From the NCBI GenBank assembly GCA_916048095.2, contig OU696586.1:6521249-6585248 (forward strand): a stretch of DNA of 64,000 nucleotides. Reading direction: 5' to 3'. The notes under the pieces are model-generated. The model was not told the origin of the DNA and did not search any database. It saw only the letters and a list, made by a program, of their open reading frames with translations. Made by a program: the position numbers and the translations under genes. This DNA comes from Sacculina carcini (taxonomy: Eukaryota > Arthropoda > Thecostraca > Sacculinidae). This document shows positions 1 through 64,000 of this stretch, one piece after another. Within the stretch, counting starts at the first letter, position 1, and the number at the start of each line of letters is the position of its first letter.

Positions 1-179
1 AGCTCACGAACATAATTGGTTCCCAGAAAGTGTGTGCAAGGCGAAAAGTTCGTCTTCCGAACATCCATTTTCCATAAGAAACCATTAAAATGAGAATAAT
101 CCGTTCCCAGGTCCCCATAAAACATAGTTTTCTACTAAATAAGTCTTGAAACTACACAAAAATGTACCTTATTTTATGC
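1..179 (-). mobile_element. Tigger/pogo-type DNA transposon relic, 3' end (continues at 13211-13681)
   Basis: The first bases (AGCTCACGAAC) repeat the inner part of the terminal inverted repeat seen at 13638-13681. The outermost ~30 bases lie before the window. The following AT-rich text resembles the subterminal region of Tigger elements. Copia A (185-13205) inserted here with TSD ATAAT (180-184 and 13206-13210), so this piece and 13211-13681 were once adjacent. Together they make only about 650 bp, so this is an internally deleted, non-autonomous copy. Confidence 0.7.
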
Positions 180-313
180 ATAATTGTTAGAGTCCTGGTC
201 ATAATGAAGACAATGTATTATCTGTACTCAGCAATAGAAAGCAACGTATCAACACACAGACTATTTACGACTACACACGCACAGACTCGACTTCAAGATG
301 CACACGAACATAC

Positions 314-806
314 TGATCAAAAACGACATTCGTTCGTTCGACAACATTCAACGGCATTCGTGGCACGAGTATATTATCATCACGAATGTTATTTCCTGAA
401 ATTCAAAAACACGTAAACGACAACGGCGTATTAGACTCTCATATTCTTGATAAATCGGGTCGTGACGCACGACCATACATAACCTATCCATTCATCCAAT
501 CGTGACGTTAAACAGCGAGTGGGTGAATGATTCGATTACACAGCAATCAAACTAACTGAAATTGGATTAATGCCGTGAGTTATACTATAATACAATTACA
601 CACCCATTACTACGTTTATATCATATGATATAATTACATACACAATACTCACAATGAAATGCCGCACACCACCACTAGTGAAACGCACTGTGTAATGACT
701 GTACAGCGACTGGTCAGGGTCGCTCACCTTGACCCTGGCGCTTATCACTTGGCGCCCTCTAGCGCCCACCGTTTGGACTACGTGCTGAACCAATCGCTAC
801 TCTACA
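314..806 (-). repeat. Gypsy A LTR (3' LTR)
   Basis: Direct repeat of 3747-4201. On the minus strand it starts TGTAGAGTAG after a G-rich tract and ends TTTGATCA. Confidence 0.88.
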
Positions 807-2163
807 TCCCCCCAGTTCGCAGTTTTGGAGGACGTGAACTCCCGTATCTCGTTGAGTACACCACGTAGTCCCGCAGATAGGCTGGTGGTCGACGTGCGCG
901 AGCGGGGCGAGAGCGCTCTGCAGACTGCACAGGCGGCGGATATGGCACAGGTGGTGGAGACTGTTCGAGCAGTTGAGATGGCGCAGGTGGTGACTGTTTG
1001 AGCGGTGGCGGTTGTGCCGGTACATCCTGGCCCGGTGACTCATCCGATGTCGGCGCATTGGTCTCCTGGCTGATATGTCCGGGTTCAGGGAGAGCGCCGT
1101 CTGCTTGCCCGTATCCACGGTGGATAGTTTCATGTGTGTAGATATCTCCGGACTTTCGCTGTGTTCTGTCCTGCCGGACGGGAGCGGGAGATATCGCAAT
1201 GGGAACAGGTCCTTCGCTGACCGGCTGCGCTGTCGTTTGTGACACTGTTTTAGATATCTTTGACAAAAACCGCCTATTTCTCAGAGTTATCCGGCCAGAA
1301 CCGTCAATCTTCACCAAGTACTGGTCGTGAGGCTTGACCTCAACGATAACTCGAGATCTGTCCCAGCGCTTGTGCCGGCCGTTCTGATTATGGAGAAGCA
1401 CCACGTGGCCAGTCGAGAGTGGCTTCAGCTTACGAACGCCTTGTAGCTGATCAACCTGCTTGGCAAACCGAACTCTTGAGGCCTCTTGCTTCGACCAGTT
1501 GACGCGCCAAATGGGATGAACCATTTGGTTGTCGAACACCTGTGTACCTTGAGCCACCGGAAGCAAGTCACGAACATTTCTCCCGAACACGATTTGATAC
1601 GGTGGCATACCAATCTCCGGGTCCGGCGTATTTCTGTACTGTAAGAGTGCAGCCGACATCGCTTCTGTGTCTATACCGCCCTGTGCGTTGGTTTGCGACG
1701 TCATTAGTCGCTTCATGGATTTCACCGCAACTTCTGCTCGTCCATTCGACTGAGAATGATAGGCCCAAGATATTCTGTGTGCAACACCCCATCGTTGAAT
1801 GAACTCCTCCGTCTCTTTAGCGGTGAATTCTGCACCTCCGTCCGTGCTGATCTCCTCTGGTACACCGAACGTGACAAAGTAATTGAGAAGGGCTTTGACG
1901 AATCCTCTGGCTCCCGTTGACGAGGCCACAACATGAGGCCATCCGCTAAACCAATCCACTATCACCAAATAGCTAGTGCCTCGGATCTCGAAGAAATCCG
2001 CTGCAATAGCCTGGAACGGGCGTGTTGTTGTCACAGGGAACACTGGACGCATGCGAGCATGTGATGGAGACATCCTACAGCAGTCACAGCACCTGTCTCT
2101 TGTAGCTTCTATGTCCTTCGATATATGTGGCCAGAACACCGCTCCTGCTGCCCGACTTTGCAT
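802..2163 (-). pseudogene. Gypsy A integrase region
   Basis: A 453-residue open frame of a Gypsy integrase fossil. An rve core is visible: an Asp in FLVI-like context (YLVIVDWFSGW), a second Asp in STDGGAEFTAK, and a Glu in AYHSQSNGRAEVAVKS. A proline-rich C-terminal extension follows. In the living family this enzyme inserts element cDNA into the chromosome. This copy belongs to a defective element. Confidence 0.85.
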
Positions 2164-2213
2164 TCTGCTGGTTCCCTGATGTTCTGCGTTAAGTATTTGA
2201 AGATGGCCTGATG

Positions 2214-2816
2214 TTACTGTTGGTACTGATGGGCCTGATGGTACTGTTTAACCTCTGCAACGCCCTGACTTGCTGTCACGTCACACGCAGCTCCGATCTT
2301 CGGAAAGTTGTGATCGATGATGCACAGCTGCTCCATGGCAGTTCGACTCAAATAGAACCTTTCAGACGAATCGGTCACATACGCGATTGCTGATGTGACA
2401 TGCTCTCTACCTTTGTCATCCACGCCTGATAGTCTGACGAAGAGCTGACCTAGCACATTTATCTTGTTGTTTGCGGCAAAGATGCATATATGTGCTTTTG
2501 TGAGGTGGCCTTGGTGTAGTCCCATTCGCTTGAGCACACGTATTCCCATCAGACACGTTTGCGCTCCTGAATCAGCCACCACTTCGACACGCACAGGTTG
2601 CGTTGGCGGTGGGGTCATGCTTCTTGATCTGTACGCGTCTGCGTCGACGATGACGCTTAAATTCATAGTCGGATGTGGGCGAGAGTCCAGTGACCACGTC
2701 AACGTTTTGCTGTCCGGCTCTGACGTTGCTACATGGTGAAATGTGGCATCCGCACTTCCGCTTCTGTTTGCTGAGCTCTTGTTCTCAGTTGCGCGAGACT
2801 TTTTCCAGCAGTCCAA
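2214..2816 (-). pseudogene. Gypsy A aspartic protease region
   Basis: A retropepsin-like segment with the active-site motif ADSGAQT and a downstream hydrophobic strand. In the family this protease cuts Gag-Pol. It lies between the gag and integrase remains of Gypsy A and is part of a broken element. Confidence 0.7.
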
Positions 2817-3096
2817 GCATGTGTCAAACTGTTCAACCCCTTATCTTGCCGAACTTCGGAGTTAGGCGTCCACAACGATATCGCATCTTCACCTTCAACT
2901 TCCACTGTTCATCTTCACTCTCACTGACTGCAGTGTCATGGGCCGGTGTAGTCAGTACGCGCGCTGTTTTCTTGTAGGTACTGGCTCCCAATCCCGAGCG
3001 TACACTCTCCATGGCTCTGCATGCTGTCTCTCGGCTGTCTACCAGTGCAATTGTGTCGCTAAGCGTTTTACTGTCGATGCCAGCGGTTCCCAAAAT

Positions 3097-3492
3097 TTAT
3101 TTATCGATCTCATCGTTTGAGAGGCCGTTCAGCATGACAAGTTTGACAACGTCACCTGTGTAGTCACACACACTTGAACCGGAACACCCGGGAGCCCTAC
3201 ATACACTGGTTTTTGTCCAATCACAAACGCTGGCGGTGCCTCTGAGTCTGGCCACGTATTGCCGGACGTTCTCACCGGGATACTGTTTCATTTGCAGCAA
3301 CGCCGAGTGCCGAAGACTGAGCGCCACCTTGATCACTGACAGACGCTCGATAGCCTCCAAGATATCCGTCTCCGTTCTGTTGGATATCTCTGGATCCTCC
3401 CTGAACAACGCCGACTCAAGCTCTGGTTCGCAGCAGGCCAGCAGCTGGGCAGTGACTTGATTTGACGTGAGGTCTGTTCCGTTCTTGAACAT
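3097..3492 (-). pseudogene. Gypsy A gag remnant
   Basis: A helical Gag-like segment of the retrotransposon gag type, followed by a Cys-rich stretch (CRAPGCSGSSVCDY). It sits just inside the 5' LTR (3747-4201) in the expected place for gag. Part of a broken element. Confidence 0.6.
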
Positions 3493-3746
3493 ATGCCACC
3501 TCCTGGTGAATGCAGCCCATTCTTCTTGGTCAATGCTCTGCAGAATAGAGGGGCGAGAGATCTAATAGATGGAGGTTTCTGACGGGATCCACAGGATTCA
3601 TGCACGTTCTTTTGATGCAGCTGCATGAGTGCGATACATGTGGACATGTCCTCGGCTGTCTTCAACTCTCCACACCCGGCCGCATCGCAATGAGACTGAC
3701 ATTCTTGGCATCGGAATGTTGCACGACGTGACTTATTGAAATAACA

Positions 3747-4201
3747 TGATCAAAAACGACATTCGTGGCACGAGTATATTATCATCACGAATGTTATTTC
3801 CTGAAATACAAAAACACGTAAACGGAAACGGCGTATTAGACTCACATATTCATGATAAATCGGGTCGTGACGCACGACCATACATAACCTATGCATTCAT
3901 CCAATCGTGACGTTAAACAGCGAGTGGGTGAATGATTCGATTACACAGCAATCAAACTAACTGAAATTGGATTAATGTCATGGGTTATACTATAATACAA
4001 TCACACGCCCATTACTACGTTTATATCATATGATATTATTACATACACAATACTCACAATAAAATGCCGCACACCACCACTAGTGAAACGCACTGTGTAA
4101 TGACTGTACAGCGACTGGTCAGGGTCGCTCACCTTGACCCTGGCGCTTATCACTTGGCGCCCACCGTTTGGACTACGTGCTGAACCAATCGCTACTCTAC
4201 T
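3747..4201 (-). repeat. Gypsy A LTR (5' LTR)
   Basis: Direct repeat of 314-806, with TG/CA-type ends. It is followed by the CATAC target duplication at 4202-4206. Confidence 0.88.
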
Positions 4202-4558
4202 CATACATACAGACATACAGTCATACGCAATCGGGTGCACAAATATAGTTGCAAATATAGTGTTAGAAGGTCCGTTAACCATTGCACAAACATACGAAGA
4301 CACGTTTACACCAACACCCCCTCGTAAACATTAGCTCTTTGTACACAAAAATTGAGAAAACAATTATACGAACGCTCATATTTATACGTGCATATCTAAA
4401 CAATAATAAGTAATGTTCAACATCAAATATGTGCATAAATATAATTCGTGTGTAATTAAATTTGTCGCCCGAATATTTCACAGATATATCGATGCAACTT
4501 CAGCTATACAAGAGTTTTTTTTAAATATATCAGCGGAATTATCCTATAATGGAATTAA

Positions 4559-4614
4559 ACACAACTGTAGGTTTTGTGTTAACAAACGTGTAGAAGTGTA
4601 TGCGTATTTATAGC

Positions 4615-4650
<36 letters not shown>

Positions 4651-5033
4651 CTCGTTGTGTAGAAGTTTATGCGTACTTTTATCATTGTGTTTGTGTGTGT
4701 TTGCGTAGACGAGCATGCGTGCCTTGATCGTTGTGCGTGTGTTTGCGGTGTGTGAAAGTGCATCTGTACTGTTGACCCTGTGACGTAGGTGTATGTGTGC
4801 GTGTGGAAATGACAGAGTGTATGCGTGTGTGTGCGAAAAGGGCACGTGATGCAAGGTGACAAATATGAAGGCACGCTTGCGTGTTGCGGGTCTTTTGCTG
4901 ATGAGAGTGGCGAGTGTGTTTAAGGTTCGCGTTGAGTGACGTTTGAGAGTTGTTTTTCCTGCGTTGGTATATTATATTCATTGTGAGGTTTTGTGGGGTG
5001 ATATTGTTTTTTTGTACACCCATTACATTTTCT
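4559..5033. repeat. TG-rich insertion in Copia A, absent from Copia B
   Basis: Copia B runs directly from the GATGGAATGAAC context (about 17490) to CAACATTTCC (about 17500). Copia A carries ~475 extra bases here. They include a (TG)n microsatellite at about 4617-4650 and degenerate copies of a GTAGAAGT..TATGCGTA unit at about 4589 and 4661. The origin is unknown. Confidence 0.6.
4617..4650. repeat. (TG)n microsatellite
   Basis: About 16 uninterrupted TG dinucleotides. Open frames crossing it read only His/Thr repeats and are not genes. Confidence 0.95.
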
Positions 5034-5252
5034 ACAACAACATTTCCATTATTTACCTCTTGACGCAGAAAGTGATAACGAATATCAATATGTTTTGATC
5101 TTTTATGATGCACTGGATTTTGTGCGAGAGATAGAACCAATATTGTCGCAATGAATATTAGTTGAGCCAATATCACAAAACAAAACGTCTTTCACTAGCT
5201 CGGACAAATATTTGGCTTCTTGTGTCGCTGCTGATAGTGCGATATATTCGGC

Positions 5253-6134
5253 TTAACATGTGGAGAGCGCTACAGTGCTCTGTTTCTTGCTGCTCCACGA
5301 TAATAGCGCACTCTCGTCGCTCAGCTTGAAACAGTAGCCGCTGATACTGCGTCGATTAGATGAATTGGCCCATTGGGCATCACAAAAACCTATCAGATGA
5401 CTGACATTACACTTACTGTACACCAACTCTTGATTCGTAGTTCCTCTCAAATAACGCAACACATGTTTGGCCGCGTTCCATTGTGTAATAGTCGGCTGGT
5501 GCATATACTGGGACAGTTTGGTCACCGCATAACACAAATTAGGACGCGTGCTTGTCATTAGATAAATCAAGCTTCCTACGAGTCCCTATACGCGTGTGGG
5601 TCAGTAAGTTCTGACGTTTGATCAATTTGTGTAAACTCACGTCACATGGTGCTGATTCCAATTTTGCTGACAGCACACAATAGTTTTTCCACATAATCAG
5701 ATTGATTAATAGATATAACATTGCGTAAAACGAATGCCCAAAAATCGCGAAATCTCTCCCAAACCTTTCATTTTGAATTTCTCCTTCAAACTATTTTTAA
5801 CATCAACCAATGCAGAATCTGATTTCGATGATATAATTATATCATCGACCCAAACCATAAATATTACATAAGCATTGGAAATTTGTTCATTGTAGACGCA
5901 ATGATCTACATTACTTTGCTTGAAACCAATATTCGACAGATGATTGTGTAGTACCATGTTCCCGTTTCTTCCGCTCTGTTTCAAGCCATATATATATTTC
6001 TTGAGCTTGATCACAAGTTTCTCTCCATTTTCATTTTTTTCAACAAATCCTTCAGTCTGGTCCACGTAAATATCACAGTCTATCGGCGAATTCAAGTATA
6101 CAGATTTCTGTAACATGATACGACCATGTATTGC
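5253..6134 (-). pseudogene. Copia A reverse transcriptase / RNase H remains (3' block)
   Basis: Copia-type pol fragments. The RT part shows the YIYGLKQSGR and MVWVDDIIISSKS motifs (VDD replaces the usual YVDD). The RNase H-proximal part shows STRPNLCYAVTKLSQYM and a KHVLRYLRGT motif. The other half of the RT lies beyond the P-type and mariner insertions, from about 10426. Broken in several places. Confidence 0.8.
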
Positions 6135-7094
6135 ACACTGACCCGCGCCACACTCCCGAGCCCCCCGCGTGCACACCGTCAATCCATTCCAACGCCACCT
6201 AGATACAGGCCCTTTCACGAAAGTATGACGTCATCGATTGCGGTCACTTCACTCGTACGGGCGATACGCGTTGTTATTAGAAATTGTGCTTAGTGCGGGT
6301 GTTTGACTTGCATTCCGGCTCAATTAAGTTTGAAAATCATGTTACCAACATAAGAAGCTTAAAATACAATTGCAAATAGAATAACTGAATATATTATAAG
6401 CCCACACAGGCATAAAACAGTAAAAACACAAACATACAACGACCATACACGATACAATGCGGAACGTTTTCGCTTCCATTGTTTCTAACTTATCGTAGAT
6501 GAATTTGTCACAACAATTATTGTTCAGAAGGACATTTACAGCGGTGCACACAATTTTTCTGCAATTAATTGTAAATTACGATGTTGAGAACAGTACAATT
6601 AAACAAGCATAACACCGCAATCACTCAGTTTTTCTAGTGCATGAAACCAATCATCGCGCTGGTTTCCAACAATACACAATTTATCATACTTAATATACTT
6701 CTGCACAGTTAAAACCAAAGCAAAACAATATTATCAACATAAAAATATTACGCCAATCTTCGGCGACCAATTTCTCTCGAATACGAAATTTTTTCGGATG
6801 ACATGGTTTTACTTCGCGCAGCCAAAATGTTTTACATGAATGGCAATCCTGTTTTTGAGAAAATACAACAATAACCCGCAATATATACGATCACTTGATG
6901 ATGGGAATATGAAATACCAGCGTCACATATACGAAAGATGAGACGTTCAGCAATATCTTTGAAATATCACGAGAATATTCCGCAGAACACGTAAAATGTT
7001 TCAAGTCAATAGTGCATGATGTGATTAAATCAATATTGCCTGATGAAATCAATATAAATATATATTATTCGATTTGATAATGTGCAATCACAAA

Positions 7095-7475
7095 TCCTTC
7101 TCACAATACTTCGTGATCTCACAGAGCGCATATGATGTGTGATACACAGCCAAAACGTCTCTAGTCAAACTGATCATATTCTCGTCTGACGTCCATCAAT
7201 CCAACCATCTCATGAAATGCTCTAAAAACAAAGGCCTGTCATCCATAGCTGAATCAGTCATCGAATTAACATTTCTCAATCTGGAGTATTATACGGTGCC
7301 ATTACATTACGAATAGTCCACCAACGCAATATTATTTAAATAAAATGAGCAGTATCTTGAGATAAATCAGGATTATTTGTAGCACCCAATGATCTTAGAG
7401 CCAACAACGCGAAATCACTCCCAACATTCAGCACAAGTTTAATATGTTGTCCTTCAATACTCGACGGACGAACAG
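7095..7475 (-). pseudogene. P-element-type transposase, C-terminal remnant
   Basis: Reading the minus strand gives a recognisable series: VRPSSIEGQHIKLVLNV, then TAHFI and ILRWWTIRNVMAPY, RLRNVNSMTD, LFLEHFMRWLD, and SLTRDVLAVYHTSYALCEI. The order and spacing (PS-IE-QN, W-I-NV, RL, FL--F--WL--W, L---AL--T--L-EI-KY) match my memory of the C-terminal domain of P-element/THAP9-like transposases. The frame carries stops (one after TAHFI, one after RWLD) and shifts, so it is dead. The same series appears in 58307-59929 with fewer changes. The family call comes from motif memory, not a search. Confidence 0.65.
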
Positions 7476-8071
7476 CTTTGAGCGACAAACCGTACGATGA
7501 TCAAGTTTACTAAGTTTACATTTGCTTGCTCTTTATTGCCAACTTGTTCGTCATTGTTATTATATTATATTATGTGGTACTTCTATTGGAGCGTGGGATA
7601 GTACAAGTGAGCGCTTTATACTCGATACTGCACAGCAACACTTGTCAATACGCACGAGACAGGGAATATCATGTGATGTTTGCAGCGTGAGACAGTGTCA
7701 TTTTCCCACGGTTGAGCTCAAGAGACGAATCAGTGCCCCCTTATACAGTCAGCAAATTATTCTCACATGTAGACGTGGACACTCACACATGTACAATGTT
7801 CACGCACACACAGACATACATATTGGCGCAAAGAAACAAGCTGAATCACGTGACACCTCGACATAGATAACTCACTGTCATATGAAATAATCAACTCACT
7901 GTCATGAAACATTTATGCAGCTTATAAATTCGATTGCCTTGTGGAATATAAATTCATGCATTAGCATTGTTTTCGCCTGTATTGGGATGCTTTCTGGTGT
8001 TTTGTTGTAGAAATGTCATCAAAACCTAAGAGGAGAAATAGAGCTTTGTGGGCAGCAACAAGAAGCAGCAC

Positions 8072-8147
8072 AAGGATATTTTAGGTTACTTTTTCCTGAA
8101 AATAAGGACACTTTTTTCTATATTAAGGTTACTTTTTGATAGCCCTA
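8072..8147. mobile_element. hAT-type MITE fragment
   Basis: GGTTACTTTTT-rich sequence ending in GATAGCCCTA followed by GTTATTAC. It matches the right end of the hAT element at 25548-26769. No left end is present here, so this is a partial copy inside P copy (i). Confidence 0.6.
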
Positions 8148-9000
8148 GTTATTACTGAAATTATTCATGGGGATGTGAACGCCAAAATTCAATAAAGTGC
8201 AGCACGCACACATAAACAGATACACGTATACTAAATGTGACGCGTGGGGTATCACTGTTTCACAAGACAGCACCATTCGCCCACAGATCACCCGATATCC
8301 GCCACGTGATATCTACAATCCTCGTCAGCACCATGCGAACACAACACTGTGAATTCAGCACCTTGCGAACACTGGGCACAATTCCAAGCTAGCAAATACA
8401 ATACAAGACAATTAAGTCCACACATACTAAAACGAATCTCACTACAGTGATATATCCGCACCGCAAGTAGATTTCGAAGTCCTATAATATAAGCATTTCA
8501 AAAACTGCATCCAAATATAATCTAGCTAGACGAAAATCGATGCTCAAACACTGTACAAACATTGGCTGTTCATATGAAAATATATGGCCTTATTGGTATA
8601 ATGTATTTAACTAAGAAAAAACTACATAAATACGAATGGATGTACATTATTTTACGGAATATATCCACTAAACCGAAATCTCTGACCGCATCAATATGTC
8701 CAGGATGATGATGTCCAGAATCATCCGTGTGAGGAACACAAAGTGGCTGCACAAATCACACTTAACACGAAATTTGACAAATTCGCACTTCAATCTGAAC
8801 CGCACTGAAGTGAAACTCACTAAACACGTCAATTATCGCCAAGAATAGCACGCGATAAAACACTAAACACACGAGAGCACTAACCACGTGCGCTCGCTAA
8901 CGTGCAACTGCATGGCTGACAGTTGAAACAATAGACTTGTCACTGTCACGTGGCGATGACGTCATACTTTCGTGGAAGGGCCTGTATCTAGGTGGCGTTG

Positions 9001-9074
9001 TCCATTCCCACGATAGTGGTGTGACGTGTGACGTCAGACACTGTTCATAACGCACACACCCATATACATATGTA
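9001..9074. other. Spacer between P copy (i) and mariner
   Basis: Together with 6135-6189 and 10388-10425 this forms a short stretch that Copia B lacks (compare 40290-40300). It is an older insertion of unknown kind that received both DNA transposons. I see no genes in it. Confidence 0.4.
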
Positions 9075-10385
9075 CGAGGGTGAGTCAAAAATTATCCGCA
9101 CTTCCGCTATAACATGTCTTCAGTATTGTCACATTGCATTCTGCGCATGCGTGCTTATAGTTGATACTGTTGTGGTCATGTGATCAAAGTTTGAGTCTGA
9201 TTGCGTAATTTTGCTTAATGTCTACACAGTGCAAACATGGCCGCTCGACTAGCAGTATGCACCAAGGAAGAACAAAGAGCAGTGACCCGATTTCTCTGGT
9301 CAGAAGGAGTGCGAGGGGCTGAAATTCATCGAAGGCTTTTAGCACAATACGGGGACAGTGCACTATCGCGTAGAAGTGTGTATGAGTGGATTGAGAGGTT
9401 TAAAAGTGACCGGACGAACGTGACACACGAAGAGGGTGCAGGACGTCCATCGACCTCAATCACTGATGAAAAGATTCAGCAAGCTCGAGAGATGGTAATG
9501 GCGAACCGGCGAGTTATCATTGATGAGGTAGCTTGGTCTCTGCAGATTAGTCATGGTTCTGCCTTTCAAATCATCCACGATGAGCTCGGCCTCCATAAAG
9601 TTTGTGCGAGATGGGTGCCAAGAGAGCTTACTGCAGAGCACAAATGCGAGCGTCTTGAGGTCTCTCAAGGTTTACTCTATCGCTACAACAATGATGGTGA
9701 GAGATTTTTGAGCAGAATAGTCACAGGCGATGAAACGTGGGTGCATCATTATGAGCCAGAATCCAAAAGACAGAGTATGGAGTGGAAGCATCCTGGCTAG
9801 CCAGCGACGAAGAGATTCAAGACTCAGGTTTCTGCAGGAAAGGTGATGCTAACCTTTTTTGGGACCCAAAAGGACCTATACTGGAAGACTACCTGGGAAA
9901 GGGGTGCACAATCAACAGTGCAAGGTACAGTGCTTTGCTGGCCAACAAACTGAAGCCAGCAATTCGCAACAAACGCCGAAGCTTATTGTCGAAGAACGTT
10001 TTGTTGTTGCATGACAATGCACGCCCACACACGGCCGTCAATACTATTGAAAACATTAACCAATTGGGTTTTGAGGTGCTGGAACACCCTGTCTACAGCC
10101 CAGATCTCGTCCCTTCCGACTACCATGTCTTTAGACCGTACAAATATGGTTTACGAGGTCGGCGATTTCCTGCGGATGAAGATGTGAAAGAAGCGGTGCA
10201 TAAATGGTTGCATGACCAACCCCAAACCTTCTTCTCGGAAGGTACACGCAAACTTGTGGGCCGCTGGACCAAGTGAATAGAAAAACAATGATAATTTGTA
10301 GAACAATGATGTACTTGCTTATGCCCTGCTTTTGTGTAAATACATTGAAAAACCAAGAGTGCGTATAATTTTTTACTCTTCCTCG
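9075..10385 (+). mobile_element. mariner (Tc1/mariner, D34D) transposon
   Basis: A 1311-bp element bounded by TA dinucleotides (9073-9074, 10386-10387). TIRs are about 28 bp: the left end CGAGGGTGAGTCAAAAATTA pairs with the reverse complement of the right end, CGAGGAAGAGTAAAAAATTA. It carries one transposase frame with two disabling changes, so it cannot move itself. It lies 73 bp to the right of P copy (i), inside Copia A. Confidence 0.95.
9237..10276 (+). pseudogene. mariner transposase, disrupted
   Basis: The mariner transposase cuts and pastes the element as a dimer at TA sites. The N-terminal paired-like HTH region is visible (CTKEEQRAVTRFLWSEGV, then RRSVYEWIERFKS). Next come the WVPRELTAEHK linker and the catalytic triad: D in TGDETWVHHYEPE, D in LLHDNARPHT, and D in SPDLVPSDYHVF. 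There are 34 residues between the second and third Asp, which is diagnostic for mariner D34D. A TAG stop sits at 9798-9800 where related elements have Ser. One T is missing from the run near 9857-9862, which shifts the frame before WDPKGP. The start ATG at 9237 is the family start (MAARLAV..). Confidence 0.93.
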
Positions 10386-10425
10386 TACATACACATGTAC
10401 ATACATACATATGTGACCATTTCAC

Positions 10426-12984
10426 GTCCATCTGGTCAATGATCCAATTATTTTGAGCTGCTGTTTACATCAACATTCGAACGGAGGACATTTTTGCTGT
10501 TGGTGGGAGAGTTTCCCCGTAATCAATGCCCTTAGCTTGTGTGAAACCTTTAGCGAAATATCAGGCTTTATATTCTATACCATCTTTGCCTGGTTTTGTG
10601 GTAAAAACCCATCTACCTGATACAACAGGCGCGTCACGTGGTGGTTTCGTATCTCGTATAATAATTTCGAATGTTTCATTTTCATTCAGCGAGTCTATTT
10701 CCGATTTCATTGCTTATTTCCACCTTTCTGAGTCATCTCTGTCTACAGCTTCACGATACGTCCCTGGAACTTGTTGCACCTGACAACAGAAGTGGATGAC
10801 ACTGTTGTTGACCTCATCTACCTGGTCATTGATGACGTAATCTCGTAGATTGACTGTCAATTTTCTATTTCGTGCAGGATTTTTTCTCACTGCTGATATA
10901 TCAGTGGACATGTTCAGAATCTTGCAGTCAGTATCATTTTCACAATTTACCGTTTCATCATCAGGAAACTCAGCTGGACTGCAATTCTGTGTTAACTGCT
11001 ATTTTTACGTATTGTCACATTAATTGTTCTCTTCTTCTGGTAGAAATTTGACGCAACGCACCTTCTTCACTGTGTTCACGTCAGTAAAATACAGCAAATA
11101 TGCCGGGCTTCCACGGTCGTATTCAACGAACACACCTTTCTCTGCCCTGACATCAATTTTGGTCTTTTTCTGGATGTACGCATAGCAAACGGAAACATAC
11201 ATTTATGTGATTCATCTTCGGTTTTCGACCAGTAAATGATTCGAATGGGGTCATCATCAAGCGTTCACAATAACAACAGTTTCTCACATATACTGCTGTG
11301 TTCACAGCATAGGGCCATAATGACTTAAGCAAATTTGAGCTAAGAAGCATACATCTTGCTGCGTTAAATATAGTACGCCATGCTCTTTCTGCCGTACCAT
11401 TCTGGTGAGGAGAGTACGGTGCTGACATTCAATGTTTGATAGACTGACGTTGCTTGATCAATGCGGATACATGCTACTGATCCGCACGGTTTTAACGTCA
11501 GCTAGATACTTATCTAGAGCCTGTGTAGTGTTGTTTTTGTGTTTCAAAAATACACCATCGTCAATCCCGAGAAATCATAAACAAAATTGATTGCATAACG
11601 AAATCCATCTTTATACAGATTTCAAACGGACCATGTTTTCGTGTGCCCATGATTTTCATGCCCTCTAGCTTTTTCACATTACAACATACTTCTCTCATTA
11701 CAATGACCCATGCTATTATGCCATTTTTGAAATGTGTAAGAAGCTTGTGTAGATTCACTCACCGAATTGAGGTAGTACAAACGCCCTCTTTTCTTTATCG
11801 GGAATTTGGTTCCTTCAGGAGCGATTACTGCAGATGCTCTTGGGCTGAACTTCACAGATGTCCCATTTGATACTTCCGCCCGAACTGAGAGTATGTTCAG
11901 CTTGAAGGATGGCACATACAAAGCATTCTTGAGGAAAGCCTTTTGAGCTCGTCCGTATTCATCGTGGATGCGAACTCGCGCCGTTCCTCTATTTTTCACA
12001 ACGTTCTCCAGTCTGCTTCCGTCAGCTAGTTCAATTGAATGTTTCACTGGGTTAAAAGACTCGTCATAATAAAAAAATAACATTGGTTCGGAGATAATAT
12101 GCTCTGTTGCTGCGCAGTCTACCAGTATGCTGTTGATGGATGCACGTTCGTCCGTATCCACTGTGTCTGCTTTGAACATGAAGTCGTGTCTGCTATGTGA
12201 CTTGAATTTTTGCAGGCTGTACACCATCTTTTCTTAGACCGACAATATCTAGCTATATGGCCTCTTTTACCACAGTTGAAGCAAGTCTTCGGATTTCTGT
12301 CTTGATGATCAACATTAGCTGTCAACGTTTTGTCGCCAATATTCATGACACTGTCATCGTGGTTGCAATTCAGTTTCATGGTCTCTTCAAAGCTACGTAA
12401 AGCTGCCTTAAGTATAGGTTAGGTTAGTATAGGTTAGTATAGGTTATTTTTGTTAAATGCAGCAAATGTTTATTCCTTGTCTTTCTGTGTCACCACGGCC
12501 GAAAATGACTGGAAATCTGACGACAAGCCTTTCAACACCATTGAAATCAATAGACTGTCGCCAATAACCTCACCTGCTGTTGTCAGCGCTGTAGCCGTGT
12601 TATCCGCCCTCAGTACATATTATTTAGTAGACTCACTTGTTGCTTTCTTCAACTCCGTCAATTATGTGTACAGAGTTATTATGCGCGGCTTCCTGTTGGA
12701 GGAGTAATGTTTTCGAAGTATCTGTAGTGCCTTTTGTCATCGTCTCTTGCATCACGCGTACTCAACATTAAGCTGCAGGCGTCCAGTAGCTGGGTCATCT
12801 CAGCAAATACTGAGGCATTTTTCGCTTGATCAGGTGTATCACTGAACAACGCTTCCTTTAGTTTCCGCAACTGCAAATATTCTGACGCGATACTCCTGGG
12901 TTGGTGCCTCTGCACAACGTTTTTGCTTGATTCTACCCGGATTATAAAAAAAACTGCAAATAGCCGAGAAATTTCACCTCCCAC
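10426..12984 (-). pseudogene. Copia A gag, protease, integrase and RT remains (5' block)
   Basis: Reading from high to low coordinates: Gag of the UBN2 type (about 12984-12450), zinc knuckle CFNCGKRGHIARYC (about 12280), protease with LVDCAATEH (about 12110), integrase C-half with PYSPHQNGTAERAWRT (about 11410), and the start of RT (about 10700-10430). The parallel copy in Copia B is 40172-43230. Broken in several places. Confidence 0.8.
12411..12446. repeat. AGTATAGGTT short tandem repeat inside Copia A gag
   Basis: Three to four copies of AGTATAGGTT mixed with TTAGG words. They are absent from the matching place in Copia B (about 42757). Confidence 0.75.
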
Positions 12985-13019
12985 AGCTGATATTGGGCTT
13001 CATCTCCATCGAAAAATAA

Positions 13020-13205
13020 GGCCGTAATAGAGAGCAACGTATCAACGCAAATCATATTTATGACTACACACGCACACAAGATGCACACGAACATACATAC
13101 ATACAGTCATACGCAATCGGGTGCACAAATACGGTTGCACACAATGCAGGCGATTTCTACATAGAAGTCATTGCACAAGCATACGAAGACACGTTTATAT
13201 CAACA
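13020..13205 (-). repeat. Copia A 5' LTR (right copy), partial
   Basis: It matches the Copia LTR from the CAACGTATCAAC part to the terminal CAACA, followed by TSD ATAAT at 13206-13210. The outer part (TGTTAGAGGCG..) is not recognisable. Confidence 0.8.
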
Positions 13206-13210
13206 ATAAT

Positions 13211-13681
13211 AAATGTGTTATTGTATTGTAATTAAAGAAATAAATTGTACTGTATAATAGAGTCGGTTTATTGGTACTGGGACGTTGACGCTTACTGGTA
13301 CTGGGACGCTAAGTCACACAAACACACACTTCGTTCGTGTTTTTCAATGATCTGCTCGATCGTAATTTTCTTCAACGTCTTAGGCTTAACACTAGCCTGT
13401 GGTGGCGTCCTTTTCGGTCCCATAATAGCAAAAGTACACTCAATATGGTCCAAAATGGCTATCAAACAAACCACGTCCACACTCAACGAAAGGCGGTGAC
13501 GAACTGGGACGCCGTGAGCGTGCGTCAGTGTCTCGTGGTCGCCACCGTGGCGCTTTTCGACCACTTGGTTTGGTTCGTCCGCCGAAAACTAGTTCCTCAG
13601 CAGAGACTATATGCTCGCGAATGTAATGTTCTTGCGGCGAAAAGTTCGTGAGCTTAAGCGTTCGTCAGCGGAGGTTTACTG
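13211..13681 (-). mobile_element. Tigger/pogo-type relic, 5' end with N-terminal transposase stub
   Basis: The terminal repeat reads CAGTAAACCTCCGCTGACGA on the minus strand, ending at 13681, and is followed by a TA target (13682-13683). From 13430 downwards a short frame begins MGPKRTPPQASVKPKTLKKI and continues ITIEQIIEKHERS. This is the start of a Tigger/jerky-type (CENP-B HTH) transposase. Only about 45 residues remain, so the element is an internal-deletion derivative. It ends 198 bp upstream of the SDHAF1 start, so the whole 13-kb nest sits in what would be that gene's upstream region. Confidence 0.7.
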
Positions 13682-13879
13682 TAATTGTCAGTGATTTGTT
13701 TGAACTTCAATGCTACATCATATGCAATTGTTCTTTATATGGTACATACAATGGGTTTGCAAAGTTCTTCAAGCTGTCTAGTTTAAGGCGTTCCACGGTT
13801 TATCTGAGCATATGTTTTTCATATGTTGACAGACGTAATTATCAACACTGCGCCATGATCGTATGCAGGGCTCAGTGTC

Positions 13880-14122
13880 ATGGGCGCGCGCAGTAAGTTA
13901 CAGAGCAACGTTTTATCGCTGTATAAGCAGTGTCTCCGCGCCGCACGCGACAAACCCGGCGCCCGTGAGTCGGTGCAGCGTCAGTTTCGCGTCAACGCCC
14001 AAGTTCCACTCACTGAAACTATGCGTATTGAGCTTCTACTGCGACAAGGTCGGCGCCAATTGCGTCTGCTCGCTGACGAACGCGTGACCCACGTGCGTTG
14101 CTTCACACCGCGCCATTCTTGA
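13880..14122 (+). CDS. SDHAF1: Succinate dehydrogenase assembly factor 1 (LYR family)
   Basis: An 80-residue, single-exon protein. SDHAF1 is a mitochondrial matrix LYR protein that helps insert Fe-S clusters into the iron-sulphur subunit SDHB during complex II assembly. The LYR-type motif is at residues 12-20 (LSLYKQCLR). It is followed by KPGARESVQRQFR and a conserved C-half, RIELLLRQGRRQLRLL (about 49-64), which matches the RIEYLYRRGRRQLQLL stretch of the human protein. It lacks the long polar tail of the mammalian protein (115 aa), as many invertebrate versions do. I chose ATG 13880 because MGARSKLQSNVLSLY aligns with the family start. An in-frame stop lies not far upstream. An out-of-frame ATG at 13863 could reduce use of the true start. 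LIPT2 begins 13 nt after the stop. Confidence 0.93.
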   Translation: MGARSKLQSNVLSLYKQCLRAARDKPGARESVQRQFRVNAQVPLTETMRIELLLRQGRRQLRLLADERVTHVRCFTPRHS

Positions 14123-14135
14123 CACAGGCAGCGTC
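14123..14135 (+). promoter_or_regulatory. Intercistronic gap with possible trans-splice acceptors
   Basis: The 13 bases between SDHAF1 and LIPT2 contain CACAG (14123-14127) and GCAG (14128-14131), both usable as 3' splice acceptors. A weak pyrimidine tract (CCATTCTT) lies just upstream within the end of SDHAF1. No room exists for a promoter or poly(A) signal. Use as a trans-splice site is inference. Confidence 0.3.
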
Positions 14136-16188
14136 ATGCGTCCAGTGATGATGTTGCGGCGACTGGGAGCATATGTGCCCTACTGGTACACTGAACACCT
14201 ACAGTATATTGCGCTTCAACGCCACATGACGGCGCTTCGCTCGTGTGGTAAAGCGTATCAACCAATCAGCGAGTACCCAACCGAACATCGTTCAATCATG
14301 GGCAACACAGCCTATCCTCAATTGATTATCAACGACCGAATCGACGGTCACATGCCAATCAGAGAGCGTGCTATTGATTCATCGCTAGTGAGTGCCAGGA
14401 AACAACATCAGTTGGGCGGAGATAATGTGATGTTTTTGTTGGAGCACGCTCCTGTGTACACGGTGGGCCTGCGTGACGGCAGACACGTGCAAGACGGTCG
14501 TGGCGATGCTCGACGCTTGCGCTCGCTGGGCGCTCATTTTGCACGAGCCAACCGCGGCGGTCTGATCACGTTTCATGGTCCGGGACAACTGGTCATGTAT
14601 CCGATGCTCGACCTGCGCTCGTTCAACATCGCAGGACCCAGACAGTAAGTGACCAACAAACTCACTGCACGCAGACGCTTCCACGCACTGAATACATTAA
14701 TATCGTTCTTGTGTATGCCCATGTCAATGTCGTAATGATTAGTATGTGTGTTTCGAGTAAGTTAATCCATCAATGATGATAGACAAAAGGAGACAACTCC
14801 TCCATTATACTCGCGTTGTTCAGTCTAAAGCCTCATGCAAGCTTCAAAAGTTGTACATTTAAGTTAATAAAATATGTCGGTACATTCTGTTCAGGATTAT
14901 GTCGGATTGTGCGCCGGAGTAGTCGTCTCAAATCATGATATTCCGTTGGTGTCGTTTGCGGAGATATGCAGGCATCACCAGATTTGAGGCTAAAATGTGT
15001 GCGTGACGTTTACCTCCTATGTATGTGGTTATGAATACTTTTCTGGGAAACTATCTGCCAATACCAACTCCCTGCTGACAATGCCAATACAAACTATTGC
15101 TTGTAAATGGGTTTGTGTGTTTGTGTATGTGTGTGTGTTAGATATGTGTCTTTATTGGAAGAGAGTGTGATTGAGTGTTGTCGTCGCATGGGTGTTACCG
15201 GCGCCGTCACGTGTCCTACCAATACAGGAGTCTGGTTGGGCAACGACAAAATCTGCGCTATCGGTATGAAACACTACCAACCTACCAATGAACTCAGACA
15301 CAATTTGTGAATCACATTTCCCTGTTTTATGACACATCGTGTATGGATAACAACGGACACGCACACAATCACAGGTGGCTTGAGTGAATTGAATCGTGGT
15401 GCACGAGACCCAGATGAATTCAATGTTACAATAACAATACAGCAATATACATGGATTGTTATAAATGTCATCAGTGGTTTCTTTTAGCGTGTGTTGGGGG
15501 CTACGACCATTTACGCCAACGTACAAACTGATACATCATCTTATATTGTTTTAGTTGAAGGTTTTCGTTATGTGCATGTGTGTGTGTGTGGGGGGGCTTG
15601 CATTTGCTGGCATAGTGTTCCGCATTGTGTATGTATGTTTGTGTGCGGGTGTGTGTTTGCACAATGCACTCCATGCAAGGTGCTGACGAGGTGTCAGGTG
15701 GCAGCGATGCATTGGGTATTAAGTGTCTTGTTAATGGGAGACAGTGGGGTGTTAAGTATCGGTGTGAGGAGACCAGTGTGTGGGAGTGCAGTGGAGATAT
15801 TGTTGTGTTACACCTATTGTATTTTAACTGTGTAGTGTTTGTGTTGCTGGCTTAGTGGAGTCCGTGTTTAAATTGTGCATTTGTGTTCACCTTTACTTCA
15901 ATATATTCAACCACATTAATTATCCAGCCCTACTTGGACAATGATGCCGCAGGTGTGCATTTTACAAAGCGCGTGTTCACCTCTCACGGCCTCGCGCTCA
16001 ACTGTAGCACCGATCTCGCCTGGTTCCGTCATATTGTGCCCTGTGGCATTGGTGGTGGCAAATTTGTGACGTCACTTTCTGCTCAACTGGGACGCCATGT
16101 TAAAGTGACAGAAGCAGCAAATCATTTGGTGCGCGTTCTCAAGGAGAATCTACGGTGTGACGTCATCAATAACAACACTGATACATAG
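14136..16188 (+). CDS. LIPT2: Octanoyl-[ACP]:protein octanoyltransferase, mitochondrial (3 exons)
   Basis: LIPT2 moves octanoate from mitochondrial ACP onto the H protein and 2-oxoacid dehydrogenase E2 subunits, the first step of lipoate synthesis. Exons are 14136-14644, 15142-15263 and 15953-16188. Introns begin GTAAGT and GTATGA and end TTAG and GCAG, with phases that keep the frame. The product is 288 aa. The LipB core is complete: HAPVYTVGLR (104-113), RGGLITFHGPGQ (140-151), catalytic Lys206 in NDKICAIG, SHGLALNCSTDL (221-232) and catalytic Cys241 in IVPCGI. A stretch of about 50 residues (roughly 36-96) between the first helix and the FLLEHAP strand is absent from the human protein (231 aa). 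A second in-frame Met at residues 5-6 is an alternative start. No AATAAA lies in the first 250 bp after the stop. Confidence 0.95.
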
Positions 16189-16940
16189 AATTTGTTTGTG
16201 TCGCGCTGCTGCGCTTGAATCACTAATTGTATAGAAATATTTAAACTTCGGTTTAATTAGGTATATCCGTTGATATTATGTTCGATGTTCAACCTTTTGA
16301 TGTCACGCACTTATGCTTATATGTCACTATTTTATAATTTTCACTATGACCTACTGTATGTACAGGATTGTGGCAGGGTTGTGTCCTGTTTTGTAGCACT
16401 CTCAAATTTGGGGAGCTGCCATAGAACCCCTTGACTTATTTATAAGATGTTTTCCCGATTTAATATAGGAATGTTGTAACAGAGTTGTTCTATCGGCACC
16501 AAATGGAACGGTGTTGTCTGTTGTCGTGATAGTTCTTGCGGAGCAGGCCTTTTGATGTTGTGCGCCGCGATAACGCTTATTGCCGATTAAAGCACGTTGG
16601 ATAATATGAACTGTATTTCGTCGTGATCGTATATTGAAGAGTAATTTCGGTAATTTCCCCTTTTGAACCACAGCAACCCACGCCTCTGCTAGCCTGTTTA
16701 GGCCTGGGCTCAATCAGGACCGGTATGCTCCGGGATCGCACCGCACCCGGAGCGAGCACTCTCACCTCCAATGGATGAGAGACCTGAACCAAGCGGAAAG
16801 TGGCAAGGAGGAAGGAAGAAACGGGTCCGTGGAATGCAATTATTGTAATACCGGAGCTACCAGGGTAAACGACCACATATAACACAACGAAAGGAGAGGG
16901 ATAGCACAACACTTTCACTGTAACACGTGTCATTGTATTC
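16189..16940. other. Spacer downstream of LIPT2
   Basis: Before Copia B inserted, this joined directly to 48267. It should contain the LIPT2 3' UTR. I see no convincing coding sequence. The part from about 16470 to 16930 is GC-richer and has TGTTGTAACA..TGTAACA-like ends that suggest an old LTR, but no target duplication is visible. Confidence 0.5.
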
Positions 16941-16945
16941 ACTGC

Positions 16946-17248
16946 TGTTAGAGGCGTAGTCATAATGGAGGCAATGTATTCTCTGGACTCAGTAATATAC
17001 ACGTATCAACACAACGTATCAGTGATACAACGTATCAACACAAAGACTATTCACGACTACACACGCACACACTCGACTTCAATATAGATAGATAGATGCA
17101 AGCAAGATGCACACGAACATACGAACATACAGGCATACAGTCATACGCAATCGGGTGCACAAATATAGTAGCACACAATGCAAGCTATTTCTACATCGAA
17201 GGTTCGTTAGCTATTGCACAAGCATACAAAGACACGTTTGCACCAACA
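16946..17248 (-). repeat. Copia B 3' LTR (left)
   Basis: A 303-bp LTR with TGTTAG..CAACA ends, flanked by TSD ACTGC on the left and a G-rich polypurine tract (minus strand) on the right. Confidence 0.9.
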
Positions 17249-17391
17249 CCCCCTCTTAAACGTTAGCTCTTTGTACACAAAAATTGGCAAAACAATGATT
17301 TGTATGCTCACATTTATACGTGCATATCTAGACACTAATAAGTACTGTTCAACATCAAATATGTGTGTGCATATATCAAATTCGTGTGTAA

Positions 17392-18445
17392 TCAAATTTG
17401 TCTCCCAAATACTTCACAGGTGTATCGACGCAACTTCACCGATACAACAGGCTTTGTGAATATATCAGCGACATTATCCTCTGATGGAATGAACGACAAC
17501 ACAACATTTCCATTATTTACCTCTTGACGCACAAAGTGATAACGAATATCAATATGTTTTGATCTTTTATGATGCACTGGATTTTGTGCGAGAGATAGAA
17601 CCAATATTGTCGCAATGAATATTAGTTTAGCCAATATCACAAAACAAAACGTCTTTCACTAGCTCGGATAAATATTTGGCTTCTTGTGTCGCTGCTGATA
17701 GTGTGATATATTCGGCTTAACATGTGGAGAGCGCTACAGTGCTCTGTTTCTTGCTGCTCCACGATAATAGCGCACTCTCATCGCTCAGCTTGAAACTGTA
17801 GCCGCTGATACTGCGTCGATTAGATTAATTGGCCCAGTCAGCATCACAAAAACCTATCAGATGACTGACATTACACTTCCTGTACACCAACTCTTGATTT
17901 TTAGTTCCTCTCAAATAACGCAACACATGTTTGGCCGCGTTCCAGTGTTTAATAGTCGGCTGGTGCATATACTGGGACAGTTTGGTCACCGCATAACACA
18001 AATTAGGACGCGTGCTTGTCATTAGATAAATCAAGCTTCCTTCGAGTTCCCTTTACGCGTGTGGGTCAGTAAGTTCTGACGGTTGATCAATTTGTTTGTG
18101 TAAACTCACGTCACATGGCGCTGATTTTGGCTTGCAATTTTGCATGCTGAAAGCACATAACAGTTTTTCCACATAGTCAGATTGGTTAATAGATATAGCA
18201 TTATTATGACGCGTGAAACGAATGCCCAAAAATCGCGAAATTTCTCCCAAATCTTTCATTTTGAATTTCTCCTTCAAACCATTTTTCACATCACTCAAAG
18301 CAGAATCTGATTTCGATGCTATAATAATATCATCGACCCAAACAATCAATATTACATAAGCATTGGAAACTGGTTTATTGTAGACGCAATGATCTACGCT
18401 ACTTTGCTTGAAACCAACATTCGACAGGTGATTGTGTAGTAGCAT
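17392..18445 (-). pseudogene. Copia B reverse transcriptase / RNase H remains (3' block)
   Basis: Copia pol fragments: LIVWVDDIIIASKS (RT active site, about 18330), STRPNLCYAVTKLSQYM (about 18010) and the C-terminal ADIFTKPV signature (about 17440). It continues across Gypsy D at 40172. Broken. Confidence 0.85.
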
Positions 18446-18478
18446 GTGTCAGTTTCTTCCGCTCTGTTTCAAACCCTT

Positions 18479-18729
18479 GTAGGGACGCCTACAAAAGTAA
18501 AATAATGGCAAACGGCCTCAGCGATCAAAACCCGTGCGTACGGTAAGACTCGTGTGTGTATTGCTTGCGCCACCGATGCATAATATACAATTTAACATGT
18601 AGCAGATCGAGCACATACATATTTATATATAACATGATGCGATATAATGTGATGATCAAATGAATACATAATAATAGCAATGACAATAAAATAAAGATGA
18701 AATGCACTGATTGTGGCGCATCGGCTACA
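18479..18729 (-). repeat. Gypsy D 3' LTR
   Basis: A 251-bp LTR, TGTAGCCGATG..CCCTACA on the minus strand. A G-rich polypurine tract (CTGGGGGATAGC) immediately precedes it on that strand. Confidence 0.92.
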
Positions 18730-18759
18730 GCTATCCCCCAGGTACTTCACAGTACTGAT

Positions 18760-21700
18760 TCACAAGAAACGACCAGGAGGGCGAACGGGTCTAGAGCGGC
18801 GTGACCATACGATACGCGGCGGCTGGACAGGCGAACTCTGGCCGTCGGTGGAGGCGTCTGGCGCAGTTTGAGGGGCTGATTGACTGGCATCACGATCATC
18901 TGTAGAGATCGGGGGAGAGTCCACACCAGACTGATTGTCGCGCACCAGAAACGCCGGCTTGAGGCGGTCTACGGCGACAGTGTCGGTCTTGCCACCGTAG
19001 TCGAGCACAAACGCTTTGTCACCTCGCTCCAGCACAGGGAACGGACCGCGATACGGCGGTGTCAATGGCGGCCGATGAGCATCCACGCGTACAAAGACGT
19101 GTGTAGCGGTGGCCAGTGACTGTGACACGAACGGGGAGGTGTCGTATCGGCGGTGCCACGCCGTTGGAGTCGGACGAAGTCGCTGGAAGGCAGTGGCCAG
19201 TTGAGACGCCACCTCACAGGCCGGGCGAACCTCGTTGGTCTGCGAAAAGAACTGACCAGGCAACCGCATTTTCTCGCCCAACACCATCTCCGCCGGCGTG
19301 GAGTCTATGTCAGGCTTGTGGGCGGCACGAAGACCCATCAAGACAACAGGCAGTGCAGTGAGCCAGTCGTTGTTGTCCATCAGTGCGGCGGTAAGCGACG
19401 CTTTTAGCTGCCGGTGTACACGTTCCACCAGGCCGTTCTGTTGCGGCATGTACGCGCACGTTGTGGACAATCTGACTCCTAGGAGTGACCAAAACTCTCG
19501 CCAAAGGTCCGAAACGAATTGCCTGCCACGATCAGACGTCACACAGAGGCACAAACCAAATCGCGCTACCCAGTCAAGCAGAACCCTCGCACAAGAAGCT
19601 GCGGTAGCGTCAAGCATCGGCACGGCCTCCGGATACCTGGTGAAGCGGTCGACGATGGTGAAAATGTACTGATAACCATTGACAGCTGGTAGAGGACCGA
19701 CGACATCGACGTGGAGTGCTTCAAACCGTCCGCTAGGTGTCGGCGGTCTACGCAGGGCAGTGTGTTGGTGACGAGCGATCTTACATTGTTGACAGCGAAC
19801 GCACGTCTTCGCCCACGATGACACCTTGGCCCAAATGCGCTTGAAGACGTATCGTTCAGAGACAAGGCGCTTTGTGACACGGGCACTTGGGTGATGCAGA
19901 TTATGTATCGCGCGATAAACTTCGTGCTGCAGTGACTCAGGCAGCAGCGGCCGATCAACACCAGTGGAAACGTCCACCAGCAGTCCAGACGGAACACCCT
20001 CGACTGGACGTACTTCCACGCGAAGCGAAGGACAAGAGGCAAGCTCGGCGACATCTGCGGCACTGTGTTGAGCGAGCGCGAGGCGCCTGACATCGAGCGA
20101 GTGTTGAGCGTCCACTGCAAGCTGAGAGACGTTTCGTGTTGCGTCTGACGGAGGCCTACTGAGACAGTCCGAGACAGCGTTTTCGGACCCTTTGATATGT
20201 CGTATGTCCGTGGAAAACTCACTCAGATAAGCGAGCTGTCTTTGGACACGAGCCGAACGTTCGGTGGTGCTGGTGAAGGCATGCACCAATGGCTTATGGT
20301 CGGTCCACAGCTGCAATGCGGGCCGGCCTTCAAGTAGATGCCGGAACCTTTTGACCGCACTGAACAATGCATACAGCTCCTTGTCACCAGTGGACCATCG
20401 TAAGGCAGCGCCTGTGAGTTTGCGGGAGTGGTACGCCAACGGTACCCAATGACCATTCTGGAACTGTAGCACAACAGCTCCCACAGCCAAGTCAGATGCG
20501 TCTGCCACTAGCTTCGTCGGAGCATCCGCCTGTGGAAATGCCAAACATGAAGCGGCAGCCAGCGCTGATTTTGTCTTCTCGAAGGCGGAGACTTGAAGAG
20601 GTCCCCACACGAAACTTCGTTTGTTGTTCGCCACCTCATGAAGGGGCTGGAGAGTTTGAGCCAGCCTGGGAATGAACCGGTGGAAAAAGTTAATCATGCC
20701 TAGGTACCTCCTGCACTCAGTGGAACTGGTGGGCGGCGGCATGCTCACGAGATCAGCAATTTTGTCTGGTAAGGGCTCGATGCCACGTGCAGATACTTTG
20801 AATCCAACGAACCGCACAATACGCTGGCCAAAGACGCACTTTTCTGGCTTGATGGCCAGGCCGGCCGCTCCGAGACGGCGAAAAAGTTCTCTCAGATCTC
20901 GGCGGTGAGTCTCGACATCTGGAGAGAAGACGAGGACATCGTCGAGGTAGCAAAATACGCGTGGCATGCCCCGCAGCACTGTGTCCATGAGGCGCTGGAA
21001 GGTTTGGGCAGCATTACACAACCCGAAAGGCATACGCGTATACTGAAAAAGACCAAATGGAGTTGTGATCGCAGATTTTTCCTGATCGTCTGGATGCAGA
21101 GGAACTTGAGCAAAAGCACGCGGGAGATCAATTGTGCTGAAATAATTCGCACCACTGAGCTGATCGGCGAATGATTGAATGTCGGGAACGGGATACCTGC
21201 CGGGCACCGTGATGGAGTTCAGTCGCTCGTAGCACCCGACCAGTCTGAAAGCCGTGCCACCATCCTTTTCAACGAGGTGGATGGGACTGGACCAGCACGA
21301 TGACGAGGGAACCAGAATGCCCAGATCCACTAACTCTGATAACTCTTTTCTGGCAGCGGACAGTTTGGCTGGCATTAATCGACGTGGGCGGGCGAACACT
21401 GGATTGCCTCGTGTGATGATGCGATGCTGGACACCAGGCACCTTCACAACGGGAAACCCGTCAGGTGGGGTGACGAGCTGCGCGAAGTCGGCTGAAGCGC
21501 GCACACCGGCGAACTCCGGTCCGTCACATGGTCGCTGTACAGCACTGATGTGAGTCAGCACAGGGTGTGTTGTGACGACCGACGCGTTGCTGCTGGTGGA
21601 CAAGAATGCGGCGCTGTCGATCAGCTTGTGCCGTTTCATGTCCACCACAAGACCAAATTCGCGGAGGAAATCCGCTCCGATTATTGCGTGTGGAACTGCT

Positions 21701-22326
21701 GCTGAAATAAATCCGAACGAATAAGTGCGCCCGAGTCCCAGATCGACAGTCAAGCGATGGTTGACCTCAAAGACTTGGATGGATGTACCGTTGGCGGCAC
21801 GTAACTTCGGCTCGTCGAGGGCCGCCGCTGATGCCGTTGAACGAGCTGGCAGCAGAGAAACCTCGGAACCGCTGTCAACCATGAATTTGCGGCCGGACAT
21901 GTCTGTGACGAATAACAGGCGGTGATTTTCACGGCAGCCGGACGTGGCCATTACCGCCGGCTGCCGTGCCCGTTTCCCGCCATGTCGGACGTAAATGAGC
22001 ACGAGCCGAGACAACGCCGCGCTGCCGGACCGTACTTGCGATGGAGGCGGCACCAGCGCGCGACGAAATCTTTCGGCTGCTCGTCTTTCGGTTGCTGTTG
22101 TCGTCTGGGTGTCGACTGAGCGGGCGAGCGAAAACTTCTCGTGGCCGCCACTAGAGGCTCCTCGTCTGTCTCTGTGGCTGTGTATGCGTCGCCGGTCACC
22201 TGTGCCGCAAGCGAAACGGTCGCCGCTGGCTGGTAGTGAGCGTCTGCGCGCAGTGCAGTGTCCCGCAAATTGTTGGAGACCAGCCACTCGCGACAGAGCA
22301 GTCGGAGGTCTGACGGCATTCGACAC
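18760..22326 (-). CDS. Gypsy D pol polyprotein
   Basis: One open frame of 1188 codons. The first ~110 residues overlap gag in another frame. Domains by approximate residue: aspartic protease (FMVDSGSEVSLLPA, ~150-230), reverse transcriptase (~310-500; FSTIDLPRAFAQVPL, FGLCNAAQTFQRLMD, VFCYLDDVLVFS with the catalytic YLDD), RNase H (~590-710; LVADASDLAVGAVV, LWTDHKPL), an HHCC zinc finger (H..H..CVRCQQC, ~795-835) and the integrase core (~860-1010; DVVGPLPAV, TSDRGRQF, PQQNGLVERVHR). This is the protease-RT-RH-IN order of Gypsy/Ty3. In the family it copies and inserts the element. It belongs to an element whose 5' LTR is interrupted. Confidence 0.95.
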   Translation of the reverse strand: MSNAVRPPTALSRVAGLQQFAGHCTARRRSLPASGDRFACGTGDRRRIHSHRDRRGASSGGHEKFSLARSVDTQTTTATERRAAERFRRALVPPPSQVRSGSAALSRLVLIYVRHGGKRARQPAVMATSGCRENHRLLFVTDMSGRKFMVDSGSEVSLLPARSTASAAALDEPKLRAANGTSIQVFEVNHRLTVDLGLGRTYSFGFISAAVPHAIIGADFLREFGLVVDMKRHKLIDSAAFLSTSSNASVVTTHPVLTHISAVQRPCDGPEFAGVRASADFAQLVTPPDGFPVVKVPGVQHRIITRGNPVFARPRRLMPAKLSAARKELSELVDLGILVPSSSCWSSPIHLVEKDGGTAFRLVGCYERLNSITVPGRYPVPDIQSFADQLSGANYFSTIDLPRAFAQVPLHPDDQEKSAITTPFGLFQYTRMPFGLCNAAQTFQRLMDTVLRGMPRVFCYLDDVLVFSPDVETHRRDLRELFRRLGAAGLAIKPEKCVFGQRIVRFVGFKVSARGIEPLPDKIADLVSMPPPTSSTECRRYLGMINFFHRFIPRLAQTLQPLHEVANNKRSFVWGPLQVSAFEKTKSALAAASCLAFPQADAPTKLVADASDLAVGAVVLQFQNGHWVPLAYHSRKLTGAALRWSTGDKELYALFSAVKRFRHLLEGRPALQLWTDHKPLVHAFTSTTERSARVQRQLAYLSEFSTDIRHIKGSENAVSDCLSRPPSDATRNVSQLAVDAQHSLDVRRLALAQHSAADVAELASCPSLRVEVRPVEGVPSGLLVDVSTGVDRPLLPESLQHEVYRAIHNLHHPSARVTKRLVSERYVFKRIWAKVSSWAKTCVRCQQCKIARHQHTALRRPPTPSGRFEALHVDVVGPLPAVNGYQYIFTIVDRFTRYPEAVPMLDATAASCARVLLDWVARFGLCLCVTSDRGRQFVSDLWREFWSLLGVRLSTTCAYMPQQNGLVERVHRQLKASLTAALMDNNDWLTALPVVLMGLRAAHKPDIDSTPAEMVLGEKMRLPGQFFSQTNEVRPACEVASQLATAFQRLRPTPTAWHRRYDTSPFVSQSLATATHVFVRVDAHRPPLTPPYRGPFPVLERGDKAFVLDYGGKTDTVAVDRLKPAFLVRDNQSGVDSPPISTDDRDASQSAPQTAPDASTDGQSSPVQPPRIVWSRRSRPVRPPGRFL

Positions 22327-22733
22327 AGAAACACCTCTTGGATGATTTCGTGTTCTGTGTCGTTGGGGTACAGTGCCGCGAGGTCGCCGTACAATTCCGA
22401 CGGTTTCCGAGAGCCCAGTTGTCGCGGAAGATTCTCCAGACGCTGTAGTTTCTCAGCCGGAGTGAGCTCTAGTCGCTTTCGCAGTCTGGCTTTGAGCAAA
22501 TCGTAGCAGTTGCTAGCGAGTGGGTTCTGGGTTGCAAGATCTTTGACCATCCTGAAATTGGTTCTCGGTAGCATCGCCAAAACTTTGCGAAACATGGTGG
22601 TCTGACATTCTATGCCACTATCGGCCATCAAATTATCGCACATTGCGATCCAGGTGTCCACATCCAGTGGGTCGAAAACCGGGAGGTCGACCTTCACCGA
22701 ACCCATGGAATGAGAGTGATTACTACGAGGCAT
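21951..22733 (-). CDS. Gypsy D gag-like protein
   Basis: An open frame of 260 codons, starting MPRSNHSHSMG. Its middle (~15-190) resembles the Gag of Mag-like Gypsy elements (VDTWIAMCDNLMADSG, LLKARLRKRLELTPAEKLQRL, FLCRMPSDLRLLCREWLV). A short CRLHRKYGPAARRC segment near the C-terminus stands in for a zinc knuckle. It overlaps the upstream part of pol in a different frame, consistent with frameshifted Gag-Pol synthesis known in the family. Confidence 0.85.
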   Translation of the reverse strand: MPRSNHSHSMGSVKVDLPVFDPLDVDTWIAMCDNLMADSGIECQTTMFRKVLAMLPRTNFRMVKDLATQNPLASNCYDLLKARLRKRLELTPAEKLQRLENLPRQLGSRKPSELYGDLAALYPNDTEHEIIQEVFLCRMPSDLRLLCREWLVSNNLRDTALRADAHYQPAATVSLAAQVTGDAYTATETDEEPLVAATRSFRSPAQSTPRRQQQPKDEQPKDFVARWCRLHRKYGPAARRCLGSCSFTSDMAGNGHGSRR

Positions 22734-22785
22734 ACTATATACGAATCCGCAATACGACTGAAAAGTATTGGCAAAAAAAGAAATA

Positions 22786-22801
22786 TACCGGGGTCACCAC
22801 T
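22786..22801 (-). other. Gypsy D primer-binding site
   Basis: On the minus strand AGTGGTGACCCCGG follows the end of the 5' LTR. TGGTGACCCC is a primer-binding sequence commonly seen next to LTRs of Gypsy elements. Confidence 0.6.
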
Positions 22802-22867
22802 TGTAGGGACGCCTACAAAAGTAAAATAATGGCAAACGGCCTCAGCGATCAAAACCCGTGCGTACGG
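22802..22867 (-). repeat. Gypsy D 5' LTR, inner half
   Basis: Identical by eye to 18479-18544. It ends in ACGG (22864-22867), the target duplication of TIR-X. Confidence 0.92.
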
Positions 22868-22882
22868 TGTGACGGCCCAAGA
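22868..22882 (+). repeat. TIR-X left terminal inverted repeat
   Basis: TGTGACGGCCCAAGA, mirrored at 34384-34398. A nearby internal word, GGCCCAAGATGCGACCT, is repeated at 22875-22907 and, inverted, at about 25262-25340. Confidence 0.85.
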
Positions 22883-22884
22883 TG

Positions 22885-23137
22885 CGACCTGGCCCAAGAT
22901 GCGACCTCGACGCTTGCGACGCGTATAAGGCATTCAATGCCTCCTAGGGTCTGTTATTATCTGTTATGAAATTGCATTTGTTGTTTGAATAGTTTCTTGC
23001 TGTCATATTCTGAGTTCACATTGATTTAATAAGTCTTATTGGGGCCTATATTTACTTGAGTGCTTATTCTGGTGTCTTATTTTCGTTGCAGTGGAAGTTG
23101 TTTGGACCAATTCCATTGTTTGTTGTGTTTTGTTGTG
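22885..23137 (+). repeat. Inverted repeat arm, left
   Basis: 253 bases that match the reverse complement of 25030-25282 with about one difference. The sequence looks non-coding, like a LINE 3' UTR. The spacer between arms is 1.9 kb. Confidence 0.92.
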
Positions 23138-23450
23138 CGATTGATTCTGATAGCTGTTTGTTAATACCGCAGGTGATTAACTGGTTAAACTGATAAGCGC
23201 ACGTTTATTTTCTGCTGCCTGTTGTTTTCGGCAATCTTTTAGCTTTCTCATGTGTGCTTGATCTGGTTTTGATGTTTCTGTATATTGTGTGTGTATACGT
23301 GTTTGCTACATTTGATCCATTCTATTTATTCTTGCCGTTGATTATTTGTGCTCGCATATGTGGTTATATGCGCTATACGAAATATATTATTGCTTGATTG
23401 GTCTTGTTACTTTGTTGGTTAGTACACGAGTTAAACTGTTTTCCCTGGTG
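23138..23450 (+). other. Non-coding stretch resembling a LINE 3' end
   Basis: T-rich sequence with TATGCGCTATACGAAATATATTATTG near its end. This resembles the CGCTATA..AAAT 3' ends of the LINE copies at 26778-27240 and 58280. No gene seen. Confidence 0.4.
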
Positions 23451-23785
23451 GTTAATAGGTTAAATGCCTAAGTGACAGCTGCTACATGGGAAGAAGCCGA
23501 AGCTTATGAACACACAGGTGTGCCCCGTGCAGCTCGCTGCCACCGCATAACCGACCCTCTCCACGCTATGGCGCCACAAGGACGTAAGACGTATTAGAGA
23601 GGGCCACCTCCCGAGAATGCATGGCACAACCCATGACTGATATCTGGTACCATCATTTTCTGCTGGGTGGACAGGGGCTGTGGGATTGTAGAATTCGCCC
23701 AATGAAATTCTGCTCCGCCGGGTTTCGAACCACGGACCTCCCGCTTGTGAGGCGGGTGTGCTAACAACTGCACCACGGAGTCCAC
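23451..23785 (-). mobile_element. SINE-1a, tRNA-Val(CAC)-derived
   Basis: On the minus strand it begins with a tRNA-like head: GGACTCCGTGGTGCAGTTG (box A region), a CCCGC-CTCACAA-GCGGG anticodon arm with anticodon CAC, and box B GGTTCGAAACC (23721-23731). The body runs through a ~240-bp unrelated region to a 3' tail of TTTAACC-like units. It has a second copy at 41971-42310 about 95% alike by eye. SINEs are copied by LINE machinery. Confidence 0.88.
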
Positions 23786-23861
23786 AAAAGGGTGGTGGGC
23801 TATATGTTGGTCAAACGGTGACGTGATTGATACGAGTGTCGAGAAAGTATTTCTGTGCTGG

Positions 23862-23973
23862 CCGTGACTGCGAAAACCCGTGTGGCGGCCGGACCTGCGG
23901 TGTGCCAGCCGGGGCCGTGAGGCTTTGCCCCCGCAAAATTACACGCGAACATAGCCTTCTCTACTGATGTGTT
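23862..23973 (+). mobile_element. SINE-2 fragment, 3' body
   Basis: From GTGACTGCGAAAACCCGTG to CACGCGAACATAGCCTT it matches the 3' body of the SINE at 46688-46951 in the opposite orientation. The tRNA-like head is missing. Confidence 0.75.
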
Positions 23974-25029
23974 TAAATGCGTATGGTCAACAATCTATAT
24001 ATGGTCAATATGTGGACAAAGTAGGCTACGCACACTAAAAACTATTGAATTTCATGTAATTTAAAATCACTACTCTGGGGGATGTGAGGGTATATTTACA
24101 AACATCGCTGCCCTCTTCAATAATCAAACATCAGATTCTCCAGTGGGCGTCCAAGTTCAAACTGCATGGTTGGTATAACACTTGTTCAGCATCAACCAAT
24201 CTGATTCTACTCAGATTAGTGTTGAACACAATGTGTGTGTGTGTGTATGTGTATGCTCGAATTTCGTCCATGAGAAGCAGGTCACAGCGAGCAGCGTGGC
24301 AGCTATGAGACCCCGCCTCTGAGCGGATAATACTTTCCATGGTGAAGGGCAACCTGTAGTCATTGTGGACATGTACATCTGCATTCCACTCTGCTAGCCC
24401 CGTGGCAGAACTAGATTTGATTTAGTAAGAAATGGTGATGCTTTGATTGTAAGCCGAGCTGTAAATCAGCCATGCATTCTCAGAAAACAGTCACTCAAGA
24501 GACACTTCGACAGTCAACAATGAACTAAATAATTGCAGAAGAATCTAAGGATGAACCAAGCCTGTGGGTCACTACAAATGACCCCTATGTGAATGCACGT
24601 GTACACCTACATACATTTAAAACGTGTTTAGGTAGCTTCGATTCGTTTAGTTCGATTCGTTTGTATTCGTCTTCGATTAGTTTTTCTTAAATATGCACAT
24701 GCTCACGCGTAGAAAAACAAACCACCGATCAACGATTTTATTCGGTTTAATTGCCAAACAAAACTCGTAGAAATAGTCAGAAATACAGGACTGACAACAT
24801 AAGAGATGAAAAGGAGGAAAAACGAAAACAGATGGAGCATGCAATGAACACATGTGGAGAACACGCTCAAAACGAAATTCCCAAGAAACTCATGTTTGGG
24901 GCCTACAATACGACTACACCACAAACACAAAGACAAATACGCACAAAGACAAAAATCGTTCACAAAGACAAATATCACCTAGATAATAGCTCAACGTCTG
25001 CAGCTATTTTCCTGAACAGATACCATTCC
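23974..25029. other. Unassigned spacer between inverted arms
   Basis: AT-rich and non-coding. It holds a short (GT)n run at about 24234-24250 and TTCGATTCGTT short repeats at about 24636-24680. Open frames here are not supported by any recognisable protein. Confidence 0.5.
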
Positions 25030-25282
25030 CACAACAAAACACAACAAACAATGGAATTGGTCCAAACAACTTCCACTGCAACGAAAATAAGACACCAGAA
25101 TAAGCACTCAAGTAAATATAGGCCCCAATAAGACTTATTAAATCAATGTGAACTCAGAATATGACAGCAAGAAACTATTCAAACAACAAATGCAATTTCA
25201 TAACAGATAATAACAGACCCTAGGAGGCATTGAATGCCTTATACGCGTCGCAAGCGTCGAGGCCGCATCTTGGGCCAGGTCG
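25030..25282 (-). repeat. Inverted repeat arm, right
   Basis: Reverse complement of 22885-23137. Beyond it the outer flank carries two more GGTCGCATCTTGGGCC words, related to the terminal repeats of TIR-X. Confidence 0.92.
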
Positions 25283-25374
25283 TTGCAAAGGCTAACCCTC
25301 AACTTTTCATCTGATCTGAGGTCGCATCTTGGGCCGAGGTCTATACAAATATCATAATCCCAAACTCTGTAATG

Positions 25375-25425
25375 TGACGTCAGACTGATGATGGTGGTGA
25401 CGTCATGCAAATGACTATGACGTCA
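25375..25425. promoter_or_regulatory. Cluster of three TGACGTCA (CRE-type) palindromes
   Basis: Perfect TGACGTCA octamers at 25375-25382, 25398-25405 and 25418-25425. The same octamer occurs near the right end of TIR-X at 34327-34334. CREB/ATF proteins bind this site in animals. Any function here is unknown. Confidence 0.45.
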
Positions 25426-25547
25426 ATAATTTTTTAGTTGGCAGCATTTGAAATATATTCTACCAAATAGTTGAAGTTCCCGCGCGATCACTTGTGTCTT
25501 ACCATGTGAATCTGATTGGTTGCTGTTTCCTGTTTGATTGTTATTAT

Positions 25548-26769
25548 TAGGGCTGTCAAAAAAGTAACCTAAAAATCAGAAAAAAGTAACTTTATTTTCG
25601 AGAAAAAGTAACCTAAAAAAGTAACCTAAAAATAACCTGAGTTTTAAAGTTATTATCACTTTTGTATCGTTTTATCACATGTTTATCATGCCTTTGCTGA
25701 TCAGTGCGCTATATGAAATACACGGTTTATTTGTTGTTTGTTTGTGAACATATAAAGTAACCTAATAACCAATAAAAAGGTAACCTAAAAATAACCTCCT
25801 TCAAAAAAGGTCAATTTCTGTTTGCAGTTCTGAAGGAAGAAAATACACTAGTCCTTCTTTTCTATCCTCTTTCCGAGTTGGTACTACTTTTCCACCCTCT
25901 CCGATCTGGTACCATTTTTACAACAAACAACCAAAAGTGACTTAACATAATTTAGCTAACATCGAAAAAGGGAGCATAACCATCAAAATATAATTTTAAG
26001 TGGAAAGCTCATACAAATGCGAAATACACTAATTGCAAATGTAAATATTTTTAGTAATGGTCGCAATAATGTTCTTTATATTTTTTAATGGAACTTTTTA
26101 TCAAATAGCACGTACTACAGTAGCGTAAACACTGCATGTGTGAATGCCCCCCGTCCTCCCATATGTCAAACGTGGGATAATGGCGCTATCTCACGCCCTG
26201 AAAATCACTTGCAAATTCCTGTTAAAGTAAATACGTACTGTCAAGTGCTACAGTGCAGTATCTGGTATAGAGAGCTCACACATCGTACTATACCACGCTC
26301 CAAACATCTCACGACACCCTCCGGTTCGTGGACATTTACTAAAATGGAATTACACTTTCCTGCGTACCCAAAAACGTATAAATATCGAGTAGCACGGATA
26401 TTAAGATGAATATCAATTGCTAAATCCTAACAGTAGAAATGTTGACATTTCTTGATCTTCAGACCTAATATTCCATCTCTTTTCCTATTTTATCGTCATA
26501 TATACCGTATTTGTGCCTCTTATCTGCAAAAAGTCACCAAACTTCGTGGTTAACTTACCTAATAACAAGAAAAATAACAAAAGGTAACCTGACGATAAAA
26601 AAGTAACCTTAAAAGCAAAAAAGTAACCTAACGATGAAAAAGTAACTTTTGGTAACCTAATAACTTTTTTAATAATTATGGTACACAACTTTTTCATGCA
26701 GTTTTAGGTAGCTTATGAAAAAGTGACCTTTAGATGAAAAAGTAACTTTATTAACTTTTGGCAGCCCTA
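25548..26769. mobile_element. hAT-superfamily MITE, 1.2 kb
   Basis: Ends TAGGGCTGTC and GGCAGCCCTA, with an 8-bp TSD, GTTATTAT (25540-25547, 26770-26777), as made by hAT transposases. Many AAAGTAACCT-type repeats lie within about 250 bp of both ends; such subterminal repeats are typical transposase-binding sites. The 1.2-kb interior has no transposase frame, so it is non-autonomous. Confidence 0.9.
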
Positions 26770-26777
26770 GTTATTAT

Positions 26778-27240
26778 CAATACTCCTAATTTCTAATTTC
26801 ATGTGTTTGCGGTGATTGATTTGTGACTCACTATCTATCCCGTTTTGGTGGGTGCTTGTGTTCCACTGACTGGTTGGTTGTAACAAAGTTTCAGTCTGAC
26901 CAGATTTTCTCTTTCTTCATTTGCTTTGTGTTGAGTTTCCATAGATGAGCTTAGCAGTTATAATTAACATTGCGATGTGCGTGTTTACATCCGAAATGCT
27001 GTGTGTAGACTAACAATATGCATGTGTTCTTCTCATTGTGTAAATGTGTTCATTGCGTTATTTGAATAGTGTAATATTTATTCATTCGTGTGTTCTTTTT
27101 ATTGTTTCCGTAATTGTATTTATAGCTTGTTTTCTTTTTATTGTAACTGTTTTAGCTTTGTCCGCTTGTTCATACTGTTTAGCTGCCGCGCGCCCGTGTA
27201 TGACAGGCGCTATAACAAATGCACTGAACTGAACTGAACT
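26778..27240 (+). mobile_element. LINE 3' UTR remnant ending in (TGAAC)n
   Basis: A non-coding, T-rich tail ending CGCTATAACAAATGCACTGAACTGAACTGAACT. Short tandem repeats right after a CGCTATA..AAAT block also end the LINE at 58280-58306. With 25290-25547 it formed one unit before the hAT insertion. No coding part remains. Confidence 0.5.
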
Positions 27241-27261
27241 AGTTCGTAAATTTCTTTTAAG

Positions 27262-27490
27262 TCTGACTGATTTAAAAGATTGAGTATGTGCATGTGCATA
27301 GGTGTGGGTGTTACATTGTCTGAATCAGTATAGTGCTACTAGGATTGACTGATTTAGGGGCTGTGTACGTGCATTCGCATAGGTATACTTGTGTTACATT
27401 GCCCGAAATGTTATGCTTTTGAGCTTGAGTGATTGTAAAATTATGTGCGTACATGTGCGTAGGTGTATGTGGGTTACATGGGCTACATAT
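27262..27490. repeat. Degenerate tandem repeat, about three units of ~78 bp
   Basis: Three related units each carry GTGCATAGGTGT..GTTACAT-like cores (about 27295, 27375 and 27458). Diverged and non-coding. Confidence 0.55.
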
Positions 27491-27639
27491 ATATGTCAGA
27501 CAGCATACACAACAAATCCATACATTCAATTTAAATAAACATGGACGCACAGACGATTGGAAGCGATGAGTTGAAGAGTTAAGAGCACAAGAAATAGTAA
27601 ATACATCCTCAAACATCCTTCATCCAATTTAGCATGGTC

Positions 27640-29770
27640 AGATGCAGGCGTTATGCAAATGTCTAGTTGTTTTATTATTTTTATTTTGTGAGTCGACAGG
27701 AACCTGGCTGGAGTTATCATCTTTCTCATCTGATTGTCCTTCTTTTGTCGCCGTCCGAAGTAGTATTCGTTCCCGCACTGCCACTTCCTCCTCTTTCACT
27801 TGTCCCACTAGCTCTCGTCAAACTTCTGCCTGACATCCTGTCGCCCCTCGTGTCTCCGTTTCGCGCTCATCACTCCCGTTTGGTCTTATAAATATCCGCT
27901 CTTGTCGCTATAAGTTTGATTTCGTCTCCTGTCTTTGTTCTTTTCATCATTTATCGTTCTTATGGTTGGTTGAAACTTGGCTTTTCGATACTGACGTTGC
28001 GACTTTTTCTGCTCAGCTTCCTCCGTCCTACAAATTTCTCCACTCTTCCCGCTCACTTTCTAGCAAGTCCTGTGGTGGTGGTATTGGCATCGTTTATCAC
28101 AAGTCCCTCTCCTTTTCTTTAATTGATTCCTTTACTTCCGTTTTTAGTTCGTTTGAATGTCTACCTATCTGTTTATCTGTTCCGTCTCATCCTAAGGTCT
28201 GTATTTTGATTGTTTATCGTCACAACCACCCTGGTACTGCATCTGTTTTCGCTACTGAGTTCTCTGATGTTCTAGATTCCATTATTTCTTTATTCTCGAA
28301 TCGCTTTAACGTTCTTGGTGATTTTAATTTTTGGGTTGATGCTCCTCGTTTGTCGCCTTATGCCTGTAACTTTATCTCACTCATTGAATCATATGGTCTT
28401 GTTTCTCTTGTTTCTTCCCCTACTCATCAGTCTGATCAAACTCTTGATCTCGTTTTGTTTCCTGTCCCTGTCTTACCCTCTGACATCGCCATAGCTGAAG
28501 TTCGTGTTCATCCTCCAGATTCTTCAATCTCTGATCATAGTTTTCTCCTCTCTGAACTCTCACTCTCGCCTAATCCTTCTTCCCCATCTGTGTCTATCCC
28601 ATTTCGCTCCTTTCGCAATTTCGACCCTACTCAGTTTTCTGCTCTTCTTGTATCTCATCTGCCGATCCAGCTGCTACACTCCGTTCCTGATGTCTATCCC
28701 TTTTTTTCCGGTACTCTTTCTGTAGTTAATGACGCCTTGTTTCCTCTCCTGTCTCGCTCAAGTAAATCCTCCTCCTCATCTCCTTGGTCTTCTGGTCTGT
28801 CAGCTCTTAAACGTGATCAGCGTCGTCTGGAGCGGCGCTGGAGACATTCTCCCTCTTTTATTTCATGGTCCTCGTATTCTGCTGCTCGTTCGTCTTATAT
28901 CTCTGCTCTGGCTCTGGCCAAACAATCCTACTATACTAGACGTTTATCCTCCCTGTCTCGCTCTCCTAAAATGCTTTGGTGCACTCTGAACTCTCTCCGC
29001 GGTTCTAATTTATCTACTTCCTGTCTGATCTCGGCTGAGGAATTCGCTACTTTCTTCTTGGATAAGCTTCACATCGTCTCCTCAAGTCTTCCTGTCTGTT
29101 CTTTACCTGTCACTCATTCTAGTCCCTGTGGTGAATTCTCCTCGTTTTCCCAACTCGTTCTTACTGATGTTTGTAAGCCCATTTCCTCTTCTGAAAAATC
29201 CTCTTCCCCGGCTGATCCTTTGAATAACCGTGCTTTCTCCGACTCCATACTTCTTCTTGCTCCTTATTTCCTACATGTCATCAATTCCTCTTTTCTTCAT
29301 GGTTCATTCCTTACCGATAAGCACGCTATCATTCGTCCATTACTAAAGAAACCTTCACTTGATACATCCGTCATGAAAAATTATCGTCCTGTGTCTCTCC
29401 TCAGTTTTCCGTCTAAACTCCTTGAGTCTGCTATCTACTCTCAACTGTCTCCTTTTCTAAATCAATCACTTTTCTCCGCTCAGTCTGGATTTCGGCCTTC
29501 TCATTCTACTGAGTCTGTGTCTATTTCTATCCTTGATCACATTTTCTCTCACTTTGCTTTGGGTCGCTCTGTCCTTCTTGTACTACTAGACATGTCCTCT
29601 GCTTTTTGATCTCGTTGACCACTCTATTCTCATTGCCGATCTGTATTCTCTTGGTATTTCTTCATCCACCCTTTCTCTCCTCAAATCTTATCTCACCAAT
29701 CGAATCTATTCTGTGAATATCAATTATCTCTCTTCTGTGTTTCCTCTGTGTTCTGGTGTCCTATTGCTAT
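27640..29770 (+). mobile_element. LINE E, CR1/L2-type, truncated at both ends
   Basis: It starts within the end of ORF1 (DCPSFVAVRSSIRSRT, matching CPSFVAVKNSIRQRT of LINE F at 53777-58306) and runs through the endonuclease into the start of reverse transcriptase. It stops near 29765, where sequence related to the downstream satellite begins. Strongly pyrimidine-rich on the plus strand, like LINE F. It lies inside TIR-X. Confidence 0.85.
27966..29765 (+). pseudogene. LINE E ORF2 (endonuclease plus start of RT), broken
   Basis: The visible frame starts at 27966, although homology begins further upstream. APE-type endonuclease landmarks: GGGIGIVYHKS, ILIVYRHNHPG, VLGDFNFWVD (about residue 118) and ISDHSFLL (about 190). 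RT begins with IIRPLLKKPSLD, KNYRPVSLLSFPSKLLES, QSGFRPSHSTE and LLVLLDMSSAF. One extra T at about 29604-29609 shifts the frame after SSAF. The homology then continues for about 50 residues (DLVDHSIL..) and ends, so the RT catalytic YADD is missing. Confidence 0.85.
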
Positions 29771-30510
29771 ATGCTTGTGTATATCACAACGTTTGGTGGC
29801 CTATGTGCCAAGCTGTGTCTGTGTTATGTGACTTTTGCTGTTGTGCTATGGTGTTTTTTGTTTTGTGGTTTTGTTGTGCGATTTGTGGTGTATTTTGCCT
29901 TGTGATTTCCTCTGCTTCTTTTTTATGTCATATTCTCTCTCAATCATTGGTTTGTTGGTAATATGAAATGTGTTCGGTGTCTTGGTATATTTATCGTTGC
30001 ATTGTTATTCTGAGTTTTCCAGCGAACAAGGACCTGATCTGAGGGACTCTACGGTTTTCAACACTGCTCTGGGCGTTTGTACGAGTACGGGCGGTGCATA
30101 TGTAGTGGCTTCAATTGATTAGTTTTTGTATATGACTACTGTTTATTCCGGCAATCACTTTATATATGTCCCTTTCCACTTCATATATGTTCATGTCCTA
30201 TTACTGTCGTTTCATTTAATCTTCCTGTTATACATCGCACAGCATCACGTGTTTTGTGTCCTGTGTTTTTTCATGTGTTGTGGCCTCTCGAGCAAATTTC
30301 TCTCCTCATGTCGCTTTTCATTAGTTTATTATTTTCTTATTTCTGCTCTTATGTAATCTTTCCAGTTTCTGTGAGCACGTGTTTGTGTTTTGTGTTGTTT
30401 TGTGTAATTGTCTCGTGACTTGTATTTTGTGTTGTGACTTCGTGTTATATGGTTTTTTCTTTTCTCTCTTGTGGTCTCTTGATTAGTTTTCTTTTTCAGT
30501 CTCCAGTGAG
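29771..30510. other. Non-coding T-rich stretch between LINE E and the satellite
   Basis: At 29774-29825 it carries one diverged copy of the satellite core (CTTGTGTATATCACAACGTT..GTGCCAAGCT). The rest is T-rich and unassigned. Confidence 0.55.
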
Positions 30511-32460
30511 TGAGTGAATCTTGTCTTTATCAGATCTTGCACATAGTAGTAAGGCCATGCGTTGTCGCTTGTGTATATCACAACGTTTGACGAACTAAGT
30601 GCCAAGCTATGTGTCTGGTCTACCTCTGTGTGAATTTGGTCGTGTTCTCTTCTGGATTTTTAGTTTTGAGTGATCTTGCACATAGTAGTAAGGCCATGCG
30701 TTGTCGCTTGTGTATATCACAACGTTTGACGAACTAAGTGCCAAGCTATGTGTCTGGTCTACCTCTGTGTGAATTGTGTCGTGTTCTCTTCTGGTTGTTT
30801 AGTTTTGAGTGAATCTTGTCTTTATCAGATCTTGCACATAGTAGTAAGGCCATGCGTTGTCGCTTGTGTATATCACAACGTTTGACGAACTAAGTGCCAA
30901 GCTATGTGTCTGGTCTATTTCTGTGTAAATTATGTCGTGTTCTCTTCTAGTTGTCTATTTTAGAGTGAATCTTGTCTTTATCAGATCTTGCACATAGTAG
31001 TAAGGCCATGCGTTGTCGCTTGTGTATATCACAACGTTTGACGAACTAAGTGCCAAGCTATGTGTCTGGTCTATTTCTGTGTGAGTTGTGTCGTGTTCTC
31101 TTCTGGCTGTTTAGTTTTGAGTGAATCTTGTCTTCTCTATCAGATCTTGCACATAGTAGTAAGGCCATGCGTTGTCGCTTGTGTATATCACAACGTTTGA
31201 CGAACTAAGTGCCAAGCTATGTGTCTGGTCTATTTCTGTGTAAATTATGTCGTGTTCTCTTCTAGTTGTCTATTTTAGAGTGAATCTTGTCTTTATCAGA
31301 TCTTGCACATAGTAGTAAGGCCATGCGTTGTCGCTTGTGTATATCACAACGTTTGACGAACTAAGTGCCAAGCTATGTGTCTGGTCTATTTCTGTGTGAG
31401 TTGTGTCGTGTTCTCTTCTGGCTGTTTAGTTTTGAGTGAATCTTGTCTTCTCTATCAGATCTTGCACATAGTAGTAAGGCCATGCGTTGTCGCTTGTGTA
31501 TATCACAACGTTTGACGAACTAAGTGCCAAGCTATGTGTCTGGTCTATTTCTGTGTAAATTATGTCGTGTTCTCTTCTAGTTGTCTATTTTAGAGTGAAT
31601 CTTGTCTTTATCAGATCTTGCACATAGTAGTAAGGCCATGCGTTGTCGCTTGTGTATATCACAACGTTTGACGAACTAAGTGCCAAGCTATGTGTCTGGT
31701 CTATTTCTGTGTGAGTTGTGTCGTGTTCTCTTCTGGCTGTTTAGTTTTGAGTGAATCTTGTCTTCTCTATCAGATCTTGCACATAGTAGTAAGGCCATGC
31801 GTTGTCGCTTGTGTATATCACAACGTTTGACGAACTAAGTGCCAAGCTATGTGTCTGGTCTATTTCTGTGTGAGTTGTGTCGTGTTCTCTTCTGGTTGTC
31901 TATTTTTGAGTGAATCTTGTCTTCTCTATCAGATCTTGCACATAGTAGTAAGGCCATGCGTTGTCGCTTGTGTATATCACAACGTTTGACGAACTAAGTG
32001 CCAAGCTATGTGTCTGGTCTATTTCTGTGTGAGTTGTGTCGTGTTCTCTTCTGGTTGTCTATTTTAGAGTGAATCTTGTCTTCTCTATCAGATCTTGCAC
32101 ATAGTAGTAAGGCCATGCGTTGTCGCTTGTGTATATCACAACGTTTGACGAACTAAGTGCCAAGCTATGTGTCTGGTCTATTTCTGTGTAAATTATGTCG
32201 TGTTCTCTTCTGGTTGTCTATTTTAGAGTGAATCTTGTCTTCTCTATCAGATCTTGCACATAGTAGTAAGGCCATGCGTTGTAGCTTGTGTATATCACAA
32301 CGTTTGACGAACTAAGTGCCAAGCTATGTGTCTGGTCTATTTCTGTGTGAATTGTGTCGTGTTCTCTTCTGATTGTCTATTATCTGAAGCTATGTGTCTG
32401 ATCTACCTCTGTGTGAATTGTGTTGTGTCTTGTGTTCTCTACTGCTGGTCTAGTTTTCAG
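30511..32460. repeat. Satellite array, ~12 units of ~157 bp with dimeric higher-order repeat
   Basis: The core GCGTTGTCGCTTGTGTATAT recurs at about 30559, 30697, 30854, 31010, 31168, 31325, 31483, 31638, 31798, 31957, 32116 and 32276. Most spacings are 155-160; the first is 138. From 30854 to 31798 two unit types alternate: A with GTAAATTATGTCG and TTTAGAGTG, and B with GTGAGTTGTGTCG and TTTTGAGTG. This gives three ~315-bp dimers. A partial unit ends the array. Confidence 0.95.
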
Positions 32461-34383
32461 TTGAAACTTTTCTAGTTCTTCTTGATGGGATGTCTTTCTT
32501 TTCGACCCCATGCTTGATTTAGCATTTCATTCAGCATTCCTACTAAACATTTGTTTCCTATTTTGTATTAGTTATTTCCTTTTGTTTCACTTTTTCCATT
32601 TTCTACATCATGGATGCCATTGTTTTTGCATGATTGCCTTTGGAGTTTTGTTGTGTGATTTTATTATTGATAAGGTTCTACGTGCGATTATTTTTTTGTT
32701 TATCGGTTGTTGAATCGGGAAAATATATTTCAACTAGGGGTTAGGCTAAAACATCAATGTGGTTCATTGGATGTCTTAGCTTAACCTATGTGTCTTTCTC
32801 TATCAATATGATCCATGATTTGATTGAAGACGGTATAAAATCTGTGATGAGTAGTGCTCAGACAAGATGTTAAAGTCCTAAAGGAGCCAATGTGACTATT
32901 AGTTGGACTGTTGAGAGTGCCCTCTATATATCTATGAGAAATGAACTATTAAGCGATCTTTCCAAATTTGTGTGCAATACATTTAGCGCGTAATATAGCT
33001 ACAAATGAAGTTGTCTATAATGTTAGAAATGGAATTGTTAGCGATCTGCTTTTGTACAATTTGTTCAACCAGAAATAAAGTATTCTCCATATAGATATTC
33101 TCCACAATTTATTCAACCCGAAATATAGTATTCTCCATATAGAGTTGAATTGAGCGATCTACTTTCTCGCATTTTTGTACAGTACACAAGTTTGTCAAAT
33201 GAAATCCAGTGTAGCATTGTGTTTCCATCATACAACATTTTGTGCCGCGCATACAGGGACACGGCAGAACTTGCACAGCTCTAACGTTTTGAGTGTATGG
33301 ATATATGATTTTCCTGCAAAACAAAAAGCTGGGAGGAATAAACATGACATATTTGCATCAACTCTGTTGTTTCCCTCCAACTAGTTTCGCACGTCTCGTC
33401 GATTAATCTACGGATTGTTATACTCTGATATTGTACTAAGATCTAAGAATCTTCGTTGTGTTATAATGTTTGTAGGACATTCACGGAATAAAACCTGAGC
33501 AACATTGTCAACCTTGTGTTTGTGAAGGCTCCGGGATGACAGCCATCAATTGTGTTCAAGGATGACTCCCATAGTATGAGATGAGAGTATACGCAATAAA
33601 CTGGGGCTTTTTCTACGTTCGTTACGTATGTACGTTTCTACTGCAGCGAACGCAAATACGGTAGGAACACTACCCGTGTATTATCGCCATCTCTCTTGAC
33701 AAGCGAATGAATTCGGCACTGGTTGAGCTTACACGAACGCTAAACTATAGGTCGTTGACCCCGCCGGTCACGTGCGGTCACAATGCTCCCTGCGCCAGGC
33801 GCGTTGCTCAGGTTGTAGTATGCTCAGGTTTTACATCAAGGCTATACAACAATTACTAAAAGTCAATGTACGTACAATTATGCATATCATATCTGCACAT
33901 ATCTATGTATGCAGAATTCATAACAACAAATTTATTTTTTATAGCGCACACATTAATCAGAGGCGCGAAATGGTATAAAATAATTGGACGAAAGAAAACA
34001 AAATTAAGTAGCTCAGTACGATGCATGGATATGTAATCCGTATAGAATATGTGAGACTGAATGACACTGCCTGATTTTATATTGTGTTCTTATACTGTTC
34101 TATCTGCTAAGGAAATTATATGAATGAGAAAAACAATGAAATAACTAAATTTTCAAATGTGGAAATATAGCGAACAACTGGTAAGCCTACATTTATGGTA
34201 CGTCACTAAATAACTATGGTACGTAACTAAATAACTAAATTCTCAAATGTGGAAATATAGCGAAACTCTAGATAGCGAATAACTGGTAAGCCTACATTTA
34301 TGGTACGTCACTGTAAACGTCATCAGTGACGTCACGCTAAAGGAAAGAGTATGGGATAAATTTAGACATTGTGTCTCAACTTC
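32461..34383. other. Unassigned right part of TIR-X
   Basis: No recognisable gene. It holds an internal direct repeat around TATTCTCCATATAGA (about 33078-33145). A ~60-bp subterminal direct repeat, AAATGTGGAAATATAGCGAA..GGTAAGCCTACATTTATGG, occurs at about 34156-34206 and 34246-34310. A TGACGTCA site is at 34327-34334. Confidence 0.6.
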
Positions 34384-34398
34384 TCTTGGGCCGTCACA
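34384..34398 (-). repeat. TIR-X right terminal inverted repeat
   Basis: TCTTGGGCCGTCACA, the reverse complement of 22868-22882. It is followed by ACGG (34399-34402) and the resumed Gypsy D LTR. Confidence 0.85.
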
Positions 34399-34564
34399 AC
34401 GGTAAGTTGTTGTTGTTGTTTGAGAGAAGCGCTTCGGCCGGTGTCGGCCATTTCGCGCTGTACCACTTCCTAGTTTACTTCCTGCTGTATTGGCGTAATA
34501 CAAACACACTATTATGATTATTGCACGTCTCGCTGAAGCTCAGAAAAACTTGTTGCACCTCCCA

Positions 34565-37500
34565 TTAAAGCTTTGCAAACAAATCTATATCATAAAGGTA
34601 CTTGAGTAGTAGTCGAATCGCGTTCGGGTGGTCAGGATGTAAAATATTGATGAGATTAAAATGGATGTTTGTGGAGTGGCAGTAGGAACGTAAGGGTTGC
34701 CGCGAGACCTCATACAACTCGCATTCCGTGATTATATGAATACACGTGAGAGGAGTTCGACAGTGTGAGCATATAGGTGGAGATGTCTTCTCCAATAAAT
34801 AATTGTGTGTTATCCTAGTGCATCCCAGTCTTAGTCTCGCGATTACTCGCTGCGCTTTCCTTGGTAAATTGTCATCCAGCCATGGAGTGACTGATTTCTT
34901 TATGGCCCCAAGTGCATAATTATGTCTGTGACTGGTCCACTTTTGTTGGAAAGACTCGCATGTAGCCGTATTCACAATCTGTCTTATTGTCTGCTTACAC
35001 GCTGGATACTGGTGAATATCGCTCGATTCCAACGCAGCTTTTGCTTCCGCATCTGCCCTCTCATTGCCCTTCACGCCACAATGCCCTGGTATCCACACCA
35101 GTATACAGTCGGAGTTCGATGTTATACGATGTAAAATATTTAAAATTGATAAAAGTATAAAATCCGATGAAAGACTATTGGAAATGTAGACTAGTGCAGA
35201 TCTCGAATCACTCAGAATTAAAGTTTTTTGTACCCGATGCTCTTCCACGTATCTCAAAGCTCTGTATATTGCGTACAGCTCAGTATTGAAAACCGTGACA
35301 TATGAAGGCAGACGGAACCTTGATATGCACGCACTACCCTGATGTTTGGTGTATATTGCGCATCCTGACTTTCCTTTGCACTTTGATCCATCCGTATATA
35401 TTTGGGCATAGTCGCTATAATGCGAAATGTACTCCGCAAACGCCATTGAGACCTCAGTATCTGATACCTGCGCTTTGGTCGCATCCAGTAGGAAATGGAT
35501 TTTTGGAGCTGTCTTGTACCAGGGCGGTATGTCGTAGACTAGGCCATTTCGGTGAGGTACTGCCACATTGAGCTCCTGAATATACTCCCTCGCTCGTCTA
35601 TTAAGCATCCGTTTGGATAACTGCTTTCTGGAGGAAAAATTGGGCATGTTATCACCGATATTTGTATAAGGATGAGCGATGTGGTTATAGCTGGTGTGTA
35701 CTTTCAACGTGTAACGTAGCACGATATTCTTGCGTCGTGTGCTCAGTTCTGGAAAGCCGGTATACGCTCGCAGGGCCTCGACTGGTGTCGTTCTGTACGC
35801 ACCTGTTATCAGCCGAAGAGCCTCGTTTTGGATTGGTTCTAAAAGACTAAGAATGGAAGGGCTCGCCGATGAGTATGACTGTAGTCCATAGTCAAAAATC
35901 GATAAAATCAATGTTTTAAAAACCTTATGGAGAACGGAAACGCTCGCACCGGCGTGTTTATTCCCAGCTATAATACGTAATATGTTTAATCGCTTCTGAC
36001 AGCGCGCCTTCAAGTCTATTATATGTTCCCGCATGGTGAGTCTTTTATCCAGCACGATACCTAGAAACTTTTGTGATTGTCGGTACGGAATTATTTCGCC
36101 ACCCAACCTCAATGTTTCCTGAATTTTATAGCTGTCTATTGAGTATAGCACGGCCGTCGACTTCAGACCAGAAAACTTCATGTGGTTTGCTTTGGCCCAT
36201 AGTGCTAAAACATCTAGAGCTTCTTGAAGTTGAGCGCTCATGATAGCCACGTTTTCACCTTGAATCCAAATGGCGCTGTCATCGGCGTAAATCGCATATT
36301 GGATATTTGCTGGCATATCGCTGAACATATCATTCACCATCAAGTTGAATAGGATTGGCGACAGACAACTTCCTTGTGGTAACCCAATATCCATGCTATA
36401 CTGGTCCGAATATATGCCTGCGAGTCGTGTTCTAAAAAATCTCCTACCTGACAGAAAGTTTTTTATATATTCCGCCATATTACCCCTCAAGCCCATGTCG
36501 TGTATTTTTCGCAACAATATTCCCGGTATAACTGTATCATAAGCGTTGGTCAGATCTAGATATACGACCAGTGTACACTGCTTGTTGACAAAGCCCGTTC
36601 TTATTATATTTTCCAGCCTGACTACCGAGTCTACTGCCGATCGACTGGGACGAAATCCACTCTGATAGTGATCGAGCACATTGTTTGTCTCAAGAATGTA
36701 AGAAACTCTGGCTGTCACCATCCTCTCAAGAAGTTTTCCCATACAACTGGTCAAGGATATTGGTCGGTAGGACTTGGGAGAATCGCGGGGTTTTCCCTTC
36801 TTCAGAAGTGGTACAATTGTTGAGTGTTTCCATGATGCAGGATAAGAATGTGTTCTCCACAAGGAATTAAAAAATACTAAGACGTGATAAAAGGATTCAG
36901 ATGATATATGTCTTAAAAAATCGTAATGTATGTTGTCTGGTCCAACCGCCGTATGGCCTGATCGGTTGATCGCTCTTTTTAATTCCAGAGCTGTAAAATC
37001 GAGATTATATTCGTACATGGTGGGGTGATCGAAAGCGTTGTCTGGCAATTCAATCTCTAGCATTGCCGATGGTTCAATGCCGTGATATGCCTGAATACAA
37101 CTTGTTCTAGCCATATGTTCTGCTATTTTGTTGGCGACAACTTTTGGCTCGCTGATACGACTGCCCTCTATATTCAGGATTGGCATAGCTACTGGCGTCC
37201 AGCTGCCATTGAGTGCTCTGATCCCTCTCCAGATCGCTGATATAGGTGTCGATGGGGTAAAAGAGTCAATAAAATTATGCCATGCTAAAATCTTATTCCT
37301 CCTAATCACCCTCCTAGTGACGGCTCGCTCCCTACACAAGGCTATTTTCGCAGCTATCGTTTTAGTTCGCAGATAAAACCTAAGTGCTCTCTTTCGTTTT
37401 GCAACCGCACAACGGCATTCATTGTTGAACCATGGAACAGGTGTCTTTCTGGGTGGACGGCGTTTCCAAGGAATGGAGAGTCGAGCAGCAGAGATGATTT

Positions 37501-38320
37501 GACTTGTTATGCTGTCGGTGCTATTGTCGACGTCTATACCATCTACTCGATCCAAAACGCAGCATTGCCTGAAAAGAGACCAGTTTGCCTTGGCCATGTT
37601 CCATGTTGGTAGCCATTGTTGATGAGCAGACCTATCACCAGCTGACATTAAAATGGGGTAGTGGTCTGAATCTTGCGTATCTACGTGTACGGACCAATTC
37701 AACCACTGCGCTACTTCTGGTGAACAAATAGATAGGTCGATTGATGATGTATTAGCCGTAGAGATGTTAAAAAACGTGGAAGATCCGTCATTCAAGAGAG
37801 TCAGTGAGAAATTGGAGATAAAATTTTCTATTGACCTGCCCTTACATGTTGTACGGTTCGATCCCCAGGTAGTACTTTGCGCGTTAAAATCTCCTAAAAT
37901 AAGCATCCTGTTATTCAAAGACGCGTGAACTGTTTCAAGATGTCGTGTTATTGTTTCAGCTGTAGTATCTGGTGGCAGATACGTGCTTACTACATCAACA
38001 AGCCTGTGGTTGAGCCGCACTGTACACCCTACTGTGGCAATATCACTTGTCTGCATACTAATCGGACTCTGAGGGACACTATTGGCGATGTAAAGCGCTG
38101 CTCCACCTCGTCGTCGTCCATTTTGCACACAGTCATCGCGATATAACGTATAGCCGTGTATGTTGTAATTGTGTGTGTCTGTGGGCTTAAACCATGTCTC
38201 TTGTATAGCAATAACACTTGGTGATTGCGATGCAAGAAAATAAACGCTCTCTGCCCATTTCGATGGAAGACCTCTAGCGTTCCATTGAATGATAATCGTT
38301 TTATTTTCTTGTTGCGACAT
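34565..38320 (-). CDS. LINE G ORF2: endonuclease, reverse transcriptase, RNase H
   Basis: 1251 codons with no visible break. The protein nicks target DNA and copies the element RNA there (target-primed reverse transcription). APE endonuclease, residues ~1-230: IQWNARGLPSK, IQETWF, GDFNAQSTTWG, DSDHYPIL. RT, ~470-760: KSYRPISLTSCMGKLLERM, QSGFRPSRSAVD, VYLDLTNAYDTV, GLPQGSCLSPILFN and the catalytic YADD at about 678. RNase H, ~965-1090: YTDGSKCKGKSGCAIY, NTELYAI, LSDSRSAL, WIPGHCGVKGNERADAEA. A C-terminal zinc-like CSHC..HIITEC lies at about 1177. RNase H after RT points to the I superfamily. The start ATG at 38320 is 17 nt after the ORF1 stop. Confidence 0.95.
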   Translation of the reverse strand: MSQQENKTIIIQWNARGLPSKWAESVYFLASQSPSVIAIQETWFKPTDTHNYNIHGYTLYRDDCVQNGRRRGGAALYIANSVPQSPISMQTSDIATVGCTVRLNHRLVDVVSTYLPPDTTAETITRHLETVHASLNNRMLILGDFNAQSTTWGSNRTTCKGRSIENFISNFSLTLLNDGSSTFFNISTANTSSIDLSICSPEVAQWLNWSVHVDTQDSDHYPILMSAGDRSAHQQWLPTWNMAKANWSLFRQCCVLDRVDGIDVDNSTDSITSQIISAARLSIPWKRRPPRKTPVPWFNNECRCAVAKRKRALRFYLRTKTIAAKIALCRERAVTRRVIRRNKILAWHNFIDSFTPSTPISAIWRGIRALNGSWTPVAMPILNIEGSRISEPKVVANKIAEHMARTSCIQAYHGIEPSAMLEIELPDNAFDHPTMYEYNLDFTALELKRAINRSGHTAVGPDNIHYDFLRHISSESFYHVLVFFNSLWRTHSYPASWKHSTIVPLLKKGKPRDSPKSYRPISLTSCMGKLLERMVTARVSYILETNNVLDHYQSGFRPSRSAVDSVVRLENIIRTGFVNKQCTLVVYLDLTNAYDTVIPGILLRKIHDMGLRGNMAEYIKNFLSGRRFFRTRLAGIYSDQYSMDIGLPQGSCLSPILFNLMVNDMFSDMPANIQYAIYADDSAIWIQGENVAIMSAQLQEALDVLALWAKANHMKFSGLKSTAVLYSIDSYKIQETLRLGGEIIPYRQSQKFLGIVLDKRLTMREHIIDLKARCQKRLNILRIIAGNKHAGASVSVLHKVFKTLILSIFDYGLQSYSSASPSILSLLEPIQNEALRLITGAYRTTPVEALRAYTGFPELSTRRKNIVLRYTLKVHTSYNHIAHPYTNIGDNMPNFSSRKQLSKRMLNRRAREYIQELNVAVPHRNGLVYDIPPWYKTAPKIHFLLDATKAQVSDTEVSMAFAEYISHYSDYAQIYTDGSKCKGKSGCAIYTKHQGSACISRFRLPSYVTVFNTELYAIYRALRYVEEHRVQKTLILSDSRSALVYISNSLSSDFILLSILNILHRITSNSDCILVWIPGHCGVKGNERADAEAKAALESSDIHQYPACKQTIRQIVNTATCESFQQKWTSHRHNYALGAIKKSVTPWLDDNLPRKAQRVIARLRLGCTRITHNYLLEKTSPPICSHCRTPLTCIHIITECELYEVSRQPLRSYCHSTNIHFNLINILHPDHPNAIRLLLKYLYDIDLFAKL

Positions 38321-38337
38321 ATTTATCTACATCAATG

Positions 38338-39828
38338 TCAGCTTCTGACATGAGGCAGATTGTTTTGGGAGAATGAGTTGTGATTTGATTTTAAGTGTGA
38401 GTGTTCCTTTTTGTGTTGTAGTGTTTTCTGTTGATTCTGTGTGGTTTGTAATGTATTCTGAGTGGCTTGCATGTTTTGAGATGTTTTTGAAAGATGTGCA
38501 TCACTTTGCAGTGTTTTCTGATGATTTGTACAGTAGGAATGGTCTGCTGAGACATGTCGTTTCCGATCTATGTGTGTACGTGATATTTTTGTGTTCTCCA
38601 CTTCAGCTGATACTTGTGTGCTAGTCTCTTCTGTTTGCACCTCGCGATGGTTGTCATCACGCCTTGACAGTATTGTCAAAGGAGGTAGACCTGGAATTGG
38701 ATCAGTCTGTGTTGTTGAGTGCACCATTTGTGGTTTTTGTGTGTCACCTACTACCGCTGAGTAAGGTTTTCGCGAAGTGTTAGGTGAACTTTCAGCCTGC
38801 ATTTTTCGCGCTTCCTTGAAAGAAACATTGTGAATGGCCTTGATACGACAAATGTCTCTTTCCTGTTGCCATGTTGGACATTCATTGGACCCAGTTGTGT
38901 GTGTCTCACTTTTACAATTGTAACAGTGTTGTGGTCGCGAGCATGGACTGTCACTGTGCGCTGTTTCACCGCACCCGCTACACACTGGTTGTCTACGACA
39001 ATTGCGTGTGCCGTGACCATAGCTGTGGCAGTTGAAACAACGCATTGGTTTGGGAATATATACGCGTACCTCATACCGTATGAATCCTGCGTGTACATGT
39101 TCGGGGCGATTGGTTCTGTCAAAGGTCAAAATCAGCAAGTTAGTTGGCACGCGGTCCCCCGACCTGATCGTGCTTACACGGTACACCTCAGTTACTCCCT
39201 CACTCTCCATTCCGCTCTGTATCTCTGTCTCCGTGAGCTCACGCAATTCAGGGGCATAGATTAATCCTCTGCTGCTGTTTCTTCTCGAGTCTAGTTCGCT
39301 AGTCACGGGCTGTTGACAAAACTCCTTCAAACTCAGCAGTTTCCCTGTTTGTTTGGCATTGTGAGTCTTAATAATTATTGAGCCATCAAACAGTGTTTCA
39401 TATTTGAACATTTGGTTTCCAAGATGATATTTCAGCTCATTGCAGGGCCAGAACGGACCAATCTTGCGAAAAGAGAACGAATTGTTTGCTTTCAGCACTA
39501 CGTAAGATCCCTCTGGGTCAAATTGCTTAGCCTTACTTGTTGCCGGGTCATTTCGGATTCTAGTAGTCACCATACGTTCATTTGTGTTAGGCATCTGACA
39601 TTTCGTGATCTGGTTCGAAGCCGGGTCAGTTCCATTTGTTTGTTTCTTACGGTCATCCATTCGATTGAGAGTTTTCGGGTACGTAGTGGGTGCCGCGCCA
39701 ATTCCAGACCCCACTGATTCGTCACTCAATGAGGACTCCTCAGTAGAGTGTTTTCTCATTCTCCGTTTTTTTCGGGTTTTCCGGGGCCCAGGGGGTCCAG
39801 GGGACCCCCCCACAACCGGTTTGGGCAT
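38338..39828 (-). CDS. LINE G ORF1: RNA-binding protein with CCHC knuckles
   Basis: About 496 residues from the likely start, MPKPVVGGSPGPPGP. In this LINE group ORF1 proteins coat the element RNA. Three zinc knuckles lie in the middle: CFNCHSYGHGTRNC, CSGCGETAHSDSPC and CYNCKSETHTTGSNEC. Before them is an RRM-like segment (GSYVVLKANNSFSFRKIGPF). The C-terminal third is rich in Gln, Ser and Thr. The frame stays open upstream through the 5' UTR and into the Gypsy D LTR to 40149, but that part is outside the element (its 5' end is 39982) and is taken as chance. Confidence 0.9.
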   Translation of the reverse strand: MPKPVVGGSPGPPGPRKTRKKRRMRKHSTEESSLSDESVGSGIGAAPTTYPKTLNRMDDRKKQTNGTDPASNQITKCQMPNTNERMVTTRIRNDPATSKAKQFDPEGSYVVLKANNSFSFRKIGPFWPCNELKYHLGNQMFKYETLFDGSIIIKTHNAKQTGKLLSLKEFCQQPVTSELDSRRNSSRGLIYAPELRELTETEIQSGMESEGVTEVYRVSTIRSGDRVPTNLLILTFDRTNRPEHVHAGFIRYEVRVYIPKPMRCFNCHSYGHGTRNCRRQPVCSGCGETAHSDSPCSRPQHCYNCKSETHTTGSNECPTWQQERDICRIKAIHNVSFKEARKMQAESSPNTSRKPYSAVVGDTQKPQMVHSTTQTDPIPGLPPLTILSRRDDNHREVQTEETSTQVSAEVENTKISRTHIDRKRHVSADHSYCTNHQKTLQSDAHLSKTSQNMQATQNTLQTTQNQQKTLQHKKEHSHLKSNHNSFSQNNLPHVRS

Positions 39829-39989
39829 TGAGTACACCAGTCTATAGAAGATTGGAAATCTCTCACCGGGTTTGAAGTGAAGAAGAAAAAGAGGGCGTGT
39901 CGGTACAAATGCTGCGTCAAAGTCCACTGGAAGAAAGATCTTGACACCACCAAAGCACAAACACGAATGAACTCGTGTGACTCGGTAAG

Positions 39990-40171
39990 ACTCGTGTGTG
40001 TATTGCTTGCGCCACCGATGCATAATATACAATTTAACATGTAGCAGATCGAGCACATACATATTTATATATAACATGATGCGATATAATGTGATGATCA
40101 AATGAATACATAATAATAGCAATGACAATAAAATAAAGATGAAATGCACTGATTGTGGCGCATCGGCTACA
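39990..40171 (-). repeat. Gypsy D 5' LTR, outer half
   Basis: Identical by eye to 18548-18729. With 22802-22867 and 34403-34406 it completes the LTR. It is followed by TSD CCCT at 40172-40175. Confidence 0.92.
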
Positions 40172-43100
40172 CCCTATAGAGATTTATTCAGCTTGAGTAA
40201 AAGTTTCTCTCCATTTTCATTTGTTTCAAAAAATCCTTCAGGCTGGTCCACGTAAATATCACAGTCTATAGGCGCATTCAAGTATTCAAATTTCACGTCC
40301 ATCTGGTTAATGATCAAATCATTTGAGCTGCTGTCTGCATCAACATTCGAACGGAGGTCATTTTTGCTGTTGGTTAGAAAGTTTCCCCGTAATCAATGCC
40401 CTTAACTTGTGTGAAGCCTTTAGCGACATATCGGGCTTTATATTCTATATTATATTTGCCTGGTTTTGTGATAAAAACCCATCTACCTGATACAACAGGC
40501 GCGTCAAGTGGTGGTTTCATAATCTCGTAAGTTTCATTTTCAATCAGCGAGTCTATTTCCGATTTCATTGCTTATTTCCACCTTTCTGAGTCATCTCTGT
40601 CTACAGCTTCACGATACGTCCCTGGAACTTGTTGCACCTGACAACAGAAATGGATGACACTGTTGTTGACCTCATCTACCTGGTCATTGATGACGTAATC
40701 TCGTAGATGGACTGGCAATTTTCTATTTCGTGCAGGATTTTGTCTCACTGCTGATATATCAGTTGACATGTTCGGGCTCTTACAATCAGTATCATTTTCA
40801 CAATTTACCGTTTCATCATCAGGAAACTCGGCTGTACTGCAATTATGTGTTAACTGCTGTGTTTGGTGATTGTCACGTTAATTGTTCTCTTCTTCTGGTA
40901 GAAATTTGACGCAGCGCACCTTCTTCACGGTGTTCACGTCAGTAAAATACACCAAATATGCCGGGCTATCACGGTCGTATCTAACAAACACACCTTCCTC
41001 TGCTCTGGCATCAATTTTGGTCTTTTTTTGAATGTACGCATAGCAAACGGAACCAAATACAATCATGTGACTCACCTTCGGTTTTCGACCAGTAAATGAT
41101 TCGAATGGGGTCATCATCAAGCGCTCACAATAACAACGGTTTCTCACATATACTGCCGTGTTCACAGCATAGGGCCATAATGACTTAAGCAAATTTGAGC
41201 TAAGAAGCATACATCTTGCTGCGTTAAATATAGTACGCCATGCTCTTTCTGCGTACCATTCTGGTGAGGAGAGTACGGTGCTGACATTTAATGTGTGATA
41301 GACTGACGTTGCTTGATCAATGCGGATACATGCTACTGATCCGTACGGTTTCATGTCAGCTATATACTTCTCTAGAGCCTGTGCAGAGTTGTTTTTATGT
41401 TTCAAAAAATACACCATCGTCAATCCCGAGAAATCACCAACAAAATTGATTGCATAACGAAATCCATCTTTCGAGACTGGATCTATAGAATCTGCTAGAT
41501 CACAATGCACTAGATCTAATATTTTTGTTGCTTTAACGTCCGCCTTTCGATTGAAATATTGCGACATTTTGCCCTCTATACAGATTTAACACGGGCCATG
41601 TTTTCGTTTACCCATGATTTTCATGCCCTCTGTAGCTTTCTCACATTTCAACAAACTTCTCTCATTACAATGACCCATGATATAATGCCATTTTTGAAAT
41701 GTGTCAGAAGCGTGTGAAGATTCACTCACCGAATTGATGTAGTACAAACGCCCTCTTTTCTTCATCGGGAATAAGTTTCCGTCAGGAGCGATTACTGCAT
41801 ATGCTCTTGGGCTGAATTCCACAGACGTCCCATTTGATATTGCCGCCTGAACGGATAATATGTTCTGCTTGAAGGATGGCACATGGCACATCCGTATTCA
41901 TCGTGGATGCGAACTCGCGCCGTTCCTCTATTTTTCACAACGTTCTCCAGTCTGCTTCCATCAGCTAGTTAAAGGTTAAAGGTTAAATGCCTAAGTGGCA
42001 GGTGCTACACGGGAAGAAGCCGAAGCTTATGAACACACAGGTGTGCCCCGTGCAGCTCGCTGCCACCGCAGAACCGACCCTCTCCACGCTATGGCGCCAC
42101 AAGAACGTAAGACGTATTAGAGAGGGCCACCTCCCCAGAATGCATGGCACAACTCATGACTGAAATATGGTACCATCATTTTCTACTGGGTGGACAGGGG
42201 CTGTGGGATTGTAGAATTCACCCAATGAAATTCTGCTCCGCCGGGTTTCGAACCACGGACCTCCCGCTTGTGAGGCGGGTGTGCTAACAACTCCACCACG
42301 GAGTCCACGGAGTTCAATTGAATGTTTCACTGGGTTGAAAGACTCGTCATAATCAACAAATAACGTTGGTTCGGAGATAATATGCGCTGTTGCTCCGCAG
42401 TCTACCAGTATGCTGTTGATGGATGCACGTTCGCCCGTATCCATTGTGTCTGCCTTGAACATGAAGTCGTGTCCACTATCATCATCAGCTGGTGAAGTTT
42501 TCGCTGTTTTTGAATGCACATTTATTCTGCAATTGACAGTAGTGTGACTTGAATTTTTGCAGGATTTTTTGTACACCATCTTTTCTTAGACCGACAATAT
42601 CTAGCTATATGGCCTCTCTTACCACAGTTGAAGCAAGTCTTCAATTTCTGTCTTGATGATCAACCTTAGCTGCCAACTTTTTGTCGCCAATATTCATGAC
42701 ACTGTCATCGTTGTTGCATTTTAGTTTGATGGTCTCTTCAAAGCTACGCAAAGCTGCCTTAAATTCAGCGAATGTTTGTTCTTTGTCTTTCTGTGTCACC
42801 ACGGCCGAAAATGACTGAAAATCTGACGGCAAGCCTTTCAACACCATTGCAATCAATAGACTGTCGCCAATAACCTCACCTGCTATTTTCAGCGCTTTAG
42901 CCGTGTTATCCGCCCTCAGTACATAGTATGTAGTAGATTCACTTGTTGCTTTCTTCAACTCCGTCAATTATGTGCGGCTAATTAAGTTATTATGCGCGGC
43001 TTCCTGTTGGAGGAGTAATGTTCTCGAAGTATCTGTAGTGCCTTTTTGCCATCGTCTCTTACATCACGCATAATCAACATTAAACTGCGGTCGTCCAGTA

Positions 43101-43230
43101 GCTGGGTCATCTCAGCAAATACTGAGGCATTTTTAGCTTCATCAGGCGTATCACTGAACAACGCTTCCTTTAGTTTCCGCAACTGCAAATATTCTGACGC
43201 GATAATCCTTCTGGGTTGGTGCCTCTGCAC
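40172..43230 (-). pseudogene. Copia B gag, protease, integrase and RT remains (5' block)
   Basis: Minus-strand order: gag (43230-42641), a protease-proximal segment with LVDCGATAH (about 42410), a GAG-pre-integrase domain (about 41720), integrase (41567-40878; LDLVHCDLADSI, ERAWRTIFNAARCML) and the RT start (40568-40374; RWVFITKPG, ARYVAKGFTQ). A SINE interrupts it at 41971-42310. Several breaks. Confidence 0.82.
41971..42310 (-). mobile_element. SINE-1b, tRNA-Val(CAC)-derived, full length
   Basis: Second copy of the SINE at 23451-23785, here with a clear TSD, AGTT (41967-41970, 42311-42314), and a 3' tail of TTTAACC units. Box B (GGTTCGAAACC) lies at 42244-42254 and the anticodon is CAC. 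Copia A gives the uninterrupted target, AGCTAGTTCAATTG. The tRNA-like head is not a working tRNA gene. Confidence 0.92.
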
Positions 43231-43428
43231 AACGTTTTTGCTTGATTCTACCCGAATTATAAAAAAACTGCAAATAGCCGAGAAATTTCACCTCCCACAG
43301 CTGATATTTGGCTTCATCTCCATCGAAAAATAGTTTATCTCTGGGCCCTCACCTGTTATCACCTGTTAGAGGCGTGGTCATAATGGAGGTAATGTATTAT
43401 CTGTACTCAGTAATAGAAAGCAACGTAT

Positions 43429-43907
43429 TGTTATGGGCTTGGTATTTGTGTTGCGTGCATTTCGATGTGTTCATTCGATATATGTAGCGCGTTCATTTGT
43501 AGCGTTCATTTGATATGTGTAGCGTATGTGTAAGGTGTAACGCGTCATGTAGCTGAGCGAACGTCAAGTTGCCCGTGCGTCTTTGTATGTCTGTGTGTCA
43601 TGTGCGTCGTCGCTGATTGGCTGTTAGGATTGAACGATTGCTAGTTGCGCGAGCTGTGAGAGCGTTGTATTACTTCTGTGTGAGTGTATGAGTGTGGTTG
43701 CGTTAGCAGTGCTCAGCGAGGCTTCACTGTGTGTGTTCGGTCTGTTTGAACAAGCTGTACCGCTGTGTGCGAAATACGAGTTGCTGCCACGTGCGCTGTG
43801 TGTGTGATCTTTGTATGCTAGTTATTATTGTTTAATTTCTTCATATGTCCACTGTCGCCGCATCGTTTGCAATACATCGTCTGTTCCAAACTCGGCCAAC
43901 GTTAACA
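43429..43907 (+). repeat. Gypsy C 5' LTR
   Basis: A 479-bp direct repeat of 47570-48044, with TG..CA ends. Confidence 0.95.
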
Positions 43908-44184
43908 TCCAGCGGTGGGATAGACTGAGCAAACGGCGCGAGGGCGATAGTGAACATCTGTGTGGAATATTGCAATAATGCCTGACGGGACGATACCATA
44001 AACATCAGCACTGACTGGAGCGGGATTTCGTTTAGCTAATGTGGACTTGTCGAAATTTGTGTATGACAAGCCTACCTTGTTCTTCTCTCAGTTTCGTCGG
44101 CATGCGAGAGTGACCAAGGTTGATGGTCACATTGCATTTGACCTGCTGTGTTTTGCCATCGGATCAAACTCCAGGTCTGAATAG

Positions 44185-46667
44185 TTGGCAGACTCAATCG
44201 AACACAATGTACAGCAGATGTCTGCACATGATGAAGTGGTGAATGTTGTTGAAGAACATGTGTTGAAATCCCTACAGCCTGAGGTGATGAAAACCAAATT
44301 GTTGCAAAATCTTGACGAAGTAAAATTGAAATCAAGTGATACTCCGCGTGAATATGTGGAAGAGCTGAGATGCCGCATAAAAGCTATAATGCCGGAGCTG
44401 AGTGCCGATTCGCTAAATCGTATGGTGGCTGTGCAAGCTGTCAAAGGTGAACCTGCAGAGTGGTCGCACAAACTAACAGGTGAGTCAATGCAATCTGTTG
44501 ACGCACTAGTTCATCATATGTCTCTTTTGCATGTGAACAAAAAATCAGAGCCTACTGCTAGAAGAGTTCAAATATCACACAACCGTAAATGTTATACGTG
44601 TGGCAAAATCGGTCATATTGCAATTGATTGCAGGGCAAAACAGACTTGTGAAAAATGCAAGCTGAGTGGAAATTCAGCTGTGAATTGTAGAACTGTGTGT
44701 CGTAAGTGTAACAGTAGAGGCCATATCGCCAAGTACTGTCATGTGTCAACGTCGCAAGCAGCCAGACGAGTGTTTGTCGGAAAAAGCATACATTTGGATA
44801 TTTCTGTAAATGGTCATCCAGTTAAAGGCGTCATCGACAGTGGTAGTGAAAGTACGTTGGTGAACCAACATGTTGCTGAAAAACCTAATCTCAGATTGTT
44901 TAAATGCAATAAGCAAATCAATGGATTATCTCGAAGTGTGACTATTCCTGTAGCTGGGACCAGCACAGCGAGCATTTCCTTGGGTCAAGACTCAATGTCT
45001 CTGGAAGTTGTAATTGTTGATTGCGACGATGAAGTCATACTGGGAACAGATTTTTTGCGTGCTGCTCAAGTAAGCATTGATTTTAGCTCTGGTCAAGTGG
45101 TGACATTTGGTCGGCCAGTCGAGAAAGAGACGATTGCTACTGTCTGTCGCTGTGTGGTGCAGTCACACGCTAGCACGTCGCTCCCGGATGATATTGAAGC
45201 CGATATTGATCATAACATCGAACAGAACATCAGACGACATGTTGATCTTTCTCTTATGTCACTAAGTGATAGATGCAGTGTCAGTCAAATTCTTGCTGAG
45301 TATCCAATTATGTCCGAACAAGGAGAATTGGGTCAATTTTCGATGGTGGAGCATGGTATTACGCTGAGTGAAACTCCGAAGCAGAGGAAACCGTATCCTG
45401 TACCGCCTGCATTGCGACATGTCGTTCGAGAACAGGTCAGTGATATGTTGAGTAAAAATGTTATTCGTGAGTGCAATAGGCCGTTTGTAAGCCCTGTATT
45501 ATTGGTTCGTAAACGAGGCACAGACAAATATTGATTTTGCACGGATTTTCGTGAATTTAATAGATGCACGGTGAAAGATCGCTTCCTGATGCCCAGAATT
45601 GTGTCACTTTTGTCATCCATTTCGCCTAATAGCTCTGTGTTTACTCAAATAGACCAGACAGCGGCTTATTGGCAGATCAAGATGAAGGAGGAAGACCAAG
45701 AGAAAACAGCTCTTGTCACTGAAGAAGGTCAGGACTGTTATTGCACGTTAGCTTTTGGTTTGTGTAACGCACCAGCTACGTACCAGAAATTAATGACGAA
45801 CCTTTCGGGATATGCTTTTCAAGTCAGTCGCAGTTTATCTTGATGATACACTTATTTCCAGTGAAAACATGGAACAACATCTGAGTGTGTTGAGAGAAGT
45901 TTTCAGAAGATTGCATGATCACGGAATAAAACTTAATGCTTCCAAGTGTCGTATCGCATGTGAAGAAGTAACGTTTTTTTCATGTTGTCAGCAAAGGATG
46001 TATCAAACCTGTGTCCAGTAACGTAACTCCTATTGTTGACTATAAAACGCCAGAAAGTATCCAAGAGATACAGCATTTCGTCGGAATGGCCGGATATTAT
46101 CGTCACCTGATTCCAGATTTCAGTATTCGTTGTTCAGGCTTAACAGATTGTGTTAAGCAAAACAATTCAAAACTTGTGTGGACAGCTGAGGCAAAGAAAT
46201 CTTTCAATGATTTGAAAAAATATCTTGCAGAGTATCCCGTTGTACGACCGGTTGATACTAAATTGGGTTTTAAGTTTACAACTGATGCGTGTAGTCGAGG
46301 ATGGGGAGGCACTCTCAGTCAAGAGGAGACTGGTTGTGAATATGTTGTATCGTATGCATCGGGAAAGTGGACTGAAGTTCAGTCTCGGTATTCAACAACG
46401 GAAATTGAACTTTTGGCTGTCATTCGAGCTATTCATAAATTCAGATATCACCTAACCGGCGTCAAATTTGTGATTGTGACTGATCATCAAGCGCTCAAAT
46501 GGTTATGGCGTTTGGAAGAACCCTCAGGGAAGTTGGCGCGTTGGATCATGTACTTGAGTCAATACGACTTTGAAATACAACACAGAAAAGGTTCCGATAT
46601 ACCACACGTTGATGCATTATCACGAGCGTTACGTACGACCGTGAGTGTTCTGAAAGTATATATATAA
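44185..46667 (+). pseudogene. Gypsy C gag-protease-RT-RNase H region
   Basis: Broken fossil coding region. Visible parts: Gag with two knuckles (CYTCGKIGHIAIDC, about 44590; CRKCNSRGHIAKYC, about 44700), protease (VIDSGSESTLV, about 44830), RT (VSPVLLVRKRG; FGLCNAPATYQKLM; YLDDTLISSENM) and RNase H (FTTDACSRGWGGTL; VTDHQALKWLWRL). Order and motifs are Gypsy/Ty3. Confidence 0.88.
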
Positions 46668-46687
46668 ATTTACGCATTTGAACACAG

Positions 46688-46951
46688 CAGTGGAAAGGCT
46701 AATGTTCGCGTGAATTTATGCATGGGCAAAGCCTCACGGCCCCGGCTGGCACACCGCAGGTCCGGCCGCACGGGTTTTGCAGTCACCGCCAGCACAGAAA
46801 CTGCACGGCTGCGCGCACACAAAACCCGCATTGCGACAATTGGGCTATCCTTTCAGAAACGAACCCAAACGTTTCACCTCGCCAGGGAATTGAACCCTGG
46901 ACCTCTCGTGCACGGAGCGTGCGTCTTAGCCACTCGGCTATGAGGCGGACT
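46688..46951 (-). mobile_element. SINE-2b, tRNA-derived
   Basis: On the minus strand a tRNA-like head carries box A TAGCCGAGTGGCT (46928-46940) and box B GGTTCAATTCC (46886-46896). A body follows that recurs as a fragment at 23862-23973. The box A form is like type II (Leu/Ser) tRNAs, but the anticodon arm is too altered to assign. It interrupts Gypsy C. Confidence 0.82.
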
Positions 46952-46973
46952 TCTGAAAGTAGGAGACCGTGTT

Positions 46974-47438
46974 ATGTTGAAATCGTACTTGAGGGAAAGG
47001 GGTAAAACTCAGAAACTTTTTCATTGTTACAAAGGTCCTTATCTGATTACGAAAGTATTGCGTCCTGATTATGTTATTCGTTGTATCAATGGTAGAAGGA
47101 GACCAATACTTGTGCATGGCAGTAACTGTAAAAGAGTTTCAGAAAGGATCAATCGGCACGACTCTGAGACAGAAAGACTTGGGCAAGTTGTTGAAGAAAA
47201 TAAACAATTGTCGGACGATGAATCAAGTGCGGGTGATGAAGCGAGGATCGACGCTGAAACTCTACATGAGTCGGAGGAGGATTATGACAACGCTGATTGT
47301 TCCAGTCGCGAAGATAGACTTACAGATACAGAACATTCGCCGAGGCTGTATCAAACTCGAAGTGGTCGTCACGTGCGGCCGCCCCGACTGTACTGCACTG
47401 TACTCACCGTGATTATTTGTTGTGCGAATGTCAAATAG
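46974..47438 (+). pseudogene. Gypsy C pol C-terminal segment
   Basis: An SH3/GPF-like strand-rich stretch (LFHCYKGPYLITKVLRPDY) and an acidic tail ending YQTRSGRHVRPPRLYC. This is the usual C-terminus of Gypsy Pol just before the 3' LTR. Part of a broken element. Confidence 0.75.
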
Positions 47439-47569
47439 CTTTTGTCGTTCTTATGTTGTGTCAGACATTCGTGTTGTGTTATTTGTGATATTCGTGCTCA
47501 TATCTAACCCAGTGTGGAGTTGGATATTCGTTTAAGCTGCAGAACGAAACCTTTTTAAACCGGGGAGGG

Positions 47570-48044
47570 TGTTATGGGCTTGGTATTTGTGTTGCGTGCA
47601 TTTCGATGTGTTCATTCGATATATGTAGCGCGTTCATTTGTAGCGTTCATTTGATATGTGTAGCGTATGTGTAAGGTGTAACGCGTCATGTAGCTGAGCG
47701 AACGTCAAGTTGCCCGTGCGTCTTTGTATGTCTGTGTGTCATGTGCGTCGTCGCTGATTGGCTGTTAGGATTGAACGATTGCTAGTTGCGCGAGCTGTGA
47801 GAGCGTTGTATTACTTCTGTGTGAGTGTATGAGTGTGGTTGCGTTAGCAGTGCTCAGCGAGGCTTCACTGTGTGTGTTCGGTCTGTGTGACCAAGCTGTA
47901 CTACTGTGTGCGGAATACGTGTTGCTGCCACGTGCGCTGTGTGATCTTTGTATGCTAGTTATTATTGTTTAATTTCTTCATATGTCCACTGTCGCCGCAT
48001 CGCTTGCAATACATCATATGTTCCAAACTCGGCCAACGTTAACA
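47570..48044 (+). repeat. Gypsy C 3' LTR
   Basis: A 475-bp direct repeat of 43429-43907. It is followed by TSD GTAT. Confidence 0.95.
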
Positions 48045-48266
48045 GTATCAACACAAAGACTATTCACGACTACACACGCACACACTCGACTTCAATATAG
48101 ATAGATAGATGCAAGCAAGATGCACACGAATATACGAACATACAGACATACAGTCATACGCAATTGGGTGTACAAATATAGTAGCACACAATGTAAGCTA
48201 TTTCTACATCGAAGGTCCGTTAGCTATTGCACAAGCATACAGAGACACGTTTACACCAACAACTGC

Positions 48267-49249
48267 ACTTCACAAAGTTCGACTGACTTGACGAAACAAG
48301 GCACCGAAAGTTACCCCATAATATGCTTAGCATGAAACGGTCCAATATTCACAGAAATTGCACAAGTTTACATACATAATAATATTACACGTAGTGCAGC
48401 GACCAGGATTGGAAGCGTTCATATTTAACAATTTCAAATAATACATGTGCCAATCAATTGCATAATGAATACATAATCACGGAAAACATTTGATTTACAT
48501 CGTGGACTGGGTCGCTACATTATTACATCACAACTGCGAGGTCATTCGAACGAATGCAAGCCACTGGAGCTTATACACGGCCATGTTATTGTGTAGGCAA
48601 ATTTTCGTTGTAGACGATGGGGTTCTGATTCGGACGAGTAGTGATACAATGTATTTCCGCCCTGATGATTGTTTGTATACGTCCTATGTGTTTTGATGGC
48701 GATGTCCGATGTGTCTTGAGGTCGGACGGCGGATCCCAGACGTTTCAGGACACATGATATTTCAGGCGGCACCCGTGCTGAATCAACTTAGTGAGTCGTC
48801 AGAACTCTAGTAATGTTTTCAGTTGTTGGTCGACTGGTATGCTGTGCAGTGATTCAAGTCCCGTCTATACATGGTGTGTGTCAGGTCTAGCACTCAACAT
48901 TCAGCCGTCATTACTCGACATTCAGATGTACTATAATATATAAAAATGAACTACACAATATGAACTAGCATCCCAAAAACTCAATAAACAAACAAACAAC
49001 ACTATGAACTATGATCTAATTCCAAACACTACGAACTACGACTTAACTATGTGTCGTATTTTTGTATATGTTTGTTATATACACTCTTGCGGCAAACCCG
49101 ACGCGCTAGAATCGGTGTGTTGTTTATCGTGGTGGTGAGGTTATGTTTACCTTGTGATTGTTCATTTGTGTTGAATAAAGCCTGGATTTGGTTTCCAAGT
49201 ATACAACAATATATTCAACACAAATTTTCCGGTTGCTTGAAGCGATACC
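48267..49249. other. Unassigned spacer, possibly holding the 5' LTR of Gypsy H
   Basis: This was joined to 16945 before Copia B inserted. Short open frames exist on both strands at 48490-48772, but I recognise neither. AATAAA at 49179-49184 followed by a TCCAAGTATACAACA-like end could mark an LTR edge before the gag start at 49250. No matching second LTR is seen. Confidence 0.4.
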
Positions 49250-52200
49250 ATGGCCCGGTATTTACGTCCGGAGCGTTTTGATACTGAGCCAAACACTGCA
49301 GACGCCCCACGAGCCTGGATCATTGGCTAAGAACGTTTGATGCTTTCCTTGATTCTGTTGCCGTGCACAGTCCCGACAAACTGAGTGTGCTGTTCAATTA
49401 CGTCTCACCTCGTGTATACGAGTATGTTCGCAATGTGAATCGCTTGAGCGTGCAATCACACTGCTGAACGAAATGAACGATAAACCACCCAACGAAGTGT
49501 TTGCTGGATACCTGTTGTAAAGCCGATTTCAAAAACCCGATGGATCAATCCACCAGTACATCCATGCATTGAATCTTCTCAGTGTAGAATGCAATTTCAA
49601 ATCAGTGACAGCTGTTGCACACAAATAGGGATGTGTCAGATACGCGTTCATCCAAGGTATATCGTGCAACAACATACGACAGCGTCTCTTAGAAAAGAAA
49701 AAAATCGATTTAGACACAGCGTTGATCCTGGCTCGCAGTCTGGAAAGCGCACAGTCCAATGCCGATTTTTTCATACCGTCGTTCGGTGCTTCTTACAGCT
49801 CTGCAGCGGCAGTTGACGCCGGTATGGCTTCCCGCAACGGGTGTATGAAAGTAAATTTCGATGTTGATGACAACGCTCAGTGCGCCGCTGTGCCAAAAGC
49901 GCGGTGCTACAATTGCGGCAACTCCAGGTACCCGAAATTGCAGTGTCCTGCGCGTGAAGTAGCATGTCACAAATGCGGTAAGAAAGTGCATTTTGCCAAA
50001 GTGTGCCGCTCTACTCCAAGGACGTCAGCGTCAGTAGGCGACTGTGATGGCCCCATCATAGCCGCGTCTGGCTCATTGAAGAAGGTCACGATGTATGTAT
50101 TTGTAGGTGACGAGATGGTGGAGGCGCTGGTCGACACCGGAAGCACACACAGCTTTGTTTCAGCGTCCGTGGCGAAACGACTGAGGCTCAATACGACGCC
50201 GTCCGTGGTATCAGTATACATGGCGTCCACTGCGTTTACTTCTACCATCCTGGGTCATTGCTGTGTTGCTCTCACAGTTCGCGGTAAGGCATACCCCGAC
50301 ACGAAATTATCTATCATGAAAAGTCTGTGTTGTGATGTTATCCTTGGCGTGGATTTCTTGAACTAACACCGCACTGTCTGCTTGTCATTTGGAGGCAAGT
50401 TGACCGATTTGAACGTGTGTGCCGCCGAATCGTCTACTTGTGACCTTTGTTTTTGTGAACTGCCCGCTGCTTCTGTTGAGGTTCCGTCTCTGTTTTCGAA
50501 TCTCGAAGATAATCGTAAGCCTATTGCTACGAAGTCGCGCCGCTACTCCATGGACGAGGCGCTGTTCATAGCTGCTGAGACCGGAAAACTTCTGCGGCAA
50601 GGCGTTCTTGAGGAGAGCTATTTGCCATGGCGCGCTCAGGTATTCGTATGTAAGAATGAACTTGATAAGCGGCGATTAGTAGTCGACTACTCGGCCACAA
50701 TATATAAATACACACTTTTCGACGCATATCCATTACCAAATATTGAGGTGTTAGCTAACAAAATCGCTAAATATAAACAAAATTGCAAAATTGATCTCAC
50801 TAGCGCGTACCACCCGATCCCCATTCCCACCAAAGACCGGCATTACTCTGCTTTTTAATTAGGCTCCAAACTCTCAGTTCCGCCGCATTCCATTCGGAGT
50901 CACGAACGGCGTATCATGCTTCCAGAGAGTCATGAACGAAAGTATTGAAAACTACAATATTCCTGATACGTTATCCTGTTTAGATGACATTGTGATTGGT
51001 GGGGACCACGATACCTCTCTCAAATTTGCTGTCAACCGATTCCTTGAGTTGACTAAAAAGCTTAGCATCACCTTGAACTTGTCGAAATGCACTTTCAACA
51101 GCGACTCAATACCTTTCCTGGGTTACCATATCAGCAAGGGAGAAATCAGACATAATCCTGAACGTGTGGAATCCTCACGTGACCTACCAAATCTTACCAG
51201 TCAGTGCTATCTTGAACGAATTTTGGGGTTGTTCTCGTATTATTCTCGTTGCATTCTGAATTTCTCGGAAAAAATCATGTCTTGACTGAGGCGACGTGTT
51301 TTCCTTTTTCCAGAGGCTATATCGAGATCATCGCCAAACTGAAGGAGGAAATCGTCAACGCCGTTGTTTCTTGTATTGACGATGAAGCTCCATTTTGTGT
51401 CGAACCCGATGCTTCTGATACGGCGATTGCGGCCACCCTGAATCAACGTGAGCGACCTGTGGCGTTCTTCTCGAGAACTTTGAATTTTTCAAAACTTAAA
51501 TACGCATCAGTTGAGAAAGAGGCTCTCTCGATTGTTGAGTGTATCCGTAAGTGAAAGCATTATTTATCTGCTCGTCATTATTTGCTTGTCTTTGATCAGC
51601 GCTCCGTTGCCTTCATGTTCAATCAAACACATTCGTCTAAAATCAAAAACGATAAAATTATCCGCTGGCGTATCGACTTGGCGCATTTCGCCTTTGACAT
51701 CAAATATAGTTCGGGGACACTTGGTGCACCTGCTGATGCCTTGTCTCGCGCTTTTTCGATCTAGATTTGTGTTTCATTGCCGAAATTGCATGCAGATCTT
51801 TGCCACCCAGGTGTGACTAGGATGTACCACTTTATAAAGTCAAGAAACTTACCTTTCTCTCTCGAGGAAGTATGGCGCGTGTGTAATTCTTATCAAACCT
51901 GGGCATTGTGCAAGCCAAGGTTTCATCAGCCAACCGGCCAGACGTTAATAAAAGCCACGCATGCTTTTGGGCCTTTGAGTATAGACTTCAAGGGTACACT
52001 GCCATATGTAAGCAATAACAAATACCTTCTCACTATCATCGATGAATACTCACGCTTTCCCTTCGCGTGCCCTGACATATCTGCCAATACGGTGTTTAGT
52101 TGCATAAATCAGTTGTTTGTGCTGTTTGGTATGCCGGCATACATTCACTCCGACCGCGGTACGGCTTTCATGTCCGAGCAGTTGAGGGAATACTTTACAA

Positions 52201-52930
52201 CTAAAGGCGTTGCCACGAGCCGAACGAAACCATACAATCCTCGTGGAAACGAGCAATGTGAACGGTATAATTCAACGATGTGGACGACGATTAGTCTCGC
52301 CTTGAAGAACAACTAGATATATATTGATCGCTGGGAGTATATGCTGCCTGACGCACTACACTCCATAGGATCGCTCCTATGTACTGCTACCAATTGTACT
52401 CCACATGAGCGCCTATTCACGTACTGCCGCCGATCTGTATCAGGCTATTCTATACCGTCCTGGCTGACGACTTACTCTTACTTACTCGTGCTCTGATGCG
52501 CAGACATAATCGATCCTCCAAGTACGACCCTCTTGTAGAGGAGGTTGAGGTAATTGAAGCTGGTCCTTCTTACGCAAATGTTCGAACAACCGATGTGCGT
52601 GAAACAAGCGGCTCGTTAAGGCATTTGGCGCCGTATCCTGAATATAGCCTTCCTGATGGTATTGGAGGAAACATCTCTAACGAGAATGACACGACTCTCG
52701 TCGCGGATGGTCCTGTTGCTCAGTCTTTAAATGACAATCTACCATGTAACGAGCCTGCTCCTATTGCTGACGTTCCTGTTCCTACAGCCGACGATGCCTC
52801 ACCACGTCAACCTTCCGTGGATGTTTCTATGCCTCGTATTATTCGCCGATCTTCTCGAGCTCGTCATCCGCCCAAGAGATTCGTTCTTATCGATCCGTGA
52901 AAATGTTTGATGTGGCCAAACATTCGCGAC
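49250..52930 (+). mobile_element. Gypsy-superfamily element 'Gypsy H', old and broken
   Basis: Parts in order: gag start (MARYLRPERFDTE, 49250), zinc knuckles and protease (49722-50366; CYNCGNSRYPKLQC, CHKCGKKVHFAKVC, LVDTGSTHSFV, VILGVDFLN), RT (50382-51285; RRLVVDYS, CLDDIVIGG), RNase H (51249-51764), integrase (51777-52316; IDEYSRFPFA, SDRGTAFM, GNEQCERYNS) and a C-terminal tail (52496-52900). It has many breaks. No paired LTR is found. Its 3' end runs into P-type sequence. Confidence 0.85.
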
Positions 52931-52934
52931 TTGT

Positions 52935-53644
52935 TTTTGTTCTCCACAATCTCCACGAATTATGTAGCTTCTGAAATGTCGTGTATGGTTCAAATCAACA
53001 TTTATGGTACTGTTTTTGAGAATAGTAATAATTACAACAATAACCTGCAACATATACAATCACTGGATGATGAGAACGTGAAATATCAGCGTCACATATA
53101 CCAAAGATGACACGTTCAGTAACATCTTTAAAAATTTAACGAAATTATTCCGCGGAACACGTGAAATATTTCAAATCAATATTGCCTGAAGTTTTGAAAT
53201 CAATATTGCCTGATGAAATCAATATAAGTGAATATTATTCGATGTGATAATGCACGACAATCCCAACTCATTGGTACAATACTTCGTGATCTCACAGAGC
53301 GCATATGTTGTGTGATATGTGATGTGTGATACACAGCCAAAATGTCTTTAGTCAAACCGACCATATTCCTGTCTGACATTCATCCATCCTACCATCTCAC
53401 TAAACGCTCCAAAAACAAATGACTGGCATCCATAGCTGAATCAGTCAGATGATAATAAGCATTTCTCAACCTGGAGTCTTTGTACGGTGTCATAACATTA
53501 CAAATAGTCCACCCCCGCAAAATTATTTAAATAAAATGAGCAGTATCTTCAGAGAAACCAGGATTATTTTTTGCACCCAATGATCTTAGAGCCAACACCG
53601 CAAAATCACTCTTAACATTCAGCACAAGTTTAACATTTTGTCCA
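52935..53644 (-). mobile_element. P-superfamily transposon fragment, copy (ii)
   Basis: Diverged copy of 6780-7465 in the same orientation: CTGTTTTTGAGAA.., GCGTCACATATACC.., TCACAGAGCGCATATG.., and the LEHFMRWLD-coding part in degraded form. It has no terminal repeats of its own. It abuts the end of Gypsy H. Confidence 0.7.
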
Positions 53645-53761
53645 ATAGGAGATTTAAGTCTAATTTTAAGTTTAACATTTTGAACAATAGCATAACGTCA
53701 CGACCTGCATACAAGCACTGCTGGACACACACTGACTCGTGGTGGGTAGCGTCATCCACGC
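53645..53761. other. Short spacer before P copy (iii)
   Basis: Unassigned. It contains a small repeat of TTTAAGT..TTTAACATTTTG. Confidence 0.4.
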
Positions 53762-53974
53762 CAACGCCACCTAGATAATGTCCGTGCTGTCGTCGAGTTA
53801 GGTTGTGTCTTGTGTTGGTCCCTGTTTGCTTGAGCACCCGTGTTTTCGCGTCCCTGTTTTTGTGCTGGTTTCTCCCACCGGCAGAGGAATTACCCTCCCT
53901 GTCAGGGTGTACCATTGTACTCCGTTGCTCTGCCTTACACATCGCTTCGACACACGGACTCGCCCGCACTCATC

Positions 53975-55102
53975 ATGGCCACTCTGTCTCCACCGACTGA
54001 CCGTACCTGCACATGTGGCGAGCTCCTCAACTCTGCCTCGCACATTCACTGTGAGGGATGCGGGAGCTACTTCCACCTCACATGCGCTGCCTTGTCTACT
54101 CCGGCGTATAACGCAATACGAAAACACAAGCTGTTTTGGATCTGCGTGACTTGCAAGTCTGACTACGTTTCGTCGCGCTGCGCGCCACTGGCAGTTGAGA
54201 AAATTACCGAAGTTATCGACTCTCGCCTCGCCAAAATGAAGGAGGAACTCACCGACGACCTCAGATCTGTGCACGCTTCTGTGTGTGCTTCCTTGTCGGT
54301 CTCTCAAGTGAACGACTCGCAAAACAAGGAGGAAGGCGTGCACTTGTACCCTCTGGTTGTGAAGCAAAAGGGCGCCGGATCTGTGAAGATGGATGACGTG
54401 AAGAGTCGCCTGAAAGCAGTCCCAGTTGCTAAATCCCGCCAAACAAAGACCGGTGGCTTAGTTTTGCACTGCTCGACTGCACACGCCAGAACCGAGGCTG
54501 AGATTGCCCTCAACAACTTGGACAATGTCGAAGTATCGGTCCTGGGCCAGGCGTCAATTCTCCCCAAAATCACTGTGGCCAACATCCCACCACTGTCTTC
54601 GCCTGATCATCTACTGAGCTCTTTGAAAATGAAAAACCCCGGCTTGGCTTCAGTTCCTGATTCGCAAATGAAACTGTTTTTCATTTCAAAACCTAAGTAT
54701 GGTCGTTCGCATGCCGTTCTGGGTGTTTCTCCAGAGGTTCGACGGGCCACCAAAACTGCCGGAGATCGCCTGTTCGTGGATTTGCGCAGCTGCGCTGTCT
54801 ATGATCATTTCTGGGTAGCGCGCTGCTCACACTGCTGCGGCCTCGGTCACAAGAAAAACCACTGTGTCCCCTCCAATGCCATCACATGCGGCCACTGTGC
54901 TGGGGCACACCATTCTTCGCAATGTCCGGATAAGACTAAAAAATATTGCGCCAATTGTGTAAGACACGGTCGCCCCGCCAATCACTCATCGTTTTCGCCT
55001 CAGTGTCCCTCCTTCGTGGCCGTGAAAAATTCGATCCGACAGCGCACCATTGTAGCTCCTCCAGCCCAGTCTCCTACTCTTTCCCATTGTTCTTCTGCGT
55101 GA
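53975..55102 (+). CDS. LINE F ORF1: PHD finger and zinc-knuckle protein
   Basis: 375 residues from MATLSPPTDRT. A PHD finger spans residues ~8-57 (CTCGELLNSASHIHCEGC, then YFHLTC, then FWICVTC; C4HC3 spacing). A coiled-coil-like stretch follows (~75-110), then an RRM-like middle (~135-250). The C-terminal knuckles are CSHCCGLGHKKNHC (~288-301), CGHCAGAHHSSQC and CANCVRH. PHD-bearing ORF1s are known in CR1/L2-type LINEs, where ORF1 binds the element RNA. The frame is open further upstream to 53840, but ATG 53975 gives the natural start. It ends 126 nt before the ORF2 frame. Confidence 0.88.
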   Translation: MATLSPPTDRTCTCGELLNSASHIHCEGCGSYFHLTCAALSTPAYNAIRKHKLFWICVTCKSDYVSSRCAPLAVEKITEVIDSRLAKMKEELTDDLRSVHASVCASLSVSQVNDSQNKEEGVHLYPLVVKQKGAGSVKMDDVKSRLKAVPVAKSRQTKTGGLVLHCSTAHARTEAEIALNNLDNVEVSVLGQASILPKITVANIPPLSSPDHLLSSLKMKNPGLASVPDSQMKLFFISKPKYGRSHAVLGVSPEVRRATKTAGDRLFVDLRSCAVYDHFWVARCSHCCGLGHKKNHCVPSNAITCGHCAGAHHSSQCPDKTKKYCANCVRHGRPANHSSFSPQCPSFVAVKNSIRQRTIVAPPAQSPTLSHCSSA

Positions 55103-55228
55103 CTCCCTACAGCCCATTCTTCCTCCTCATCCATCAAGCACCCGAATAGCTCATTTCCTCATCACGACTCTTCTCAACGTCTTCCCTCTCATAACTCTCT
55201 TCCTTTTAATAAGCACATTTTTCTTGGT

Positions 55229-58021
55229 TTGTTCAATACCAGATCGGCCCGTAACAAATCCTTGTATATATCTTATGCACTACTCTCCAATCAACTTTCT
55301 CTCTTGTTCTTAACCGAGAGATGGCTCCTGGAGAGCGACGTTCCCACGTTTAGAGCTCATCTTCCCCCGTCTTTCAATTTCTTCCATGCCTGTCGATCTC
55401 TTTCTTCATCATTGAAACCTTCGGGCGGTGGAGTTGGCGTCATTTTCAAAGCCTCGCTTTCCCTCTCCACCCTCACAGAATTCAATTTTACATCTCCTGC
55501 TGTCGAATTTTTAGTACTTTGTCTGTCTCTAACAGCAATTCCCACCCTGGGTATTATAGTGGTATACCGTCATATTAATTCTGGTACCGCCTCACTCTTC
55601 CTGTCTGACTTTGACGAATTCATCTCACTACTTTCCCAACATTTCTCTGATAACTATATTCTGCTAGGCGACTTCAACATCTGGGTTGATTGCCCTTCGT
55701 CTCAAACTCTCATACGTGATTTTAATTCTCTGCTCGACTCTTGGGATCTTCTCGTCTTGAACTCAGGTGCTATCCATACTTCTGGTCATACGCTGGATCT
55801 CATTATTTCCACTCCGACGTCTTCGAAACTCATTTCCCCAGACCTACTCACCCACCCCCAGATCCTCTCTTTTCTGACCATAGCCTTATCACATTCCAAC
55901 TTTCTTCCCCTCGTTCTCCCAAATCTTCCTCTAGGGTTATTCTTTCACGCAACTACAATAATTTCAATTCTTATCACTTCTCTCTTGTCGAACGCTTCCT
56001 ATCTCATCTTAGTTATGTTTTCCTCAGTCCTCTATCACTCCCAAACTTCATCTCAGATTGCCTCTCAAATATAAATGATCTTATATTTCCACTCCGTGAA
56101 ATCAAAGTTATCTGCGAATCTCCACCCCCTCCTTGGTGGTCCTCAGATCTGCGCCTCCTGCGCTCCAAACGTCGTCGTACGGGAGCGTCTCTGGAGGCGC
56201 TTTCGCTCTCCATCGTCCTGGTCAACCTTTTGCTCGGCTCGAAATTCCTTCCTCACCTCTCTTGCTTCCGCCAAGTCCATTTATTTCACCTCTCACCTAT
56301 CCTCACTGGGAAAGGGTTCGCACTCTCGGTGGTCCACTCTGAAATCAATAACTGGTAGTGCCTCCCGGAGTCCAATTATGATTTCAGCTGATCAATTCTC
56401 CTCTTTTTTCACTCAAAAAATTTATACAATACTCTCAAATATTCCAAAAAGTCATTTTCCTCTATCATTTCCTACCTCCTCAAATTCAATCTCGGCCTTC
56501 GTACCAATTTCTCCCTATAAAACATCTCGTTTTCTCCTCAAACTCCGCAACAAAAGAAGCCCCTCGGATCCTATTAATTTTTCCGCTCTCTCTGATTCGA
56601 TCCTCCTCCTTGCTCCCATTCTCACCCATATGGTTAATTCCTCCTTTCTTCATCGTCAATTTCTAGCTTCTAAGCATGCTATAATCACACCCATCCTGAA
56701 GAAGCCTAATGTTGATCCTGCCATTCCCTCCAACTATCGTCCTATATCTATGCTTACGCTTCCTTCTAAACTTTTTGAACACGCTATCCTTGAACAACTT
56801 CGTCCGATTATTATTCCGGTCCTTGATCCTTGTCAATCAGGCTTTATGTCAAATCATTCAACTGAAACTCTCCTTATTCGCCTCACTAATGAAATTGTTT
56901 CCAACTTTTCCTTCGGCAAATCTGTTCTGCTAATATCATTAGATTTTTCATCTGCCTTTGATCTCGTCAATCATTCCATTCTTTGTGAAGATCTCGCCCA
57001 TATTGGCCTTTCTTCCTCAGCTCTTTTTCTTGTCTCTTCCTACCTTCATAAACGTTCCTTTTCTGTCCGCTGTAATTTCCGGATGTCTGCCAATGTTCCG
57101 TTGACTTCTGGCGTCCCACAGGGTTCTCTCCTGGGACCACTCCTTTTCAACCTCTACGTCTCGTCCCTTTGTTCTGTCCTCAGAGAATACCCTATTTCCT
57201 TTCACATCTATGCTGACGATGTACAAATTTACTTTCCCCTATCTTTACATAATTCTACTTTGGTATCTAAACTTCTTTCCCATATTTCGTCATGGGCTGC
57301 CTCCAGATACCTCCTTCTTAATCACGACAAAACTGTCTACTTAGCTTTTCATCCTCCAAGGATAACCCCTACCACTGTCTCCTTGCCTCTAGCTTCTCAA
57401 ATTCGCAACCTTGGCATCACATTTGATCCGACAATATCATTTTCTCAAGACTTTTCTCAACTCACTTGCTCTTGCCGCTTCATTCTGAGAAAATTGTATC
57501 CCATACGTTCTCTTTTTGACGAATCTTCGGCTGTTCTTCTCGTCAATTCTTACATTTTCACTCGCCTAGATTACTATAACTCCTTGTTTTTTCACCTTCC
57601 CCTCAAAAGTATCCGCCATCTACAATCCATTATCAACCTTGCCTGTCGCTTCGTTCTCAAACTTCCTCCCAAAACGCCAACTTCAGCTCACCTTCACCGC
57701 CTTGGTTGGCTCACTGCTCATTTCCGAATTCGCTACAAAATTTGCTGTTTGGTGTATAAAATCCTTCACTGCCCTTCACCCCCGTCCTATCTACGCTCAC
57801 TACTTCTGGTTCAAGAGAGTACTTCTGGTTCACGTCGCCATCCTACTCCTCTAATCTGTCCCCCTGCGTTGAACCAATCCACTTGGTCTTCGAAATCTTT
57901 TTTTTCTGCACCCCGCATTTATAATTCACTTTCTCCTCGCCTCCTCCGAATGAAATCCTACTCATCTTTCTCCTCTGAACTGCACAAACATTTCCTTTAT
58001 TTGGCCTCAGAGTCTTCTTAA
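55229..58021 (+). pseudogene. LINE F ORF2: endonuclease and reverse transcriptase, frameshifted
   Basis: Endonuclease: NTRSARNKSLYIS, FLTERWLLESD, GGGVGVIFKAS, IIVVYRHINSG, LLGDFNIWVD, then SDHSLITF. RT: HAIITPILKKPNVD, SNYRPISMLTLPSKLFE, QSGFMSNHSTETLLI, LISLDFSSAFDLVNH, SGVPQGSLLGPLLFN and catalytic HIYADDVQIYF (about residue 660). The reading frame leaves the main one near 55850 and returns near 56190. The intervening ~110 residues (SDHSLITFQL..RLLRSKRRR) are in another frame, and the main frame meets TAA at 56072-56074. These look like two compensating indels. The RT part from 56195 to the stop at 58021 is otherwise open. Confidence 0.88.
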
Positions 58022-59929
58022 GTTTACTTGTTCGCAATGTTATAATTGATTTATTCTTCCTATTGATATTGATTGAATCCGTTTTTTCCTTTTATTTAAT
58101 GATTTATCTCTTTTTTGCACATTTAGTTACATATTGCGGACTCATAATTGCTACATGTTTTTGTTTCTGTTCTGCGCTGCATGTTTCTACTTCACCCAAC
58201 CTGCGCAGTTGACCCAATTTCCCACTTGCTCCAGTATTATTTTGCGTGTCGCGCGCTTGTTACTATTGTGTGCGCTATATTAAATATATGTTTGTTGTTG
58301 TTGTTGTTTCACGAAAGTATGACGTCATCGGTTCCAGTGATTAACTTGTACGGGCGATACGCGTTTCTATGTGTTAATGCGGGTGTTTGACTGGCATTCC
58401 GGTTCAACTGACTTGAAAAATCATGTGCCCAACATACAAAGCTTCAAACACAATTGCAAATGGAATAACTGAATATATTATAAAACCACAAAGGCATGAA
58501 AAAAGTCACAACACAACCATGCAACCACTATACACGAGACAATGTGGAACGTTTCCGCTTCAATTTCTCTCTAATTAAATGTAGATGAATGTCTGTCACA
58601 ACAATTATTGTTCAGAAGAACATTTGAAGCGGTGCACACACTTTTTGTAAATTACGATGTTGAGAACAGTACAAGAAGTCAAGCATAACACCGCAATCAC
58701 TCAGTTTTTCTAGAGCATGAAACCTATCTATTGCTCGCTGGTTTCCAACAATACTCAATTTATCATACTTAGTATACTTCTGCACAGTTAAAACCAAAGC
58801 AAAACAATATTATCAACATCACTATAATATAGCAGACTTCGGCGACCAATTTCTCTCGAATACGAAATTTTTCGGATGACATGGTTTCACTTCGCGCAGC
58901 CAAAATGTTTTACATGAATGACAATCCTGTTTTTGAGAAAATACAACAATAACCCGCAATATATACGATCACTGGATGATGGGAATATGAAATACCAGCG
59001 TCACATATACGAAAGATGAGACGTTCAGCAATATCTTTGAAATATCACGAAAATATTCCGCAGAACACGTAAAATGTTTCAAGTCAATAGTGCATGATGT
59101 GATTAAATCAATATTGCCTGATGAAATCAATAAAAATAAATATTATTCGATTTGATAATTTGCAATCACAAATCCTTCATACATTACTTCGTTATCTCAC
59201 AGAGCGCATATGTTGTGTGATACACAGCCAAAACGTCTCTAGTCAAACTGAACATATTCCCGTCTGACATCCATCAATCCAACCATCTCATGAAATGCTC
59301 TAAAAACAAAGGCCTGATACCCATAGCTGAATCAGTCAACGGATGAGAATAAGCATTTCTCAACCTGGAGTCATTATACGGTGTCATTACATTACGAATA
59401 GTCCACCAACGCAATATTATTTAAATAAAATGAGCAGTATCTTAATATAAATCAGGATTATTTGTAGCACCCAATGATCTTAGAGCCAACACCGCGAATT
59501 AACTCTCAACATTCAGCACAAGTTTAACATTTTGTCCTTCAATACTCGACGGACGAACAGCTTTGAGCGACAATGATCAATAAATTCGAGCATGACTACA
59601 CTGGATTCTGTGTCTATTCTCCATAAAGCACAAACAATTTGAAACAATACCTGATTTAAGCGTGATTCACACAATCTCTATGATGCTAATATGATTGAAG
59701 ATGTTCCGGTGTGCTTGGATATTTCCATGACACGCTATATAGTAATTCAAGCTTTTCTGGGAATGAGAACATGCTGAATTTCGACTATCGGTCGTCATTC
59801 CTTTTTGCACCCCGGAACACAGCTTCAGGAATTTCCTGATAATACATCATAATGAACACAAACAAGAAAGCATCACTATATCTGTGATAAACTATACGTT
59901 TCATACTACCCGTAGTTATTTATTATGAT

Positions 59930-60496
59930 TGTGGCGCACCCCTTGTGCGTTGAATACAAAACACCAGACTTGGTACACAACTTGGTATTGTTTCGTGATC
60001 GTTCTTGTTGTTGTTGTTGTTGTTGTTGTTGGTCCAAACTGAAATTGAACAAAAGGTGGAACCTCGATTAAGCCTAGACAAACCTCAAATTAAACCCATA
60101 TACTAACCAAATTAGTAAATATCCACAAACGAGACAACTCACATAACAAACGAGACAAATCACATAACAAACGAGACAAATCAAACACATAACATCAAAC
60201 AACTCACGATTTCTGGCGTTCTCTAGGATGTCAATATCCCACAAATTCTCTACGATCTCCAATATCTCAAATTCTCTAGGATCTCCAATATCTCACAAAT
60301 TCTCGAAGGTATAACTCTCAGGTGTTAGCTCTCCACGGTTCAAACAGTGAAAAGGAAGACGCCAAGCGGCGCTGCCGTTGGTGTATACAATCTCAACGTT
60401 GCAACAATGCCTTTGGTATATACAAACAAAGAAAAACAACGTACAGCTAAATTCTAACGAAAATTAAGATGCTAAATAATTTCTGTGGGTGTAACA
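59930..60496 (-). repeat. BEL/Pao 3' LTR
   Basis: 567 bp, TGTTACACCC..GGTGCGCCACA on the minus strand. Inside are a (TTG)n run (about 60004-60031), three ~20-bp AACAAACGAGACAA units (60120-60182) and repeated TCTAGGATCTCCAATATCTC units (about 60222-60300). The second LTR is not in the window, so this is judged from ends and the polypurine tract only. Confidence 0.65.
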
Positions 60497-61385
60497 CCCC
60501 GCCCGCCGTGCGAACAGCACTTCCATTATCGTTACACCCTTAGGTTTCGATGCAACTCACGAAAATATAAACGAGCAATACAAAATACACTAGCAAACCC
60601 AACCAAAGCATAGCACACTCGTGTAGTGTTTCGAGAAGAACGAGCAATATCAATTCACAACATTTCCCGCGAACAAGATTAAACGACCATCACAGGACAA
60701 ACGAACATTACGGACATACTGAGTAGTAATATCCACCGGCGATCATACACTCAAAACAAATAATGACAAAGTGAAACAAACATCGACCAATTAACTGATT
60801 GATATACAGAAAACATTCAATGAACATTCAGCATATGCACATGTTCACCGAGCGCAGTATCAATTTGACAAATTGTCATGACAGGATATGCATTGTATAA
60901 CATGCGCGCGTAAACACAAACATACAAACACGAAGTTCAGCACACGTCGATTAGTGAATGAAACAATGCGACGACAAACGATTATAGTCACCTATCGGCA
61001 TAAACCTGCTCAGTAGTCGACTATAGATGGCGCTATTTAATCGCACACAATTCGAATGTCCAAATTACATCATACATGCAAGCACCAGATATCAGCAGGC
61101 TTACAAAGAATCATACAATACAGGTAGGCGCGCAGACATGAACATATATTCAAATGAAGAGCACGCACGCGAGACGCCTCACAGTTTCCACCACCGACCA
61201 ATCAATCGGAATCGGACACTACAACACAGGTTAAAATTTAAGCAGGCGATGAATGACGCTAGCGCACAGACAAATGTACATAAACTCATACAACACAGTG
61301 GTATCAATGGGAAATCATATTCATACAACACCTTCTAATATACACAATTTCGTAATTGGCCTCCGATAAGTACCCGCAGCTGTCC
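60497..61385. other. Non-coding stretch between RT remains and BEL LTR
   Basis: AT-rich with CACAAACATAC-type words. I see no recognisable RNase H or integrase coding here. Short open frames (such as 61027-61338) match nothing I know. Confidence 0.5.
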
Positions 61386-62197
61386 TCACCATAACAGATC
61401 GAACCAAGTCATCCGCAATTCTACAATCGAGCTGCTGGTATCGTTCCCTTGGAACCATAAAAACCTGAGAACATCTCTATCTTCAACTGGCACTTTCACC
61501 TGGTGAAACATCGCCTCTATATCAGCAGTGAATGCTACCGCTCTTTCACGAAAACGCAGTAGCACACCTATGAGTTTATTCGCCAAATCAGGACCTTGGT
61601 GCACATAATCATTCAAGGAACATCTACCGAACGCCGCAGCGCAATCGAAAACAATTCTGACTTTACCAGGTTTCCTCGGATTGATGACAGCATGATGTGG
61701 CAGGTACCACACCTTCCCATCATCTCTGCTCAGTTCCAACTCAGGTACTCGTTCGGCATATCCCTTTTCAATCATCTTATCTATTTCATCGGTATACTTG
61801 AGTTTCATGTCGTTGTCCTTCTCTAAACGTTTCCCCAAAGATATCAAACGCCTTTCGGTTAAAGCACGGTTGTTGGGTAGCGACGGTGATTCGGATTTGA
61901 ATGGAATCTTGATAGTATAATGACCATCATCAATCATACTGGAGCTTTCCCACATCTGCAAAACCTTTCTGTCACCGCCCAGCCCAATGTGGTGTGAATA
62001 GCGAATGGTTCTCCTGGTTTGCCTACCCTGGTCTCCTTAGGTATGAATAGATCAGAACAATCCTGACCAATGATCAATTCAACATCCCCAACCCGGACCT
62101 CTGGAAGCTCAATTTCTCTTATATGTGACCATTTCTTTACATCGAACCTAGTGGCCAACCCTGACAAATCTATATTGAGTGTTGGACGCACCGTCAC
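61386..62197 (-). pseudogene. BEL/Pao protease end and reverse transcriptase start
   Basis: DLFIPKETRVGKPGEPFAIH and TTLGWAV are typical of the BEL protease-RT linker. The RT then shows NPRKPGKVRIVFDCAA and FTADIEAMFHQVKVPVEDRD..LRFLW, the BEL version of the first catalytic Asp region. Part of a broken element. Confidence 0.85.
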
Positions 62198-62209
62198 CTG
62201 TGGAATATT

Positions 62210-63883
62210 TTAACTATCCATGGTATCGTGAACATCGGTAATAGACAACGAAGTGACCTTGACATCGAGCGAAACGTTTGCTTCAGCAATCGTTGTGAGC
62301 TCTATACGATGGCTAGAGCCCGATGCTCCCAACCTCTCACATAAACTCTCACTGCAATATGTGGAATTTGAGCCTGAGTCTAGCAGAGCATACGTATCAA
62401 TGTATCTTAACGAACCACCAGATCTGACTCTGACAGGAACAATCGGCAGTGCTAACTTCATATTCTGACTAGATGCGAAATGACTAGACCTAGTTGACAC
62501 TTTCGGAATAGTTTCAAGTTGAGACTGCTCAGTATTCTTTGTTGGCAAGTGTAGATATTGACTATGAGCTTTACCACAGCCATCTACAGGACATGAGAAA
62601 TCCTTTGAACAGCTCTCGCCCTTGTGGCCGTGCGAAAAACAGATCGAACAAAGTCCCTTCGATTTCACTACATTCCATCTCTCTTTAATCGACATATTCT
62701 TGAAGCGTGTACATTTCAGAATGTAGTGCTGCTGATCACAACATGGACATTTGCTGGAATCTCTATCGAAATGCAGTACAAAGGCGTGTGCTCCACCGCA
62801 TTTGCTACACTTATCATTGGATTTGCACTCTTTAGCGTAGTGCCCGCTCTTCAGACATATCATACACAGGTTTCTATTTCGAATCAAAGTATGACGCTTA
62901 GTGACATCAGTTTCCAGCAACAGTGGACACCTTTTGGTCGAATGAGACCCATTACAAATGTTACACTTACTCTCATCTTTGCTATCAGCTTGTGTGTACC
63001 AGCTCACGCCACTTGTCTGGTTCTCTCTGACCGGCTCACGTCTGATTTTCTCTGACTTGCTGTTTAGGTCCCTGATTTTGACAGCCTGCAACGAAGTTAT
63101 CGGATCACAAGCAAGTCGGACTTCTGTCTGCAAGAACTCACAAAACTGGTGAAAGGAGGGATACATGTGACCCTTTTGTGAATTTTGTGAAGAGATTCGC
63201 CAATCATCTACCACCACTGCCCACTTCTGAACAATGTTATCAAGAAGCTTTCGCAGTAATCGCTGGTTCTCTCGGGGGTCATCTAGGTACCGCAGCGCCG
63301 GTACGGCAAATGATAGACTGAGACAGTAATGTAAAAAATCGGAAAATTTGGCCAGCGCCTTGCCATTATGGGCCGCTACAGCAGGCCACTGATATAGTTT
63401 GTTCCTTAGAATATTGAAAGTGGTGAGTTGGTCCCCATACCTGTCCTGGAGAATCGCCTTGACCCTCCTATAAGAATCTCCTGTTCTCACCAAAAGAAAC
63501 CCTTTAACGGCATCCAGGGCTTCACCAGAGGTATATCTCTTTAAATAATACAAACAGTCACATTCCGGGACGCGGGATTCTACAAAGGTATCAAACGATT
63601 ACATCCAAATGACAAATTGGAGAGGATATCCACTGAAAATATCTGGTTCTTGAGGAGGCAATCTAGTCTTGCTGTGCTTGTCTGTCAGCAGATCAGCCAG
63701 TCTATCCAAGACCGAGGCTACTGAGGACACCCCATTCTCCTCATTAAGCTGGATCGAGGGGCGATCCACTGGCTCAGTTGATATAACCGGTAAATATCGA
63801 TGCCCGAGCGGTGATGAATCAGCGTTCTGCCCTGAAGGGACTGCTTCGGGTATGGGCCCAGATATACTAGCGTTTGCGACCAT
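62210..63883 (-). pseudogene. BEL/Pao gag and protease region
   Basis: N-terminal Gag helices with a LYQWPAVAAHNGKAL-type DUF1759 segment. These are followed by successive Cys/His clusters: CNICNGSHSTKRCP, CMICLKSGHYAKEC, CSKCGGAH and CSICFSHGHKGESC. The A17 protease then shows TYALLDSGSNSTYCSE. This layout is characteristic of BEL/Pao. In the family the knuckles bind element RNA and the protease matures the polyprotein. Broken. Confidence 0.85.
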
Positions 63884-64000
63884 GCTGCGATCCCAACACG
63901 CTCAACTCTGCCATAGTCGCCTTCATTTCACCCTCGATTTTTAAATCTTGCAACTCCATGTTCCTTTCATGTATCTCAATCTGCTTTTCGAATTCTCGTC

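Follow-up and report, generated by a model that had tools for sequence, protein, structure and literature searches.

Introduction

Ginger1 transposons are described as having TGTNR ends, terminal inverted repeats (TIRs) of 40-270 bp and target duplications of CCGG or CCGT/ACGG (Bao, Kapitonov and Jurka, 2010; PMC2836005). Mutator-like elements (MULEs) are reported to generate target duplications of 8-11 bp, usually 9, and to have TIRs that may be long, short or absent (PMC6446971).

We have analyzed a stretch of 64,000 nucleotides from Sacculina carcini (the window). A first-pass annotation described the segment 22868-34398, termed TIR-X, as a single transposon of 11.5 kb. We conclude, with a probability of roughly 95%, that TIR-X is a nest and not one element, comprising a 9,048-bp Mutator-like copy inside a 2,474-bp Ginger1-like copy inside a Gypsy LTR. 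The boundaries, duplications and repeat families of the nest can be read directly in the sequence. Coordinates are those of the window, and features lie on the forward strand unless stated otherwise.

Results

The segment begins at 22868 with TGTGACGGCCCAAGA and closes at 34398 with the exact reverse complement, with ACGG on each side, as the first-pass annotation had reported. The right-hand 15 bp, taken there to be the TIR of an 11.5-kb element, are composed of two parts. The first 9 bp (34384-34392) are the right copy of a target duplication, TCTTGGGCC, whose left copy lies at 25327-25335; the remaining 6 bp, GTCACA (34393-34398), are the end of the outer element, stranded beyond the inner insertion. 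A mirror-image end results, since the 9-bp duplication and these 6 bp together reproduce the final 15 bp of the Ginger TIR. The segment is thus made up of two families, each repeated independently of the other, that differ in their ends and in the length of their duplications (4 bp and 9 bp).

The insertion lies in a Gypsy D LTR, for which the copy at 18479-18729 served as reference. The left part (22803-22867; LTR positions 1-65) is a 100% match to 18479-18543 and closes with the ACGG duplication at 22864-22867; the 150 bp preceding the insertion are matched at 100% in six other places in the genome. The right copy of ACGG is at 34399-34402. The LTR had been thought to be restored by removal of the 11.5 kb, its halves being 11,531 bp apart. 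In fact a 5.6-kb LINE comes next (34400-39989, reverse strand), identified by its domains and its 7-bp duplication CGGTAAG (34400-34406 and 39983-39989), and the LTR resumes only at 39983. Its right part (39983-40171; 189 bp, LTR positions 63-251) is a 100% match to 18541-18729. The ORF2 of the LINE (34568-38326) contains EN, RT and RNase H domains, and a second frame of 547 aa (38341-39981) gave no Pfam match.

The outer element is a Ginger1-like, non-autonomous transposon, recognized by its TGTGA end, its ACGG duplication and its identity to five other copies. All but its last 6 bp occupy 22868-25335, so that without the inner element it is 2,474 bp in length (22868-25335 plus 34393-34398), with ends GGGCCGTCACA. 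Over its first ~2,415 bp it shares 98.6-99.4% identity with L032, L039, L038, L028 and L045, five copies that have no interruption. TGTGA is found at both ends, in agreement with TGTNR. The left TIR arm (22885-23143, 259 nt) is 99% complementary to the right arm (25024-25282, reverse strand); with the terminal 17 bp these arms correspond to the TIRs of about 40-270 bp expected of Ginger1, and in one other copy (L023) the TIR reaches 307 bp ungapped with no more than 3 mismatches. The TG..CA ends and 4-bp duplication had been likened to those of integrase-type elements, and this is borne out by their match to the published Ginger1 signature (PMC2836005).

The 264-Mb genome contains 155 exact copies of the 15-mer end and none of the reversed-pattern control. 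A genome search for further paired ends with 4-bp duplications had been proposed. Such pairs are common, so the possibility raised with that proposal, that there is no other such locus, does not apply. All 37 of the Ginger pairs examined have a 4-bp duplication, with CGG or CCG within it in 35. The types are ACGG/CCGT (23), CCGG (5), GCGG/CCGC (4), TCGG/CCGA (3), CATG (1) and ACGT (1), so that 28/37 have one of the two Ginger1 types. The 36 fetched pairs were hand-picked among the places listed and are a subset of the 155 ends; 23 of them measure 2.0-3.0 kb, despite the deliberate inclusion of longer ones. The longer pairs (11/36; 3.9-14.8 kb) contain retroelement-type, PHD and other zinc-binding domains. 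Loci L001-L008 were used in one comparison only, and L120 was unused.

When open frames of at least 130 aa from 14 larger loci were scanned with Pfam (48 frames out of 64), no autonomous Ginger partner was found, although an intron-split gene would escape such a search. This frame-by-frame scan was confined to the larger loci, leaving out 25 shorter pairs. The only domains in the 48 frames were RT, RNase H, endonuclease, integrase, PHD and zinc-binding. Each of the four integrase cores present either lies within an RT/RNase H frame or adjoins one, and we therefore ascribe them to retroelements. Two frames in the window's own Ginger copy gave no Pfam match. A protein search started from one LINE frame gave 102 relatives, most of them unnamed.

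The Ginger ends contain the preferred target of the family itself, in the form TGTG-ACGG-CCC, and Ginger copies may thus insert into Ginger ends; in L013 a Ginger copy is seated exactly in this target within a Ginger end. At least one extra TGTGACGG unit lies beyond the standard end in 10/37 copies. The duplication adjoins the standard end in 33/37. In the other four, all among those 10, it is one 8-bp unit further out and appears only when the extra unit is counted in (L040 being ambiguous, since it lies within a TGTGACGG array). It is as if the enzyme would have used the outer TGTGACGG unit as a new end.

The right TIR also contains a 36-37-bp, 5′-truncated LINE tail (25283-25319) that matches the 3′ ends of LINEs in L010, L011, L012 and L017, and is bracketed by AGGTCG at 25277-25282 and 25319-25324. 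The tail was initially seen at one spot in the TIR in 6/6 places, these loci having been preselected by their Ginger ends. When the flanks of all 35 copies of the tail in the genome were read, 9 adjoined a Ginger end and 26 did not, and site-specific targeting of the Ginger TIR by the LINE was rejected. The tail is more likely an old insertion that has been carried along by Ginger copies.

The inner element, GAGGTCTATAC...GTCTCAACTTC, extends over 9,048 bp (25336-34383), and both of its ends recur genome-wide. The terminal sequences of the family are GAGGTCTATAC and GAGGTTGAGAC; the right end in the window carries one substitution, reading CAACTTC where the other right ends examined have ACCTC. 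All 21 fetched left ends (window included) begin at the same base, with G directly before it. For pairing we used 42 left ends (41 exact and 1 of 23 with one mismatch) and 44 right ends (41 exact and 3 of 19 with one mismatch), each one-mismatch search giving one match to its reversed control. A right end in the same orientation, 5,703-14,446 bp away, could be paired one-to-one with 37/42 left ends, leaving 5 left and 7 right ends unpaired. A target duplication was present in 18/18 copies tested (window included), of 9 bp in 16 and 10 bp in 2, compared with 0/272 mismatched flank pairs sharing 8 bp or more. This test excluded the right ends L084, L087 and L088, which lacked an available left end, and the left ends L057, L064 and L067, for which no right end had been fetched.

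The ends of one copy (L090) form an imperfect inverted repeat that scores 51.6 over 70 bp, compared with a maximum of 35.1 in 1,000 shuffles, a weak test in that TIR-less MULEs exist. The MULE transposase domain (PF10551) has 52 matches in the genome, with none inside any inner copy; one is located 18 kb from an unpaired inner left end. The IS1595/Merlin domain has 9 matches, none inside an inner copy as judged by eye. On its ends and the length of its duplication, the inner element works like a MULE and is a putative member of that group. A related end type, GAGGTCTAGAC / GAGGTTCAGAC, is present in the genome, including a 10.4-kb pair (C7); a short member (C19, L121) had no matching duplication by eye.

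Within the inner element is a LINE-type reverse-transcriptase fragment (27834-29606) with a 591-aa open frame containing RVT_1. It is partly common to other copies, with homologous segments in L089, L090, L091 and C20, and RVT_1 again in L090. A satellite array (30672-32381) follows, with about 10.8 units of ~159 bp, and its length varies among inner copies. No array outside inner or related elements was present among the first 100 monomer matches listed. An insert of 1,222 bp (25548-26769, no strand assigned) has inverted ends TAGGGCTG(T/C)CAAAA and an 8-bp duplication GTTATTAT; both its ends and the empty site were read, and it is absent from the four other inner copies compared (L089, L090, L091 and the C20 copy). 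In these features the insert is hAT-like. The inverted arms and satellite array listed by the first-pass annotation as cargo are indeed present, but the arms belong to the outer element as its ~275-bp TIRs and are not cargo. Similarly, the proposal that satellite and dead repeats moved as a unit holds for the 9,048-bp inner element with its Mutator-like duplications, and not for the 11.5 kb.

Discussion

These data suggest the following order of events. A non-autonomous Ginger1-like transposon of 2,474 bp inserted into ACGG of the Gypsy LTR, duplicating it. A non-autonomous Mutator-like element of 9,048 bp, with its RT fragment and ~159-bp satellite array, then entered the Ginger copy 6 bp from its right end, duplicating TCTTGGGCC. 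The adjacent site is taken up by the LINE, to which we assign no order relative to the Ginger insertion. From the termini and duplication lengths, both transpositions were probably cut-and-paste, by DDE enzymes acting in trans: a Ginger1 integrase-like enzyme for the outer element and a MULE transposase for the inner. A search for an integrase or transposase among relatives of the paired ends had been proposed; in the scanned copies of either family none of its own was found, and action in trans is therefore something that we infer.

The original description of TIR-X, as a single 11,531-bp element with 15-bp TIRs moved whole by an integrase-type enzyme, accounts for the exact inverted ends and the ACGG on either side. 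We regard it as extremely improbable, since the inner 9,048 bp belong to a family that has ends and 9-bp duplications of its own, the left 2.4 kb represent another family in full, and the 15 bp are entirely accounted for as 9 + 6 bp. It is scarcely more probable that the nest is now a composite that the Ginger enzyme could excise and move as 11.5 kb. The outer termini are complete to the last base on both sides, and four long pairs with intact ends (C6, C8, C2 and C20; 12.9-14.8 kb) have flanking 4-bp duplications, but later insertions into Ginger copies already in place would account for these equally well. Moreover, in the 20 further left flanks of inner copies that were read (L050-L068 and L086) the junction of the window is never found, and this Ginger/inner junction is absent from every other fetched locus (L049 being the window itself). 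C20 provides an independent replicate of the nest, in which a 10,724-bp copy of the inner family, with the duplication TCCTAGGGT, has inserted at another position in another Ginger copy; its junction differs from that of the window, and the whole mimics a single 'element' of 13.2 kb.

A separate question is whether the inner element belongs to Merlin, another superfamily with 8- or 9-bp duplications (PMC8101967), rather than being Mutator-like. The genome does hold Merlin-type DDE domains, yet we consider this unlikely. Merlin is described as keeping a terminal GG (PMC8101967) whereas the inner ends are GAGGT, and duplications of 9-10 bp, with none of 8 bp, in 18 copies fit the MULE range of 8-11 bp (PMC6446971). 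MULE domains are also the commoner in the genome (52 matches versus 9).

The nested reading disposes of the new 11.5-kb transposon class that had been proposed. It also illustrates a general trap, in that an insertion very close to a terminus leaves a duplication and a stub that together imitate a perfect inverted end, and a short transposon will appear long once anything has later inserted into it, as seen both at the window and at C20. A Ginger1-like family with near-identical copies is documented, as is a satellite-carrying, apparently non-autonomous Mutator-like family, through which satellite dispersal by a DNA transposon becomes traceable copy by copy. More tentatively, and we think it somewhat doubtful, Ginger self-targeting could lengthen the termini in 8-bp steps and the inner Mutator-like family could be the main genomic carrier of the ~159-bp satellite.

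The outer family resembles Ginger1 as published in its TGTGA termini, its CCGG and CCGT/ACGG 4-bp duplications and its TIR of ~275 bp, but prefers ACGG/CCGT (23/37) over CCGG (5/37), where the published proportions are 75% CCGG and 24% CCGT/ACGG (PMC2836005). It also differs in that no transposase of its own was found in the scanned copies. The inner element is like the MULEs described in PMC6446971 in its 9-10-bp duplications, its imperfect inverted ends and its RT fragment of foreign origin, and unlike them in that its copies are without any MULE domain. As a non-autonomous element spreading internal satellite-like tandem repeats it finds parallels in the Tetris foldback transposon of Drosophila virilis (PMC4079207) and in the satellite-bearing Helentrons of oysters (PMC7492417). 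As these are described, however, the termini and duplication of both are unlike those of the inner element (PMC4079207; PMC7492417), and the Tetris array is located in the TIRs (PMC4079207), whereas that of the inner element is internal.

Two nested elements in place of a single unit

We searched the genome assembly (264 Mb in 43 contigs, with the window at C21:6521249-6585248) for the ends of TIR-X, the single 11,531-bp element proposed at 22868-34398 in the first-pass annotation. The terminal repeats are exact, as had been claimed, with TGTGACGGCCCAAGA running from 22868 and its reverse complement up to 34398, and the ACGG flanks are present on both sides. An exact search with the 15-mer TGTGACGGCCCAAGA gave 155 genome matches (69 forward and 86 reverse); its reversed pattern, used as a control, gave none. 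The other loci that the annotation had anticipated exist: 36 further pairs were fetched, long pairs being deliberately included, and all carry a 4-bp duplication. The spacing was 2.0-3.0 kb in 23 of the 36 and 3.9-14.8 kb in 11.

On the left, 2.4 kb make up a complete element by themselves. Positions 22868-25282 align end to end (98.6-99.4%) with 2.4-kb elements at five loci (L028, L032, L038, L039 and L045), all delimited by ends identical to those of this outer element. The inverted arms previously counted as cargo of TIR-X, 22885-23143 and 25024-25282, are in fact its TIRs. A LINE tail of 36-37 bp lies inside the right TIR at 25283-25319, beyond which the TIR continues to TCTTGGGCC at 25335, where the expected GTCACA is missing, leaving it six bases short.

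A second, separate element begins directly after 25335. Sequence searches with 25337-25536 and 34184-34383 gave 42 and 68 genome matches, respectively, the latter including repeated sub-matches. In all 21 left ends that were fetched, that of the window among them, a G directly precedes the match, and therefore the inner left end is GAGGTCTATAC. The 17-bp inner ends were found exactly at 41 left and 41 right positions, and with one mismatch at 23 and 19 (reversed controls, 1 match each); when 42 left and 44 right ends were paired, 37 pairs agreed in orientation, at distances of 5,703-14,446 bp. Comparison of the flanks of 18 copies revealed duplications of 9 bp in 16 and 10 bp in two, while none of 272 mismatched flank pairs shared at least 8 bp. 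In the window the 9-bp duplication is TCTTGGGCC. Given these duplications, 34384-34398 is not the TIR of an 11.5-kb unit, but the 9-bp duplication followed by the final 6 bp of the outer element, left stranded by the insertion. Elsewhere, four unpaired inner-family right ends lie in a row at C35:3220108-3235155, 4.1-6.7 kb apart.

Such nesting occurred also at C20:7262644-7275891. Here a pair of Ginger ends spaced 13,248 bp apart carries ACGT duplications and encloses a 10,724-bp inner-family copy whose own duplication is TCCTAGGGT; both the host Ginger copy and the insertion position differ from the window's.

The interrupted LTR

Removal of the 11.5 kb does not restore the LTR, contrary to the original claim, as the LTR resumes at 39983, beyond a LINE. 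Positions 1-66 of the LTR at 18479-18729 match 22803-22868, the 66th base being common by chance, and positions 63-251 match 39983-40171. The LINE (34403-39982, reverse strand), with a 1,253-aa frame (EN, RT and RNase H) and a 547-aa frame that has no Pfam match, interrupts the same LTR, with CGGTAAG flanks at 34400-34406 and 39983-39989. From about 34406 onwards the sequence belongs to another repeat of the genome and not to the LTR. Either order of insertion, Ginger first or LINE first, fits.

Content of the inner element

Five inner copies were compared (the window, L089, L090, L091 and C20). They share the initial 212 bp, a stretch with RT sequence whose extent varies, the stretch preceding the array, the ~159-bp array itself (with some 3 to 15 units) and the final ~1.5 kb. 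A 1,222-bp insert at 25548-26769 sets the window copy apart from the other four; it is flanked by the 8-bp duplication GTTATTAT and has inverted ends TAGGGCTG, features from which we take it to be hAT-like. It is rich in AAAAAGTAACCTAA-like motifs, and a comparable stretch lies in the L027 flank.

A 52-base piece of the satellite monomer matched 381 genome places with at most 2 mismatches. The first 100 of these are exact matches, located on contigs C1 to C12, and 79 of them fall within paired inner copies. Visual inspection places 14 others within or between unpaired inner ends (2 on C4; 12 on C7, where the ends are 36.7 kb from each other) and the remaining 7 on C1, at 2.3-2.6 kb inward from the right ends of a related subfamily. 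All satellite matches of this sample thus lie in or beside inner-type elements. Six related right ends, GAGGTTCAGAC, stand at C1:1834358, 1963732, 2083390, 2233679, 2355841 and 2476750, each with the satellite at that distance inside and spaced by roughly 120-150 kb; they are possibly a large tandem duplication.

Ginger ends and the LINE tail

Duplications of the outer family were counted in 37 pairs (the window and the 36 fetched, picked among the matches listed). The 4-bp duplication was found at the standard end in 33 of the 37, and only with one extra TGTGACGG unit included in four (L009, L012, L035 and L040). The types were ACGG/CCGT (23), CCGG (5), GCGG/CCGC (4), TCGG/CCGA (3), CATG (1) and ACGT (1). 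Extra TGTGACGG units flank ten copies (L009-L014, L030, L035, L040 and L042), and the L013 copy is inserted precisely in another Ginger end. This suggests self-targeting at TGTG-ACGG, possibly with terminal growth; a literature search on this yielded no paper that names Ginger1, which is weak evidence of absence.

A subset of LINEs adjoins the Ginger end at one identical place (L010, L011, L012, L017, L110, L111, L112 and the L013 flank). Site-specific insertion was considered as the source of the LINE tail and rejected, because only 9 of the 35 tail copies genome-wide, the window's among them, adjoin a Ginger end; the tail has probably been carried along by Ginger.

Mobilization and relation to known families

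The boundaries and duplications of both elements, and their repetition as families, are directly observed. From their termini and duplication lengths we infer that both move by cut and paste, with enzymes encoded at other loci acting on them in trans. For the outer element this would be a Ginger1-type integrase. The first-pass annotation proposed looking for an enzyme among relatives of the outer ends; the 48 of 64 open frames scanned (at least 130 aa, from larger Ginger-end loci) yielded no element-owned integrase gene, and the four integrase cores present each lie within or beside RT/RNase H frames. For the inner element it would be a MULE transposase; the genome contains 52 matches to this domain class, none of them inside an inner copy.

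Published Ginger1 elements end in TGTNR, their TIRs measure 40-270 bp and they are flanked by duplications of CCGG (75%) or CCGT/ACGG (24%) (PMC2836005). The outer family is a good match in kind, although its proportions of duplication types differ. IS481EU, described from parabasalids with TG..CA ends and duplications of 4, 15 or 25 bp (PMC10045372), is a poorer fit. For the inner family the duplication length fits MULEs (8-11 bp; PMC6446971), whereas the terminal GG of Merlin, which has 8-9-bp duplications (PMC8101967), counts against that assignment; on ends and duplication length, MULE-like appears the better label. Ginger1 and MULE families are already known, and so are non-autonomous transposons that carry satellites, such as Tetris (PMC4079207) and the oyster Helentrons (PMC7492417).
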